Assembly: GCF_964204645.1 (NCBI RefSeq)
Contig: NC_134025.1
Coordinates: 30,906,001-30,970,000, forward strand
From: Tubulanus polymorphus
Lineage: Eukaryota > Nemertea > Palaeonemertea > Tubulaniformes > Tubulanidae
DNA length: 64,000 nt
Reading direction: 5' to 3'
Part shown: positions 1-64,000 of the stretch, piece by piece
How positions within the stretch are numbered: the first letter of the stretch is position 1
How the letters are laid out: each line of letters begins with the position of its first letter
Notes under the pieces: model-generated
The model's input: only the letters and a program-made list of their open reading frames with translations
The model's database searches: none
What the model was told of the DNA's origin: nothing
Translations under genes and position numbers: made by a program

Positions 1-1926
1 GAGGCGAGGGAGGTTGAGGCGAGGGAGGTTGAGGGAGGGAGGTTGAGGCGAGGGAGGTTGAGGGAGGGTGGTTGAGGCGAGGGAGGTTGAGGCGAGGGAG
101 GTTGAGGCGAGGGAGGTTGAGGGAGGGAGGTTGAGGCGAGGGAGGTTGAGGCGAGGGAGGTTGAGGCGAGGGAGGTTGAGGGAGGGAGGTTGAGGGAGGG
201 AGGTTGAGGGAGGGTGGTTGAGGCGAGGGAGGTTGAGGCGAGGGAGGTTGAGGGAGGGAGGTTGAGGGAGGGAGGTTGAGGGAGGGTGGTTGAGGCGAGG
301 GAGGTTGAGGCGAGGGAGGTTGAGGGAGGGTGGTTGAGGCGAGGGAGGTTGAGGCGAGGGAGGTTGAGGGAGGGAGGTTGAGGGAGGGTGGTTGAGGTGA
401 GGAAGGTTGAGGGAGGGAGGTTGAGGGAGGGAGGTTGAGGGAGGGAGGTTGAGGGAGGGAGGTTGAGGGAGGGAGGTTGAGGGAGGGTGGTTGAGGCGAG
501 GGAGGTTGAGGCGAGGGAGGTTGAGGGAGGGTGGTTGAGGCGAGGGAGGTTGAGGCGAGGGAGGTTGAGGGAGGGAGGTTGAGGGAGGGAGGTTGAGGGA
601 GGGTGGTTGAGGTGAGGAAGGTTGAGGGAGGGAGGTTGAGGGAGGGAGGTTGAGGCGAGGGAGGTTGAGGCGAGGGAGGTTGAGGGAGGGAGGTTGAGGC
701 GAGGGAGGTTGAGGGAGGGAGGTTGAGGCGAGGGAGGTTGAGGCGAGGGAGGTTGAGGGAGGGAGGTTGAGGCGAGGGAGGTTGAGGGAGGGAGGTTGAG
801 GCGAGGGAGGTTGAGGGAGGGTGGTTGAGGCGAGGGAGGTTGAGGCGAGGGAGGTTGAGGCGAGGGAGGTTGAGGCGAGGGAGGTTGAGGGAGGGAGGTT
901 GAGGCGAGGGAGGTTGAGGCGAGGGAGGTTGAGGGAGGGAGGTTGAGGCGAGGGAGGTTGAGGGAGGGAGGTTGAGGCGAGGGAGGTTGAGGGAGGGAGG
1001 TTGAGGCGAGGGAGGTTGAGGGAGGGAGGTTGAGGCGAGGGAGGTTGAGGGAGGGAAGTTGAGGCGAGGGAGGTTGAGGCGAGGGAGGTTGAGGCGAGGG
1101 AGGTTGAGGCGAGGGAGGTTGAGGCGAGGGAGGTTGAGGGAGGGAGGTTAAGGGAGGGAGGTTGAGGCGAGGGAGGTTGAGGGAGGGAGGTTAAGGGAGG
1201 GAGGTTGAGGCGAGGGAGGTTGAGGGAGGGAAGTTGAGGCGAGGGAGGTTGAGGCGAGGGAGGTTGAGGCGAGGGAGGTTGAGGCGAGGGAGGTTGAGGC
1301 GAGGGAGGTTGAGGGAGGGTGGTTGAGGCGAGGGAGGTTGAGGCGAGGGAGGTTGAGGCGAGGGAGGTTGAGGCGAGGGAGGTTGAGGGAGGGAGGTTGA
1401 GGCGAGGGAGGTTGAGGCGAGGGAGGTTGAGGGAGGGAGGTTGAGGCGAGGGAGGTTGAGGGAGGGAGGTTGAGGCGAGGGAGGTTGAGGGAGGGAGGTT
1501 GAGGCGAGGGAGGTTGAGGGAGGGAGGTTGAGGCGAGGGAGGTTGAGGCGAGGGAGGTTGAGGCGAGGGAGGTTGAGGGAGGGAGGTTGAGGGAGGGAGG
1601 TTGAGGGAGGGTGGTTGAGGCGAGGGAGGTTGAGGCGAGGGAGGTTGAGGCGAGGGAGGTTGAGGGAGGGAGGTTGAGGCGAGGGAGGTTGAGGGAGGGA
1701 GGTTGAGGCGAGGGAGGTTGAGGGAGGGAGGTTGAGGGAGGGAGGTTAAGGGAGGGAGGTTGAGGGAGGGAAGTTGAGGCGAGGGAGGTTGAGGCGAGGG
1801 AGGTTGAGGGAGGGAGGTTGAGGGAGGGAGGTTGAGGGAGGGAGGTTAAGGGAGGGAGGTTGAGGCGAGGGAGGTTGAGGGAGGGAGGGAGGTTGAGGGA
1901 GGGAGGTTAAGGGAGGGAGGGGAGAG
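1..1926. repeat. G-rich 14/15-bp minisatellite
   Basis: Over 120 tandem units of about 14-15 bp alternate between two main forms, GAGGCGAGGGAGGTT and GAGGGAGGGAGGTT, with a few variants (TGGTT, AAGTT, TTAAGG). The plus strand has almost no C outside CG, and runs of GGGAGGG give it G-quadruplex potential. The array lies just beyond the last visible exon of URB1, so it is probably inside a URB1 intron. The Pro/Leu-rich frame on the other strand is a translation of the repeat and not a gene. Confidence 0.97.
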
Positions 1927-2353
1927 GACTTCAACGTTTCAAGTTATCAGTAGATGTTGTATCTAAAAAGTGTTTACTTTCCACACTAAAATATCATGTT
2001 ATGAACTAATGTTGTGATGAAAGGTTTTTATTTTTTATAATTCATATTTTAAAGAGTTGATAAATATATTAAATATATTGGTGCTTCAAAAATTGATAGT
2101 TTAGTTGTATTAACTTCAACATCAATGCAGTGAGGGCCTCTCAGGGTTATTTTAGTGGGTTTGAGGTTTCTTTTTCCCCTCAACCATCTGAGCTCTACTC
2201 CAAGACATTATCAGCAGATTTGAAGTTTCCTTTTCCTGATTAATGGGGAGAGAGACCAGAGATACACCTTCAACACCAGAAAACTCATCCCTCATGAACC
2301 AGTGAAAGAGCAATGTTTAAACTCTCTCTCTCTTTGTCACTGGTAGAAATTAC
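1927..2353. other. non-coding stretch, probably URB1 intron
   Basis: AT-rich unique sequence between the minisatellite and the last visible URB1 exon. I looked on the minus strand for the next URB1 exon, which should continue the conserved block after the YDPCFLL motif, and did not find it. Nothing else is recognisable. Confidence 0.5.
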
Positions 2354-5300
2354 CTGGTCTCAGTAAGTAACCAAACAGTGGTAACAAGAAACATGGATCA
2401 TAAATATCCTTATTCTCCTCAGTAATATGCTTCTCATTGTCAGCTGTTGATAAAGCCTAGAAAATATACAAAACTAATATCAAATTCTGCAAAAGCAATA
2501 ATTCCTCTGAAAAATAAATCGAACGATTCTTACCAGTAATTTACGAGTGAGTGGAAATTTCAATGCAGATTTTAAAACTTTCTCAGTATCGAGACACAAC
2601 ATTACATCCTCCATTTTAGGTTCCGTTCTCAGAGAAGGGCCGACAGATTTCCGCGTAAAATGATGGTCCATTGCCTTCTGACCCCAGAAAAATGGTCTGA
2701 ATACAATAAACAATATAGATGATGATGTAAATTTATAAACTTTGAACTGTGTCTTTGAAAAATCTGTTATGAATTAACAAACCTATAACTTGACATATCA
2801 ACGGGAGCAGTTTCATAAAGTCTTAATAAATAAATCAACTTTACATCTGAAATAAGTCATGTGAAATAATAACATTAAAAATCGAAAAAGAGATCCTCAC
2901 AATCTGTGAAATAATGACAATCATTACCTGAACTCGACAGAGTAGCGTTATACGCAGCTAACAATGAAGCTACATGGTCGCTATGACAACAGGAAGGATC
3001 GAGGATTACTAACTGCGTTAATAATTCAATCAAATCGCCTGAAAAAATATGACAGATTTTAGTTTCCTGTGAGAATTGGAGTATAATCATCGAACTGTGG
3101 AACTGAATTCTGAACTGTGGAATACAGGAATGTGGAACTGGATTCAGAACCGTGGAACTGGATAGAGAAATGTGGAATACAAACCTTTAGCTATATGCGT
3201 ATTTTCATTGATGATTATCTGATGAAATTGTGAATGCGACATCAACATTTCGTACATAGTTTTAACAGACGGAGTTTTATCTGAATCAGTTGAATATAAC
3301 TTCACTACTATTTCTCTGATTAATGATAACATTTGAGGTGAATGATAATACTTCCTAGAAAATAGAATAGAACAACAACAGGAATCAGTGACATTTATTC
3401 ATAAATACATCTACAGTAGACTCCGCTTGAGACAGAGATAAATATTCAACCCGTTTCACTCGTTGAAATATCAGTCACATCTCATCTGACTCAGATATCA
3501 CTCTCAAATCGGACAAGTCCAACTCGATCGGAGTCTACTATCAATATTTCTGCACACAAACCTGCAACAACTTCTGAAGATTTTCATCCAGTTATTTTCA
3601 AGCGCTGTCCACAATTCATCTTCCGAAGCAAAATCCTGTAACAAGAGAAAGATGGATTAGTGAAGACTCATTCTCAGAGCGTAGATGTCTACTGATTCTA
3701 TAGATGGATAATCATACTTACTTTCACAACTTCTTTCAAACTGTTCAGAACATCTGATAAACTTGTTGGATGTTCTTCCCTTTTCGAATAGGTTTTGACG
3801 ATATTTGATAAACTTGTGAATAACTGTGGAAGTTCACTGATTATAACACTTGAGTTCAGTGTAATACAACGTCTCAATACAGCATGAAACACAAGTAAAT
3901 GTTGATCTGAAACTGGACTGATCTTTCCACATGATTCAACGATAGACTTCATAACACACGCCAAATCATCTGTAAAAAGTACCGGTAATCAATATCAGGG
4001 TTTTTAAGGCTTCCCTAATTAACAATGACTACAGTCCTTAAATTTCAGAAATTTTGGGAGGGAAACCTGGTTTGTAGAGTTGTTTACCACTGAAAAACAG
4101 AATTTGGAAATTCTAGGGCATTAAGGGTTTTAAGGTGTTGTGATAGAAGTATTGAAGAGATACCTTCAATAAGATGTGGAATCAATGAAACTAAGATGTC
4201 GATCTTTAGTTTCACATTTTCTTTCAGTTCATCTTTAATCAACTGTTTGAACAATGTCTTCCAAAATGAGTTCATCAAAACGACGACTGTTTCTTCAACG
4301 GTTTCTGAGATAAGAATGTTAAAACACACATAAATAAATGAACATTTTACAGGTGAAAATATAAAATCCTATAATAAGAATGAAATATCATCCAAAATGT
4401 TTCCGAAATGGATTTTTTTACTTCATCCTTATTGCAGGAATTCGATTGTTTGTTGAGTTTCATCAATGATTATTTATTAATGGATGAATTCATTAAGACG
4501 AGGACTTACTGCGGCATGTTGTATCTCTTGAGACATGTTTCAAATACGTATCGATCAGTTGAAGATATTTGAGTTTATTTGATGTTTTCAGATTGTTCGA
4601 TTTGATCCAGTTACTGACACTTTCTAAACATTTTGGAGACTGTTTTATAACGGTTCTAACTATATTCATTCTGATCGCTGATTCTGCTGAAAGCTCCAAC
4701 AGTTCAATAAACAACTTCTCGTCGACACGGAGACAATAATTCGGAAATACGACTACAAGTTTATCGATGACACGCAGTAAATTATCATCGCAGCTTTCGG
4801 CAGACGACAATTCAAGGAAATTATTCATTGCCCCAAGTGAAAATGGAAGAGGGTTTGAAATCTGCGATGATCTGTCATTCAATAAACACTGCAGTAAATC
4901 TACTATCAGTGTTTTAATCGATGTTATTTCTGTGTTCTGCTGTTGTCGTTCGCGCAATAGTTTCAATAACAATTCCACCATTTCAACAATCAGACCGGTA
5001 TCCATGGATACGCGGAACGGCTCAATCAAATCGAATAAAGATTCGATATTATCGTCAAGATTTTTTAAAGAATGTTTGATTTTGTTGATGTACGGATCAG
5101 TGAAATCTTTATTCAATGTAAGATTCTGTGAATTCATCATAGCCACGAGTTTAGACAGTTTGCGCGAGATGATTTTCTTCCTATTTTGATGCGGATCATT
5201 GGATGTTGGTATGAAATTGTCGATGACGCAGGGATGAGTGAGAATTGTACGACACATTTGAAGTTTTATCGCGACACCGTCCTCATCGCTCTTAATCTCT

Positions 5301-8300
5301 GATGTCAACAACGTAATCAGTAATTCAAACGTAGTATTCACAATTTTCTCGAAGTCTTTATTCTCCTGAAATTCAAATTGGGATTGAAATATAGGGTTGA
5401 CCTTGGGTAATACAACAACTTATCCAAATAACGACTGCTCCTTGTTTTTTTTATGTAAAGTTAAAATCACTTACTATGTTTGAACTGCAGACGTGCTGTA
5501 GACAGAATAGTAAATGTTTAGTCGTAAGAACAGTTTCACCGAGCGAAACTGATTTCACTTGTTTCAATAACTGTTCACACGTTTCACTATAAACTAAACT
5601 TTTCATTCCATGTAACAAACAATTCTTCAAAGAGCTACTGAAATCTCGACAGTTTGAAATTGCTGACAACATCGACTTCTTTTTCGAGACCTTCAAATAC
5701 AGAATATTCAGAAATAAACTTTTAAACATGTCTTCATAATCTAGACACAGTTCTACAGCTCTTGGCCAAGTTTGACTACAAGAGTTAAATCAGTTCAATC
5801 ATAAATATCAGCTATTCCTTTCATGAGTCAATTCTTATGGATGTAGGTCATGAGATGAACGTAGGAACATGATATACTTACAGTGGGAGGGGCTTGATGG
5901 TTTAACAGTTTGATGTATTTGAATAACGACCAATCAGACGTGATCTTTTCGTAAGAGGAAATAACGCGACAGAAAGAATCGGGTTGAAATTGTGTGAATA
6001 AAATATCAATCAAAACGACGGATAAATATTCATGAATTACGTCTGCAAGAAAACAAATAAACATTTTAAAAAATTTTTTTTTGAACAGTTTTATGAGAAA
6101 AAAATTTACTTGTTTCAAAGATAAATGAAAACTGAGACACTCTAAACATATTGAGTACAGAGGACTCTATTTAACTGGTGCCGCAAATAATCACCGAATT
6201 CCATAGAAAATTTTACAAATTTTTACCTGAACAAGAAACTTTCTCATCTTTCACACATTGTAAACAAGCAGTGACTAAAACACTGAACGGTAATCTGTAA
6301 TATATAAGAGAGAAATACACGTAGAAGATCCGGTTTCACAGCTTCAGCAAAAACATCAAACTCTATAGGGTTAAACTTAATATCCAACAACTGATTCCAG
6401 AACAACTCATGCAATGAAATAGATTGAATTCATTGATATGTTACCTGTTGTTTGTATCTGTGACTGGTTTTGATTTTGGTTTCCCAGAAAACGGAGGAAT
6501 AGTAGAATTCACTGTAGATTTCCTCAATGCTGCAGAATGATATGAGATTTTACTCATAGAAATAAACACTTTAAAACAATCTAAAACATCAGAAACATGA
6601 CTTACATTTTAATAGTTCATCTATGTTATTTTTGTCCTGTTTTTGAGTTGAAGTTGAAATTTGTGTCGAGGAGACGGATTCCAAAATCAGATCAATGAAT
6701 AAATGAGGACTCGCGATAATAGATTGAAATATCGTGTCTAAGAATGCGAGAATCTCAGATTGAGATTGTTTCTTATCGTTTAAATGATTCAACCAGATCA
6801 ATAATTCATCCTCTTTTCCTTCGAAGTTTCCCATTTTCACCAACACCTGAAATCAAAATTCACAAAATATAAAAAATCTCGATCTTGATTCACAATTGCC
6901 GACCAACAATTCAACTAGGGTTGAAAACTTCAGAACTAGGGTCCAGTTTCACATAAATGCTTTTAACTATTAAATTGATACAATTTCTTCATTAATTCAG
7001 ATTACAATGAATTGTTTTTTAGTTCATCATTTCTATGAAATTGAACCGTGCTCCGGTGAATCAGGTATGAATTTTAGTAGATCAATAAATTGTCAGTACC
7101 TTCACTGTGAGTTTTTGTATTTCTGTAAACTGTTTTGTATTCTCAGGTGGAATCATAGTGAACATGTGTAACACTATAAAACTCAAACACTTATCATTGA
7201 TCTAAAATAAAACAAAGATTTATTTAATATGAGACAAAAATTCCATCCAGACCGTGGGCAGCACGCTTGCCACAGAGCTGACAAAATATCTAAAATTTTC
7301 CTATTCCAATTCAATGACGTCCACCAATTCCAACTGCTCCGGAATTTATTCGGTACTACGAGTTGAGGTGAGGACGCACAGTCTACTGTATTTACAAATC
7401 ATACTGTTATATACCTTTGTCGTCCAAGGAATAATTCTTGCGTCCACTTTACTCAAAATGGATAGAACTTTACTGTATAAACAGGTAAGTTCTTCACTGC
7501 TGCTCCCGCTGCTGCTGCTGCTGCTGCTGTTCTCATCAGATAACTCCATCACAGTAGACAGAATGATACTCAGTATTGTCTCCCACGTAGAATCAAACGA
7601 CTGAAAGAAATCTTGATGCAGCAGAATTGTATCTAAAAGTGTCGACATCCGTTCGATCTGCGAAGGCTTCGGTAAATCTGAAAATCCACGAGAAAATATC
7701 TTAAAATCAAGCAATAAATTCTCAAGATCCAGTTCTATAGTTTATTGACTATTGAGTTAAAATCAGTTTGTTTGAGAACTGTGGAACCGACTCCAGGAAT
7801 CAGTTCCTCTGTTAGGCCCCAAAGTTTGAATCTAGAATTAAAACTGTAGCCTATTTCAATGCATTAAATATAGAGACACATTATACACGGGGAACTATGG
7901 AACTGAGTTCTAGGGTAGGCTTTATAGTCAAGTTCCAACTCTAACCAGAGGGTTAACTCAGACTTTAAATCCAGGTCCACAGTTTTAGGTTTGACTCTTT
8001 AAGTTAAAGTTAGTTCATTTCCGATGTCCTAATTCTCAATTGTTAACCTATGAACTGTTGAACTGATTAATAAAATTGATTGACGTATATTACGGACCTG
8101 AAGAGATGTCACTGTTGTCTTCTTTTTTCTCTTTGTTCGATGAACTTTTCCAATGAACTGTTAACGTTTTTGCATCAGGCAAATACTGAAATTAAAATCA
8201 TCGTTTCAATGTATATGATCAGTTAGATTAGTTCCCAAACATCCCCTTACATCGTCTGGTATTCATACAGACCTTGTACATGTGCTGTTGAAGTAGATGT

Positions 8301-11300
8301 TTGAATTGAAGTCTCCTTGAATTCTGATAATTCAGTTGATCGTACAAATTTACAACATGAATACAACTTCTCAATATACACTGCATAAACTGCATCAGGA
8401 TATTCTCCTCGAAAACAGACGCCGGTTGCTTCTTCTGTAAATACACAAATCAATCACTCATTTCTCGAACTCCAGCGTTTGAAATTCTATTTTTACAACA
8501 GGTTGTAACAATATCAACGTCTAACACATTGTTTCGAACTATTGAAACAAATACAGCAGTACAATGAAGCTGGTTTTTGGTTTCTTCACACTTTCAATAT
8601 CTACAACATTGAGCTGAAACTTTTTACTTTCAAACCAAAGCCCCTAAACTGTGGAACTGGACTTGCATTATTTTACTTGAAGAAGGTAAATTCTGATTGA
8701 TTGTAAACACGAACCTTCAGCGCTTGAGTGACTGCGATATCTTTAGGCGGAAAAATACAATTCAAACATCGAGAAATTTGTTTCTCGATCGAGGAATTTT
8801 GTTGAAGGATAAATTGAAGCAAGGAGTCATCGGTAACAGTGAACACCTGAATATTAAACACACAGAAAAATCATTAGTCATAGAATATTCGAGATACCTT
8901 CTAATCCCCCGCTAAATATAAAACAAGTCGAAAATATTCCCTTGTTGTTATAAGATGAAATGATTAAGAATTATGTCCCTAATAGTGCAATTTCAATAAT
9001 TTCAAACTGGATTTAACAAACTATTAGTTAACAAACAGATTTTCTAGTAGCCTGAAGTTTACTATAACAAGGTTCAACTGTAGTTATCTTCAGAAATACT
9101 GCTAAACTATTAGCTCAAGGAAACATTTCAGACCATTTTTCAGAAAAATAGTGTGGGATTTTAAATCATCAATTTACAACACAGATTCGCAGTGTTTCAT
9201 CGATGGTTACCTTCTGTAGAAATTGAATACAAAGTTTCCAGTTAGTAGTCGGTCTAGGGACGAATAGATGATTGACCGTCATTATATATTTGGATGTCAG
9301 ATCAGGAGAACCTTTCAATATTCCTAGCAGTAATTCCTGTAAATTTCCCTCTATTTGTGGTTGTTTTATGTGAACAATGAAATTATACAGAGTATCATTC
9401 TCAACTCTGAAATTAACAAAGTATACATTCATTACTAAACGCACAAGAATAAATAAATCATGGGTCAGTGGCTCAAAAACTGGTTAATGTTTACCAGTTG
9501 CAGAGAGCTGACATCAAAACAGCATTGTGACCACCGTGCATTTAACGAGGCTTCGAACAACTGACCCCAGATAAAAACATGTTGCTTCTTACTTTGTATT
9601 GTTCCCGGTTGAGATTTCTTTGAAAATGATTCCTAGTTTTGGAGAACAGCATAATTCCATCATCAACGGATGAACGAGATTTCGGATGAATTTTTTATCA
9701 TCGGTATCTTCTTCAACATCCTGAATTATACAGAATTATTCATTAAACGCAATTCACACAAACTTGAAGAGGATTGTTCATGTTACAAGCACAGTAGATC
9801 AGAGGCAAACGTGCAGTCTACTGTTTAACTTTCATACCGCTAGAATTTCCAGTTTTGCAAAGTTTTTCCTCTTTCCTCCTTTCTTTGGTTTATCGCCGAT
9901 GGTGGTTTTCGATTGTGGACCTTTCCAGTTATACAGTTGACAAAGCTGCACGAGAACATCAGTGGAGAATATTCTTAATTTCAGAGTCTTCATTAAACCA
10001 GGATTCTTCACAATCTGCAATTCAACAAAAATCAAACTCATAGAATACGATATAATATTATTGAATTTCATCTAAATGAAAGTCACGAGTTATAGAGAGG
10101 AGCCATTTTAACTTGGTGCCAAAACCAATAATTGTGACTGGTAGTTCTGATGTGTAGGTTAATTCATTCGAATTAGAAATACTAGCTTTTACTACTAGTG
10201 CACAGAGTAGCTACATCAGGCTAATGAATAAAGACCATGGAGAAACAACAACAGTAGTTATACTAAATGACATTAGAGAAGACTGAGTGAGCAGGAGACT
10301 TTACTCATTTACCTGATGAATCTAATATGCGCTGCGCAGTAGTAAAAACTCTGATTTCAAATAAAATTTGTTAACCTTCATCAGTTAATTCCTCATGTTT
10401 GCTGAATGTTACTTAAAACGTATCTCAAAGTTCTATCTAAAAATCAAAATTCTATCAAAAACAACAAACCTTTTCATGAATGATAGGAATAATTAACTGT
10501 ATTGTACTAATCTTCTCATACATCAATCCAGGGAAAATACTTTGAAATATTCTTCCTGCAAAACATCATTAAATTCATTGTTACAAAACGTGGATAATTT
10601 CACTACATTTTATCGAAAACAATTTATGAACAATAAATGTTGTACGTTTAATAAAATACGAACCTGGAAGTGATAGAAACTGTTTAATAATTGCGTTATT
10701 ACCAGTAATAAGAAACGCCATAAAGAAATGAGTAATTGCAAGTTTTACATCCTAGAAAAACAGAAATAAATCAAAGTATATTGTAAAAGATAATAGTGAT
10801 GTATAAATCATAGTGTCCATAAGCAGGTGTGGATCGAGGGAGTTTTGTACAAAAACCATCAAATATTTTGAGTTGAGCTTTTTAAATGAACTCTTTAACT
10901 TGCTACTGCCTTGTTATATTAATAATGAATCTTATAAATTTCTCATTTTATGAGGACAAGTTTTCTACTTGGAAATGCTGTAAAAGGCATGTGATGCCTT
11001 AATTACGAATAAACCTCCAAGTATACATTTTTAATGACCAAAAATACCCTTATTGTCTTCAGAAGAAGTCCTTGAATCCACTTCTGATGAGCTTTATAAA
11101 AAAGAAAACGGTGTTTTAAATTTGGTGAAGTGAACGCCAAGTTGATGTATATTTTACCTGACTGCAATTTTTATCCATTGTTAAAAGTTCCGCGATTTCT
11201 TGCATTTTAACTTGAGATAAAATCGTAGAAACGGCTCGTCCAGTTTGAGAAATGATCGTCGATAGCAACGATAACGCCGCTATTTTAGGAATCGATGTTT

Positions 11301-13195
11301 TCGATCTCGTGAAAATGTAATTGATACAATTTAAATGATTCGTCAATAATTGACTGATGATTTCCTGCGATATTTTCTTGAACGAAGTCAAATCATCGGC
11401 GATTCTGATCAAGATACATTCGAGTAGTTGAAAAATGAGACCGATCTGAAAAATTAAAATTCATGTTTAAATGTAGAGTTAAAACCCACTAAATACCGAT
11501 GAAATGATTAAAACAAAATTAATTCATCAAGACTAAAATCAAAGACACAACGTCTCAGACTTTGGAATATCTTTTTAGAGCCAAACCTGACAATGGTCTC
11601 TGCGGAGTAAGTTCGAAACGTCATATCTTTTTATGTTTTTAAGTTTGTATATTTGTTTTATCGCCATGTTTAAATATCATTCTTTATCCAGTAAAAGGAG
11701 AATTTTATTACTGTAAGTAAGAAGTGACTAACTTGATGAGGAGGTCTTTTCTGCAGTAGAACATTAAATATTTGGCTGCATCCACCTCCGTGTTGACAAA
11801 ATCCAGCAACGATGTCATATTTCACTTTATTTGGAAAATCTTTTGCAGATTTAATGAACTTTTCAACAGCTGAAACAAAGTGAGATTGTCAGTGTAATCA
11901 ACCACGCCCACTGCAGCACTGAATCAGCAAATATCCAGCAAGTCATATATCACTGCACATAGCCACATTGACGTATATAGAAATGAGTTTATTGTGGGGA
12001 CTGAAGCTTTTATTAAGGTTTATAGAGTGATTGAGTGACTGGAAAACAAATCAAAATCCAGAATTGAGGAATATTCTTTACGGTTAAGGTTACGTAAACC
12101 GCGTAACCCTAGTTGTGGCCTGTTTATGCAAATCAGACCAATCACACCCAGGGCTAGTAAACAAGCTAACCCCTGGTGTGGCCTTGATGATTATATCAGC
12201 TGACCACCTTTAAACCAATCAGAACTTGCCTCAGGGTTAGTCCACTCTAACCCTAGGTAAAACAGCAGAGTGGTGACAACCTACCAACAACCACAGGGCA
12301 AGAATGGACTACCCTAGGATTATACCACCTGAGGTCAATGGAATAACCCTAACCCTAGGGCTATTACACCTGAGTAAGGGTTAGTCCATTCCAATCATAG
12401 GTGAGGGAAGTTAATTCAAATTAGGTGACAAACTATAGACAAGTCACAATCTTAAACACCTTCCAAGGGGAAACACCTTCCCAGGGGATACTCATGTTTA
12501 CAGTGGATAATACACTACAATCATCAGAAATCATTGGAATTTTTCTAAACTCTTTTCAATATTTACAGAACTAGTCGTATAGGATAATGATGAATATACT
12601 ACATTTGAGTATTTCTGACTGAAGAAAGATTGAATAAATTTTGAGATACGAGCCCCGGATCAAAATCTCATCAGTCACCAGAGTATAGTTTCCCACTATG
12701 TGGCGCTAGTGTTACTAAGGATTTAGGGTTATGGTAGAGATAAAGCACATAACCATTGGGGACAAAGTTCACGCTTTACATCTCACACAACCCCCAAATG
12801 TAATCCTATCAGGCTAGAACTTTTGAAACCGAATTATTATTCAGAGTGGCCTGATACAACCAGTTACCCACAGTATCGGATGTTAGAATACACCGGTCTG
12901 GATGATTGCCCAACCCTGCTCGCCAGGTCTATCGTCCTGATAGCACTGGATACGTACCCAGTAAGATGTATTTCTCATCATTAATAAGTACATTGAATTC
13001 AACCTCAGTGAATTCTCCATCTATCAATTCTTCACCCTCGATCTGTTTCTCAGGAACAGCGGGAGCAGCTTCCAGTTCTCCATTCTCAGTATCATCGTCC
13101 ACATTATCCGATGATTTGTTTAATTGTTTCGAATGTTTCTTCTTTTTTATTAATGCTGTATTGTTTTGGTCATCAGATATTTTCCTTTTAGCCAT
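2354..13195 (-). CDS. URB1: URB1/NPA1 nucleolar pre-ribosome protein (3' end missing)
   Basis: Urb1/Npa1 is a large nucleolar HEAT/ARM-type scaffold that acts on early pre-60S particles. The start codon is at 13193-13195 and is followed by a Lys-rich nuclear-localisation stretch (residues 2-25). Exons, 5' to 3' on the minus strand: 13195-12958, 11869-11733, 11445-11158, 10751-10664, 10555-10470, 10014-9838, 9720-9593, 9406-9211, 8846-8715, 8434-8273, 8185-8098, 7677-7415, 7201-7100, 6846-6606, 6529-6445, 6294-6227, 6042-5882, 5775-5475, 5365-4510, 4304-4164, 3969-3722, 3635-3562, 3354-3185, 3038-2928, 2846-2783, 2696-2534, 2456-2354. About 1,620 residues are encoded. Recognised conserved blocks: VEKFIKSAKDFP, SLLSTIISQTG, LCQLYNWKG, LVHPLMMELCCS, AYNATLSSS, and near the end WGQKAMDHH and YDPCFLLPLF, as I recall them from human URB1. 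Exon 12 carries a poly-Ser run from a CTG/AGC repeat. Phases agree at every junction except exons 17/18, where one base is unexplained. Roughly the last quarter of the protein lies outside the window. Confidence 0.92.
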
Positions 13196-13536
13196 TGAAA
13201 CTTATAGAAATTGTCACTTAATTAATTACTTTTACACACGTGGAAAAAATGTTGGGAGATGTTTTGGCGCAACGACCTTGAAATAACGGGGATAGCTAGC
13301 CTTCACCGAAAAAGATAAAGCTCGGATCTGGTCGTACTACCGCGATGTGAATGGAATGCCCTGATGGGATTGATATACTCGGAGCTACCCATTTCTCGAT
13401 TCACTAACTAACGGAACAGGATTTTCATATGGATGTTAGGTAGCGCTGTTGACAGTAAGTAATGATTCAATGATTCACGGTCTGCTGATAATTAATTTTT
13501 GAAGTAAAAAGAAGGTTTTAAATACGATTCGTAAAA
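13196..13536. promoter_or_regulatory. divergent URB1/CHMP1 promoter region
   Basis: Only 341 bases separate the start codons of URB1 (minus) and CHMP1 (plus), so this stretch must hold both 5' UTRs and probably one shared bidirectional promoter. I see no clear TATA box facing either way, which fits housekeeping promoters. The inference rests on geometry. Confidence 0.55.
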
Positions 13537-16500
13537 ATGTTTGGTGGTGGAAACAATTTAGAAAGTATCCTTTTATTAGAAATAGCTGTAAGAATGAGGA
13601 GGAGAGGGTCTTCTGGCACTCTCAATCAACTGAGTGTCAATAATCCGAATATTGGAATAAACATAATAAATGAATTTTATTGCTGAGAATGGTTAATCCT
13701 TCATAACAAACCGCAGAGGAACTTTTCAACTTGAAGTTTGCTGCTAAGAATCTGGAAAGATCGTCAAAAAAATGTGAGAAAGAAGAGAAAACTGAAAAAC
13801 TCAAGCTTAAAAAGGTAGGCCTAAATCAAATTGAAGAAGAAGTTTATTAACACCTGTATTAACAAATGATGTATGCGATTTGTAGATTAGTTTTTAAACA
13901 GGGGTTGTAAAGTTGTAGTAGTCGGTAACCTATCTGTGGTTTAGTTTCGCGATAGCAGTTTCACAAACCACAAAGGCCTACATACAGATCGTTAAAGCTT
14001 ACCATCAACAGGGTAGTAGTAGTCTGAATACCAGTCTTATGGTTTATGGGTCCCCTTAGTCAGTAACCTGTCTGTGGTTTAGTTTCACGATCAGATATTT
14101 TCACAAGTTCGTATAAGCCCATCCGATTATAAAAAGCTTACCACCAACGATTAGGGTTCCCCTTAGTTAGTCTGAATGCCAGTCGTTGTTACAGGTTTCC
14201 TTGTTTGGGGAACAACGGCTAGGTACTAGACCAGGGTTGTAATTAACAAGTAATTAGTCATCTGGGCCCGGTTTTATAGACTGGTATTAACATTAACCGG
14301 GGGGGGGCTAACTTAATTCATTTTCAATTGAGTTAACCCCCAGGTTAAAGATAAAAGATAATACCAGTCTATAAAACTGGGCCCTGGTATTCATAGTAAT
14401 GATGAAGTCCACCAGTTTTGTTGTTTCAATATTTTCTGTGATATTTTCAGGCCATTCAAAAGGGAAATATGGATGGGGCCAAAATCTATGCGGAAAACGC
14501 CATTCGACAGAAGAATCAGGCTTTGCATTTTATAAGATTGAGTTCTAGAGTAGATGCAGTTTCACAGAGAGTACAAACTGCAGTTACTATGAAACAAGTC
14601 ACTGGTTCAATGTCAGGTGTTTGTCACTCTATGGCCGCTGCCTTAAAATCTATGGATTTAGAAAAGGTAGGTTATTTAACATATAGACTCCTTCTTACTC
14701 GGTTCCTGTCAACTTTACAGTAGACTCCTCAGTACTCGGTACTGGTCAACTCTACAGTAGACTCCTCAGTACTCGGTACTGGTCGACTCTACAGTGGACT
14801 CCTCAGTCCTCGGTACTGGTCAACTCTACAGTAGACTCCTCTTTACTCGGTACCGGTCAACTCTACAGTAGACTCCTCAGTACTCGGTACTGGTCAACTC
14901 TACAGTAGACTCCTCAGTACTCGGTACTGGTCAACTCTACAGTAGACTCCTCAGTCCTCGGTACTGGTCAACTCTACATTAGACTCCTCAGTCCTCGGTA
15001 CTGGTCAACTCTACAGTAGACTCCTCAGTCCTCGGTACTGGTCGACTCTACAGTGGACTCCTCAGTCCTCGGTACTGGTCAACTCTACAGTAGACTCCTC
15101 AGTACTCGGTACTGGTCGACTCTACAGTAGACTCCTCAGTCCTCGGTACTGGTCGACTCTACAGTGGACTCCTCAGTCCTCGGTACTGGTCAACTCTACA
15201 GTAGACTCCTCTTTACTCGGTACCGGTCAACTCTACAGTAGACTCCTCAGTCCTCGGTACTGGTCAACTCTACAGTAGACTCCTCAGTCCTCGGTACTGG
15301 TCAACTCTACAGTAGACTCCTCAGTCCTCGGTACTGGTCAACTCTACAGTAGACTCCTCAGTCCTCGGTACTGGTCGACTCTACAGTGGAATCCTCAGTC
15401 CTCGGTACTGGTCAACTCTACAGTAGACTCCTCAGTACTCGGTACTGGTCGACTCTACAGTAGACTCCTCAGTCCTCGGTACTGGTCGACTCTACAGTGG
15501 ACTCCTCAGTCCTCGGTACTGGTCAACTCTACAGTAGACTCCTCAGTCCTCGGTACTGGTCAACTCTACAGTAGACTCCTCAGTTCTCGGTACTGGTCGA
15601 CTCTACAGTGGACTCCTCAGTCCTCGGTACTGGTCGACTCTACAGTAGACTCCTCAGTCCTCGGTACTGGTCAACTCTACGGTAGACTCCTCAGTACCTC
15701 GAGTAGACTCCTAGTCTCAAGTTTTAGGTGAATTTTACGTAAATTGATTTGGAACAATTTGTTCATTCACTGGTTCTCAACTCAATGAAATATTTTCTTC
15801 AGCCGCAGTCCCAACAATTATAAAGCAAACTGTTGGTTTTTGATAGATTTTGATTCAGACCCTTATTCATCTTACGGCTGTTTTTGTTTTGATAGGTGCA
15901 AGCATTAATGGATAAATTTGAGAAACAATTCGAACAGCTGGATGTACAAACACAAGTAATGGATGGTTCAATGCAGGCCACAACTACTTTGAATGTACCA
16001 CAGAATGAGGTCGATACTTTAATGCAACAAGTCGCTGATGAACATGGGTAAATTTATGTGTCATTGCCTTTAGTTACCTATGGGATATATACTTAGATTT
16101 CCCCCATGTATGGCCCTCTATATACCCCTGTCTCTATAGGGGCCACACTTGTAGAGACAAAGACTCTACTCTGACTTATATGGTTTATAACAGACTTTTA
16201 TTTCTCAAAGTTCAACAGTTTGTAATCATTCATCTGTACAAGTATTAGATTACTGAACTCACAAACATAATAGCATGTCATGAATAACAACTTTAAATGA
16301 CATTATGAACTCACTAAAATACGAATGTATCAATACAATTAAAAATCTATTCGCTTCTCTGCAGTGTAGGAACATAATACTCAAAAACTGCATGTATGAA
16401 AGAATAAAGGTTTGAAATGGGCTAAACCTTCTAAATCGAGATTCATTGCCAGCCTCCCTCGTGTATACTACAGATTCCTCTCTGAAAATAGAATTAACGC

Positions 16501-16744
16501 GTCGTGAAATCTATTGTCTTCTGTTATTATAGTTTGGAAGTGAATATGGAACTGCCTGCTGGTCAAACAGGTTCACTCGGTGCATCTACTGCGGCTTCAC
16601 ACGAACAGGTTAGTACTTGTACCTGTAGTTCATTATCAAAAAGTTTGAAACAATTCAGACATTTCGTAACACTTTCCTATGTTTATTTATTCTCTAATTC
16701 AGGATGAATTATCGGTGCGTTTGGCAAAACTACGACAAACTTGA
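13537..16744 (+). CDS. CHMP1: charged multivesicular body protein 1 (ESCRT-III, Did2/CHMP1)
   Basis: An ESCRT-III subunit that polymerises on endosomal and midbody membranes and recruits the AAA ATPase VPS4. Exons: 13537-13564, 13717-13814, 14451-14666, 15896-16047, 16533-16608, 16703-16744. All phases agree and give 203 residues, close to the usual 196-199. The core matches the family from residue 11 (ELFNLKFAAK) through IYAENAIRQKNQALHF and the ARVDAV-like SRVDAVSQRVQTAVTM. The C-terminus has the acidic helix and ends in the MIT-interacting motif DELSVRLAKLR, which binds VPS4 and spastin. The N-terminal MFGGGNNLE differs from vertebrate CHMP1. The gene is single-copy here and closer to CHMP1B than CHMP1A by eye. 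The intron between exons 3 and 4 holds a large 37-bp minisatellite; another intron holds a hairpin repeat. Confidence 0.96.
14263..14385. repeat. hairpin MITE-like element, family 1 (CHMP1 intron)
   Basis: Ends pair as GGGCCCGGTTTTATAGACTGG against CCAGTCTATAAAACTGGGCCC, and the interior also folds (GGTTAACTC against GAGTTAACC types), so the whole element is a hairpin. Related copies lie at 50534-50624 and 55161-55263, with a partial copy near 29480-29545. Confidence 0.8.
14690..15710. repeat. 37-bp minisatellite in CHMP1 intron 3
   Basis: About 27 tandem copies of a roughly 37-bp unit, with CGGTACTGGTCAACTCTACA as core followed by GTAGACTCCTCAG. Recurrent variants are CAACTC/CGACTC and AGTACTC/AGTCCTC, and these are arranged in higher-order blocks. 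It is wholly inside the intron between CHMP1 exons 3 and 4. Confidence 0.95.
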
Positions 16745-17525
16745 ATCAGAATCAGAATTATTTCTCATTATTTCGAACTAGTTTTCGTTGTTAAAAGTAT
16801 TTTTCAAATGTTTGTAAAACTTGATAGGTTTGTCTGGTATCATTTTGGAATCAGTTGTTCAAGGGTTGATTTGAGTTTAACCAGTGGTTTTATCTGTGGT
16901 TACAATAGACTTTTAATTGTCACTTTGTTGACGACTCTAACCACCTTCTGAGCAACTTCAGTCCCTTACATTCATCCTCAGTCAAACTATAGTTTCCCCT
17001 CAACTCAAAGATGAGCGTTTTGATCCTGAATGATGTACCATCCAACTAGAATTTTGTTCTCAAATCAGACAAATATTCACAGTCCGAAAAGAAAATTTGA
17101 TTAATTAATCACCTATGTGTTGTTCCTTGTATATAATGTAAATAGATTGTGATATACTTGTAGTTTAGTTTCTTTCACTGATTGTATTTCAGTGAAGTTT
17201 CACGTGTAACAAATATTTCATATTTAACAAATCATTAACTCTAAGAATTGACAAATCATTATTGTTCATTCAGTTAATAAAATGGTTCTGTTCTAATATA
17301 CTAATCCATCGAAGATATTGTTTGTTTTAAGTCAGAGGTTTATCATCACCAGCAATTGTGTAAGAATTATCATCTTAGCTATTGATATATGACATGTATG
17401 TATTACAAATAAACTATACGTTATTGTAATTAACTGTCTGATAAAGAGTTATCTATTTGTGATTGCGCAATACGATTGATTTGGACTCCACCAGGTGCTG
17501 CCACCTTCTGTAGATTGTAGTAAAT
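16745..17525 (+). other. CHMP1 3' UTR and intergenic spacer
   Basis: AT-rich sequence after the CHMP1 stop. Possible polyadenylation signals AATAAA are at about 17278 and 17408. No open reading frame of note. The spacer ends at the ACAT2 start codon. Confidence 0.6.
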
Positions 17526-20843
<3,318 letters not shown>

Positions 20844-21526
20844 CAGTAGTAGCTTTATGCGTCAGGGGATCGCGGGGAATGGGTTTGCAGTATGTGTTGA
20901 AACTTCAGATTAAGGATACAATGAAACTCACTCAAGTTAGTGTCATATATTTTGTGATCGGATGGCAGTATATTGAATTGGGTTCAATAATGTGACGACT
21001 TTTCCAGAGTTATATTGTGTAGTTATTAACTATGTGGTGGTAAAGATGCATTCCTCTTTGCAAAACATATCCACTCAAAAAGGCTATTGTAGAGCATATA
21101 TACTGACTGGGGTCTCTAGGTTACTGTAATCAGAGTGTGTGTGAGTGTCAATTATTTCAAATTATCATGTGATGATGTTTTATAAACTATTCAATATTAA
21201 AAACTCGTGTGTGAATGATTGAAAATCAATTGCGTTTCTTAAACTATATTTGAAATGGATTTTCATGTGTGGCCGGCTTCAATTTGCTAAGGAATGCTCC
21301 GGTTATTGCAGTGGATTGCTCCGATACTAAGGACTTCGCGGGGTTACACGAATACTCAAGAACAAGGATCCTCTGGCAAGCGAGTACTGCGGTCATGCTG
21401 CACATACTACAGAATTCAATTCAATTATACACTTTATTGATACAAAACTTCACTTCGAACACAAATCATCGGTGGAAGATTGTTTTAGCTCATATGATAT
21501 CATTTTGAAGAAATTCATCGTTAAAT
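20844..21526 (+). other. ACAT2 3' region and MRPL23 5' flank
   Basis: No coding signal beyond chance. It holds the thiolase 3' UTR and the start region of MRPL23; no clear TATA box. Confidence 0.5.
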
Positions 21527-22498
21527 ATGTCTCATCTGAAACCGTGGATGTGAGTTTTATTTGTCTTGACCCCAAAATTCATTTTTTTCACCGATTCATT
21601 GATCTCCTCGCAGAAAATTTCAGTTCTAAAAACCTTTTTTCATCTTTTTTCTTTGGTCAGATTTTATCCATTCCCTATTAGCTTTTATCTCAACCGATTG
21701 CTGCTAAATAATTATATGAATTTGTCTATGCTATATGAATTTCTGTATGCTCTTTTTTTCAGTCCACTATGGAAGCGTTTAGTTAAACCCTACCCTCTTT
21801 ACGTTAAAGGCGATCCACAAATTCGAATATTTTTCCCCGAATTTTGGATGAAACTCGTGAAACCAGAGAAAAAACTGCCTTCAGATTATGTGATGTTTCA
21901 CGTTCATCCACAGTAAGTATTGTCCATTTCTCTTTACACACACATTTTTGGGCATTTTTCAAATCATTGATTAATATTTTGTATTTTCTTTTAAGGATGA
22001 CTAAAAATGATATTAAACAGTATTTAGAGAAGATTTATAACGTGCCAGTTTTAAGCATAAGAACTGAGTTCAGACAAGGTCAGTATTTAGTTCGTACCCC
22101 CCTCAATGATAGTCTATATTACTCTGTAATGTCTGATATTCTGTTTCAGGGAAGAAGAAAACACATCCTTACTATGGTCACGATATTCCACCAGAGGACG
22201 ATGAACATTTTGCTTATGTACAATTAGTAAGTATGAATGTGCAGCCTCTGTACATCCTCATCACCTGCACTCATTCAGATAAACTGCTGTTTGCATGTTT
22301 TATTATTATTTGATAAACAGTTTGTTTATTTCAATTATTTGACAGAAAGACGATAATTTTCAATGGCCTGATTTGTTCGGTGGTAAAAAGACTCCTCAGG
22401 AAAAAGTTCTCGACGATGTTAAGAAACAGCGAAATGAAGCTAATAAAAATTATGTGAATTCCTGGAAAGTTCAGAGTATTCCGTCATGGTTTAGGTAG
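21527..22498 (+). CDS. MRPL23: mitochondrial large ribosomal subunit protein uL23m
   Basis: A structural protein of the mitochondrial 39S subunit, located near the polypeptide exit tunnel. Exons: 21527-21549, 21763-21912, 21996-22078, 22150-22226, 22346-22498; all phases agree and give 161 residues (human about 153). The small first exon encodes MSHLKPWI; it was chosen because it is the only nearby ATG whose donor (AT|GTGAGT) leaves the phase that exon 2 requires. Recognisable blocks are YPLYVKGDPQIRIF, MTKNDIKQYLEKIYNVPV, FAYVQLKDDNFQWPDLF and the C-terminal IPSWFR. The stop codon lies 66 bases from the first peptide pseudogene on the other strand. Confidence 0.92.
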
Positions 22499-22563
22499 CT
22501 GCTGTTGCATCATGGTTTCGGTAGCTGCTGGAGGAGTAGGTTTTGGCTCGTGCCACACCTTTT

Positions 22564-22713
22564 TCAGCCATCCACGCGGACGAGACTAAGACGTTGTCGA
22601 CTATGCGATTTTGTCTTCACAAGACCAAGTAATTCTTCATCATCATCAATATCTTCAGCCCAAACTCCGATCAACAACACGGCGATAAGAAGCAAACACA
22701 AGAGAACCTTCTT
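22564..22713 (-). pseudogene. secreted-peptide family member A, start codon lost
   Basis: The frame from 22713 encodes a signal-peptide-like segment ending in LLIGVWAEDIDDDEE, plainly the family prepro region. The family's GGCGCTATGAAGGTT start context reads GGCGCAAAGAAGGTT here, so the initiator ATG has become AAG; no nearby upstream in-frame ATG is seen. The frame stops at 22564 after about 49 codons, without a clean Lys-Arg site. I call it a pseudogene. The 3' flank shares a short duplication (CATGGTTT-GGTAGCTGCTG) with the end of MRPL23. Confidence 0.75.
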
Positions 22714-23757
22714 TGCGCCGCCTGTCTGGGGATATTTATATTTAGAAAACTATAGAGTTCCAATAACGAATAGGCGTGTAATGATTTGTACCGTGGTCAA
22801 GAATCGACTAAGAGTCAGGATCGAGATCGACTAATGTGATCATGTGATCGTGGCCAAAAAGTTGACGTGGTTTCAATCAAATAAATCTTCAAAATTTTAT
22901 CTCGTAAATTACAGTGTGCGATTTTACCTGTTTTGCTGATGTTTATTCACGTTTCACGTATTGAAGCTGCTGTCATCGATTCCTGTGATGATATCGTCGT
23001 CTTACACACAACCGCACATTTTATACAGTTGCATAATAATCCTTACCATCAGTATTTTTTACTGCATAATTCCAGTTTAATGAATAATGTATCAGTATAT
23101 TTCTTATGGGCATATTATAATACATTATTAGAACATAACTACAATATTTCCTTTGAAGTAATTGTTTAAGATAAATTCGTTGCTAAAAAGTAAATCCTGC
23201 GGCAGCCGCAGCTGCGTTATTTGATACATATTATTAAAGTATAAATCAATGGATTTATGTTTGATGAATTATATAAGAGGTTTATTTAGTCTAACGATTT
23301 ATTTAAAATCAAGACTTATAAAAGTATTCGTTTTTACTAGATCAAAAACTAGCATTTGAAAAAAATTTCGCTGTAATAACTTTCTGCTAAAAGTAACTTC
23401 CAGGCTGGATGGAAATCGTCTACACGAACCGGAACCTAAATTTCCGTATATCATGTATTTAGATTGAAACAAAAAAAATTCGTAGCAACCAAGGGATATA
23501 AATTTCTTTATTTGTCAACATCCAGAAATCTTCTCGTGCCCTTGCTGACACCATGACAAACATTAAGGTGTTATACTACTACGTTTATATCTGGATCCAG
23601 TTCCCAGTCGTGAGTTCAGATTTGACTCAGAGTTGTTAACTTATTGCAAATTAACTCATTTTAACTCAAGAGTTAACTCTAACTCACAACTGTGGAAATG
23701 TGTCCAGTACTTCAATTTCTGTTATCCAAATCTAAGTCCTTGTATCGGCATTCCCGG

Positions 23758-23759
<2 letters not shown>
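22714..23759. other. spacer between peptide members A and B
   Basis: AT-rich sequence without a credible gene. A phrase at about 23380-23470 (TTTCTGCTAAAAGTAACTTC, then CAGGCTGGATGGAAAT) recurs at about 25160-25260, so part of this is duplicated along with the peptide array. Confidence 0.5.
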
Positions 23760-23855
<96 letters not shown>

Positions 23856-23861
23856 TCTGTG
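23760..23861. repeat. GT microsatellite passing into GTGC repeat
   Basis: About 16 copies of the dinucleotide GT followed by about 15 copies of the tetranucleotide GCGT. The Cys/Val and Ala/Arg frames across it are repeat translations. Confidence 0.97.
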
Positions 23862-24022
23862 ACTGGTTGGTTTGATTATGAAATCAATAGAATCAATCAA
23901 AATCACCCGTATGCAAAGTTCGAAGAAACTTCTATTACTAAAAAAACTAAATTCAAAATTAATTTGTTTAATGTGAATTTGTTAAAACATTTCAATTACA
24001 TCAATTACTTATTGGATTGTAA

Positions 24023-24241
24023 TTATATCGATTTGATATCCATTTGTTTCTTCCCCTGTAGCAGCGTTTTCGCGGGTTTAACTGGTAGTTTTGCAAATTT
24101 TGGATTATTTTTCCGCTTGAACGACGAAAAGTTGTTCCATGACCTCTTCACATCAGTAACTTCTTCATCATCGTCATCTATCTCTTCTGCCCAAACTCCA
24201 ATCAATAACACGGTTACAACGAGACACCAGAAAACCTTCAT
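24023..24241 (-). CDS. secreted peptide precursor, family member B
   Basis: 72 residues, family unknown to me. Residues 1-18 are a signal peptide beginning MKVFWCLVV, and cleavage is expected after VWA. An acidic propeptide (EEIDDDDEEVTD) ends in VKR at about residue 33, a prohormone-convertase-type site. The predicted mature part is basic, Lys/Asn/Pro-rich and Cys-free, and contains GKK near residue 65, a cleavage-plus-amidation signal, followed by a 7-residue tail. The ATG sits in the family context GGTGCGATGAAGG just after a TAG acceptor; a non-coding exon with donor at 24572 and a TATA box near 24648 lie upstream. It could be antimicrobial, signalling or venom-like; the sequence does not decide. 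Confidence 0.8.
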   Translation of the reverse strand: MKVFWCLVVTVLLIGVWAEEIDDDDEEVTDVKRSWNNFSSFKRKNNPKFAKLPVKPAKTLLQGKKQMDIKSI

Positions 24242-24572
24242 CGCACCGCCTATTGGTGAAGAATAACGTTAAATACATTATTAACCGTACGTATATAAAA
24301 GGTTTGACACTAGAAATCACAAAATTTGAGTTCCGAAAGTAAAAATATTGGAATTAATCCAAATAGTCGCTGTTAGAATAATACAGCCATCATTAGGTAT
24401 ACTTGAACCTGTCAGTCACCCAGCTGAAAACTTGTGGAACTTTGACTCATATTATTTCCAGGCAGGAATTTTTATTTGAACATAGATTTGCGTTTATAAA
24501 TCTAGCAGATATTGTTACTGTTTCTACTTTAAGATCATCAAAACTCATATGAAGCCTTTATTGAATTCCTAC

Positions 24573-24651
24573 CTTTCCTCTCCTGGATTTTCACACAAAT
24601 AAGAAGCTGAAATCTTCTGTGATTTTCTCTTCATGTCAGCTGTTTTTATAC
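24573..24651 (-). promoter_or_regulatory. type-2 promoter and non-coding exon 1 of member B
   Basis: On the minus strand TATAAAAAC (about 24644-24650) is followed by a transcribed segment ending in GGAAAG|GTAGGAATTC, a splice donor. Nearly identical blocks are at 27514-27592 (member E) and 33320-33400. The intron to the coding exon would be about 320 bases. Confidence 0.65.
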
Positions 24652-24984
24652 TTTTCCAGATATTGTTTATTTATGAGGAGATTAATCAAACTCGCAGTCG
24701 TTTTATTTGAGTTTAATTCCAGTTTGATGAATGTTAGTCATATTTTAGTGTTTTTGCAATAAATCCGACATTATAGTATTAGATGTTCATTTGAAGTCAA
24801 TCTCTTATATAGATTTGCAGATGTTTTCAATTTCCCCCGAAAGATGAAGTTAATCATCCTCTGGCGGCTGTTGTCATAACACGTGTTTATATTATATAGT
24901 ATATTTTAAATGAAATATTGAACCTAAATTCATTGCATGAACTGTTTCTGCTGAAATCGGCGCCAAGCTAGCCACTCGGGCACC

Positions 24985-25015
24985 TATGGATCCTAACACC
25001 AGTTCGTTCGTCATC
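24985..25015 (-). pseudogene. decayed scrap of a peptide-family propeptide
   Basis: The minus strand reads GCTGATGACGAACGAACTGG and on into GTT, resembling the acidic-Asp-Glu-Arg-Thr-Asp-Val segment of member E. No signal peptide is left next to it. Confidence 0.4.
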
Positions 25016-25639
25016 AGCAGCTTCCATCAGAACGTTCCTTTTACGCGACTCAAACTCCATTGGATTTTTGTGTGATAAATTATTGATATGAGAGGTTTTT
25101 TCTTGAGCTCTTTAAAATGGAGGTACTTTTTATTAAGACATTTGAAAAAAACTGCACCGTAAGAACTTTCTGCTAAAAGTATGTAACTTCCAGGCTCGGC
25201 GGAAATTGTTGACATGAACTGGAACCGAAATTTCCAAATATGTTGTCTTTCGATTGAAACAAAAAATTCTGTAAATTTCACTTATTATCCAAATTCAGCA
25301 GTCTATGACCTGGAGCATTGGTACGTGTTGCGGCACGTTCGAATCAAGAGGAAAGTTTCACCTTGGGTTCGATCGAACATGAGATAGGGTTAGGGTTAGC
25401 CAGCTGTCGTTTCCCAAACAACAAGTTGCATGGGAACCCGCACCTGAAGCCCCGGTATCAAAACAGAAAAAGAGAATTAAATCAGCGTTCATTAATTTCA
25501 TCAAGCGATTAGATTCCTAAATTCATTGCATAAACTGGTAAATATTCGTCAACTGTTTTTCGACGGCCCGGGTAAAACCAGTTGAGTACCGGTAAAATGT
25601 TAGCCTCTCGGGGGTTTAATCTCCTGAAACATGTCTCCT

Positions 25640-25850
25640 AACATCAGTCCGTTCATCATTAGAGTCAGCATTTTCAACCAAAACGTTTCTTTCGCGGTGG
25701 CTCGATGCTCTAAGTATTCTAAGTATCTGGTTCAGGCAGCTACACGGGGACCCGTGAGAGTTCAACATCAGAATTATCGCCTGCCCAAACCCCATCCACC
25801 ATTAACACGGCAATGAACAAACACAAAAACAATTTCCTTCGTTCCTATTT
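25640..25850 (-). pseudogene. decayed peptide-family remnants
   Basis: Two pieces. At 25748-25850 the minus strand keeps a hydrophobic segment ending GVWAGD, but the ATG is ACG and the frame is shifted right after it. At about 25640-25680 an acidic stretch equivalent to DSNDERTDV remains. Together they look like one or two dead members between B and D. Confidence 0.55.
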
Positions 25851-25870
25851 GAGGACATTGTGAAATAAGA

Positions 25871-26190
25871 AACGGCCCAACAAATAGCGTAGTTGACTCT
25901 CAGGCCGTGGCATGCGGCCCACCTCGTCGCGTAGTTGACTCTCAGACCGTGGCATGCGGCCCACCTCGTCGCGTAGTTGACTCTCAGACCGTGGCATGCG
26001 GCCCACCTCGTCGCGTAGTTGACTCTCAGACCGTGGCATGCGGCCCACCTCGTCGCGTAGTTGACTCTCAGACCGTGGCATGCGGCCCACCTCGTCGCGT
26101 AGTTGACTCTCAGACCGTGGCATGCGGCCCACCTCGTCGCGTAGTTGACTCTCAGACCGTGGCATGCGGCCCACCTCGTCGCGTAGTTCA
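25871..26190. repeat. 42-bp tandem repeat, seven copies
   Basis: Seven near-identical copies of a 42-bp unit containing GTGGCATGCGGCCCACCTCG followed by TCGCGTAGTTGACTCTCAGA. Because 42 is divisible by three, frames on both strands stay open across the array, giving artificial repeat proteins. Copies are almost identical, so expansion or homogenisation is recent. It lies inside the peptide-gene cluster, next to a decayed member. Confidence 0.95.
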
Positions 26191-26330
26191 CTTTGCAATC
26201 CGTGGCTAGAAGTTTTAGGCAGTACTCTTAAAGATAGAAGTGGTAAAATGAATTGAAACCTGTGATTAAAATCGTCAGAATTTGAGATAGATAATCTTTA
26301 ATGTTCAATGTGGATTTATTTACCACAGGT

Positions 26331-26549
26331 TTAACAGAACGGAGGGCAACGAGTTCGATTAAACAGCATTGCCCAGAAATCGACGTCTGATAAACGGCGG
26401 ACGAGGCCAAGAGCTCGGTGCCGAGGATTCATTTTCCTCTACATAACATCAGTTATTTCATCATCGGTATCGTCATCAGTTTCTTCAGTTTCTTCAGCCC
26501 AAATTCCTAACAAAACGGCACCAAGCACCAAATATAGGAGAACCTTCAT
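26331..26549 (-). pseudogene. secreted-peptide family member D, nonsense at processing site
   Basis: The ATG at 26547-26549 opens a good family prepro segment (signal peptide ending LLGIWA, then a Glu/Asp/Thr-rich propeptide). After 36 codons a TAG at 26439-26441 occupies the place of the Lys in the conserved Lys-Arg site. The same frame then stays open to a TAA at 26331 and would have been a basic, Cys-containing mature part. A family-type AATAAATCCACATT signal follows at about 26307-26320. One substitution separates it from an intact gene, so it may be a recent null allele. No upstream promoter of either family type was seen. Confidence 0.75.
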
Positions 26550-26834
26550 CGCGCTACCTATTGGGGATATCAGAAAACAGCCAGACTAGTGTAAGGTGTA
26601 TAGCGTTACTCGTAGTGTTGGGTCTCAGGCTTTTGCGCCTTTTGGTTCAGAATAAACACTGGAGATATCACAATGGCGAAACCATTGAGAGGAAATCATC
26701 CGCATTTCAAGGTCGAAAATAACTCCTATTATTAAAGAACTTAATTCAAAATTTAACGTTTAATGTGAATTTATTAGACATTTCAATTACATCGCTTACT
26801 TATTGAAATGTAATTACGTAAATTCGATGTTCAT

Positions 26835-27101
26835 TTATTTCTTTCCCTGTTGCCGCATTCTCTCGATCTGGTCGAGGACAAACTGCGGTATAGGATGAGG
26901 AAAGTTGGGTGCAACTGGTAAGAAATCAGTTTCTGGAACGTATGTCCGCGAATTCGGCCACTGCATATGGAACCGTGTGCCATCTGGCAGAATAAACCTC
27001 TTCTTTACATCAGTTCGTTTATCATCAGAATCATCATTAAACTCTTCTGCCCAAACTCCAACCAATAACACGGTTACAACGAGACACCAGAAAACCTTCA
27101 T
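26835..27101 (-). CDS. secreted peptide precursor, family member E
   Basis: 88 residues. I chose the ATG at 27099-27101 (MKVFWCLVVT) over an in-frame one at 27164, because the latter lies in the presumed 5' intron. A signal peptide (about 1-19) is followed by an acidic segment with an early dibasic KR and then VKKR at about residues 32-35. The mature part of about 53 residues is Pro/Phe-rich and Cys-free, with FPHPIPQF near its centre, and ends in GKK at the C-terminus, a typical amidation signal. Type-2 promoter at 27514-27592; AATAAA-type signal with GTGAATTTATTAG at about 26774. It is the longest mature peptide of the array and shows no similarity to the others after the processing site. 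Confidence 0.82.
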   Translation of the reverse strand: MKVFWCLVVTVLLVGVWAEEFNDDSDDKRTDVKKRFILPDGTRFHMQWPNSRTYVPETDFLPVAPNFPHPIPQFVLDQIERMRQQGKK

Positions 27102-27513
27102 AGCGTCAACTGTTGATGAAAGAATATCGTTAAATGCATTATTTACATGAATAAGAAGTTTCACACTAGATTAGAAAAAGATTCAGAAAGAAGAAATATT
27201 AGAATGGAACCAAATAGTTTTGTAGCGGTTGAAATAATACAGCCATCCCGAGGTGTACATAGTCACCCAGCTGAAACGTTATGGAACTTATCAAAATCAT
27301 TCCTCGTAAATCGCAGTATGAGAATTTTCATTTTATCAGCATAAATGTGTTCATAAATCTAATAGCAGATATTTTTACTGTTACTACATTAAGATTATCA
27401 AAACACAGATGCAACTTCTAAACAGGATGTCTAAAAATGTGTAGTTATAGTCGATGTTCATATTACCAGTAAATGAATTAAGAATCGGGTAAAACAACGA
27501 GTAGAATTCCTAC

Positions 27514-27592
27514 CTTTTCTCTCCTGGATTTTCACACAAATAAGAAGCTGAAATCTTCTGTGATTTTCTCTTCCTATCAGCTATTTTTATAC
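27514..27592 (-). promoter_or_regulatory. type-2 promoter and non-coding exon 1 of member E
   Basis: Near-copy of the block at 24573-24651: TATAAAAAT on the minus strand (27584-27592), then an exon ending GAAAAG|GTAGGAATTC. The flanking 27190-27800 is duplicated from, or to, 24340-24840 and 33095-33620. Confidence 0.65.
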
Positions 27593-28032
27593 TATTCCTG
27601 ATATTGGTTTATTTATGAGGAGATTTATCTCGCATTGGTTTTATCAGAGTTTAACTCCAGTTTAATGAATGCATTTATTACAGTCTAGTGTCTTTGCAAT
27701 AAATCCGACATTAAAGTATTAGAAATGTTCGTTTGAAGTAAATCTCTTATATAGATTTGCAGATATTTTCAATTATCCCCGAAAGATTCGGTTAATCTTC
27801 CTCTCGCAGCTGTGTGGTTTTTGCAGGTGTTATTTTTATATTAATAGTAAGTATATGTTCATGTATGATGAAATATTTTATTTAGTGTACGTGTCACGAA
27901 GAAAGAGTTCACTGAGGTTGAGATGAACAATCCATAAGTGGTTTGTTTTGGGAAACCAAGATCTGAACGATGAAAACAAGATAAAACAACAACAACAAAT
28001 TACAAACAAATGGCGGTACACCAGACAGATCT

Positions 28033-28183
28033 TTACCGTCACGTGCTGCCGCTATGTATAACATTAACGGAGAATATGCGAACTAACCTGAAATGGGAAT
28101 TTGTGAACTGTGGCACGCGAGAAATCATTTAGTTCACAATTTCACCGTCAATGTTTTATAGAGGGGCAGCACGAGACGGTGGA
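28033..28183. repeat. inverted-repeat element
   Basis: Arms of about 40 bp: ACCGTCACGTGCTGCCGCTA on the left pairs imperfectly with TAGAGGGGCAGCACGAGACG on the right. Small non-autonomous hairpin element between members E and F. Confidence 0.6.
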
Positions 28184-28561
28184 GAACGATTGAAATCCTT
28201 TTTCCTGCTGTGGCATGCGAGTAATAAAGATACTTCGCCTCCGGGCACGTCATACTGAAATCTGGAACTTTCCGAAAAGCACTCAACCAAAGAATGAAAT
28301 GGTTGAATGAATTGAATCCTATAAAGAACTTAAGAATGTTATGGATATATTTGCTGAGTTATATTCAAATGAAAACTTCAATAGAAATGGTCACTTAGAT
28401 AAATTGAATTCAACGATTAGAAAATTCAAACCGAACATTTTAAATTTTTAATGTGGATTTATTAATCATTGAAGTTACACGTCGATTGACACTTGACGTG
28501 TTTTTATATATGCGTCTTTCATTTCCCAGGCAAAGTACCGGGGATCTTCTCCCCAAAACGC

Positions 28562-28771
28562 TCAGCGGCCGCGGCACGACAGCCAGAGAATTAGAGGTTT
28601 CCCGGGTGGAGGACGAGGTTTCGACCGTGACCTTGGCCAGCAGCGGCGTAATGTCATCCTCTTCACAACTTCATCGGTAATTTCATCATCATCAGCATCA
28701 TCGTCAATCTCTCCTGCCCAAACTCCGATCAATAACACAGTAACAAAAACCAGACACCAGAAAGCCTTCAT
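28562..28771 (-). CDS. secreted peptide precursor, family member F (Arg/Pro-rich)
   Basis: 69 residues beginning MKAFWCLVF. The signal peptide ends VWAG and the acidic propeptide is Asp-rich and ends in VVKR at about residue 38. The predicted mature peptide of about 31 residues is strongly basic (TLRRCWPRSRSKPRPPPGK at its start), has two Cys about 19 apart that could form one disulfide, and ends in GR, an amidation signal. The composition resembles Arg/Pro-rich antimicrobial peptides, but there is no homology I can name. Conserved 3' signal AATAAATCCACATT at about 28450-28463; type-1 promoter at 28997-29064. Confidence 0.82.
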   Translation of the reverse strand: MKAFWCLVFVTVLLIGVWAGEIDDDADDDEITDEVVKRMTLRRCWPRSRSKPRPPPGKPLILWLSCRGR

Positions 28772-28996
28772 AGCGCCACCTGTGAGGACGAAACATTACC
28801 AATCATGTTTTGGTGATGTCTCATCTCAATGTTCACATGACCAATTTAAGAGTACCGCTAGATTACTTTGGGCCCCAAAATATTCCTTGGATATCAAGGA
28901 TACGGGATTTAGACCCTTCGAAAATTCGTTTCTATTTTTTTTCAAATCGCTCCTGCCTCAATCGGTCGCTGAGTAGATAACTAAAACAACCCTTAC

Positions 28997-29064
28997 CTGA
29001 ACTGCGAGATGTTTTCACAAACAGTCAATATTATCAACTTCTTATGAAATTGAATTTATAAAGT
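28997..29064 (-). promoter_or_regulatory. type-1-like promoter and non-coding exon 1 of member F
   Basis: Minus strand TATAAATTCA at about 29051-29060, then an exon ending GTTCAG|GTAAGGGT. It is more diverged than the copies of members G, H and J but has the same layout. Confidence 0.55.
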
Positions 29065-29691
29065 TCTTTCCTAATCTTCCCTGATCGTGTTTTATCTATG
29101 TTAATAGTGAATCTATTGAAACAGTGTAATTCCAATTGGATTAATTCGTTTTTCGCTCATTGAGAATAAATGTTAAAATGACAGTGATTAATTACTTTGT
29201 GAATGTAGTATTTAGAAAACCAATTGAAAGGTGATTAAACTCTGAATGAAGATTTGCTGTGAAGGTATCCGTGATTTTACAACTTAATCCTCCTTTGATT
29301 CAACACGTGTAACTCATTTTCTTGAATATTGCATGATTTTATATTATCGTTATAGCACGGACTCAAAACTATTTCATCAATGGTTATTTGCGTTAATGTA
29401 TTTCATCATTTAATTCAATTTATTTTATATTCATATCAGTTCTCACGGTTTTTAAACTCAGTTGGAAATGAATTGAGGAACTCAACTTGGTGTCAACTTA
29501 AACTTGGGGTTAAAGCTGATACCAGCCTATAAAACTGGGCCGAGAATTTTGGACAATGCCATTATACCAAAGATAAAGTTTGAATGAACCCATTCATGAA
29601 AAAATATCATAACAAAGATTTTAAAAGTTTGAGTTCAACAAACCCTTGACGCGTTTATTTTCTATCGATGTTCTATCTCCAAGGACCAAAT

Positions 29692-29949
29692 TCAAGCTGT
29701 GGCCATTGCCGGAACGCAATACCAGAAATCAGAAAAAAGGTGTTGCCCGAGATTGAGTGCACGATACGCGCGAAATGGACCCTGATGTTTCACTATCGGA
29801 CTTGACCATTTGCAGCGGTGGCGGGGTAATTGTGTCATCAACCTCTTCACAATATCGGATGATTCTTCATTAGAATCATCGACAATCTCTTCTGCCCAAA
29901 CTTCGATCAACAACGCAGCAACAAGAACCGAACTCCAGAAAACCTTCAT
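29692..29949 (-). CDS. secreted peptide precursor, family member G
   Basis: 85 residues from the family-context ATG at 29947-29949; an in-frame ATG upstream at 30063 falls in the 5' intron and exon 1 and is not used here. The signal peptide is the most diverged of the intact ones (MKVFWSSVLVAALLIEVWA). The acidic segment ends IVKR at about residue 36. The mature part of about 49 residues has two Cys (HRCKW and WYCVP), many aromatic residues, and no amidation signal; its C-terminal Ala/Met tail looks unlike the others and may reflect a shifted frame or a lost stop. Promoter of type 1 at 30033-30096. Confidence 0.72.
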   Translation of the reverse strand: MKVFWSSVLVAALLIEVWAEEIVDDSNEESSDIVKRLMTQLPRHRCKWSSPIVKHQGPFRAYRALNLGQHLFSDFWYCVPAMATA

Positions 29950-30032
29950 AGCGCCACCTATTGATGAATGAATATCGATGCAGTGGACCCTAAATCGATC
30001 ACAGGAGCAGAAAACGGAAACAAAACCCTTAC

Positions 30033-30096
30033 CTGTTAGAAACTGAGCTGTTTTTACAACCACTCTGTATTCTCTCAGCTTCAGCGGAATATATAC
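30033..30096 (-). promoter_or_regulatory. type-1 promoter and non-coding exon 1 of member G
   Basis: Minus strand TATATATTCCGC at about 30084-30095, then a segment with CTGAGAGAATACAG and the exon end TCTAACAG|GTAAGGG. Almost identical to the block of member H; the intron to the coding exon is about 75 bases. Confidence 0.7.
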
Positions 30097-30503
30097 GGTT
30101 TTTCTTAATCTTCCTAAATCCCTTTAATCCCGTAATCTTAGAAACAGCGAGAAAACTAATCGAGTTTAATCCCAGATAGATTCCAATTTGATGAATCTAT
30201 TTTTGGCTTATTGAAAAAATTACGGTGAATGAAGTATTTAGAAAATCAATAGGAGACGATTAAATTAAACTACAAATATAGGTTTGTTGTGAAGATTTCT
30301 CTAATTTCACAACTAATCTTTTCTTGAAAAATGTTCTCACTGAGAACTGTCGAACTGGTTCCATTCTGATATTCGCCTTATTTTTGGCAGTTAAGAAAGA
30401 TATAATGGAAAAAAAATCCTGTTAAGAAAAAAGTCAAATGTTAAATTTTTAATGAGGATTTATTAAACATTTGACATCGATTGACACTTCTTCAAATGTT
30501 GAT

Positions 30504-30737
30504 TTATTTCCTTCCCGAAGCTTTCTTCTTGTACAAAGGACCAGGCCATGGACCAGGACCCGGTGGCCAGGGATGTGGGGGACGTGGCCAGGGAAATGGA
30601 AGAGGCCATGGCCAGTCAGGAGGTAGTGTTAACCTCTTCACAACATCAGTTATTTCATCATCCGAATCATCGACGATATCTTCAGCCCAAACTCCAATCA
30701 ACAACACAGCAACAACTAAACACCAGAAAACCTTCAT
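30504..30737 (-). CDS. secreted peptide precursor, family member H (Trp/Pro-rich)
   Basis: 77 residues: signal peptide (MKVFWCLVVAVLLIGVWA), acidic propeptide, VVKR at about residue 35. The mature part of about 42 residues is very unusual: five Trp and about half Pro in a repeating Trp-Pro pattern (DWPWPLPFPWPRPPHPWPPG), then a short Lys-rich end finishing in GRK, an amidation signal. Cys-free. Compositionally it recalls indolicidin/tritrpticin-type antimicrobial peptides, which are short, Trp/Pro-rich and amidated; this is analogy only. TATA and exon 1 at 30827-30890; 3' signal AATAAATCCTCATT at about 30450-30463. Confidence 0.83.
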   Translation of the reverse strand: MKVFWCLVVAVLLIGVWAEDIVDDSDDEITDVVKRLTLPPDWPWPLPFPWPRPPHPWPPGPGPWPGPLYKKKASGRK

Positions 30738-30826
30738 AGCGCCACCTATTAAGGATAGAAGATGTTCAAGGATATTTCGGTGGTCCCTAAATCGTTGGCG
30801 AGAGCAGAAAACCGAAAAACCCTTAC

Positions 30827-30890
30827 CTGCTAAAAACTGAGCTGTTTTTACAACCAGTCTGTATTCTCTCAGCTTCAGCGGAATTTATAC
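30827..30890 (-). promoter_or_regulatory. type-1 promoter and non-coding exon 1 of member H
   Basis: Minus strand GTATAAATTCCGC (TATA at about 30883-30889), then exon 1 ending TTTAGCAG|GTAAGGG. The intron is about 80 bases, with the acceptor CTTAATAG just before GTGGCGCTATG. Confidence 0.72.
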
Positions 30891-31218
30891 GGTTTTTTCT
30901 TAATCTTCCTAAATCCCTTTAATCCCGTAATTTTAGAAACAGCGAGAAAAATAATCGAGTTTAATCCCAGATAGATTCCAATTTGATGAATCTGTTTTGG
31001 GCTTATTGAAAATAGATGATAAAATGACAGTGAATTATTAGTAATCTAATGGAGGTTGATTTAATTCTATATCCAGATTTGTTGTGGAGATTTCCATGAT
31101 TTTACAGTTAATTCTCACTTGAAATATGTACTCAATTTTACACGTGTTGTTTGTCTGTTTTAGTCGTTTTTTTTTCCGTATAGCTCAAAAGTAGATGAAG
31201 TTTTTGTTTTCACGCGAG

Positions 31219-32306
31219 TAATTATTCCACATCCCCTCTTCACATCCCTCTCTTCACATCCCCCTCTTCACATCCCCCTCTTCACATCCCTCTCTTCACA
31301 TCCCTCTCTTCACATCCCTCTCTTCACATCCCCCTCTTCACATCCCCCTCTTCACATCCCCCTCTTCACATCCCTCTCTTCACATCCCTCTCTTCACATC
31401 CCTCTCTTCACATCCCCCTCTTCACATCCCTCTCTTCACATCCCCCTCTTCACATCCCCCTCTTCACATCCCCCTCTTCACATCCCCCTCTTCACATCCC
31501 TCTCTTCACATCCCTCTCTTCACATCCCTCTCTTCACATCCCCCTCTTCACATCCCCCTCTTCACATCCCCCTCTTCACATCCCCCTCTTCACATCCCTC
31601 TCTTCACATCCCTCTCTTCACATCCCTCTCTTCACATCCCTCTCTTCACATCCCCCTCTTCACATCCCTCTCTTCACATCCCCCTCTTCACATCCCCCTC
31701 TTCACATCCCTCTCTTCACATCCCTCTCTTCACATCCCCCTCTTCACATCCCTCTCTTCACATCCCTCTCTTCACATCCCTCTCTTCACATCCCTCTCTT
31801 CACATCCCTCTCTTCACATCCCCCTCTTCACATCCCTCTCTTCACATCCCTCTCTTCACATCCCTCTCTTCACATCCCTCTCTTCACATCCCTCTCTCCA
31901 CATCCCTCTCTTCACATCCCTCTCTTCACATCCCTCTCTTCACATCCCCCTCTCCAAAGCCCTCTGTTCACATCCCCCTCTTCACATCCCTCTCTTCACA
32001 TCCCTCTCTTCACATCCCTCTCTTCACATCCCTCTCTTCACATCCCTCTCTTCACATCCCTCTCTTCACATCCCCCTCTTCACATCCCCCTCTTCACATC
32101 CCTCTCTTCACATCCCTCTCTTCACATCCCTCTCTTCACATCCCTCTCTTCACATCCCTCTCTTCACATCCCCCTCTCCAAAGCCCTCTGTTCACATCCC
32201 CCTCTTCACATCCCCTCTCTTCACATCCCTCTCTTCACATCCCTCTCTTCACATCCCCCTCTCCACATCCCTCTCTTCACATCCCTCTCTTCACATCCCT
32301 CTCTTC
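31219..32306. repeat. 14-bp minisatellite between members H and I
   Basis: About 77 copies of TCTTCACATCCCYC, almost pure pyrimidine on the plus strand apart from ACA. C/T variants alternate in blocks. One diverged block with CCAAAGCCCTCTGTT occurs twice (about 31955 and 32175), showing segmental duplication inside the array. Confidence 0.96.
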
Positions 32307-32495
32307 TCATTTAGCCTGGATTACAGGATCCGTTCGAGGGCTAAACTCGAACAATTGAATTGACCATCTTTGTTTACGTAAGTTGATACAAATGTACATA
32401 ACCGGGCCGAGATCTTCTCGCAGTTCTATATCAAAGATAGAAATTGTTACTTTGATAAATTGAATTCAACGATTAGAAAATTCAAACCCAACATT

Positions 32496-32732
32496 TCAGA
32501 TTTTTAATGTGGATTTATTAATCATTGAAGTTACACGTCGATTGACACGTGTATATTTTTTGTCTGGCTCCGGTTCATCGGTCGGTCGAGGACATGGCTT
32601 GTACCAGGGGCAGCGCCAGGCTATTTTTCCTCTCTTCACAATAATACCACGTTTATCAATAGAATCAACGTCAGTCCCTTCAGGCCAAACTCCAATCAAT
32701 AACACGGCAACAACAACGAGACACCTCCGCAT
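32496..32732 (-). CDS. secreted peptide precursor, family member I (re-started)
   Basis: 78 residues from an ATG at 32730-32732 lying inside a 68-bp tRNA-like insertion. The original family ATG (32804-32806) is intact but is followed after five codons by a TGA brought by the insertion. From the new ATG the frame rejoins the family at the sixth codon (CLVVVAVLLIGVW), so a shorter hydrophobic leader (MRRCLVVV) is still encoded. The usual AE after VW is PE. The propeptide has DKR and VKR sites; the mature part carries C-x5-C (RCPWYKPC) and further dibasic sites. Expression is uncertain, because translation would need re-initiation or leaky scanning. It could equally be a pseudogene. Confidence 0.6.
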   Translation of the reverse strand: MRRCLVVVAVLLIGVWPEGTDVDSIDKRGIIVKRGKIAWRCPWYKPCPRPTDEPEPDKKYTRVNRRVTSMINKSTLKI

Positions 32733-32793
32733 AGCTCAGCCACGACTGTCTATAAGTACGGCGCGCTAACCGATTGTGCCACTGGGGCTCACC
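32726..32793 (-). mobile_element. tRNA-Ile(UAU)-like 5' fragment inserted in member I
   Basis: The minus strand reads GCCCCAGTGGCACAATCGGT then TAGCGCGCCGTACTTATA, matching the acceptor, D arm and anticodon half of tRNA-Ile(UAU), with a short anticodon-loop intron-like stretch and a truncated 3' half. CACC flanks both sides, once at 32722-32725 and once at 32790-32793, as a possible 4-bp target duplication. The uninterrupted site is preserved in member J. It may be a retroposed tRNA piece or the head of a truncated SINE. Confidence 0.8.
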
Positions 32794-32899
32794 AGAAAAC
32801 CTTCATAGCGCCACCTATTGGTGACGAAACAACGTAATCGATAATATTTCAGTGAGGTCTCGCGCCTCAATCGGTCACAGCAGCAGAATACAGAAAAAC

Positions 32900-32965
32900 T
32901 GTTAAAAACTGAACTGTTATCACAACCAGTCTGTCTATCGTCAGTTTCAGCAGAATTTTATAATG
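32900..32965 (-). promoter_or_regulatory. type-1 promoter of member I, donor lost
   Basis: TATAAAATTC and the exon-1 body are recognisable, but where members G, H and J have AACAG|GTAAGG this copy reads AACAGTTTTTCTG: the GT donor has been deleted. Splicing to the coding exon from here should fail. Confidence 0.6.
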
Positions 32966-33319
32966 TTTCCCTCAATCCGAATTCTCTACAATCTTTATTA
33001 ATGGAGACTTTTTTTGTTTCAGCTGAGAAGAAAAGTTGATCAATATTTTATTTCAATCAATGAAAAAGCCAATAATGTATTGCAATGAAATTAAATCGTT
33101 TTGTAGCTGTTAAAATAGATAGAATTGAACCTGTTAGTCACCAGCTGAAACGTTATGGTACTCATTAAAATCATTCCTCGTAAATCGCAGCATGAGAATG
33201 ATATTTCATTTCATCAGCAAATAACAGAGATTTGAGTTTATAAATCCAATATCAGATATTTCTGCTGTTTCTGCATTAACATCATCAAAACTCATATGAA
33301 GCCTTTATTCAATTCCTAC

Positions 33320-33400
33320 CTTTTCTCTGCTGGATTTTCACACGAATAAGAAGCCGATGTCTTCTGTGATTTTCTCCTCCTATCAGCTATTCTTATGCAA
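33320..33400 (-). promoter_or_regulatory. extra type-2 promoter/exon 1 between members I and J
   Basis: Copy of the exon-1 block of B and E, ending GAAAAG|GTAGGAATTG. Its TATA box is degenerate (GCATAAGAA). No ORF lies between it and member I, so it could drive I across an intron of about 510 bases, or be a leftover of a deleted gene. Confidence 0.5.
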
Positions 33401-33904
33401 TTCCTGATAATGTTTATTTGAGGAGATTTATCTCGCATTGGTTTTATCAGAGTTTAACTCCAGTTTAATGAATGAATTTATCACATTCTAGTGTCTTTGC
33501 AATAAATCCGACATTATAGTATTAGAAATGTTCATTTGAAGTAAATCTCTTATATAGATTTGCAGATATTTTCAATTTTCCCCGAAGGATTAAGTTTATC
33601 TTCATCTCGCAGCTGTTGTCACTACACGTCTTATTCTTATATTACATAATAGTTTATTTTCATGTGCGATGAAATATAGTGTTTTATTACGTGTCATGAC
33701 GAAAGAGTTCACTGAAGTTAGAGTTGTTTAAAGTTGATACCAATGTACATAACCGGGTCCAAATCTTTGTTCGTTCTATATAGAAAATGGTTACTCAGAT
33801 AAATTGAATTCAACGATTAGAAAAAAATTCAAACCAAACATTTTAAATTTTTAATGTGGATTTATCAAACATTTTGAGTTACATCCACTGACACAATCAC
33901 GTGT

Positions 33905-34096
33905 TTATGTTTTTTTTGCTGTCTTGTACCAATGCCGACAATATGGCCACCACCAGCAGCGGTGGCGGCGCTGTTGATGTTGTCTTGCCATCCTAACAAG
34001 ATCACCTGATTCATCACCAGAATCATCATCAATCTCTTCAGCCCAAACTCCAATCAATAACACGGCAACAACAACGAGACACCAGAAAACCTTCAT
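33905..34096 (-). CDS. secreted peptide precursor, family member J (Trp-loop)
   Basis: 63 residues: signal peptide (MKVFWCLVVVAVLLIGVWA), acidic propeptide with DDDSGDESGD. The usual VVKR is reduced to LVR, so processing at the first site would rely on one Arg or on the following basic residues. The mature region is short and basic with RRHRCWWWPYCRHWYK near its centre: a C-x5-C loop holding three consecutive Trp, flanked by Arg/His. This is the strongest antimicrobial-looking peptide in the array by composition. No terminal Gly. Type-1 promoter at 34198-34263; the 3' signal is the variant GATAAATCC. Confidence 0.82.
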   Translation of the reverse strand: MKVFWCLVVVAVLLIGVWAEEIDDDSGDESGDLVRMARQHQQRRHRCWWWPYCRHWYKTAKKT

Positions 34097-34197
34097 AGCG
34101 CCACCTATTGGTGATGAAACAACGTAATCAATAATATTTCAGTGAGGTCTCGCGCCTCGATCGGTCACAGCAGCAGAAACAGAATAACAAGCCTTAC

Positions 34198-34263
34198 CTG
34201 TTAAAAACTGAGCTGTTATCACAACTAGTCTGTATTGTATCAGTTTCAGCGGAAATTTATACT
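34198..34263 (-). promoter_or_regulatory. type-1 promoter and non-coding exon 1 of member J
   Basis: Minus strand GTATAAATTTCCGC (TATA at about 34255-34261), exon end TTTAACAG|GTAAGGC. The intron is about 92 bases to the acceptor CACCAATAG before GTGGCGCTATG. Confidence 0.72.
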
Positions 34264-35643
34264 GTTTCCCTTAATCTTACTCAATTCTCCGCAATCTTTA
34301 TTAATGCAGAATTTATGGAACGACGAAATTCCTTGGATGAATTTGGTTTTCGGTTTATGAAAAAAATGATAAAATGACAGTGAATCATTAGTTTGTGAAT
34401 GCAGTACTTAGAAACCCAATTGAAAGATGATTTAATTTCAAATCTTAAGATCTGTTGTGAAAATTTCCATTATGATTTTCCTGTCAATTCTTACTTGAAA
34501 TATGTTTTCAATTCTACACGTGTTGTTTTTCTGTTTCAGCCGGGATTTTTTTAGAAGAAAAGTAGATCAAAATTGTATTTCAATGAAACAAGGATTGTTA
34601 TTAGCAGCAATCTGTTACTTAGGGCACAAAAACTATGTTCAAACTTGATTCCGTAAGTGTAAAGCAGTCATCAGGAACTCTTAATGATATGGTAGTCACT
34701 ACACATGACCGACCACCACGCTGACCAGACATATATAGTTATAACAAAGCACTGTCCCAGTAAACAGGCCTACATATGCGCACACTGTATATACCGTAGC
34801 ATTTTGTTGTTACGTTTTTCCATTTTAATGTTTTCAGATTTCAGTAAAACCGCGCCTTACTCGAACAAGGTCAACTCGGACTTAAAGACAAACTCGGAGA
34901 GAAATGAAATAGTTTTGCTACGTGTGCCTCTCTCTGATTTTCCCGGCTCCAGTTTGTCCGAGGTTTACTGGGTTTACTGTACGAATAGATAATTGTTTCA
35001 CTCTTGATGCTCGCTCCGTCAAAATGATAATCGCGTATTCACAATGATAGAATGATATTTCTTATGTCAAATAAGTTTGGTTTGAAATTGAGTTATTTTG
35101 TCGTACACAACAATGAGCAATATGATGACAGTTACATCAACCATGCCATCTCCCGGCTATCTCTCTCCCTCTCTACTGCTGCTGCTGATGTTGACACTGC
35201 CTCCAAGATGGCGTCTGCTGATTTAATAGATGAATAATTAATGTATGTGAGTATCCGCGTGAGAGAGAGAGAGAGAGAGAACTGGTACCGATCAATAACA
35301 TCAGTATCCGTTACTCGCCGGTACTGCTGTATGTGTGTATATATCCGTATCTACATTATCATGGATGGATTTAAATAAAAATAAGAAACCTTATTTGGAC
35401 ATTCTTACGAAAAAAGCCATTTCTGAGTGATTTCATCAGTAGTGAATGGTTTTAACTGCCGTTTCTGGCGAGAATTTGACTCGTGTTGTTGACACAGAAG
35501 CAACAGTCGATGCGCTGGAAAAGAGAGAGAGTGAGACTGAGGGAGAGCGAGGGAAATGCGGCAGCTATGGAATGAGTTATCATCACTGAATTTATTATAG
35601 AATATAGAAAAACAGATTAAACCGGTAAGTAAACTATAATTTC

Positions 35644-35870
35644 ATATATATTATGATAACGCCATATTTTGATATATGATAACACCATATTTTTATATAT
35701 GTTAACACCATATTTTGATATACCATTACACCATATTTTGCTGTATCATAACACCATATTTTGATATATCAAAATGCCATATTTTGATATATCATACAAC
35801 CATATTTTGATATATTATTTTTAAAAAAAAACCTTTTTTGATATATCATAAAAACCATATTTTGATATAA
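35644..35870. repeat. AT-rich imperfect 25-bp tandem repeat
   Basis: About nine imperfect copies of CCATATTTTGATATATCATA with a short ACA spacer, diverged among themselves, so older than the other arrays. Confidence 0.85.
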
Positions 35871-36312
35871 CCCTGATTCGGCAGTTCTTATATTTTGTAA
35901 CCATTTTAAAGATCAAGTTAATCTTTTAGTTAACTTATTTCATAAATGATTTAATATTTCATACAGACAATCATACAATAGGCTGGACACGTGGACTGCC
36001 GTGAGTGACATGAAATATCATTTGGTTAATAACTTACAGCCGTCATCAATCAGGTGTCTTAGTCATGAAAGGTCAATGACATCCCTCAACATCATCAAGA
36101 GCCGAGTGATGATTTAAGATACCACTTTGGTTCTAGAAATCTATCAAGTCTGATGAACTTGACTATTTAATTCCCGAGTTTACTGATAGTGGGATATACA
36201 CCACAATACACAATTATTCAAAATCAGTTTATTTCGAAATATTTCGACGACTGGTAAAAATGTATTGTGTAAAATGTGATGATCGCACTGTAGAAGTATT
36301 GTAAACGTACTA

Positions 36313-36776
36313 ATGTCTATCTATTAATTGATGAGACCTGTTTTTCTGGGATATTTTGCTTACTTTTTGGGGTACATACCTCATTTATGTCTTAACAGAA
36401 TACCAAAGTCCAGTTGAATGAGAGAGAAAATCCTCCATTTTGTGAAATTTCTTGAATTTTTACATTGTCACCATGCCTACAAAATGAAGTTATTTTTCTT
36501 GTGGGGTCTCAACAACTAAATCAGGGTGGCGTAGGCATGGTAACAATGTTCAAATCCAAGAAATTTGACAAAATGGAGGATTTTCTCTCTCATTCAACTG
36601 GACTTAAGGAGTCTTTTTGCCAATCCATCTAATTGGTACAGAACTGGAAATATATCAGATATTCAGTTGTTGTCCGCGATTTTTGGCATTCTGTTAAGAC
36701 ATAAATGAGGTATGTACCCCAAAAAGTAAGCAAAATATCCCAGAAAAACAGGTCTCATCAATTAATAAATAGACAT
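36313..36776. mobile_element. 464-bp foldback MITE with TA target sites
   Basis: Long terminal inverted repeats: the left arm from ATGTCTATCTATTAATTGAT pairs with the right arm ending ATCAATTAATAAATAGACAT. The arms extend about 165 bp (left to about 36480) with GTAGGCATGG near the loop. An additional ~85-bp stretch at 36606-36690 interrupts the right arm. TA dinucleotides flank both ends, as for Tc1/mariner-type insertions. No transposase is encoded. Confidence 0.85.
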
Positions 36777-39700
36777 TAGAAGAGCTTCATGTGGAATAGT
36801 TAATGATTTATGATGATCAGATTTATTAGATTGTTCCTTTATCACTCCATGTAATTTCATTAATTAGAAAGTGACATTAATTATTTATTGTGTATCGACA
36901 CTGGACTGGAAAATCTCATTAACCAATCCGGATTTATGTAGAGGAAACATCAAAAACAACTAAATTAATTTGTAAAAAAAACCAATTTCTCAGTTTCAGA
37001 TGGTCTTGTCTCTTAGAATTTCGTTTATTCAGGGGTGGATCTGCTCTGCTGGTCTACCCCCCCCCAAAAAAAAACAAATCTTGAAAAATTAGTAACTTTC
37101 TCATGCATTCTGAGTGTTTTTAGGGAATGTTTGATCATCCATTGAAATGCAATATTGAAAACTGCAGATACGTTTTTCAAAGGAAATTCTACAAAAAGAG
37201 GGGTTGTTCACCCGATGAACACCAATTAATAAACCTAGAACTGAGGAACTTGGTCGCGGAATGTTGATAAGTCAATCGCAGGAGTATGGATGGCTACCGA
37301 TAGATATATCTCAAATCAAGTCTTTTATTAGGATTTTCAATGTTTATCTATGCTATCAAACAAATAGAAGCCTAAAATAAAGAGATTTGTACCGGTCACA
37401 AGTAGAGTGAATTCAATGTATAAACTTCAAACTAAGCAGTCGATATAATTTAATATTTAGTGTAGGGGTATCGGTATCTGGAGACACGTTGAAGGTCATT
37501 ATGTGTGTAGCTGTTCTCCTCTTTGAGTCCTCCACACAGGAATAAAGACAATCAACCTAATCGAGCAGAGCGCACAGAGCAGTATCAGTTATATCATCGA
37601 CTGACTGTCACTTGATTCGTAGTGTGTTAATCGATTCCAATTCCATTACTCAACATTACTCTGAACTCGCAGTAACACATGTAAATAATCAGCACTCTCA
37701 CTACTCTCTAATACCGCGTAAAATACGATATCAATTCAGGCAGATATTTCTACAATGGCAGAAAAATATCTAGAATTAATTTCTCAAAGCGAGTCTGGTT
37801 TAAAAGTGAATAAGAGTGAATCAGGGTCCACTGAGTGAATCATTCCGGGTCCCATTGCAATCACCCATCAGTATCTTCAAAGGGAGAAAAGGGTTTAGAA
37901 ATCAATTTCTCAAATGGATGAATCGGAGGTCCAGTCACAAGTCCTAAATACTATTGATCTTAATTTCTAGATTCGCTTTAGAACTGAAATGGATCCAAAC
38001 TGAAAACTATTACATTTATTACATATAACATTATCTTGTTGAATTGTTTCATTACGTATTAAAACGAAGAGCTCGATCAGCTAGCGAATATATTCTGTGA
38101 ACTTTTTTTTCTGTGCACTTTTTAAATCTATTACGAGCGCTGATGACAACATGTCTGCCGCCGGAAATGGGTTCGGTATAATCAGACATGGCCGCTGGCT
38201 GCGTAGGTAGATGGTGAAAAAGTCACACACGTATCTATGACGTCAGGGATGATGTTGTTTTGTAGCTGTTCTCGTAGACTCACGCGTAATTTCAGTAATG
38301 CGGGTTTTGGTCAATGGAGTTTAATGAGGTTCTGAAACTCTAAGGTATTGGACCCTTCCCTAGAACGTGATAATACATAATCAGCACATTATAACGAATA
38401 TGCGATATGTCATAAACTCGAACAATCTCTTCTAGGAAAAACTGCATTGTAGTCGCTGTTTCATTGTGAGATTCTCGTGTACAGGACGGGTATAAAGTGA
38501 AGCCACTACCTTCGTCACGTAACAGTAACGTGACCTTTTGTCGTACAGGCCACAAACTGGTTTGTACCAGAACAACCCAAAACTGACCAATTTGGTCAAT
38601 CTATAGATTGCGTATGAGTGGTCTGTGTAAGGTTTGTTTGCCGTCTCATACTGACCATAATCTCACTGACTGTGGTCACATAACATGCTGACAACACAAC
38701 CAGGGAGATGACACGATCACAATTTATGATCTCAGCTTAAATTCAGCATTAGACAAAATAATTGAAGTCTGTTGATCGAATGTAAAATGTTTTCAGAGTT
38801 CACAACATTCGCATGAATAATGAATGTGATGACATCATAGGAGCGTATGGGCACTGATTTGATAATGCCAAATTGGCGCGGGCTGCGTTATCCGAGTTTC
38901 TAAATGCTGTTTAATGTGTTTGATGTAGATATAAATCTATATTATCTGTACCTGGTGACTGTAGTGATATCGGTACAATTGAACTGTGGTTTATTGCATA
39001 TATAAAGAACTACCCACTCAACTGTTTTTATACCCGCGCAGCGCCATCATGAACTGAGCACAGTTTTAAAGCTTAGGGCCATTAACAGAAGTGGTGAGAT
39101 GTGTGGGTGTTTCTCTGGTGACTGTTGCTGTCAGTACTTAACTGGAATATAAATATAAACTACATCAACCCACTGTTCATCTCCGCCGACTTCACCTGAG
39201 GCTCTAACAAATAATTCATATCAGTGAATTGTAGCACCAACGACAAAAATAGGAGTATCTGAGAGTTTTTTTTAGATTTCGCGCGCCCAGTTCCACAGGA
39301 CGGTGTGTAATACCTGTGTTAGCTCAAGTGCAGTCAGATTCTATCACAGAAATTTAGAACGATTTTAGAGGTTGTTCCGTAGTAGCTCCGTGGAACCTGT
39401 TCCACAGTTGTGCTCCATTTCAAATTCACTATTCTAACTCAGAACTGAGGGACTAGATCCTAGTAATTATTTCATCAACGATTCGTTCTAGGAAAGAAAA
39501 GTTGTAAAGCCCTAAGTTAAAGATTTGTGATTTTCTAAAGTGTATTTTTATATTTATTCAGACATGCAAGTTTAATTGAGTGACATCTTAAATTGATTTC
39601 TATTTAGCTCAAACACGAATCCCCTGAATTTACGAGTCGGTCAATATTATACCGAATCAATAGAGATTTACTACAGCGAAGCAAATTCGGGCGTCATATA

Positions 39701-40575
39701 CATCAATATATGTCTAAAGCATATGATCTAAACATCGCACAGGGGAATTTATGGATGTCATAAATTGAGAAAACTAATTCAGTAGCGGATCTTTTATTCG
39801 TGGTAAACAGTCTCCTCCTAGTTCGTCATGGCGGATATAATAAGAATTGATGGATGGAGTGAAGGAAATGACCTTGAAAATCACAGACGATGACTGAGGA
39901 AAGTCGATTCTGCGTGTATTTATTTATGATGTAGGGCGATGTCGTCTGCAACTCGACTGTGTAGGTCTAGTTCGGGGTGGCTATCTTTAACATCGAATAC
40001 AATTCACAAAATAATATGAATATTACAACATCAGATTTACAGCAAAAGTTGACAAATTACAAAGTCATATCATAAGTACAGAAACGTAACAAGAAAATTA
40101 ATCTTAATAAATTATTTGATACCTGCTAAAAAATGTCGAATTTTTGGGATAAGCTAATGTGGGATTGCAAACTTGAAATCGAAGTTTTGGGGAATTATAA
40201 GATTTGGCGATTGGGTAGGTGATACAGGGTTCGACTGTAAATAGTAACGTTGAATAATTGTAGAAATGAATAGCTTTAAAATCCACGGGTATTTTACTTT
40301 CTTTCTGCACGTGAGGTGTACATTATATAAAACATGCTCGCATTTACAGCGGAAACGTCGTTACCTTGACAACTTCCGGATCTGACACTGAAACATCAGA
40401 TAGTACGTTCATATAGACTCAAATCATTAGGGAAATTATGAATATATATCATTTGTACGGAGGGAACATGTTATTGATAGAAATATTCCGAATAAATTAT
40501 TCATCGATCAAAACTACTGCCTAGAGTTCATTTACGACAATTTATAACCAAAACAACGGTGAAAACTTTGAAGCT

Positions 40576-40675
40576 GGGCCCTGACCCTTATGGGCATCCC
40601 TCGGAGTCCGGGCTGTGTACTGACTGGTGACTCACCCTTATGGGCATCCCTCGGAGTCTGGGCTGGATACTGACT
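40576..40675. repeat. two-copy direct repeat
   Basis: CCCTTATGGGCATCCCTCGG followed by AGTCCGGGCTG (or AGTCTGGGCTG) occurs twice, about 50 bp apart. Confidence 0.8.
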
Positions 40676-40869
40676 AGTTACTGAACCTCGTGTAGTGCAC
40701 TCAACAACTCGCGCCCGTGTTTTTCCGAGTCAATGGAACTTGGATTCGAGTCGCTGGTTTTTATCGGCGATAAAACATTATCGGATTTTATCATCTCGGA
40801 ATTTGTGCTATTTATAGAATTTACTGCTGAACGATTGAGAGAGAGGAGAAAGACTTCTAGGGTGATAAC

Positions 40870-41098
40870 ATGGGAGAGGGAGAGGGAGAGGGAGACGGAG
40901 AGGGAGAGGGAGAGGGAGACGGAGAGGGAGAGGGAGAGGGAGACGGAGAGGGAGAGGGAGAGGGAGAGGGAGAGGGAGATGGGTGGAGAGGGAGATGGGA
41001 GGAGAGCAAGGGGATGAGAGGGGGGATGAGAGGGAGGGATGGAGAAAGGGTGAGAGAGAGGAGAGAGAAGAGGAGAGGGAGAGAGGGAGAAGGGAGAT
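40870..41098. repeat. purine-rich GAGAGG simple repeat
   Basis: Almost pure purine on the plus strand: GGGAGA hexamers interspersed with GGAGAC, then looser GA-rich sequence. Potential triplex-forming mirror-type tract. The Glu/Arg and Ser/Pro frames are artefacts. Confidence 0.95.
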
Positions 41099-41884
41099 GA
41101 TGACTGGTTCTATTCCACGATATGCCCACACACACACATTAAACTTCAATTTATCATTGCTCTGTATATCAGGAAGGTTCCAGCATCCTCTCTCTCTGTT
41201 TCCATTAAAACACATCACTGATGATGAGCACTGATCATTCAATCTCATTCAATCTTATTCCCAACAGGCGTCGTCTTTTCCACCGATATTGAATTCATTC
41301 GAAATATGATGTCATTGAATCGTTTTGAATAAAGACATTTCTCCAGAAATGCAAAGTAACGATTTCCGATCTGTGTATGTGACTTGTAGACACTGTTTCA
41401 CCCGGCCGACCCTGGTAAGCGAGTATACGTCTGATGACATGATTGAGACAGCTCCTCATTATATGAAGGACTATCGACAATCGATATCAGTCAATCGATA
41501 CTCATTTCCTCTGTTTCGTTAATAGGCTACATTGGATTGATCGTGGTCAGTTCATAGTTACTCATTAGCCTTTTACTCTTGCATCAATACACGATATAGT
41601 GTCCGTTAAATTCAAAATTCAAACAGGTCTCGTCTGCAATTCCGTTAAATTCAAAATTCAAACAGACTTTAACGTCCCATAGACGGAACCAGTTTGAAAT
41701 GTCAGCTGCATTTATATTGTACTGCACAGTTAAGGCTAAGTTTCAAGACCAGTTTAAGACCACCTTCATTATCTTACAACTTCTGATTGACAAATGCGCA
41801 AAAGGTGGAACTGGTTGCTGACCTCTTGTTCCATTCATCGACAGAAATGAGACCAAAAATTTTCCGAACGGCCTCTGTAGCTGT

Positions 41885-42003
41885 CTGCTCTCTGCTGTCT
41901 ACTGTCTCCTGTCACCTGTCTCCGGTCGCATGTCTCTGTCTCCTGTCGCCTGTCGTCTGTCGCCTGTCTCCTGTGTCCTGTCGCATGTCGCCTGTCTCCC
42001 GTC
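41885..42003. repeat. degenerate CCTGTCTCCTGTCGC-type tandem repeat
   Basis: Seven- to eight-base units TGTCTCC / TGTCGCC repeated with variation. Confidence 0.8.
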
Positions 42004-42194
42004 TCGCTTTATCGTTTTATCGCTCCAATAAAGATGTAGGTATGTGAACCTCGCAGTAATAATCAGGCTATTACACCGCAAAACCGAGTATTCCGTCGGT
42101 AATTCTGGTAGAGCAAGGAAATAATAATCATCTGAGAGGAATAAAACTGGCTACATTTACAGCACGATAAACCATGCATTTAGATGCTGAATAT

Positions 42195-42380
42195 CTGAAC
42201 CCAGTTCCACAGTTCTGGAGCAAGTTCCACAATTCTGAACCCAGTTCCACAGTAACCCAGTTCCACAGTTCTAGAGCAAGTTCCACACTTCTGAACCCAG
42301 TTCCACAATTCTGTCTGGAACTCGCTCCACGATTCTGAACCCAGTTCTACAGTTCTGGAGCAAGTTCCACAATTCCCGAA
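42195..42380. repeat. tandem 'CCCAGTTCCACAGTTCTG' phrases
   Basis: Repeats of CCCAGTTCCACAGTTCTGGA alternating with GCAAGTTCCACAATTC. The phrase and its complement (AACTGTGGAACTGG) occur singly or in clusters at many places, for example 43330-43455, 60090-60240 and 62155-62260, so it is a dispersed repeat of this genome. Confidence 0.75.
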
Positions 42381-44730
42381 TTCTTAAGATTGAAATTGAA
42401 CTTATAATTTCAACAGTTGACATTTCTTTTGAAGTCAATCTTTTGTATCAGAGTCAAACTATACTGGACGATTGAACCAGGGCATGTTCGAATGGTTAAT
42501 GAAGTCAAATTGACTGATGCCTGAACACCTAAATTACCAACCGAATTGACTCCATAAGGCGTAAACACGTATTAACACAGCATTCTTACTTTTTGTTTGA
42601 CTTTTCACAAAGAAACTCGATACGATCAATTTATCTTTGATTGAAACGGAACAAGCTCTAAATTATCTTCATTGATTTTCCATCTAGAATACACCGCGTG
42701 GTAAAACATAAAGCAGTAATGTATATTGAACACTGACGGGTTGACAGACTACTCAACCAATATCCTCGAGGCGCTATATTAACTTTCCTATAATAATCCT
42801 GTTGCTTCACGGCGTAAATCATTTCTTCACAGACTCGAGGATTAAATATCTACTTTCATCCGTATTTTCCATCTAGGGATTTGTCTGCGCCGGTTAAATT
42901 TGACAAACAAAATTAATATCCGAACCCTTTCTGCATCCAGCGCCATGTTCTAAATCTCCGCATTGTTTGACAAAATATGATATGCAGTTTCCATAGCAGC
43001 AATATGTAAATTCAGCTGTTTATTGAAAAAATTGATTAATTTGCGAAATGTTTTGCAATGTTTCAAAATCTTTTACCGCTTTGACCACAATGAAACATGG
43101 AATGATTCTGATAAAGTTGGGTGTATTTGATTCGAAGAATTGGAATTTCGTAGACGGTAGAATAAGCTTAAATCTAAAACGGTTAAATAAATGAATTCTT
43201 CGCGTCGCATGAAAAACATGAAGTTTCCAAGAGTATAAAAGCCAAAAATCTGAGTTTAGCTTTTTAGCGAAACCGGTTCCTGGTCCCAGATTCACAGTCG
43301 TCTGAATTAAGACTTGACTATAACATATTGCGTGAACTGTGGAACTGTATCCAAAACTGTGGAACTGTATCCAAAACCATAGACAACTGTGAACCTGAGT
43401 TCAGAACTGTGGAACTGAGTTCAGAACTGTGAAACTGAGTTCAGAACTGTGAAACTGATCATTAACTGCCGATCGAGACAATCATTAAACACATTTGGCA
43501 GCTTCAGAAATTGATGATTTCTACTGATGAATGTAGTTGTTACAGTTGACGCCTGGTACCATTAACCAATGTCACAAATCTATTCCGTCGTCGTTTCTCG
43601 TTAGACAGTCTTTGACTCTTGACTTCACGGCGAACCCTCCGACAACAATAACCATGTATTAACAACATCTTATATTCAACATAGAGATGAAGATAATAGA
43701 GACAGTGTATACTGACAATCATGTGAATAATTCCTATTCATGTTAATTTTCTCACTAAGCGTGCTTATAATTCTTATTCATCTATAGTTCTGCAATTGAA
43801 GAGTTATATTCAACCGACGATTTTCAAGACTTGCACACATCTACAAGTACGAAAAGTAAACAAGATTTTATTCTTAATTCTATGATTTTACTAAGCGTTA
43901 ACTTCAAAATTTCAAATCCAAGTTTTCTAAAGAATAGTTTGCAGACTTCGCCGTAGAGACTGTCACACAATCAAAGGATTGAGACAAAATTGTCGTGGAA
44001 CTGATTTAGAGTTGTATATAGAAATACACCTGCTGGAGTTGTTAGCCTTATTTCATGCATAAATCTGCTACAGGAAACCCCTAGCAGTGAAGAGAGGGTT
44101 TTATCATTCTTTTTAAAAGCGAGGAGAGTGGCTAGAAAAGCCTCACGGTTATTCCATTCCGTTCGCTTCTTCCATCATTAGAAATTGAGTAATCAGCCAT
44201 GAAATCCATAAAGACAACAGCGAAGAAGACAGCATTTGTGAATTAATACTATAATAAGAGCTCTTTCCCTGAGACTAGCGACAACTGACACCGCGGTATA
44301 TACAACCATGTTATCACAATCTAATGTATTCTGTATCAAGGACAGTCAGTCCCAACAGTTTACAACCAACTCATCTTTACCCAAACCATCTTATCGTTGA
44401 GCGGCGAGACCAGCCAACTGACCCTGTCTACCCAAACATCGTATTACCATCTCATAAATACTGTATGTATCAAGGACGGTCAGTTCTAGGGTTAAGACAC
44501 AGTAAACGCTTCAATCAAGACCAGTCTAAGCCCAATCTTGGTTCTAAAGCCATTCTAACAGCTAAGACCTAAGACAAGTCCTAACACTTTAGACCACATT
44601 CAAACACTGGCACTGGACCCTAAGCACTGTTACACAGTGGTGACTTCAAATCATAAGAATGGTCCTAAGTTGTTAGAAAAGCTATGTAAGATAGACTGGT
44701 ATTAAATGTGTAACTTGCCCCCAGAACCGA

Positions 44731-44876
44731 CCAACCGACCAACCGACCAACCGACCAACCGACCAACCGACCAACCGACCAACCGACCAACCGACCAACC
44801 GACCAACCGACCAACCGACCAACCGACCAACCGACCAACCGACCAACCGACCAACCGACCAACCGACCAACCAACC
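44731..44876. repeat. 8-bp ACCGACCA tandem repeat
   Basis: About 18 perfect copies of the octamer CCGACCAA. Frames stay open on both strands, giving Asn-Arg-Pro-Thr-Asp-Gln-Pro-Thr and Gly-Arg-Leu-Val repeats that are artefacts. Confidence 0.97.
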
Positions 44877-46062
44877 GGTCTATTTCCTGACCGATTACTG
44901 AACTTGATGGGTGTAGGCAACATTATAATATGATTAACTAATATCTTATAGATCATAAAACTGCAGATCGCAGCCGTCTGTATCCGTCTATACAGTCCAT
45001 CATCTTATATTCATGTACGACGGTGAGATTGAATGAAAGAACCCTAATTGGTTGCATTTGCTGCAATATTGACAGTGTCTGTATTCAGTGACAGAATTGT
45101 CGCTATATTTACAGTATCTTCGCTTTTCTGGTGGAAACTTTTTTTCAGCGATTTCTGCTTCGTCGATGTTTGAATATTTCTGTGATTTGAGTAAATATGA
45201 TGTGAGAAGAAAGGAGAATGCGACGACTACGTAACGTTAATATTTGATATGGTCTAATAACCGACAATGACATAGTGTAACCGGGCTTTATATCCATCAT
45301 AATCATCGGATAGGATTGAGCTCGAATCCCTATGAGAGTAATAATCTACGTGTTGCTCTAAGACATCTATAATAGATTAGACGAAAATAATGGCTCTATG
45401 TCACAAACTCCCAGATAACTAACGACTTTAGATCTGTTGCCTTTAAGAAAAATGTTCTTTCGTAAATCAAAACATACCACTCAACGACTGGAGCTATATT
45501 ACTTTCATAAAATAACATCAGGGCTTCATGAGAAAGTTTAACGCCTAAAACGGTTAAGTTCGAATTGTTGGTCTCAGTGAAAACATAAAGTATATAACCG
45601 ATAGCAAACACCCGACGGCTAGTAATAGTTACAAGATAACTAGGGCCTATCTGATTCTCTACAACCAACTCCGAGAATATTGTTCCTCTTGTCCTGTTTG
45701 AATGTTAACTATTGTTGATCTATTGTCCTTTAATTCAGGATATTCAAACTATGAATAGATTTTTAAATTTAAATCTTTAAAATTAGAATATAGATAAATC
45801 AGAAATTCAGATGAAAGCGTGTTTTTGGATCTTGTAGAGGAAAGTAAAATCAAAGAACATTTTTCCCAGGATGAGTCTCGTGTCATAAAACTGGCACGTA
45901 TGATAATAATGTATATATATCATACCTGTAAAGATTCAGTCAGACATGGCACACACATTATATACATGGACATTATGTATTTTTTTCTGTGAGATGTAAT
46001 CATTGTACCGGTGATCGTTACTGATGAAATATTTAACTTATCGTGACTGGTGCGTTACCGCT

Positions 46063-46096
46063 GCCGCTGCCGCCGCTGCTGCTGCTGCTGCTGCTG
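46063..46096. repeat. CTG/CCG trinucleotide repeat
   Basis: Short run of GCTGCC and GCTGCT units in non-coding DNA. Confidence 0.9.
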
Positions 46097-47905
46097 CCTT
46101 TTCTTTTTAAGATTGGTAATAACGATGATAATGTGACTCTATTTTTGCTGCTGGCTTCTGATGTTGATTCGTCTGTTCTCCTCCTAAACTTATACATGTA
46201 GAATTATTGAGATCAGTTTCACTGCAGTCGTGGTTTTTAGATTTAAGACCGGTCTAATCTCATTTTGGTTCTATAACCAATCTAACTACTGAAGACCAGT
46301 CTAAGCTCATTTTGGTTTTATAACCAATCTAACTACTGAAGACCAGTCTAATCTCATCTTGGTTCTATAGCCAATCTAACAACTTGGGACCAGATATTGT
46401 ATTTAGTGTCTATAGTGTCTGTATTGTCTCAGGGTTTGTTGTTTATAGATGGTTTAAATCATAATGTAGCGATAAAGTGTTGCTTGACTTTCTGATTAAG
46501 AGGAAATTCCAATATCGGATTCGAGCGGGAAGAGGAGAGGAAGGAGAGGGGAGAGGGGAGTGGGTAGTGGGGGAGAGGACTAAACGATATTCTCACAAAT
46601 CAGCTACAATATTAATCATACTGAATATAAATGAAATTCTCATCTTTCTCGATCAGTATTTCTTGTTTGCTTTGCATAATCTACACCACTGATAAGTACG
46701 CAGTTGCTCCTATATATCACCAGCTCTGTATAGATTTCAGGGAACATCTATGACATTATATGATATCTAAAACCCCTGTTTCGATTATTTCACTAATATT
46801 GTCAAAAATGACTGGGTTTATTTACTCGCGGCAGTAATGGATCTGATAACTCTTTTAACCTGCGGTGAATTCAGCAAAAAGCTCACAGTTATTATAGACA
46901 TTGTTCCATATATATATCACTCATTAGTGTTAACTGATACAGTCACCGGAGCACTCCGTCAGCACTACCCTGACATTTTGCTCTTGTCACAGCATGATGC
47001 TTGCCATCATGCCCTGCTGCATACTGCTGCTGCTGCTACTGGTGCTCATGTTGGTACTGGTGCTGAATTATAGATCGTATTATGGTGTACTGGTGCTGTC
47101 AATATGAAGTGCCACTAAATTGCATGAATATTTATTAGATTTTTTGTTTATAAGCAGTAGTACAGATATTATAATCCTGTCAGCTGTAGACACACTGTTA
47201 ATGTATCAGACACTTGTAGATCCATTTATCTGAAACGCGCGGTACATTTCACGTGATGACAGTCGTTCGTCAATATCTCAAACAGCCAATCTAATAGATG
47301 TTCAAATTCTCGTAGTTTTTCAAGGTTTAGTTTCCTTGTAAGATTTTAAGCTTAAACGATTCAGTTTGAATTAAAGTTTTAAGGTTAAACCGCGTGTTGT
47401 CCTCATTGAAATCGCTACCATCAATTAAATCATTTGAGATTATGTTTTTCGCGAGACTGGGGTCAGTGTGGAGCTTTTATCTGCGTGTTCAGTTTTGATT
47501 GAGTTTACAGTTTAAGCGAGTTACTAGAAATCCAATAAAAGTGACATTTCACATTTCAGCTGAAAAACCCCATAATAGTCCGATATATCTGAGCGCTACT
47601 AATCAACGAATAGCTGTTTCCTAGCCCCCACCTCTCATTATTTCTAGATGCTCTTCTCAGCTGGGCAGCGCTCAGTCGCCTGTTGCCATTATTCTGATGA
47701 TAAAAGAAGCCATTTTTCTCATCACGATATTTGCCAGAAATGAGTTCTTTGGTTTCCTTCGTCATGTCTTTCAGTTTCCGCTCTCAGGTCTTTTTATAGC
47801 ACGTCACAAGCCCTGAGGAGGTGCAACAAAAACAAATACACTGAGACTGAGGAGCGTGAAATCATTCTGGTTCTGCTTGCGAAATCCCTTCAGTTTATAG
47901 TTCCT

Positions 47906-48272
47906 TCTCCCAGGCCACGACAACCCCCCGCGAACAAAGTGAGGTTACTCCTCCGAGGCCACGACAACCCCGCGAACAAAGTGAGGTTACTCCTTCTCCG
48001 AGGCCACGACAACCCCGCAAACAAAGTGAAGTTACTCCTTCTCCGAGGCCACGACAATCCCGCGAACAAAGTGAGGTTACTCCTTCTCCGAGGCCACGAC
48101 AACCCCGCGAACAAAGTGAGGTTACTCCTTCTCCGAGGCCACGACAACCCCGCGAACAAAGTGAGGTTACTCCTTCTCCGAGGCCACGACAACCCCGCGA
48201 ACAAAGTGAGGTTACTCCTTCTACGAGGCCACGACAACCCCGCGAACAAAGTGAGGTTACTCCTTCTCCGAG
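47906..48272. repeat. 45-bp tandem repeat, eight copies
   Basis: Eight copies of a 45-bp unit containing AGGCCACGACAACCCCGCGA followed by ACAAAGTGAGGTTACTCCTT. Length divisible by three, so both strands carry open artefact frames. The layout parallels the 42-bp array at 25871-26190, but the unit is unrelated. Confidence 0.95.
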
Positions 48273-49010
48273 ACCTCAATACCGGCTAACAGGCTGTGCG
48301 TGTCTTAGAGCGATAAGCTTTTAATGTATTCTTATCAACGAAAATCGACGAAAAGAAATTCAAATGTTTTCACATTGAATATGCGCCACAAAAGGACGAC
48401 GTCCCCTTAATTCTAATCCTAAATTATAAGAACAATAAGAAATCATTTGTAGAAAACTAGATTCCATATACAAGGGCGAATTCAAAATTCCTCCCAAAGT
48501 GCCTCCCAAAAAGTCTGGCATTTTTGCGAAGTAAATTCTAAAAAGATGAAAAATGATTCCAGGCTCTGATGAGGGCCAGAAAATTCGCCAGTGTCCTAAA
48601 TTTCCAGAACCCCCACGAATGTAGCCCTCGCATCGCCAAATCTACCCTTTTCAAATCAAGTACCCAGTCCAATCTTTAGGTCCAGCGCCTTCAAAGAATC
48701 CTGGATCCATCCTTGATGTATATTTCCTCAGTCATCTATTGTTCAATGTAACCTGTTGACATTCACAATGATAACGGACAAGCAATACAAAGGTTCAATC
48801 CATTTGTCTAACGTACGACGAATCTCCTTTCCACAATTCCTCGTTATGGACCCGTTTGAGAGGAAAACTAACACGACATAAATCTAAGACCAGTTGCAAG
48901 CATTGAAGGCTTAGATTTATGGCTAGTCTTAACTCACTTTTATTGTATAGCTAATCTATAATATTTAAGACCGCTTTTGGTGTCAAGTCACGACTGCATA
49001 ACTGGGCCGG

Positions 49011-49086
49011 GGACACGTGTAACTGGGCCCTGAACACGTGTAACTGGGCCCGGGACACGTGTATCTGGGCCCGGGACACGTGTAGG
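49011..49086. repeat. four-copy 20-bp repeat
   Basis: CTGGGCCCGGGACACGTGTA-type units in tandem. They immediately follow a family-2 dispersed repeat copy (48880-49008) and are amplified from its end. Confidence 0.8.
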
Positions 49087-49566
49087 CTACAATAGTTCTG
49101 CATTTAATGTACTAATTAGCTAATTGGTGATCCCTCATCAGCACAGCTTAACATGAGTCAATATCAATTAGTGGAATAGATTTATATTTTTTATGAGCAT
49201 ATTTTTTTACAAATGAATGATATCGGCTTTATCTGTGTTTTTTGAATGCCCTGGAGGGATTATTTCCCGGGGCGGTTGCGTAAACCTTCCCAACCTCCAG
49301 TACCGCAGGTGCACGCGTATTGATACAGCAAGCGAACAAATCCTATTTCAATTTGAGTTAATTAGGAAGAGTAAGATTGGGATTAGATGGGTTTCTCACA
49401 ACAGGTTTATACCCGAGTGCATGTAACGTCCCTAAATCTACCAATTACGTATTCATCCCCATTTTCGAGAGCAAAGTGAATACCTTCAATAATTCAATGC
49501 TTTATGCATATACATATACATAATATGCAAATCAGCCATATGCAAATCGCCAATATGCTTGTGTTG

Positions 49567-49714
<148 letters not shown>

Positions 49715-50533
49715 TCGAATGTATAGCCAGAAGAAATGAAACAAAGCTAGCTATCCATCATTTTTATGAGCATTGTTACAAGTCACAGGCTCTAGTTTTA
49801 CAGTTTTGCTCTCTAACGCGGAGTTACTTAGCTTCCAACGGTTTAACCCCACGGGCTTAATGGTGATATGTGTTGGTCATTAATTTTGTGCCGTCAGATC
49901 TTAACTCACAATTTTGGAACTGCATTTATAGTTCTACTGCTTATCGGTTATTGTCTAAAATCGATCATTTCCAGTATCTGTAACTCTAAAGAGTCCAATC
50001 TGAGCTCACAACTTTGAACTGGCTTCAGACTCCCCTAACTCAAGATCTCATCAAGTAATATATAAACCAACATCTCCTCAGCCTTATAAAAAAACTGTAT
50101 CTTATATCAGTGTATTATAGATTGAGTTGATATATACGTGATGGAATATCGTTCTGGGAAGGAAATAATCTCACAGTAACACGACTGACTGTCATTGATT
50201 GATTACGCAGACGGCTTTCACCAAAAAAATACAACTTCAGACTTCATTCCGAATGATGTTTTGATGTGCAGGGAAATTGATTCTAACAGTAAAGACGTAT
50301 TGCTAAGCCTAAGACGCAGTAGATTGGATTCGTGCGAACTCCTAAAACTCCTCTGACCTTTTATAATTTGTTCGGCCAAAAAAATTTTCATATCCTATTT
50401 GATCATAGGTTATAGCTGTATCGGGTAAGGATGTACGTAGTCTATTGAATGATTACCAAATCTTGAGATCTCCGTATCAGTTTGAATTCATTGAAAATAA
50501 TAGAGAGGGTATTATTAGAGAATTACTATACAC

Positions 50534-50624
50534 CAGGGCATGGTTTTATAGACTGGTATTAACTTTAAAAATGAATTGAGTCACCTCGGGGTTAAAGCTG
50601 ATATCAGGGTATAAAACTGGGCCC
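50534..50624. repeat. hairpin MITE-like element, family 1
   Basis: GGTTTTATAGACTGGTATTA at the left and GGGTATAAAACTGGGCCC at the right match the ends of the CHMP1-intron copy at 14263-14385; the middle is partly deleted. Confidence 0.7.
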
Positions 50625-50815
50625 GAACTGGGCTGCAGTTGCTCAAAGGTTGATAACCGGTGGATAAATACAATATCAACAATGAACTTTTTAATTGTCA
50701 CTGTGTCAACTATATCCACTTTTAACTCTAACCAACTTTTGAGCACCCACGGCCCCTGACTGGTCACCACACCTGACTGGTCACCACAGCTAAATGGTCA
50801 TTCTACTAACCAGAG

Positions 50816-50885
50816 TTTGTGGCCTAATGGTTAGCGCACTGAGCTGATAGACTATAGATCCCTGGTTCGAGGTTAGTGTTAGGTT
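50816..50885 (+). repeat. tRNA-derived SINE-like sequence
   Basis: TGGCCTAATGGTTAGCGCAC resembles a Pol III A box, and GGTTCGAGGT a B box, about 35 bases apart; the segment cannot fold as an intact tRNA. It follows a twice-repeated CCTGACTGGTCACCA, which also precedes the tRNA-like segment at 60706. Confidence 0.6.
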
Positions 50886-51070
50886 TAGTATGGGCTCATT
50901 TATAGCATTTTTGGGCTAGAACAGTCGTGATTTTAGATATTTTTCATGTATCTTATTTGGCTTTTAAAGATGCTTTTTGGGCGAAAATTCCAGATCAATT
51001 ACTTCTCTTTGAGTTTCGAACGTAATGTTTTGCACAATATGCGAAAGTAAAGATACTTTTCAACGAAAGA

Positions 51071-51131
51071 CACTTATGATAATTCCCTAGACTCAGCGAG
51101 ACTCGACGAGACTCAGCGATACTCAGCGAGA
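51071..51131. repeat. GACTCAGCGA tandem repeat
   Basis: Five to six imperfect 10-bp units GACTCAGCGA / GACTCGACGA. Confidence 0.8.
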
Positions 51132-51757
51132 CGTGTGAGACACAAACAAATAAAAGACACATTTTCCCTCCGTCGCTGTTCTTTGTAGCTGTACTTAGCG
51201 CGCGTTCCGTTAATGGATACTTATTCAGGTTTTAATGATTGTTTCCATTAGCGCCCGAATAACGAATAGTAAATATACCTTCTCGTCTGAGCAGATCGAT
51301 ATTATTGATCGTTTCATAGTCAGTTTGTATTTGATCAGTTAATGAAAATGTGTACAATAACCTAGCTACAGAGATCACGATCACAAATTAAAGACACACC
51401 TTTTTACCATAGCTTATTCTAAAGTACTCTTTTATGTTTAACTGTTGTTTTACCATTTTATGATTCATGCATCTTATTTTGTAGGACAAGAGCTTTTAAT
51501 ATGGAATTATGGCCATCAATTATCATCATTATCATTATCATTGTCGTTGTCATTGTCATTGTCATTGTCACCATCTTTGAAATTGAATTTGATCGGAAAA
51601 TTTTGGTAAAATCTATTCAAATTTTTCTAAGATGCGAATTAAAAAAACATTTTCATTTTGACAATGACAATGAATCGTTCCCGATGATTCGCCACTATAA
51701 TCACCCATCCAAATGTCTATATATATATTTCCAGGCCCAGTATCTAAAAAATCGAAG

Positions 51758-54700
51758 ATGTTGGCTTCGTGGGAAGTGGCGTTAATTTTGATAAGTCTAT
51801 CGTTGATCGTGGCGTTTGTGATCGGAGCTATCTGTAGATTCGGCGGAATTCGTAATCTCACTTCCTGTTTCGCGTCAGATGAAGAAAAAGCTGTATTGAC
51901 GAAAAATGATCACCATGGCAATGGCTACATGGTAAGATACACGTCTCGATCCGGTTCGGGTTGTTTTCATTTATTTTTTTCGCTAAGAAAATATTTCAAT
52001 GGGTTCTTTAAATGTGATCTGATGTTTATTTTAGAGTGTGGTTTATTTGCAGCCGGTTTCAGAGTCAGGGTCCAGTTCCGCAATTATGATTAAATTAGTT
52101 AAGTTTGTCTCTTGAAAATTAACTAATTTCAACTCTATTCGCAACTGTGGAACTGGATTCAGGAGTTGTTGCACTCTGTAATATTCTGACTGCAGAAACT
52201 CATTCTAATTCACATCATTAATGTCATTCACTTCTTTCGACACAGCGCAGATAAACGTCACCCGTATGCGAATGCTGAAAGCGTAACAAGCGAGATGACA
52301 GTTTATTGAAATCCTTTCAAGTTTTTCCTATTAATCATCGCGGTGGAAAGTGACATTTCAACTGGGTTCGTCTGAGCTCGTTTATCTTTTTTTCAGGTTG
52401 GATCTGATTCGGATTTTAAATTAGACAGTTCGGGAAAGTTCGTCGAATACGATACCGTTAAAGCCGATATGAACAATATGGATTTGAACGCGACGACTCA
52501 AGTCGTATATCAACAACAACAACAACAACCGACACCGCCGCCCTATCGGCAGCAACAAGAACAACCTCAACAACAGGTAATACCGTATAACATGTCCAAT
52601 TTTTTGTTTTTTCAGTACAAATCTAACAAAAGAATTTTGTCGAATCTTTCTTTCCAGCAATATGAACAGATGGGTACTCAACAGCCTGGTAATGAATTTG
52701 TCACGCCCCCTGGTGTCTCAAACGTTCAGCAACAAGACGCTGAACTGACGGACAGCGCAAAAAGTAGCCCAGTTTCATTCGGTAAGTCAGATAATAATCA
52801 TAATAATAATAATAATGATGATAATCTATTTCAGAATGGTGCAACAAGGGAAGGGAGTCTCCGGGACTCGAGGGAGGCCTCCGGGTGCGTGATGAAAATC
52901 CCGACGCATCTGAATTATCTATAATTACATATTCCTTACGGGAACCAGGAATATGAGACTCGAATACCGGCAAGAAAATGTCAGGAGAAAATCATTGTTA
53001 TTAGATTAGCAAATAATGAGGTTGTGTTATGTCAGACTGTGTGGTGTATACGTGCTGAGACTGACACTCCTCATCGGAGCAGATTCAATTCACATCTATC
53101 TGAATCAGAAATGATTTCATTTCTGGAACCAGTAAACCGAATAAAACTAGATAAACCGTATATAAACTTGTCACATCTATAGTTAATCAGTTTACGTGTC
53201 CCCGAGTCACGATATATACTGGAAATAGCACGGCTCGGTTCCGTAACGATTTGAGCTAGAAATTTGTACATTTCGATCCGCAGTTCCATAATGAGTTAGA
53301 ATAATTATGACTAGTCAAACTCAACTCATCACGACTCGGGGTTTTAAACTCTGTTACGAAGTTTCTTGCTCGAAATTTGTCCTTAGAGTTTAATAATGAA
53401 CTGATCTTATACTAAGAACTTTGTAACTGAGTGCTCTTCTCTCTCCCCTCTCCTCTCTCCTCTCTCCTCTCTCCTCTCTCCTCTCTCCTCTCTCCTCTCT
53501 CCCCTCTCCCCTCTCCTCTCTCCTCTCTCCTCTCTACTCTCTCCTCTCTCCTCTCTCCTCTCTCCTCTCTCCTCTCTCCTCTCTCCTCTCTCCTCTCTCC
53601 TCTCTCCTCTCCTCTCTCCTCTCTCCTCTCTCCTCTCTCCTCTCTCCTCTCTCCTCTCTCCTCTCTCCTCTCTCCTCTCTCCCCTCTCCTCCCTCCTCCC
53701 TCCTCCCTCCTCCCTCCTCCCTCCTCCCTCCTCCCTCCTCCCTCCTCCCTCCTCTCTTCGCACAACTGTGGACTTATTTCAATAAATCCCTCAAATTGAT
53801 TTAAAGTACAATTTGTTTTAGTTGATGTCACTCTAGAAATCTGTTGTATGAAATCAGAATTTCGTTTCAGTTTCAGAAGTTGAGGAATATAAACTACAGC
53901 GAGCTGTTTCATGTGATAGTTTAGCATCAGATACATCGGTAATGGAATTACAACCTGATATATCACCTATAGGACAATTAGAAATAGGACTCGAATATGA
54001 TAGGTAGGTTTGTAAATGAATCCACCCGGATAAAGCAATGTTCAAGTTGAAATTGTGATACAAATTTGAAGATGTTTTTTGTCTATGCAATATTGGACAT
54101 TTCATTTAAGATCATAATATCCGCGATTTTGTGATAAAACGTTTAAGTCTCACAATGGACTGAAAGGTTTATTGAAACTATAAAAATATTTCTGGTAGGT
54201 GCGAAGATTATCTGTCAGTCTGTTATTGGACAGTTTGTGAGTTTTTTAATTACTGAATTGCTCTCAGTTTCCATGCGACAAACATCGTGTTTTGTTTGTA
54301 TTGAGCTCGAGTAGACAAGAAGAATCTCTTTAAAAAGATTGTTTTTATCCATTCGCGTAATACAAACGTAAACTGATAGTTTAATGGGAAATTGAGGCAA
54401 AGTATCGGTTTACAGTTCGCGACGTCAGACGTATTCATCTGACGTATAGTAATACCCGTGATCGAAACGCTCCTTCCGCAAGTTAGACGTCCATAATTCC
54501 CTTTCGATTTTCAAGTCTACAAGTCAAATTTTAACCATTGAAACTGTGGAACGGAATGTTTTGGTTTGAAGATATTTCGAAGGATATTGCTCTAAATTCA
54601 GTTCTACAGATATCGGTCACGATATCGGTAAAGTTTGATTGAGTTCAGATTACATGCATGTTCATGTGGATTGTTTACACAACACATTTTGACAAAGAAC

Positions 54701-57448
54701 ACGTGGAACTGGATCCTGAGTATTACGTATAGGATTAAACATGTATGAAATTCGTTGCAATGTTTCAGAGAAGTTTCAGAACTTGTAGTGAGTATAATAC
54801 AAGCTAAAGATCTACAACAGAACGAATATACAGGTCCTATTGACTCATATGTGAGAGTGATTTTACAACCAAACGAAACTAAAGGACACACGAAGGTAAA
54901 ATAACTTATTTCAGTTTACATTAAACGAGTGACTGTCTAATTCAATTGCGGAAAACCTTAACTACGTAAGAACTATAACAATTAAGAAAGCACTATGGAT
55001 ATTTTGACGATAATGTATGTAGAGAATTCCACAATGATAACAAAAAAGGGATTCTCTATAGAATTAGGAAATTTTGGGCCGAAAAACTACGAGAGCAGTG
55101 ACGTTTAGACTACGAGGTAATGCTACTAGAAGTACAAAATAAATTTATTAAACCTTCAAAGGGCCTGGGACTGGTATCATTTTTAACCCGGGGGTTAGCT
55201 CAATTGAAAATGAATTGAGTTAGCCCCGGGTTAAAGTTAATACCAGTCTATAAAACCGGCCCCATGTGTTTTACACGTTTATACTAACTTGACACCAGAT
55301 TAACGCGGCTTCTCTAGAACTCTTACTAAAAACAGGTTGTAAATTGTAAATTCACTGGTATTCTGCTGGGGTGGATCGGTGGATCGGTGGATCCCTGAAT
55401 CACAGGGGTGGATCCCTGAAAATCCCCCCATGTCTAATCCTGAATCCGTCCCTGAATCGGTCTCTTGTAACCGGTCAATTTTATTTTGTTGTTGTTTTCC
55501 TCGTTTCAGATACAGAAGAAAACGTCGAATCCACTTTATAAAGAACGATTCCTCTTCAATGTCGACTCTTTAGAACTGGATCGAAAAACGGTGGCGTTTC
55601 AAGTATTCTCGTGTGATAAATACGCTCGTCATAAAGTCATAGGCGAAACTGAGATCAGAATGTGCGACCTTGACCTCTATCAACCGATTAGAATATGGAT
55701 GAGTTTAAGAGATATTGATGAGGTAAAATATTGTCCAAGCACAGTTGCTCCAGTCGTGGCTTAGGAGTTAATTTTGGTTCTACAACCAATCTAACAACTT
55801 AAGACCAGTCGAAGCTCATTTTGGTTCTATGGCCAATCTAACAACTTAAGACCAGTCGAAGCTCATTTTGGTTCTATGGCCAATCTAACAACTTAAGACC
55901 AGTCGAAGCTCATTTTGGTTCTACAACCAATCTAACAACTTAAGACCAGTCGAAGCTCATTTTGGTTCTATGGCCAATCTAACAACTTAAGACCAGTCGA
56001 AGCTCATTTTGGTTCTATAAGCGATCTAACAACTTAAGACCACGTTTGTGCTTAAGTCACGACTGAAATATCTAAACTTTCTTATAAATAATTCAGTAGA
56101 AGGTCTGGTTTAAAATGGTTTTGACAGCATTTTTACATTTTTGGCTGAATTAATTGTGGGATTTCTCTCGTTATCATCATACACGGATATATTGTGTATC
56201 TTGGTTTCGATTGTATTTGAAAACCGTGTATTTTTTTCTATTTCCATGTATAGAAACCGGCTGAACTGGGAGAACTGATGTTCTCTTTAAGTTATCTTCC
56301 CACGGCTGAACGATTAACTGTTGTTGTCGTTAAAGGACGTAATTTTAAATGGACAGAAATGAAACGTTGCGGAGGTAACAAAAAATTCAAATACTAAGCT
56401 TGGGCCCTGTTTCACGAAAAAGTTTAAGCCTAAAACGATTGAATTGTTGTCCTCATTGAAAACATGTAGTAACCAATGGTAATTACACCAAAAGTTTGAG
56501 TTTAACTTTTTGTGAAGCCGAGCCCCAGTGCTCCAGTTGCACAGTCGTCTGACTCGAGTCCTAAAGGTCATCTTAAATGATAGGACTGGTCGACTATAGA
56601 GGCCTTGCAGCTATGAGCTTGTTTGACTCCGCCATATTGCGTGGTCAAACACGATTAATGATACATATTTGACCATAGTTTGTAAATCCTCTGATAATGA
56701 TTTGTGGTTATGTAAGGCAAGTCAACATTTGAGACCGGGCAAATAAAGTATTATACCGTACCTATTTACAACCTGGAGGTTTAATCTGATTTGGTTTTGA
56801 CCGTTGGAACTACGTAGCTCTAGAAACGAAACCCAAATATTTCTTCATGAAATTGTGAGCCTAGGGGGCGCTGGCTATGTTCACATCATGCTATGTAATG
56901 TTTCTATAAATGTTTTTCAGATTCGATGGTGAAAGTTTTTCTGCTTCAAAACGGTCGAAAAATCAGTAAAAAACGAACGTCTTTAAAACGAGATGAAGCG
57001 AATCCAGTGTTTAATGAGGCGATGATATTCTCGGTACCACCCAACGCGTTACAGGTTTGTATCGGAGTCATCCACCCTCCCTTTCATTGTGCCTGGGAGT
57101 CATCTCGTGTTTGTCGGAGTCATCCCTCTTTTCTCTTCTTGAGTGTCGGAGTCATCCCTCCCTTATCTCTTCTAGTGTATCGGAGGCCTCCCTCCTCTCT
57201 CATCTCGCTCAGTAACATGTTAACCGTCAACCACTAACTGGGGTATAGTGTGTTTTTTTTTACTATTTCAGACTGTCCAGTTGAGATTCACTATAGCCGA
57301 ACAGATACCCGACGGTAGAACGCCCTCTGTCGGACATGTTATTGTCGGCGCTAGTACAGCCGGAACTGAACTTTCACATTGGAATCAAATGATGACGTCA
57401 TTACGGAAGCCAGTATCGATGTGGCATAATTTAATACGTCACCGATAG
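51758..57448 (+). CDS. SYT12: synaptotagmin-12-like double C2 membrane protein
   Basis: Exons: 51758-51931, 52397-52576, 52658-52781, 53871-54003, 54769-54895, 55510-55722, 56254-56374, 56921-57054, 57272-57448; all phases agree and give 460 residues. Order: a short N-terminus, one membrane segment (about residues 6-26, VALILISLSLIVAFVIGAIC), a Cys that may be palmitoylated, a Gln/Pro-rich linker (QQQQQQPTPPP), C2A (about 175-295) and C2B (about 305-450). C2A keeps only some Ca2+-binding Asp (IDSY, SCDKYARHK) and C2B has almost none, so it is predicted to be Ca2+-independent. The end HWNQMMTSLRKPVSMWHNL and the stretch NPVFNEAMIFSVP match Syt12 as I recall it. Expected in vesicle trafficking or exocytosis. 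The 5' UTR probably starts in an upstream exon, with an acceptor TTTCCAG at 51729-51735. Introns are full of repeats, including a 330-bp CT-rich array. Confidence 0.9.
53436..53757. repeat. CT-rich 7-bp tandem repeat in SYT12 intron 3
   Basis: TCTCTCC units turning into CTCCCTC units at about 53690; pure pyrimidine on the plus strand over about 320 bases. Could affect splicing of the large intron as a giant polypyrimidine tract, but it lies 110 bases before the acceptor. Confidence 0.95.
55161..55263. repeat. hairpin MITE-like element, family 1 (SYT12 intron)
   Basis: Same ends as the 14263-14385 copy (ACTGGTATCA against TAATACCAGTCTATAAAACC) and the same inner stem with CAATTGAAAATGAATTGAG. 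Confidence 0.75.
55739..56066. repeat. family-2 repeat with internal tandem amplification (SYT12 intron)
   Basis: About six copies of a roughly 53-bp module with CCAATCTAACAACTTAAGAC followed by CAGTCGAAGCTCATTTTGG, bounded by GTCGTGGCTTA on the left and TAAGTCACGACTG on the right, which are the inverted ends of family 2. Confidence 0.85.
56401..56526. repeat. hairpin MITE-like element, family 3 (SYT12 intron)
   Basis: GGGCCCTGTTTCACGAAAAAG and CTTTTTGTGAAGCCGAGCCCC are the inverted ends, around TTGTCCTCATTGAAAACATG. Confidence 0.75.
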
Positions 57449-58935
57449 AGGTCGCTTTATTTAACCATTGTATATTACGACACTTTTTGCTTCAGTAGTA
57501 GAAGAGCCCGATATCATCAGTCCCAGATGCGCCCCACGCCCATTGGTCCAATGTACCCACGCCCAGTGGTGCCATGCGTCCCACATCCATGGGTCCCTTG
57601 TCCTATCAGACTAAACACCTTCATCAGCCCAGCCCCACCGGTATATTGTATCTAGTTAAACCCACCGCAAGCGCTCGACAAAAATCAATCCTATCGCATC
57701 GTGATACTTATCACAAATAATCAGGTGATAACCTTGATCCAACTTTATTTCATATTTATCGTCAGAACCCTCTATACCTAACACGAGTGCGGTCTGAGTA
57801 TCACAAACCACGATCATTTATATATATATATACCTCTAAAAACAGAGATTTTATTTTAATATTTTTAATACTTTTCTTTAAATTAAAAATTGTTCCAATG
57901 ATTACTCTATATTTGCATTGATCTCTATTTGATATCATTCAACATTAGACTTATATTGTATTATTTGTATCGTATTAGAGTTATGTTAAATATAAATCAG
58001 GATTTCGATCGTGTATTGAAAATACTTACTTAAATCGGGTATAGAATATTTTAGATCAGCCTCATATTGTCAGTGTGACGTTACTCCTGGTCCAGGCTTA
58101 TTGATAATTCTGATTCAGTTGTGATAAAAGGTGCTTTTAATTCATTATTAATCAATTAACTGTTTAAAACTGATTGTTATACGTATAATGTATTGTAAAT
58201 AAAGCCTTGTGAATTGACGTCGCACGTTGTGAGTTTTGGTGCCCAGGTTCACAAAACCAAATTATGATTAGTCGCTAATGACGACGACCTTATCGTTTTT
58301 TGACGAATTCAACGATCAGTTGTAATTGTAGTTTCGTGTAACTGGGCCCGACGAATAGTTTATATAGTAATGTACGAATTGTTTGGCCTCGAAGACCCAC
58401 CGACCGAATCAATATAATATAAAATATCATAATATATATCACTTCTTTAGATCATTTTTCCTTCGCATTTCATCGTAACACAATAAAAAGAAAAATCGTG
58501 GTTTCTTTATCTAACGAATTATTGAAATTGTCAAAGTTTGAGCAATAAAACATCGAATACCCAATTAATACAAAACAGTTGTTATAGATTTATTTGTAGA
58601 TGATGTTAGTGGTTTGTCGTTCGGTTGTTTCTTTAGGCGGAATTAGCTCACAGTTCGCTTCTCCATAATACATTACAATGTCAACTTCATGAACTAAGAA
58701 TTCAAATTTCTGACCCGTTTTTGATTTATAGCATTCATAGAATCATCACACATTGAGAAGATCATTATCAATCACTTGTGTGGAGTTTGTCACGATTTTC
58801 TTTATACAGTTTTGACATTTTTGATAAATTCCTAGGTTCTGGAACGTGCGACAGATGCCTTGTCACTGTCACAACTGTTTTATTCACTTTATCTCGAATA
58901 TTGTCACATATCATCAGACAGATAGAAATCTAAAT
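57449..58935 (+). other. SYT12 3' UTR and spacer before LicD gene
   Basis: AT-rich. AATAAA signals at about 58197 (TAAATAAAGCC) and 58543 could end SYT12 transcripts. No coding gene seen. Confidence 0.6.
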
Positions 58936-59826
58936 ATGTTTTCCAGAAGAAGATCGGTTTTCATCGTTATTTTACTGTTTGGATTGTATCAAATAATGTT
59001 CTATGAAAACATACCCGTCATCAGTGTGAACAAACCGTTCCAGACATATTACAAAAATGCAGAAATTCCGAGATATTTAGACAATTTTATGCGAACGGGA
59101 TTGAATACGGAGGAAAGATCAGAATTTGAATCGTTGTTAAAAGATTTTATGATGTTAGCGAAAGAAAATAATTTAACGTTTATGATATCTGACGGTTCGC
59201 TGTTAGGGGCGTATAGACATCACGGTATGATTCCCTGGGACGACGATTTCGATATCATGTTTCCAAAACTGCAACGCGGTAAAATATTAGAACTGTTTAA
59301 AGGAAAATATAGAAATTCGAATCTTTCGTTGTGGAGCTCGAATATCGTTGATATGCAATGGAAGATTTTCCGCGCGGGAAAACCGTTTATTGGAGAGTCG
59401 ACAAAATGGTCTTATCCGTTTATAGATATGTTTCATTACAGCGAATTTAAAGGTATCATCAGGTGTAAACAATTTCAATTCAAATCTGCAGATATTTTTC
59501 CGCTCGCTAAAGTTCCATTTATGGGATCGTGGCTTCCGGCGCCAGGAAAATGGGGCAAATACTTGAATATCGTTTATGGAAAAAACCTGATGACGAAGTG
59601 TTCAAATTTGTGGTATCTGCATCGAATTGAAAAACACAACTCTGATGAATTAGTGACTGTATCGTGTGAAAATTTGCAGAGATTTGTTCCGTTCGTGAGT
59701 AGGTCGTGTTCATCGACTGGTGTAATTACCGAGACATTAAAAATCGGTAACAAACGTTTACATGTGTGGAGCTATACAGCTGGAATCGACGGAGCTCCAG
59801 TTGATTCCTGTACTTTATATCCGTAA
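58936..59826 (+). CDS. LicD/fukutin-type phosphotransferase, type II membrane protein
   Basis: A single-exon ORF of 296 residues from the ATG at 58936 (MFSRRRSVF); an in-frame ATG at 58846 would add 30 Cys/His-rich residues and spoil the usual short cytosolic tail. A membrane anchor (about residues 7-22) follows a basic RRR, giving Golgi type II topology. The LicD signature is clear at about residues 93-119: ISDGSLLGAYRHHGMIPWDD then DFDI, with the Asp cluster expected to bind metal and the nucleotide donor. The family transfers phosphodiester-linked groups: phosphocholine in bacterial LicD, ribitol phosphate in animal FKTN and FKRP. The substrate here cannot be told. It is shorter than FKRP (about 495) and resembles the many LicD-only paralogues of invertebrates. 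The lack of introns, among intron-rich neighbours, suggests a retrocopy origin or loss of introns. Confidence 0.85.
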   Translation: MFSRRRSVFIVILLFGLYQIMFYENIPVISVNKPFQTYYKNAEIPRYLDNFMRTGLNTEERSEFESLLKDFMMLAKENNLTFMISDGSLLGAYRHHGMIPWDDDFDIMFPKLQRGKILELFKGKYRNSNLSLWSSNIVDMQWKIFRAGKPFIGESTKWSYPFIDMFHYSEFKGIIRCKQFQFKSADIFPLAKVPFMGSWLPAPGKWGKYLNIVYGKNLMTKCSNLWYLHRIEKHNSDELVTVSCENLQRFVPFVSRSCSSTGVITETLKIGNKRLHVWSYTAGIDGAPVDSCTLYP

Positions 59827-61194
59827 TTCACAACTTGCGAATTTTCTTGTTAAGTAGAACTAGGACGAAACTTATTGATGCACAAAAATAATTCAGTATG
59901 AAGCGGAAATGTATTATTAGTATCTGTATTCGATTGTCAATTTTGTTGTTTTTAGATCGCTTTCAGTAGACAATTGTGGGACTGGATCCTGACTTGAGAA
60001 ACGGGTCCAGAAACTAGACCCATGGTTTCTAATAGTAGGCTCAAGCAAAAGTAAGCACTCTTCAGCAATTTTGTTGTTCAATTTGTCTCCGGACCCAGTT
60101 CCACAGTGGGTTTGATTCTCCTTGGGCCCAGTTCTACAGTTGGTTAATTGATTCTCTCTGGACCCAGTTCTACAGTTGTGTTTAATTTGACTCTAAATCC
60201 AGTACAGTTATGTGGGTTTAATTTGATTCTGGGTCCAGTTCCATTGTGTGGGCTTCATGTCGATTGTAACAATTTTTCAAGAGTCCAGAATACAAATAAC
60301 CGAAAAAAAAACATATTTAAGGCAATAGTTTCTAATCGTAAAAATCACTTGAAATGAGATAATAGGTGTCATTAACATAAATAATTAACTGACGATAATT
60401 GATAGAGGGTTGATAGAAAATATAGACATATAATCTCACATATTGAGGTTTCTAGAACAACTAGTCTGAAACACAAATCAGTTTCATCGCAACTTCAAAT
60501 GAGGTAAGTTTTCAATACTGCAGACATGCATATATAAATCTTGGTTCATTGAATCATGGCCTCGAAAACGAATCAAAGAACTTCTAATCATTGATTGATA
60601 GCTGCTATTGTTATAGTGAATAGTCACGTGCATAGAGTCGCCACGCCTGACTGGTCACCAGTCTACAGACTGACCAGACAAACTTACGGAGTCATAGTAA
60701 CTCTATGGTCTAGCGGTAGACACTCTGGGTTTACAGCTGGGAAGCCTTGGTTCGAGTCCCAACAGACCTATTTAAAGTTCTAATCGACCATTAGTTATTT
60801 TGTGTAAAGGTTTTTTTGACAAACTAACGAAACTCTTCTGTAATTCAGCGGTTAGAGCGTCCACTACCTTTTTTTGGAGTGAAGGAAAGCTATTGATGTG
60901 TCTTATGTTAGTCGAAATTCTCAAACTATCAAAAAGCATCAGGTTTCAGCAACCAGTGTCGGTGCCAATGGGAACTCGAGTTGAACTATATTTTCACTGA
61001 TCCGGAATCGACTGAAACAAATATCATCTTGACCCGATTCTTGTTATCAGATACCTTCCAAAAATGGGACACATCCGTTTCGGAACATTCTGGGTCAGAG
61101 ATTGAAATAAACTGTTGTCTCATCTTTCTATCATCTATCTCTCTCTCCCTGTTTCTAACAGACACAGCACTTCAGTATATAGGTACTGGTAATC
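59827..61194. other. spacer between LicD gene and Cys-loop receptor
   Basis: Contains clustered CCCAGTTCCACAGT phrases (60085-60240) and a tRNA-like segment (listed separately). No gene recognised. Confidence 0.6.
60706..60769 (+). repeat. tRNA-derived SINE-like sequence
   Basis: TGGTCTAGCGGTAGACACTC (A-box-like) and GGTTCGAGTCCC (good B box) are enclosed by GGTCT and AGACC, which could pair as a short acceptor stem. The total is about 62 bases and the anticodon arm is irregular, so a tRNA pseudogene or SINE head is more likely than a working tRNA gene. Preceded by CGCCTGACTGGTCACCAGTC, shared with the 50816 copy. Confidence 0.6.
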
Positions 61195-64000
61195 ATGGAG
61201 ACCATCAATATTCTTCTCGTTGTCTTAGTAACAACTGCATTGTTTGGATGTTGTTTGAGGTAGGCAAAATTATTCTTGAATAATGTTTAAAAACGTCATT
61301 TATCATTTCACGTAGATTTCGCCGAAATCTATATAATATATAATATCATTTTTAGTCAAGCTATTTTTGATGATTTGATGGAAAATTACGATAAGTTACA
61401 ATCACCGCATAAAGGTAGGGAAAATATCGGTATATTTGCGAAATAGAAAATTGCGATCCTTTTTTCAATGGGCCCGCAAAACGGGCCAATTTTTTCAATG
61501 GGCCAGCAAAATCTTTGAAATGACGTTTTAGCCCAACTTTAAGCAGGGTTTCTGCTGAAAAATGCATCAATTTAATATTACAGATAGGTCAACCAACGTT
61601 CAAATAGGAATCTATATCAACAGTTTCTATGCAATTAACGAACAAACAATGGTAGGGACCGCCCTTTTAACTGTCAATCAAAACAAATCGCGTTAAAATA
61701 ATCAACATTAGTAAGTTTAATTGGACTCGTTTTAGGACTATACATTGAATCTCTATTTGAGACGTTCTTGGGTTGATCCGAGACTGAAGTTCACACCTAG
61801 AGATGGGAAAGATATGATCAAGTTACCGCATTCGGCGTTAGAGAAAATCTGGACGCCGGATACATTTTTCCGGAATGAGAAATCTGGAAAATGGCACGAC
61901 ATAACGGTGCCTAATGTTTTACTGAGATTGTATTCCGATGGAAAGATTTGGTACGCTGTAAAGTGAGTATAATATGCGTCATACCTAAATCATGATGGTT
62001 TAACAGTTTCAACAGAAAATCTTTTGAAATCACTAATTAGAATTATTAATTGACTCAGAGAGTTGTGACAATATTGTCCATGATTTCTATTGACTAGAAA
62101 ATACTTATAGTGTAACTGACACTTTTTTGAATTTCAAATTACGATGTATTCTGGGTTCAGTTCCACAGTTAAATTTTTTTACTCTGAGTTAATTCATTGA
62201 AAATGAAGTAACTTTATCTCTGAGTTAACTCTAACTCACAACTGTGGAACTGGGTCCTGTTGATATGCACTCATCTTAAACCGTTGTATTAAAGAATGTT
62301 TAGTTTCTGCGCAATTTGTGACATTAACCGTATAAGGAGTCTATATGTTCGATATCGCAGTTTCACAATTCAGTTGAAATTGACTCCATAATATCAAAAC
62401 ATTTACAGTTATCTAATTCCAATTCTAGAGTCAGCGATCTGAAAACTGTGATCCTAGAATAACTAATAGATTTATGATTCGGCTTGAAATTTCAGGTTGA
62501 CCGTTACGTTGAGTTGCGCAATGAGGCTTCAGAAATTCCCATTTGATACACAAACATGTCCGGTCCTTATTGAATCATGTGAGTTCATCTACGACTCAGT
62601 TCCACAGTTCTAGTGTTGAAAAATCACATTTTTAACCTTTCTGTAGAACTGGAACTGAGTCCTGGGCCCAGTTTCACGAGTAAAACTAAAATTTTGGTGT
62701 AATTGCCATTTACTTCATGTTTTCAATGAGGACAACAATTCAAACTTAACCGTTTTAGGCTCTTTTGCGAAACTGGGTCCTGCTCTACAGATTTAAGTTT
62801 ATAATTTTTATTGTTAAAACGTATTCTGAATTAAGGTTGATATAAATGTTCGCGGCTGTTTTAGGAAGAAGGTATTCATTTTTGTTTTATAGTCGGACAC
62901 ACAATGGACACCTATCAAATGGTTTGGATGGACAAACCTGTATCGAAAGATGAAAGTTTACAGTTCCCTCAATTCTCATTGGTTCGAATAGATCATCTTG
63001 ACTGTAGCCAGAATTACACAACGGGTCCGAGTTGTAATCCTCTTAATCTGTTATAATCCTCTGTTATAATCGTCTTCATGAAGAACGGATTCAAGCGGTT
63101 TTATATGGTGGCCGATTCGGGCAATAAACACATTTTCTGTAACGCTAGATTATAAGGCACGATAAAACATTGAACGTTGGCCCATTTTTGTCTTGAGTCG
63201 CGCAAAAAAAACAATACAAATCTTATAGTATGGCCCGAATCAGCCACCATAGTTTTACTGAGATCAACATCCTTAACATCGTATATAACTTTATATGTTC
63301 AATTTCTTTCCGTTTCTATAACTATTTGCTGATATCTGATATTTCAGGGGCGTACCCGTGTCTACAAATTAACTTCCAACTGAGACGCGATTACGGTTAC
63401 TATATTCTGCAAGTGTTCATTCCCAGTATAATGCTGGTGATACTATCCTGGTTCGCATTCTGGTTGAAACCTGACGGCGTGACGGCTCGAGTTTTAATCG
63501 GATTGTTCACAGTTTTAACGATGACTACTCAAAGTACCGGAGTTAGAACAGCTCTTCCTAAAGTCTCCTATATTAAAGCTATAGATCTGTGGATGATGAT
63601 GTGTTTGTTGTTTGTGTTCTTTGCGATGATCGAAAGCGCACTTGTCGCCTTCCTTTCAACTGTCAAATCGCAATCAGATTCTGGAAATGACATTCAGTTA
63701 TCAGAGGTAAAATCAGCACTAGATAATCAATATTTTAGCCAAACTCGGTCGCCATCAGCCGAGTCGTCACATTACTGAAATCGTCCTTGTTTTTTTACCC
63801 AAATTTGGATTTGCCAAATCAATTTACTAAGTGTAAAGTCATCATTTGGATTAAGTCTTCGACAAAATGACCGTCACAACTACAGGACTCAAAGAGTGTA
63901 TTTCGTAAAAACAATCTAGTATGAAAAACAAAAGATTTTTCTCGATTTCTAACCGTGAATGTTATACACTATATTTCAGTTGAAGGACGGTAAACAGGAA
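61195..64000 (+). CDS. anion-type Cys-loop receptor, GluCl/GlyR-like (3' end missing)
   Basis: Ligand-gated pentameric channel subunit. Exons: 61195-61259, 61356-61414, 61584-61651, 61736-61962, 62496-62578, 62893-63024, 63348-63706, 63980 to the window end; all phases agree, about 338 residues so far. Signal peptide 1-20 (METINILLVVLVTTALF). Extracellular domain: NVQIGIYINSF, then DYTLNLYLRRSWVDPRL (the Arg in strand beta-2 is typical of glutamate and glycine receptors), WTPDTFF, and the Cys-loop CAMRLQKFPFDTQTC with 13 residues between the Cys. A second Cys pair (LDCSQNYTTG...YPC) is the extra disulfide seen in GluCl and GlyR. M1 to M3 follow. The M2 entry reads GVTARVLIG, where anion channels usually have Pro-Ala-Arg; Thr replaces Pro. 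M4 is beyond the window. If the last intron is retained, the frame stops at 63778 and gives a form without M4. Confidence 0.9.
62659..62783. repeat. hairpin MITE-like element, family 3 (receptor intron 5)
   Basis: GGGCCCAGTTTCACGAGTAA and TTTTGCGAAACTGGGTCC are the inverted ends, around CAATGAGGACAACAATTCAA. Confidence 0.75.

Follow-up and report, generated by a model that had tools for sequence, protein, structure and literature searches.

The locus analyzed here raises the question of what is encoded by a series of short minus-strand reading frames that share a leader and vary behind it. Judged from the DNA, it is fairly likely that they encode secreted host-defence (antimicrobial-type) peptides and form a multigene family confined to one lineage. 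The architecture is already known; the family is new.

Organization and copy number of the array

The original prediction, made for the window (the whole stretch of 64,000 nucleotides that was analyzed), comprised a minus-strand array with seven intact ORFs, the pseudogenes A and D, and scraps. A DNA profile scan and ORF listing confirmed the array and revealed ten copies of a single coding exon at positions 22,564–34,263 of the minus strand. Both pseudogenes and one weak scrap (C) were found, but only six ORFs (B, E, F, G, H, and J) were clean, because the seventh, I, is altered by a tRNA-derived insert. The features are as follows:

34198..34262, minus strand: promoter and predicted noncoding exon 1 of copy J, TATA at about 34261, donor GT at 34197
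33905..34096, minus strand: copy J, intact precursor ORF of 63 aa, mature part MARQHQQRRHRCWWWPYCRHWYKTAKKT with two Cys in a C-x5-C loop; a single Arg replaces Lys-Arg; TATA 165 nt upstream, donor CAG/GTAAGG
32724..32791, minus strand: insert in copy I, 68 nt corresponding to the 5′ portion of a tRNA-Ile(UAU) gene with an intron
32496..32732, minus strand: copy I, altered ORF that starts inside the insert and reads over its own AATAAA
30504..30737, minus strand: copy H, intact ORF of 77 aa; mature part Trp/Pro-rich, without Cys, C-terminal GRK (amidation-type)
29692..29949, minus strand: copy G, intact ORF of 85 aa; two Cys in the mature part
28562..28771, minus strand: copy F, intact ORF of 69 aa; mature core RRCWPRSRSKPRPPPGKP, two Cys
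26835..27101, minus strand: copy E, intact ORF of 88 aa; no Cys in the mature part, which has a net charge of +1 and a C-terminal GKK
26331..26549, minus strand: copy D, pseudogene, cleavage site interrupted by TAG; mature relic of class 1; TATA/donor pair not detected within 1 kb
25740..25847, minus strand: copy C, leader scrap with stops; weak profile match (E 0.057)
24023..24241, minus strand: copy B, intact ORF of 72 aa; no Cys in the mature part, which has an internal GKK followed by seven further residues (QMDIKSI)
22564..22713, minus strand: copy A, pseudogene that has lost its start codon and has KT in place of the dibasic site; mature relic of class 1

The insert of copy I lies after codon 5 and introduces a TGA stop as well as a further ATG. 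The 68 nt are matched with 100% identity at four other places in the genome, and all bases except the first are identical to those of intron-containing tRNA-Ile(UAU) genes. When introns were allowed in the tRNA search, 5 of 5 relatives of the insert were called tRNA-Ile, whereas the same search without introns returned four undetermined and one Leu. Rfam yielded nothing within the window or around copy I. Copy I is probably not functional.

Searches of the 268-Mb genome indicate 17 copies at three loci. Six of these (A, C, D, K2c, K2d, and K2e) contain stops or frameshifts, have lost the start codon, or are scraps. The AGGTGGCGCDATGAAGG pattern, with at most one mismatch allowed, matched the whole genome 11 times, each time in the array or at one of the two sister loci. 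A control pattern matched only once, and thus the distribution of AGGTGGCGCDATGAAGG is not due to chance.

Gene structure and conservation of the leader

In the clean precursors, the signal peptide is followed by an acidic spacer, in most cases by a dibasic site, and then by a short mature peptide of 26–53 residues that is mostly cationic and often Trp-rich. The predicted conservation of signal peptide and acidic propeptide was borne out by a mean column identity of 74% over eight leaders, six of them from the window. The leaders had further been described as nearly identical even in codons, which is too strong, as silent sites differ. Averaged over 36 pairs of nine copies, pS was 0.35 and pN 0.16, and from these values we conclude that the leader is constrained. 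The predicted Lys-Arg site is usual but not universal. KR or RR is present in 9 of 11 ORFs, the exceptions being J, with its single Arg, and C7b, a copy outside the window that has none.

A shared 5′ intron had also been proposed. It is indicated by an upstream TATA box and an AG/GT donor together with an AG acceptor just 5′ of the start codon, but the first exon, which is predicted from sequence, comes in three types and not one. Of the 13 copies examined, 10 (all except I, D, and C7a) have a TATA box and a splice donor together with the predicted noncoding exon. No kappaB-like site was found in the 1 kb upstream of any of the 13 copies. The 3′ signal AATAAATCC, likewise proposed to be shared, is exact in F, I, D, K2a, and H only, and is varied elsewhere.

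An intron starting at the cleavage site, which would render the mature parts intronic, was considered and rejected. Although H, G, E, and B have a GT directly after the site, it is missing in F, J, D, K2a, and C7a, and the mature parts carry coding signatures.

Divergence of the mature parts

According to the original prediction, the copies share nothing past Lys-Arg. This holds for several pairs, in which the similarity of intron and flank reaches the cleavage site and then ends, whereas J/I, J/G, and H/F extend beyond it. The identity of H/G is 80% over 520 columns and that of J/H 72% over 546 columns, and both alignments stop no more than 7 nt from the cleavage codon. E/B is 73% identical over 429 columns and resumes near the C terminus with 78% over 176 columns. 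Among the nine window pairs examined, the alignment covered 0–4 nt of the mature part in five and the last 28 nt in E/B. In the other three, 44 of 75 (J/I), 24 of 33 (J/G), and 20 of 26 (H/F) aligned positions were identical. Outside the window, the mature part of K2a/K2b is at least as conserved as the flanks (109 of 124 identical; dN 0.13, dS 0.18). The flanks of the K2 and C7 copies were compared among the matches listed, those of the window copies in full. A lenient global alignment of the segments gave 73% for the mature parts and 71% for shuffles. Conserved leaders and hypervariable mature parts are supported, with the qualification that mature DNA is related in several copies and is partly frame-shifted.

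Reading-frame switching between sister copies

In sister copies outside the window, the same mature DNA is read in different frames. At the DNA level, a frame switch was detected for K2a, K2b, and D versus C7b and for C7a versus C7b, and in each case 0 of 1000 codon shuffles were as good. The bases aligned one frame apart were 69/75 for K2a/C7b, 67/72 for K2b/C7b, 27/42 for D/C7b, and 32/32 for C7a/C7b. At the protein level, K2a, K2b, and D matched C7b in the shifted frame only (0/500), and for C7a versus C7b no frame was significant (0.456, 0.644, 0.282). The evidence for window copies was weaker, with 3 of 1000 shuffles as good for F-C7b, 4 for I-C7b, 13 for K2b-F, 56 for H-C7b, and 203 for H-D. 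The frame of the pseudogene K2c is fixed by the chosen start, so that K2c represents DNA kinship only. C7b, the ORF on which the case for a second frame mainly depends, lacks a dibasic site.

In three cases, a second coding exon lies about 0.5 kb after a promoter-bearing copy, i.e. E then D, C7b then C7a, and K2b then K2c. D and C7a showed no separate promoter, so that one exon 1 may serve alternative peptide exons. Tentatively, and with considerable doubt, both observations could be joined in one scheme. An ancestral stretch that was cationic in two frames (HQGxxLVRRG and CWPxSWPRPPW) would have formed a dual-coding core, a single small indel past the conserved leader would have sufficed to create a different peptide that is cationic as well, and one exon 1 would be spliced to alternative peptide exons. 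In a limited set of papers on frameshift diversification, we found no account of frame switches between paralogous antimicrobial peptides; toxin variants made by frameshift are reported for spiders (PMC4065081).

Composition of the mature parts and possible function

The mature parts of 11 ORFs, including I, were compared with 2000 nucleotide shuffles; as the ORFs are interrelated, the shuffle counts overstate significance. The summed net charge was +60 versus 31.8 in shuffles (1/2000 as high), and Trp occurred 25 times versus 5.3 (0/2000). The number of Cys was even in 11 of 11 ORFs versus 6.1 in shuffles (6/2000), and in 9 of 9 after removal of I and K2b (15/2000). Each mature part has 0, 2, or 4 Cys, and the framework is not fixed.

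The locus had been proposed to serve immunity, venom, or signalling. A lineage-specific secreted family is retained from this proposal, and composition favours an immune (antimicrobial-type) role over the other two. The nearly neutral mature part of E (+1) speaks against an antimicrobial-type reading, as do the lack of kappaB-like sites upstream of the 13 copies, the three window pairs whose alignment continues into the mature part, and the conserved mature part of K2a/K2b.

Precursors of venom or skin toxins would have the same architecture, but with mature peptides that target channels or receptors in prey or predators and not microbes. With its constant leader, its paired Cys, and mature parts that vary, the family recalls conopeptide precursors, and more members match Conotoxin than any other Pfam family. 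However, the matching members are only 2 of 11, the best match of 17 bits is below the cut-off of 25.1, and the Cys framework varies. Peptides that are rich in Trp, Pro, and Arg and free of Cys are more typical of antimicrobials, and members like H fit these better. A neighbouring LicD-like gene has its best external match in the nemertean Tubulanus polymorphus (34% identity), which would suit a toxin locus; its other placeable named matches are from gastropods. The family thus probably belongs to a lophotrochozoan; a COX1-like query matched nothing. Nemerteans are reported to hold diverse peptide toxins (PMC12846013). On balance, we consider a toxin function rather unlikely.

Neuropeptide or hormone precursors diversified through duplication would explain the signal peptide, the dibasic cleavage, and the amidation-type GRK/GKK in H, E, and B. 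Yet in neuropeptide families it is normally the mature peptide that is preserved while the remainder varies, and the opposite is observed here in most pairs, which makes such an origin improbable. There is a similarly small chance that the array is decaying, with relic leaders, ORFs kept by chance, and mature parts past selection. The broken copies and scraps (6 of 17), the insert in I, and the dN/dS of about 0.7 for K2a/K2b, based on few changes, would agree with decay, but charge, Trp, and Cys parity differ from shuffles, and in most copies the leader is still constrained and the TATA box and splice donor are retained.

For the favoured host-defence function, the following pathway can be envisaged. 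Signal peptidase would cleave after GVWA and a furin/PC-type protease after KR, and until then the acidic spacer would neutralize the basic peptide. Some C termini (GRK, GKK) may be trimmed and amidated, Cys pairs may form disulfides, and the released peptide would target microbes at a surface. Diversity would arise from tandem duplication, segment exchange between copies, and fast change centred on the mature segment, in some lineages also from indels that shift its reading frame. If true, the locus would represent an immune-type peptide family that is new and specific to one lineage, and a single genome would record how variable peptides originate, with leader, intron, and promoter staying alike while the peptide changes. 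The sister copies would offer a testable case of frame switching as a one-step origin of new peptides.

Comparison with known systems

In agreement with the prediction that the leader belongs to no named family, searches of about 5.8 billion proteins revealed no homologue; of 7991 candidates that were scored, not one reached E ≤10. Nothing exceeded the cut-offs in Pfam or, for six proteins, in NCBIfam, and PDB gave nothing beyond chance level. The BRICHOS domain, which characterizes the proregion of BRICHOS antimicrobial precursors, was absent from the Pfam hits at E ≤1. For Conotoxin (PF02950), the best score was that of J, and the two matching members were found at E ≤1 against a curated cut-off. 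Conotoxin superfamilies likewise have conserved leaders and variable mature parts; they differ from the present family, which has no fixed Cys framework.

The original prediction had also drawn an analogy to frog skin precursors. As described in PMC7106915, those of the temporin/brevinin type have a conserved signal, an acidic propiece, and a hypervariable C-terminal mature peptide, and all three are found here, so that the analogy applies to the architecture. The present genes differ in the noncoding first exon, the single coding exon, and the frame switches among sister copies. No homology to frog leaders was seen in the protein database and no frog family among the Pfam hits, both being indirect searches of limited sensitivity. 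The C-x5-C loop of J and I recalls the frog 'Rana box'.

The cnidarian Hydra has arminins and periculins, which are taxon-restricted clustered paralogues, and most Hydra antimicrobial peptides have a bipartite charge (PMC10945409). Compared by description, they resemble the present family in taxon restriction, clustering, and bipartite charge. The Mytilus CRP-I genes (PMC10138031) form clustered paralogues with pseudogenes and have a 5′-UTR-only exon 1, a KR/RR propeptide, a variable mature part, a six-Cys knottin array, and an ORF spread over three exons. The predicted 5′-UTR-only first exon (10 of 13 copies) and the dibasic site (9 of 11 ORFs) are similar here, whereas 0, 2, or 4 Cys in the 11 ORFs and one coding exon are different. 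Myticalins, also from Mytilus, are lineage-specific, clustered, and strongly cationic, with diverse mature peptides and an anionic extension C-terminal of the mature peptide (PMC12294457). The family described here shares lineage specificity, clustering, cationic character, and diversity with the myticalins, but its acidic segment precedes the mature part.

Copies of the gene family in the genome

The assembly comprises 268 Mb in 77 contigs, and the window corresponds to C1:30,906,001-30,970,000. The window and four fetched stretches (L009-L012) were scanned with a leader-exon DNA profile. Copies were found at three loci, and in L011 and L012, on either side of the second array, the profile did not yield a leader-exon match.

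Loci of the family
Window, 22,564-34,263, minus strand: ten copies (J, I, H, G, F, E, D, C, B, A); the match of I is split by an insert, and C is a scrap (profile E 0.057)
C1:21.277-21.280 Mb (L010), outside the window: second array, five copies (K2a-K2e)
C7:6.547 Mb (L009), outside the window: third locus, two copies (C7a, C7b)

All ten window matches were on the minus strand, as the original prediction had stated. Genome-wide protein searches with four queries returned the same three loci and no others, and an IUPAC pattern had 11 matches in the whole genome at these loci, compared with 1 for a control pattern. Because the protein search scores the best candidates only, copy counts are lower bounds, and the genome contains at least 17 copies at the three loci. 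Of these, ten have a clean ORF (J, H, G, F, E, B, K2a, K2b, C7a and C7b), and one, copy I, has an altered ORF. The remaining six (A, C, D, K2c, K2d and K2e) contain stops or frameshifts, have lost the start codon or are mere scraps. Domains matched by neighbouring ORFs were thiolase, C2, LicD, a ligand-gated channel domain and, below its cut-off, Ribosomal_L23 (21.9 versus 30.8). For the LicD-like protein, the best hit outside the genome was from a nemertean (34%), and the other named hits that could be placed came from gastropods; the animal is therefore probably a lophotrochozoan.

Other features of the window
1-2000: strongly G-rich tract (GC 0.637, GC skew 0.875)
25887-26192: 42-nt minisatellite, 7.3 copies at 99%, after pseudogene D
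31228-32310: 14-nt minisatellite, about 77 copies, between copies H and I
60698-60771: tRNA-Val gene, anticodon TAC

The 42-nt minisatellite may be amplified flank, because its unit resembles, by eye, the 3′ flank of the second array.

Copy I carries a tRNA-like insert

Seven intact window ORFs had been predicted, but the number is six, because copy I is not intact. A 68-nt insert (32,724-32,791) after codon 5, within the signal-peptide codons, supplies a stop (TGA) together with a new start (ATG), and the ORF extends through AATAAA. Without its first base, the insert lies in a 68-nt match with 100% identity to four other genomic sites, and two more sites match at 97% over 66 nt. Five of these sites were fetched; with introns allowed, all five were predicted as tRNA-Ile(UAU) genes containing an intron of 18 nt, and otherwise four were left undetermined and one was called Leu. 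The tRNA-Ile(UAU)-like insert looks recent. Judged from the alignments, copy I is also a mosaic of a J-like 5′ end (99 nt, 97%) and an F-like 3′ end (115 nt, 94%), with an E-like promoter flank upstream (198 nt, 94%).

Promoter, exon 1 and leader

A TATA box with an AG/GT donor 63-98 nt downstream preceded 10 of 13 copies examined. For copy I the TATA box was present and the donor was not found, and for D and C7a no such pair occurred within 1 kb. The AG acceptor lies 8 nt 5′ of the start codon. The proposed common 5′ intron is thus predicted for these ten copies, but with three promoter/exon-1 types.

Promoter/exon-1 types
CAG/GTAAGG: J, H, G, F
AAG/GTAGGA: E, B
CAG/GTAAAA: A, K2a, K2b, C7b

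The leader consensus is approximately MKxFWCLVxVAVLLIGVWAEE-(acidic)-KR, and we take its GVWA end, consistent with the -3/-1 rule, to be the signal cleavage point. The Lys-Arg site is part of this consensus, but is not universal: J shows a lone Arg, and C7b lacks a basic residue there. A second coding exon lies about 0.5 kb downstream of the promoter-bearing copies E, K2b and C7b, namely D (E/D, 26331-27591), K2c (L010) and C7a (L009), respectively; of these three, the TATA/donor scan covered D and C7a. Possibly, D, K2c and C7a are alternative exons of these upstream copies. The gene structure of the family is a predicted one throughout.

Kinship and reading frames of the mature parts

The mature parts had been described as sharing nothing after the Lys-Arg. 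When 14 mature pieces were aligned locally as DNA, in 91 pairs with 200 shuffles per pair, this did not fully hold: among the 45 pairs listed, 21 had p<=0.005 and 33 p<=0.05. Mature DNA is related in several members of the family. The class 1 core, read PRHQGxxLVRRG, is common to D, K2a and K2b and is weaker in A and C7a. C7b contains related DNA one frame over, read CWPKSWPRPPW, with 69/75 aligned bases offset by one frame relative to K2a and 67/72 relative to K2b. Pseudogene K2c, whose frame is not defined, also carries class 1 DNA (39/47 identical to K2a). None of 1000 codon shuffles was as good for K2a-C7b, K2b-C7b, D-C7b, K2a-K2c and C7a-C7b. Protein comparisons covered 35 pairs in three frames, and their values are uncorrected for the number of tests. 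In the shifted frame K2a, K2b and D matched C7b (0/500 shuffles), whereas the in-frame values were 0.46, 0.94 and 0.89; C7a and C7b did not match in any of the three frames (0.456, 0.644, 0.282). At the level of predicted reading frames, this shows frame switching between K2a/K2b and C7b.

Links of the window copies were weaker (per 1000 codon shuffles: F-C7b in frame 3, I-C7b 4, K2b-F shifted 13, H-C7b 56, J-I 142, H-D 203). In addition, J and G have RHRC in common, in frame (4/1000), and E and B a QGKK end (0/1000). We infer that frame switching could also be a source of diversity among the window's own copies.

Location of the divergence

Nine window pairs were examined. The alignment of H with G (80% identity, 520 columns) spans promoter, exon 1, intron and leader and breaks off 2 nt beyond the cleavage codon; that of J with H (72%, 546 columns) ends at most 7 nt before it. 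In five pairs (H/G, J/H, F/G, F/E, J/F) only 0-4 nt of the mature part were reached. E/B is 73% identical over 429 columns up to the cleavage point, and similarity resumes from near the C terminus onward (78%, 176 columns), including the last 28 nt of the mature part. Three pairs aligned further (J/I 44/75, J/G 24/33, H/F 20/26 identical). For the majority of the nine pairs, the mature part has thus diverged further than the intron and the flank, and its divergence would exceed neutral change, if introns are neutral. K2a/K2b is a counter-example, with 109/124 identical mature positions (dN 0.13, dS 0.18), compared with 77-83% identity in alignments extending into the flanks.

Composition of the mature peptides

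Eleven ORFs, including I, were compared with 2000 shuffles; the ORFs are related, and therefore the counts are guides, not probabilities. Net charge was +60 versus 31.8 (1/2000 as high), with 76 basic residues versus 56.6 (6/2000) and 16 acidic residues versus 24.8 (62/2000 as low). Trp occurred 25 times versus 5.3 (0/2000), and the Cys count was even in 11/11 ORFs versus 6.1 (6/2000). Without I and K2b, it was even in 9/9 (15/2000), and net charge was +50 versus 25.1 (3/2000). The mature part of E alone is nearly neutral (+1). C-x5-C occurs in both J and I. The mature part of H is rich in Trp and Pro and terminates in GRK; GKK forms the end of E and lies internally in B. Taken together, a constrained secretory leader is joined to a non-random cationic, Trp-rich, even-Cys product. 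The precursor would be processed stepwise, with putative disulfides and amidation, and the mature peptides may be antimicrobial.

Comparison with known families and systems

The prediction that no named family has this leader held within the databases searched. No homologue was found among about 5.8 billion proteins in searches that depend on shared five-residue words (query H, 2 candidates, none with E<=1; 11-sequence profile, 7991 candidates scored, none with E<=10). Pfam had no match above the cut-off for 11 members, only weak ones to Conotoxin (2/11 members), two DUFs, Actin (copy E, 14.5 versus 27 bits) and Penaeidin (one member, E 0.022). NCBIfam gave two weak matches far under the cut-off for six proteins, and PDB matches were at chance level.

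The K2a/K2b-C7b result and the composition tests uphold the overall reading, and the way in which the peptides of the family diversified can be read unusually clearly from its sequences. Frame change per se has a precedent, because frameshift-derived variants of spider toxins are described (PMC4065081). Apparently, the family is new and restricted to its taxon, and belongs to an already known kind of system. Its architecture matches that of frog skin precursors (PMC7106915), as originally proposed, and of mussel CRP-I (PMC10138031), whereas the segment order differs from that of the myticalins (PMC12294457).
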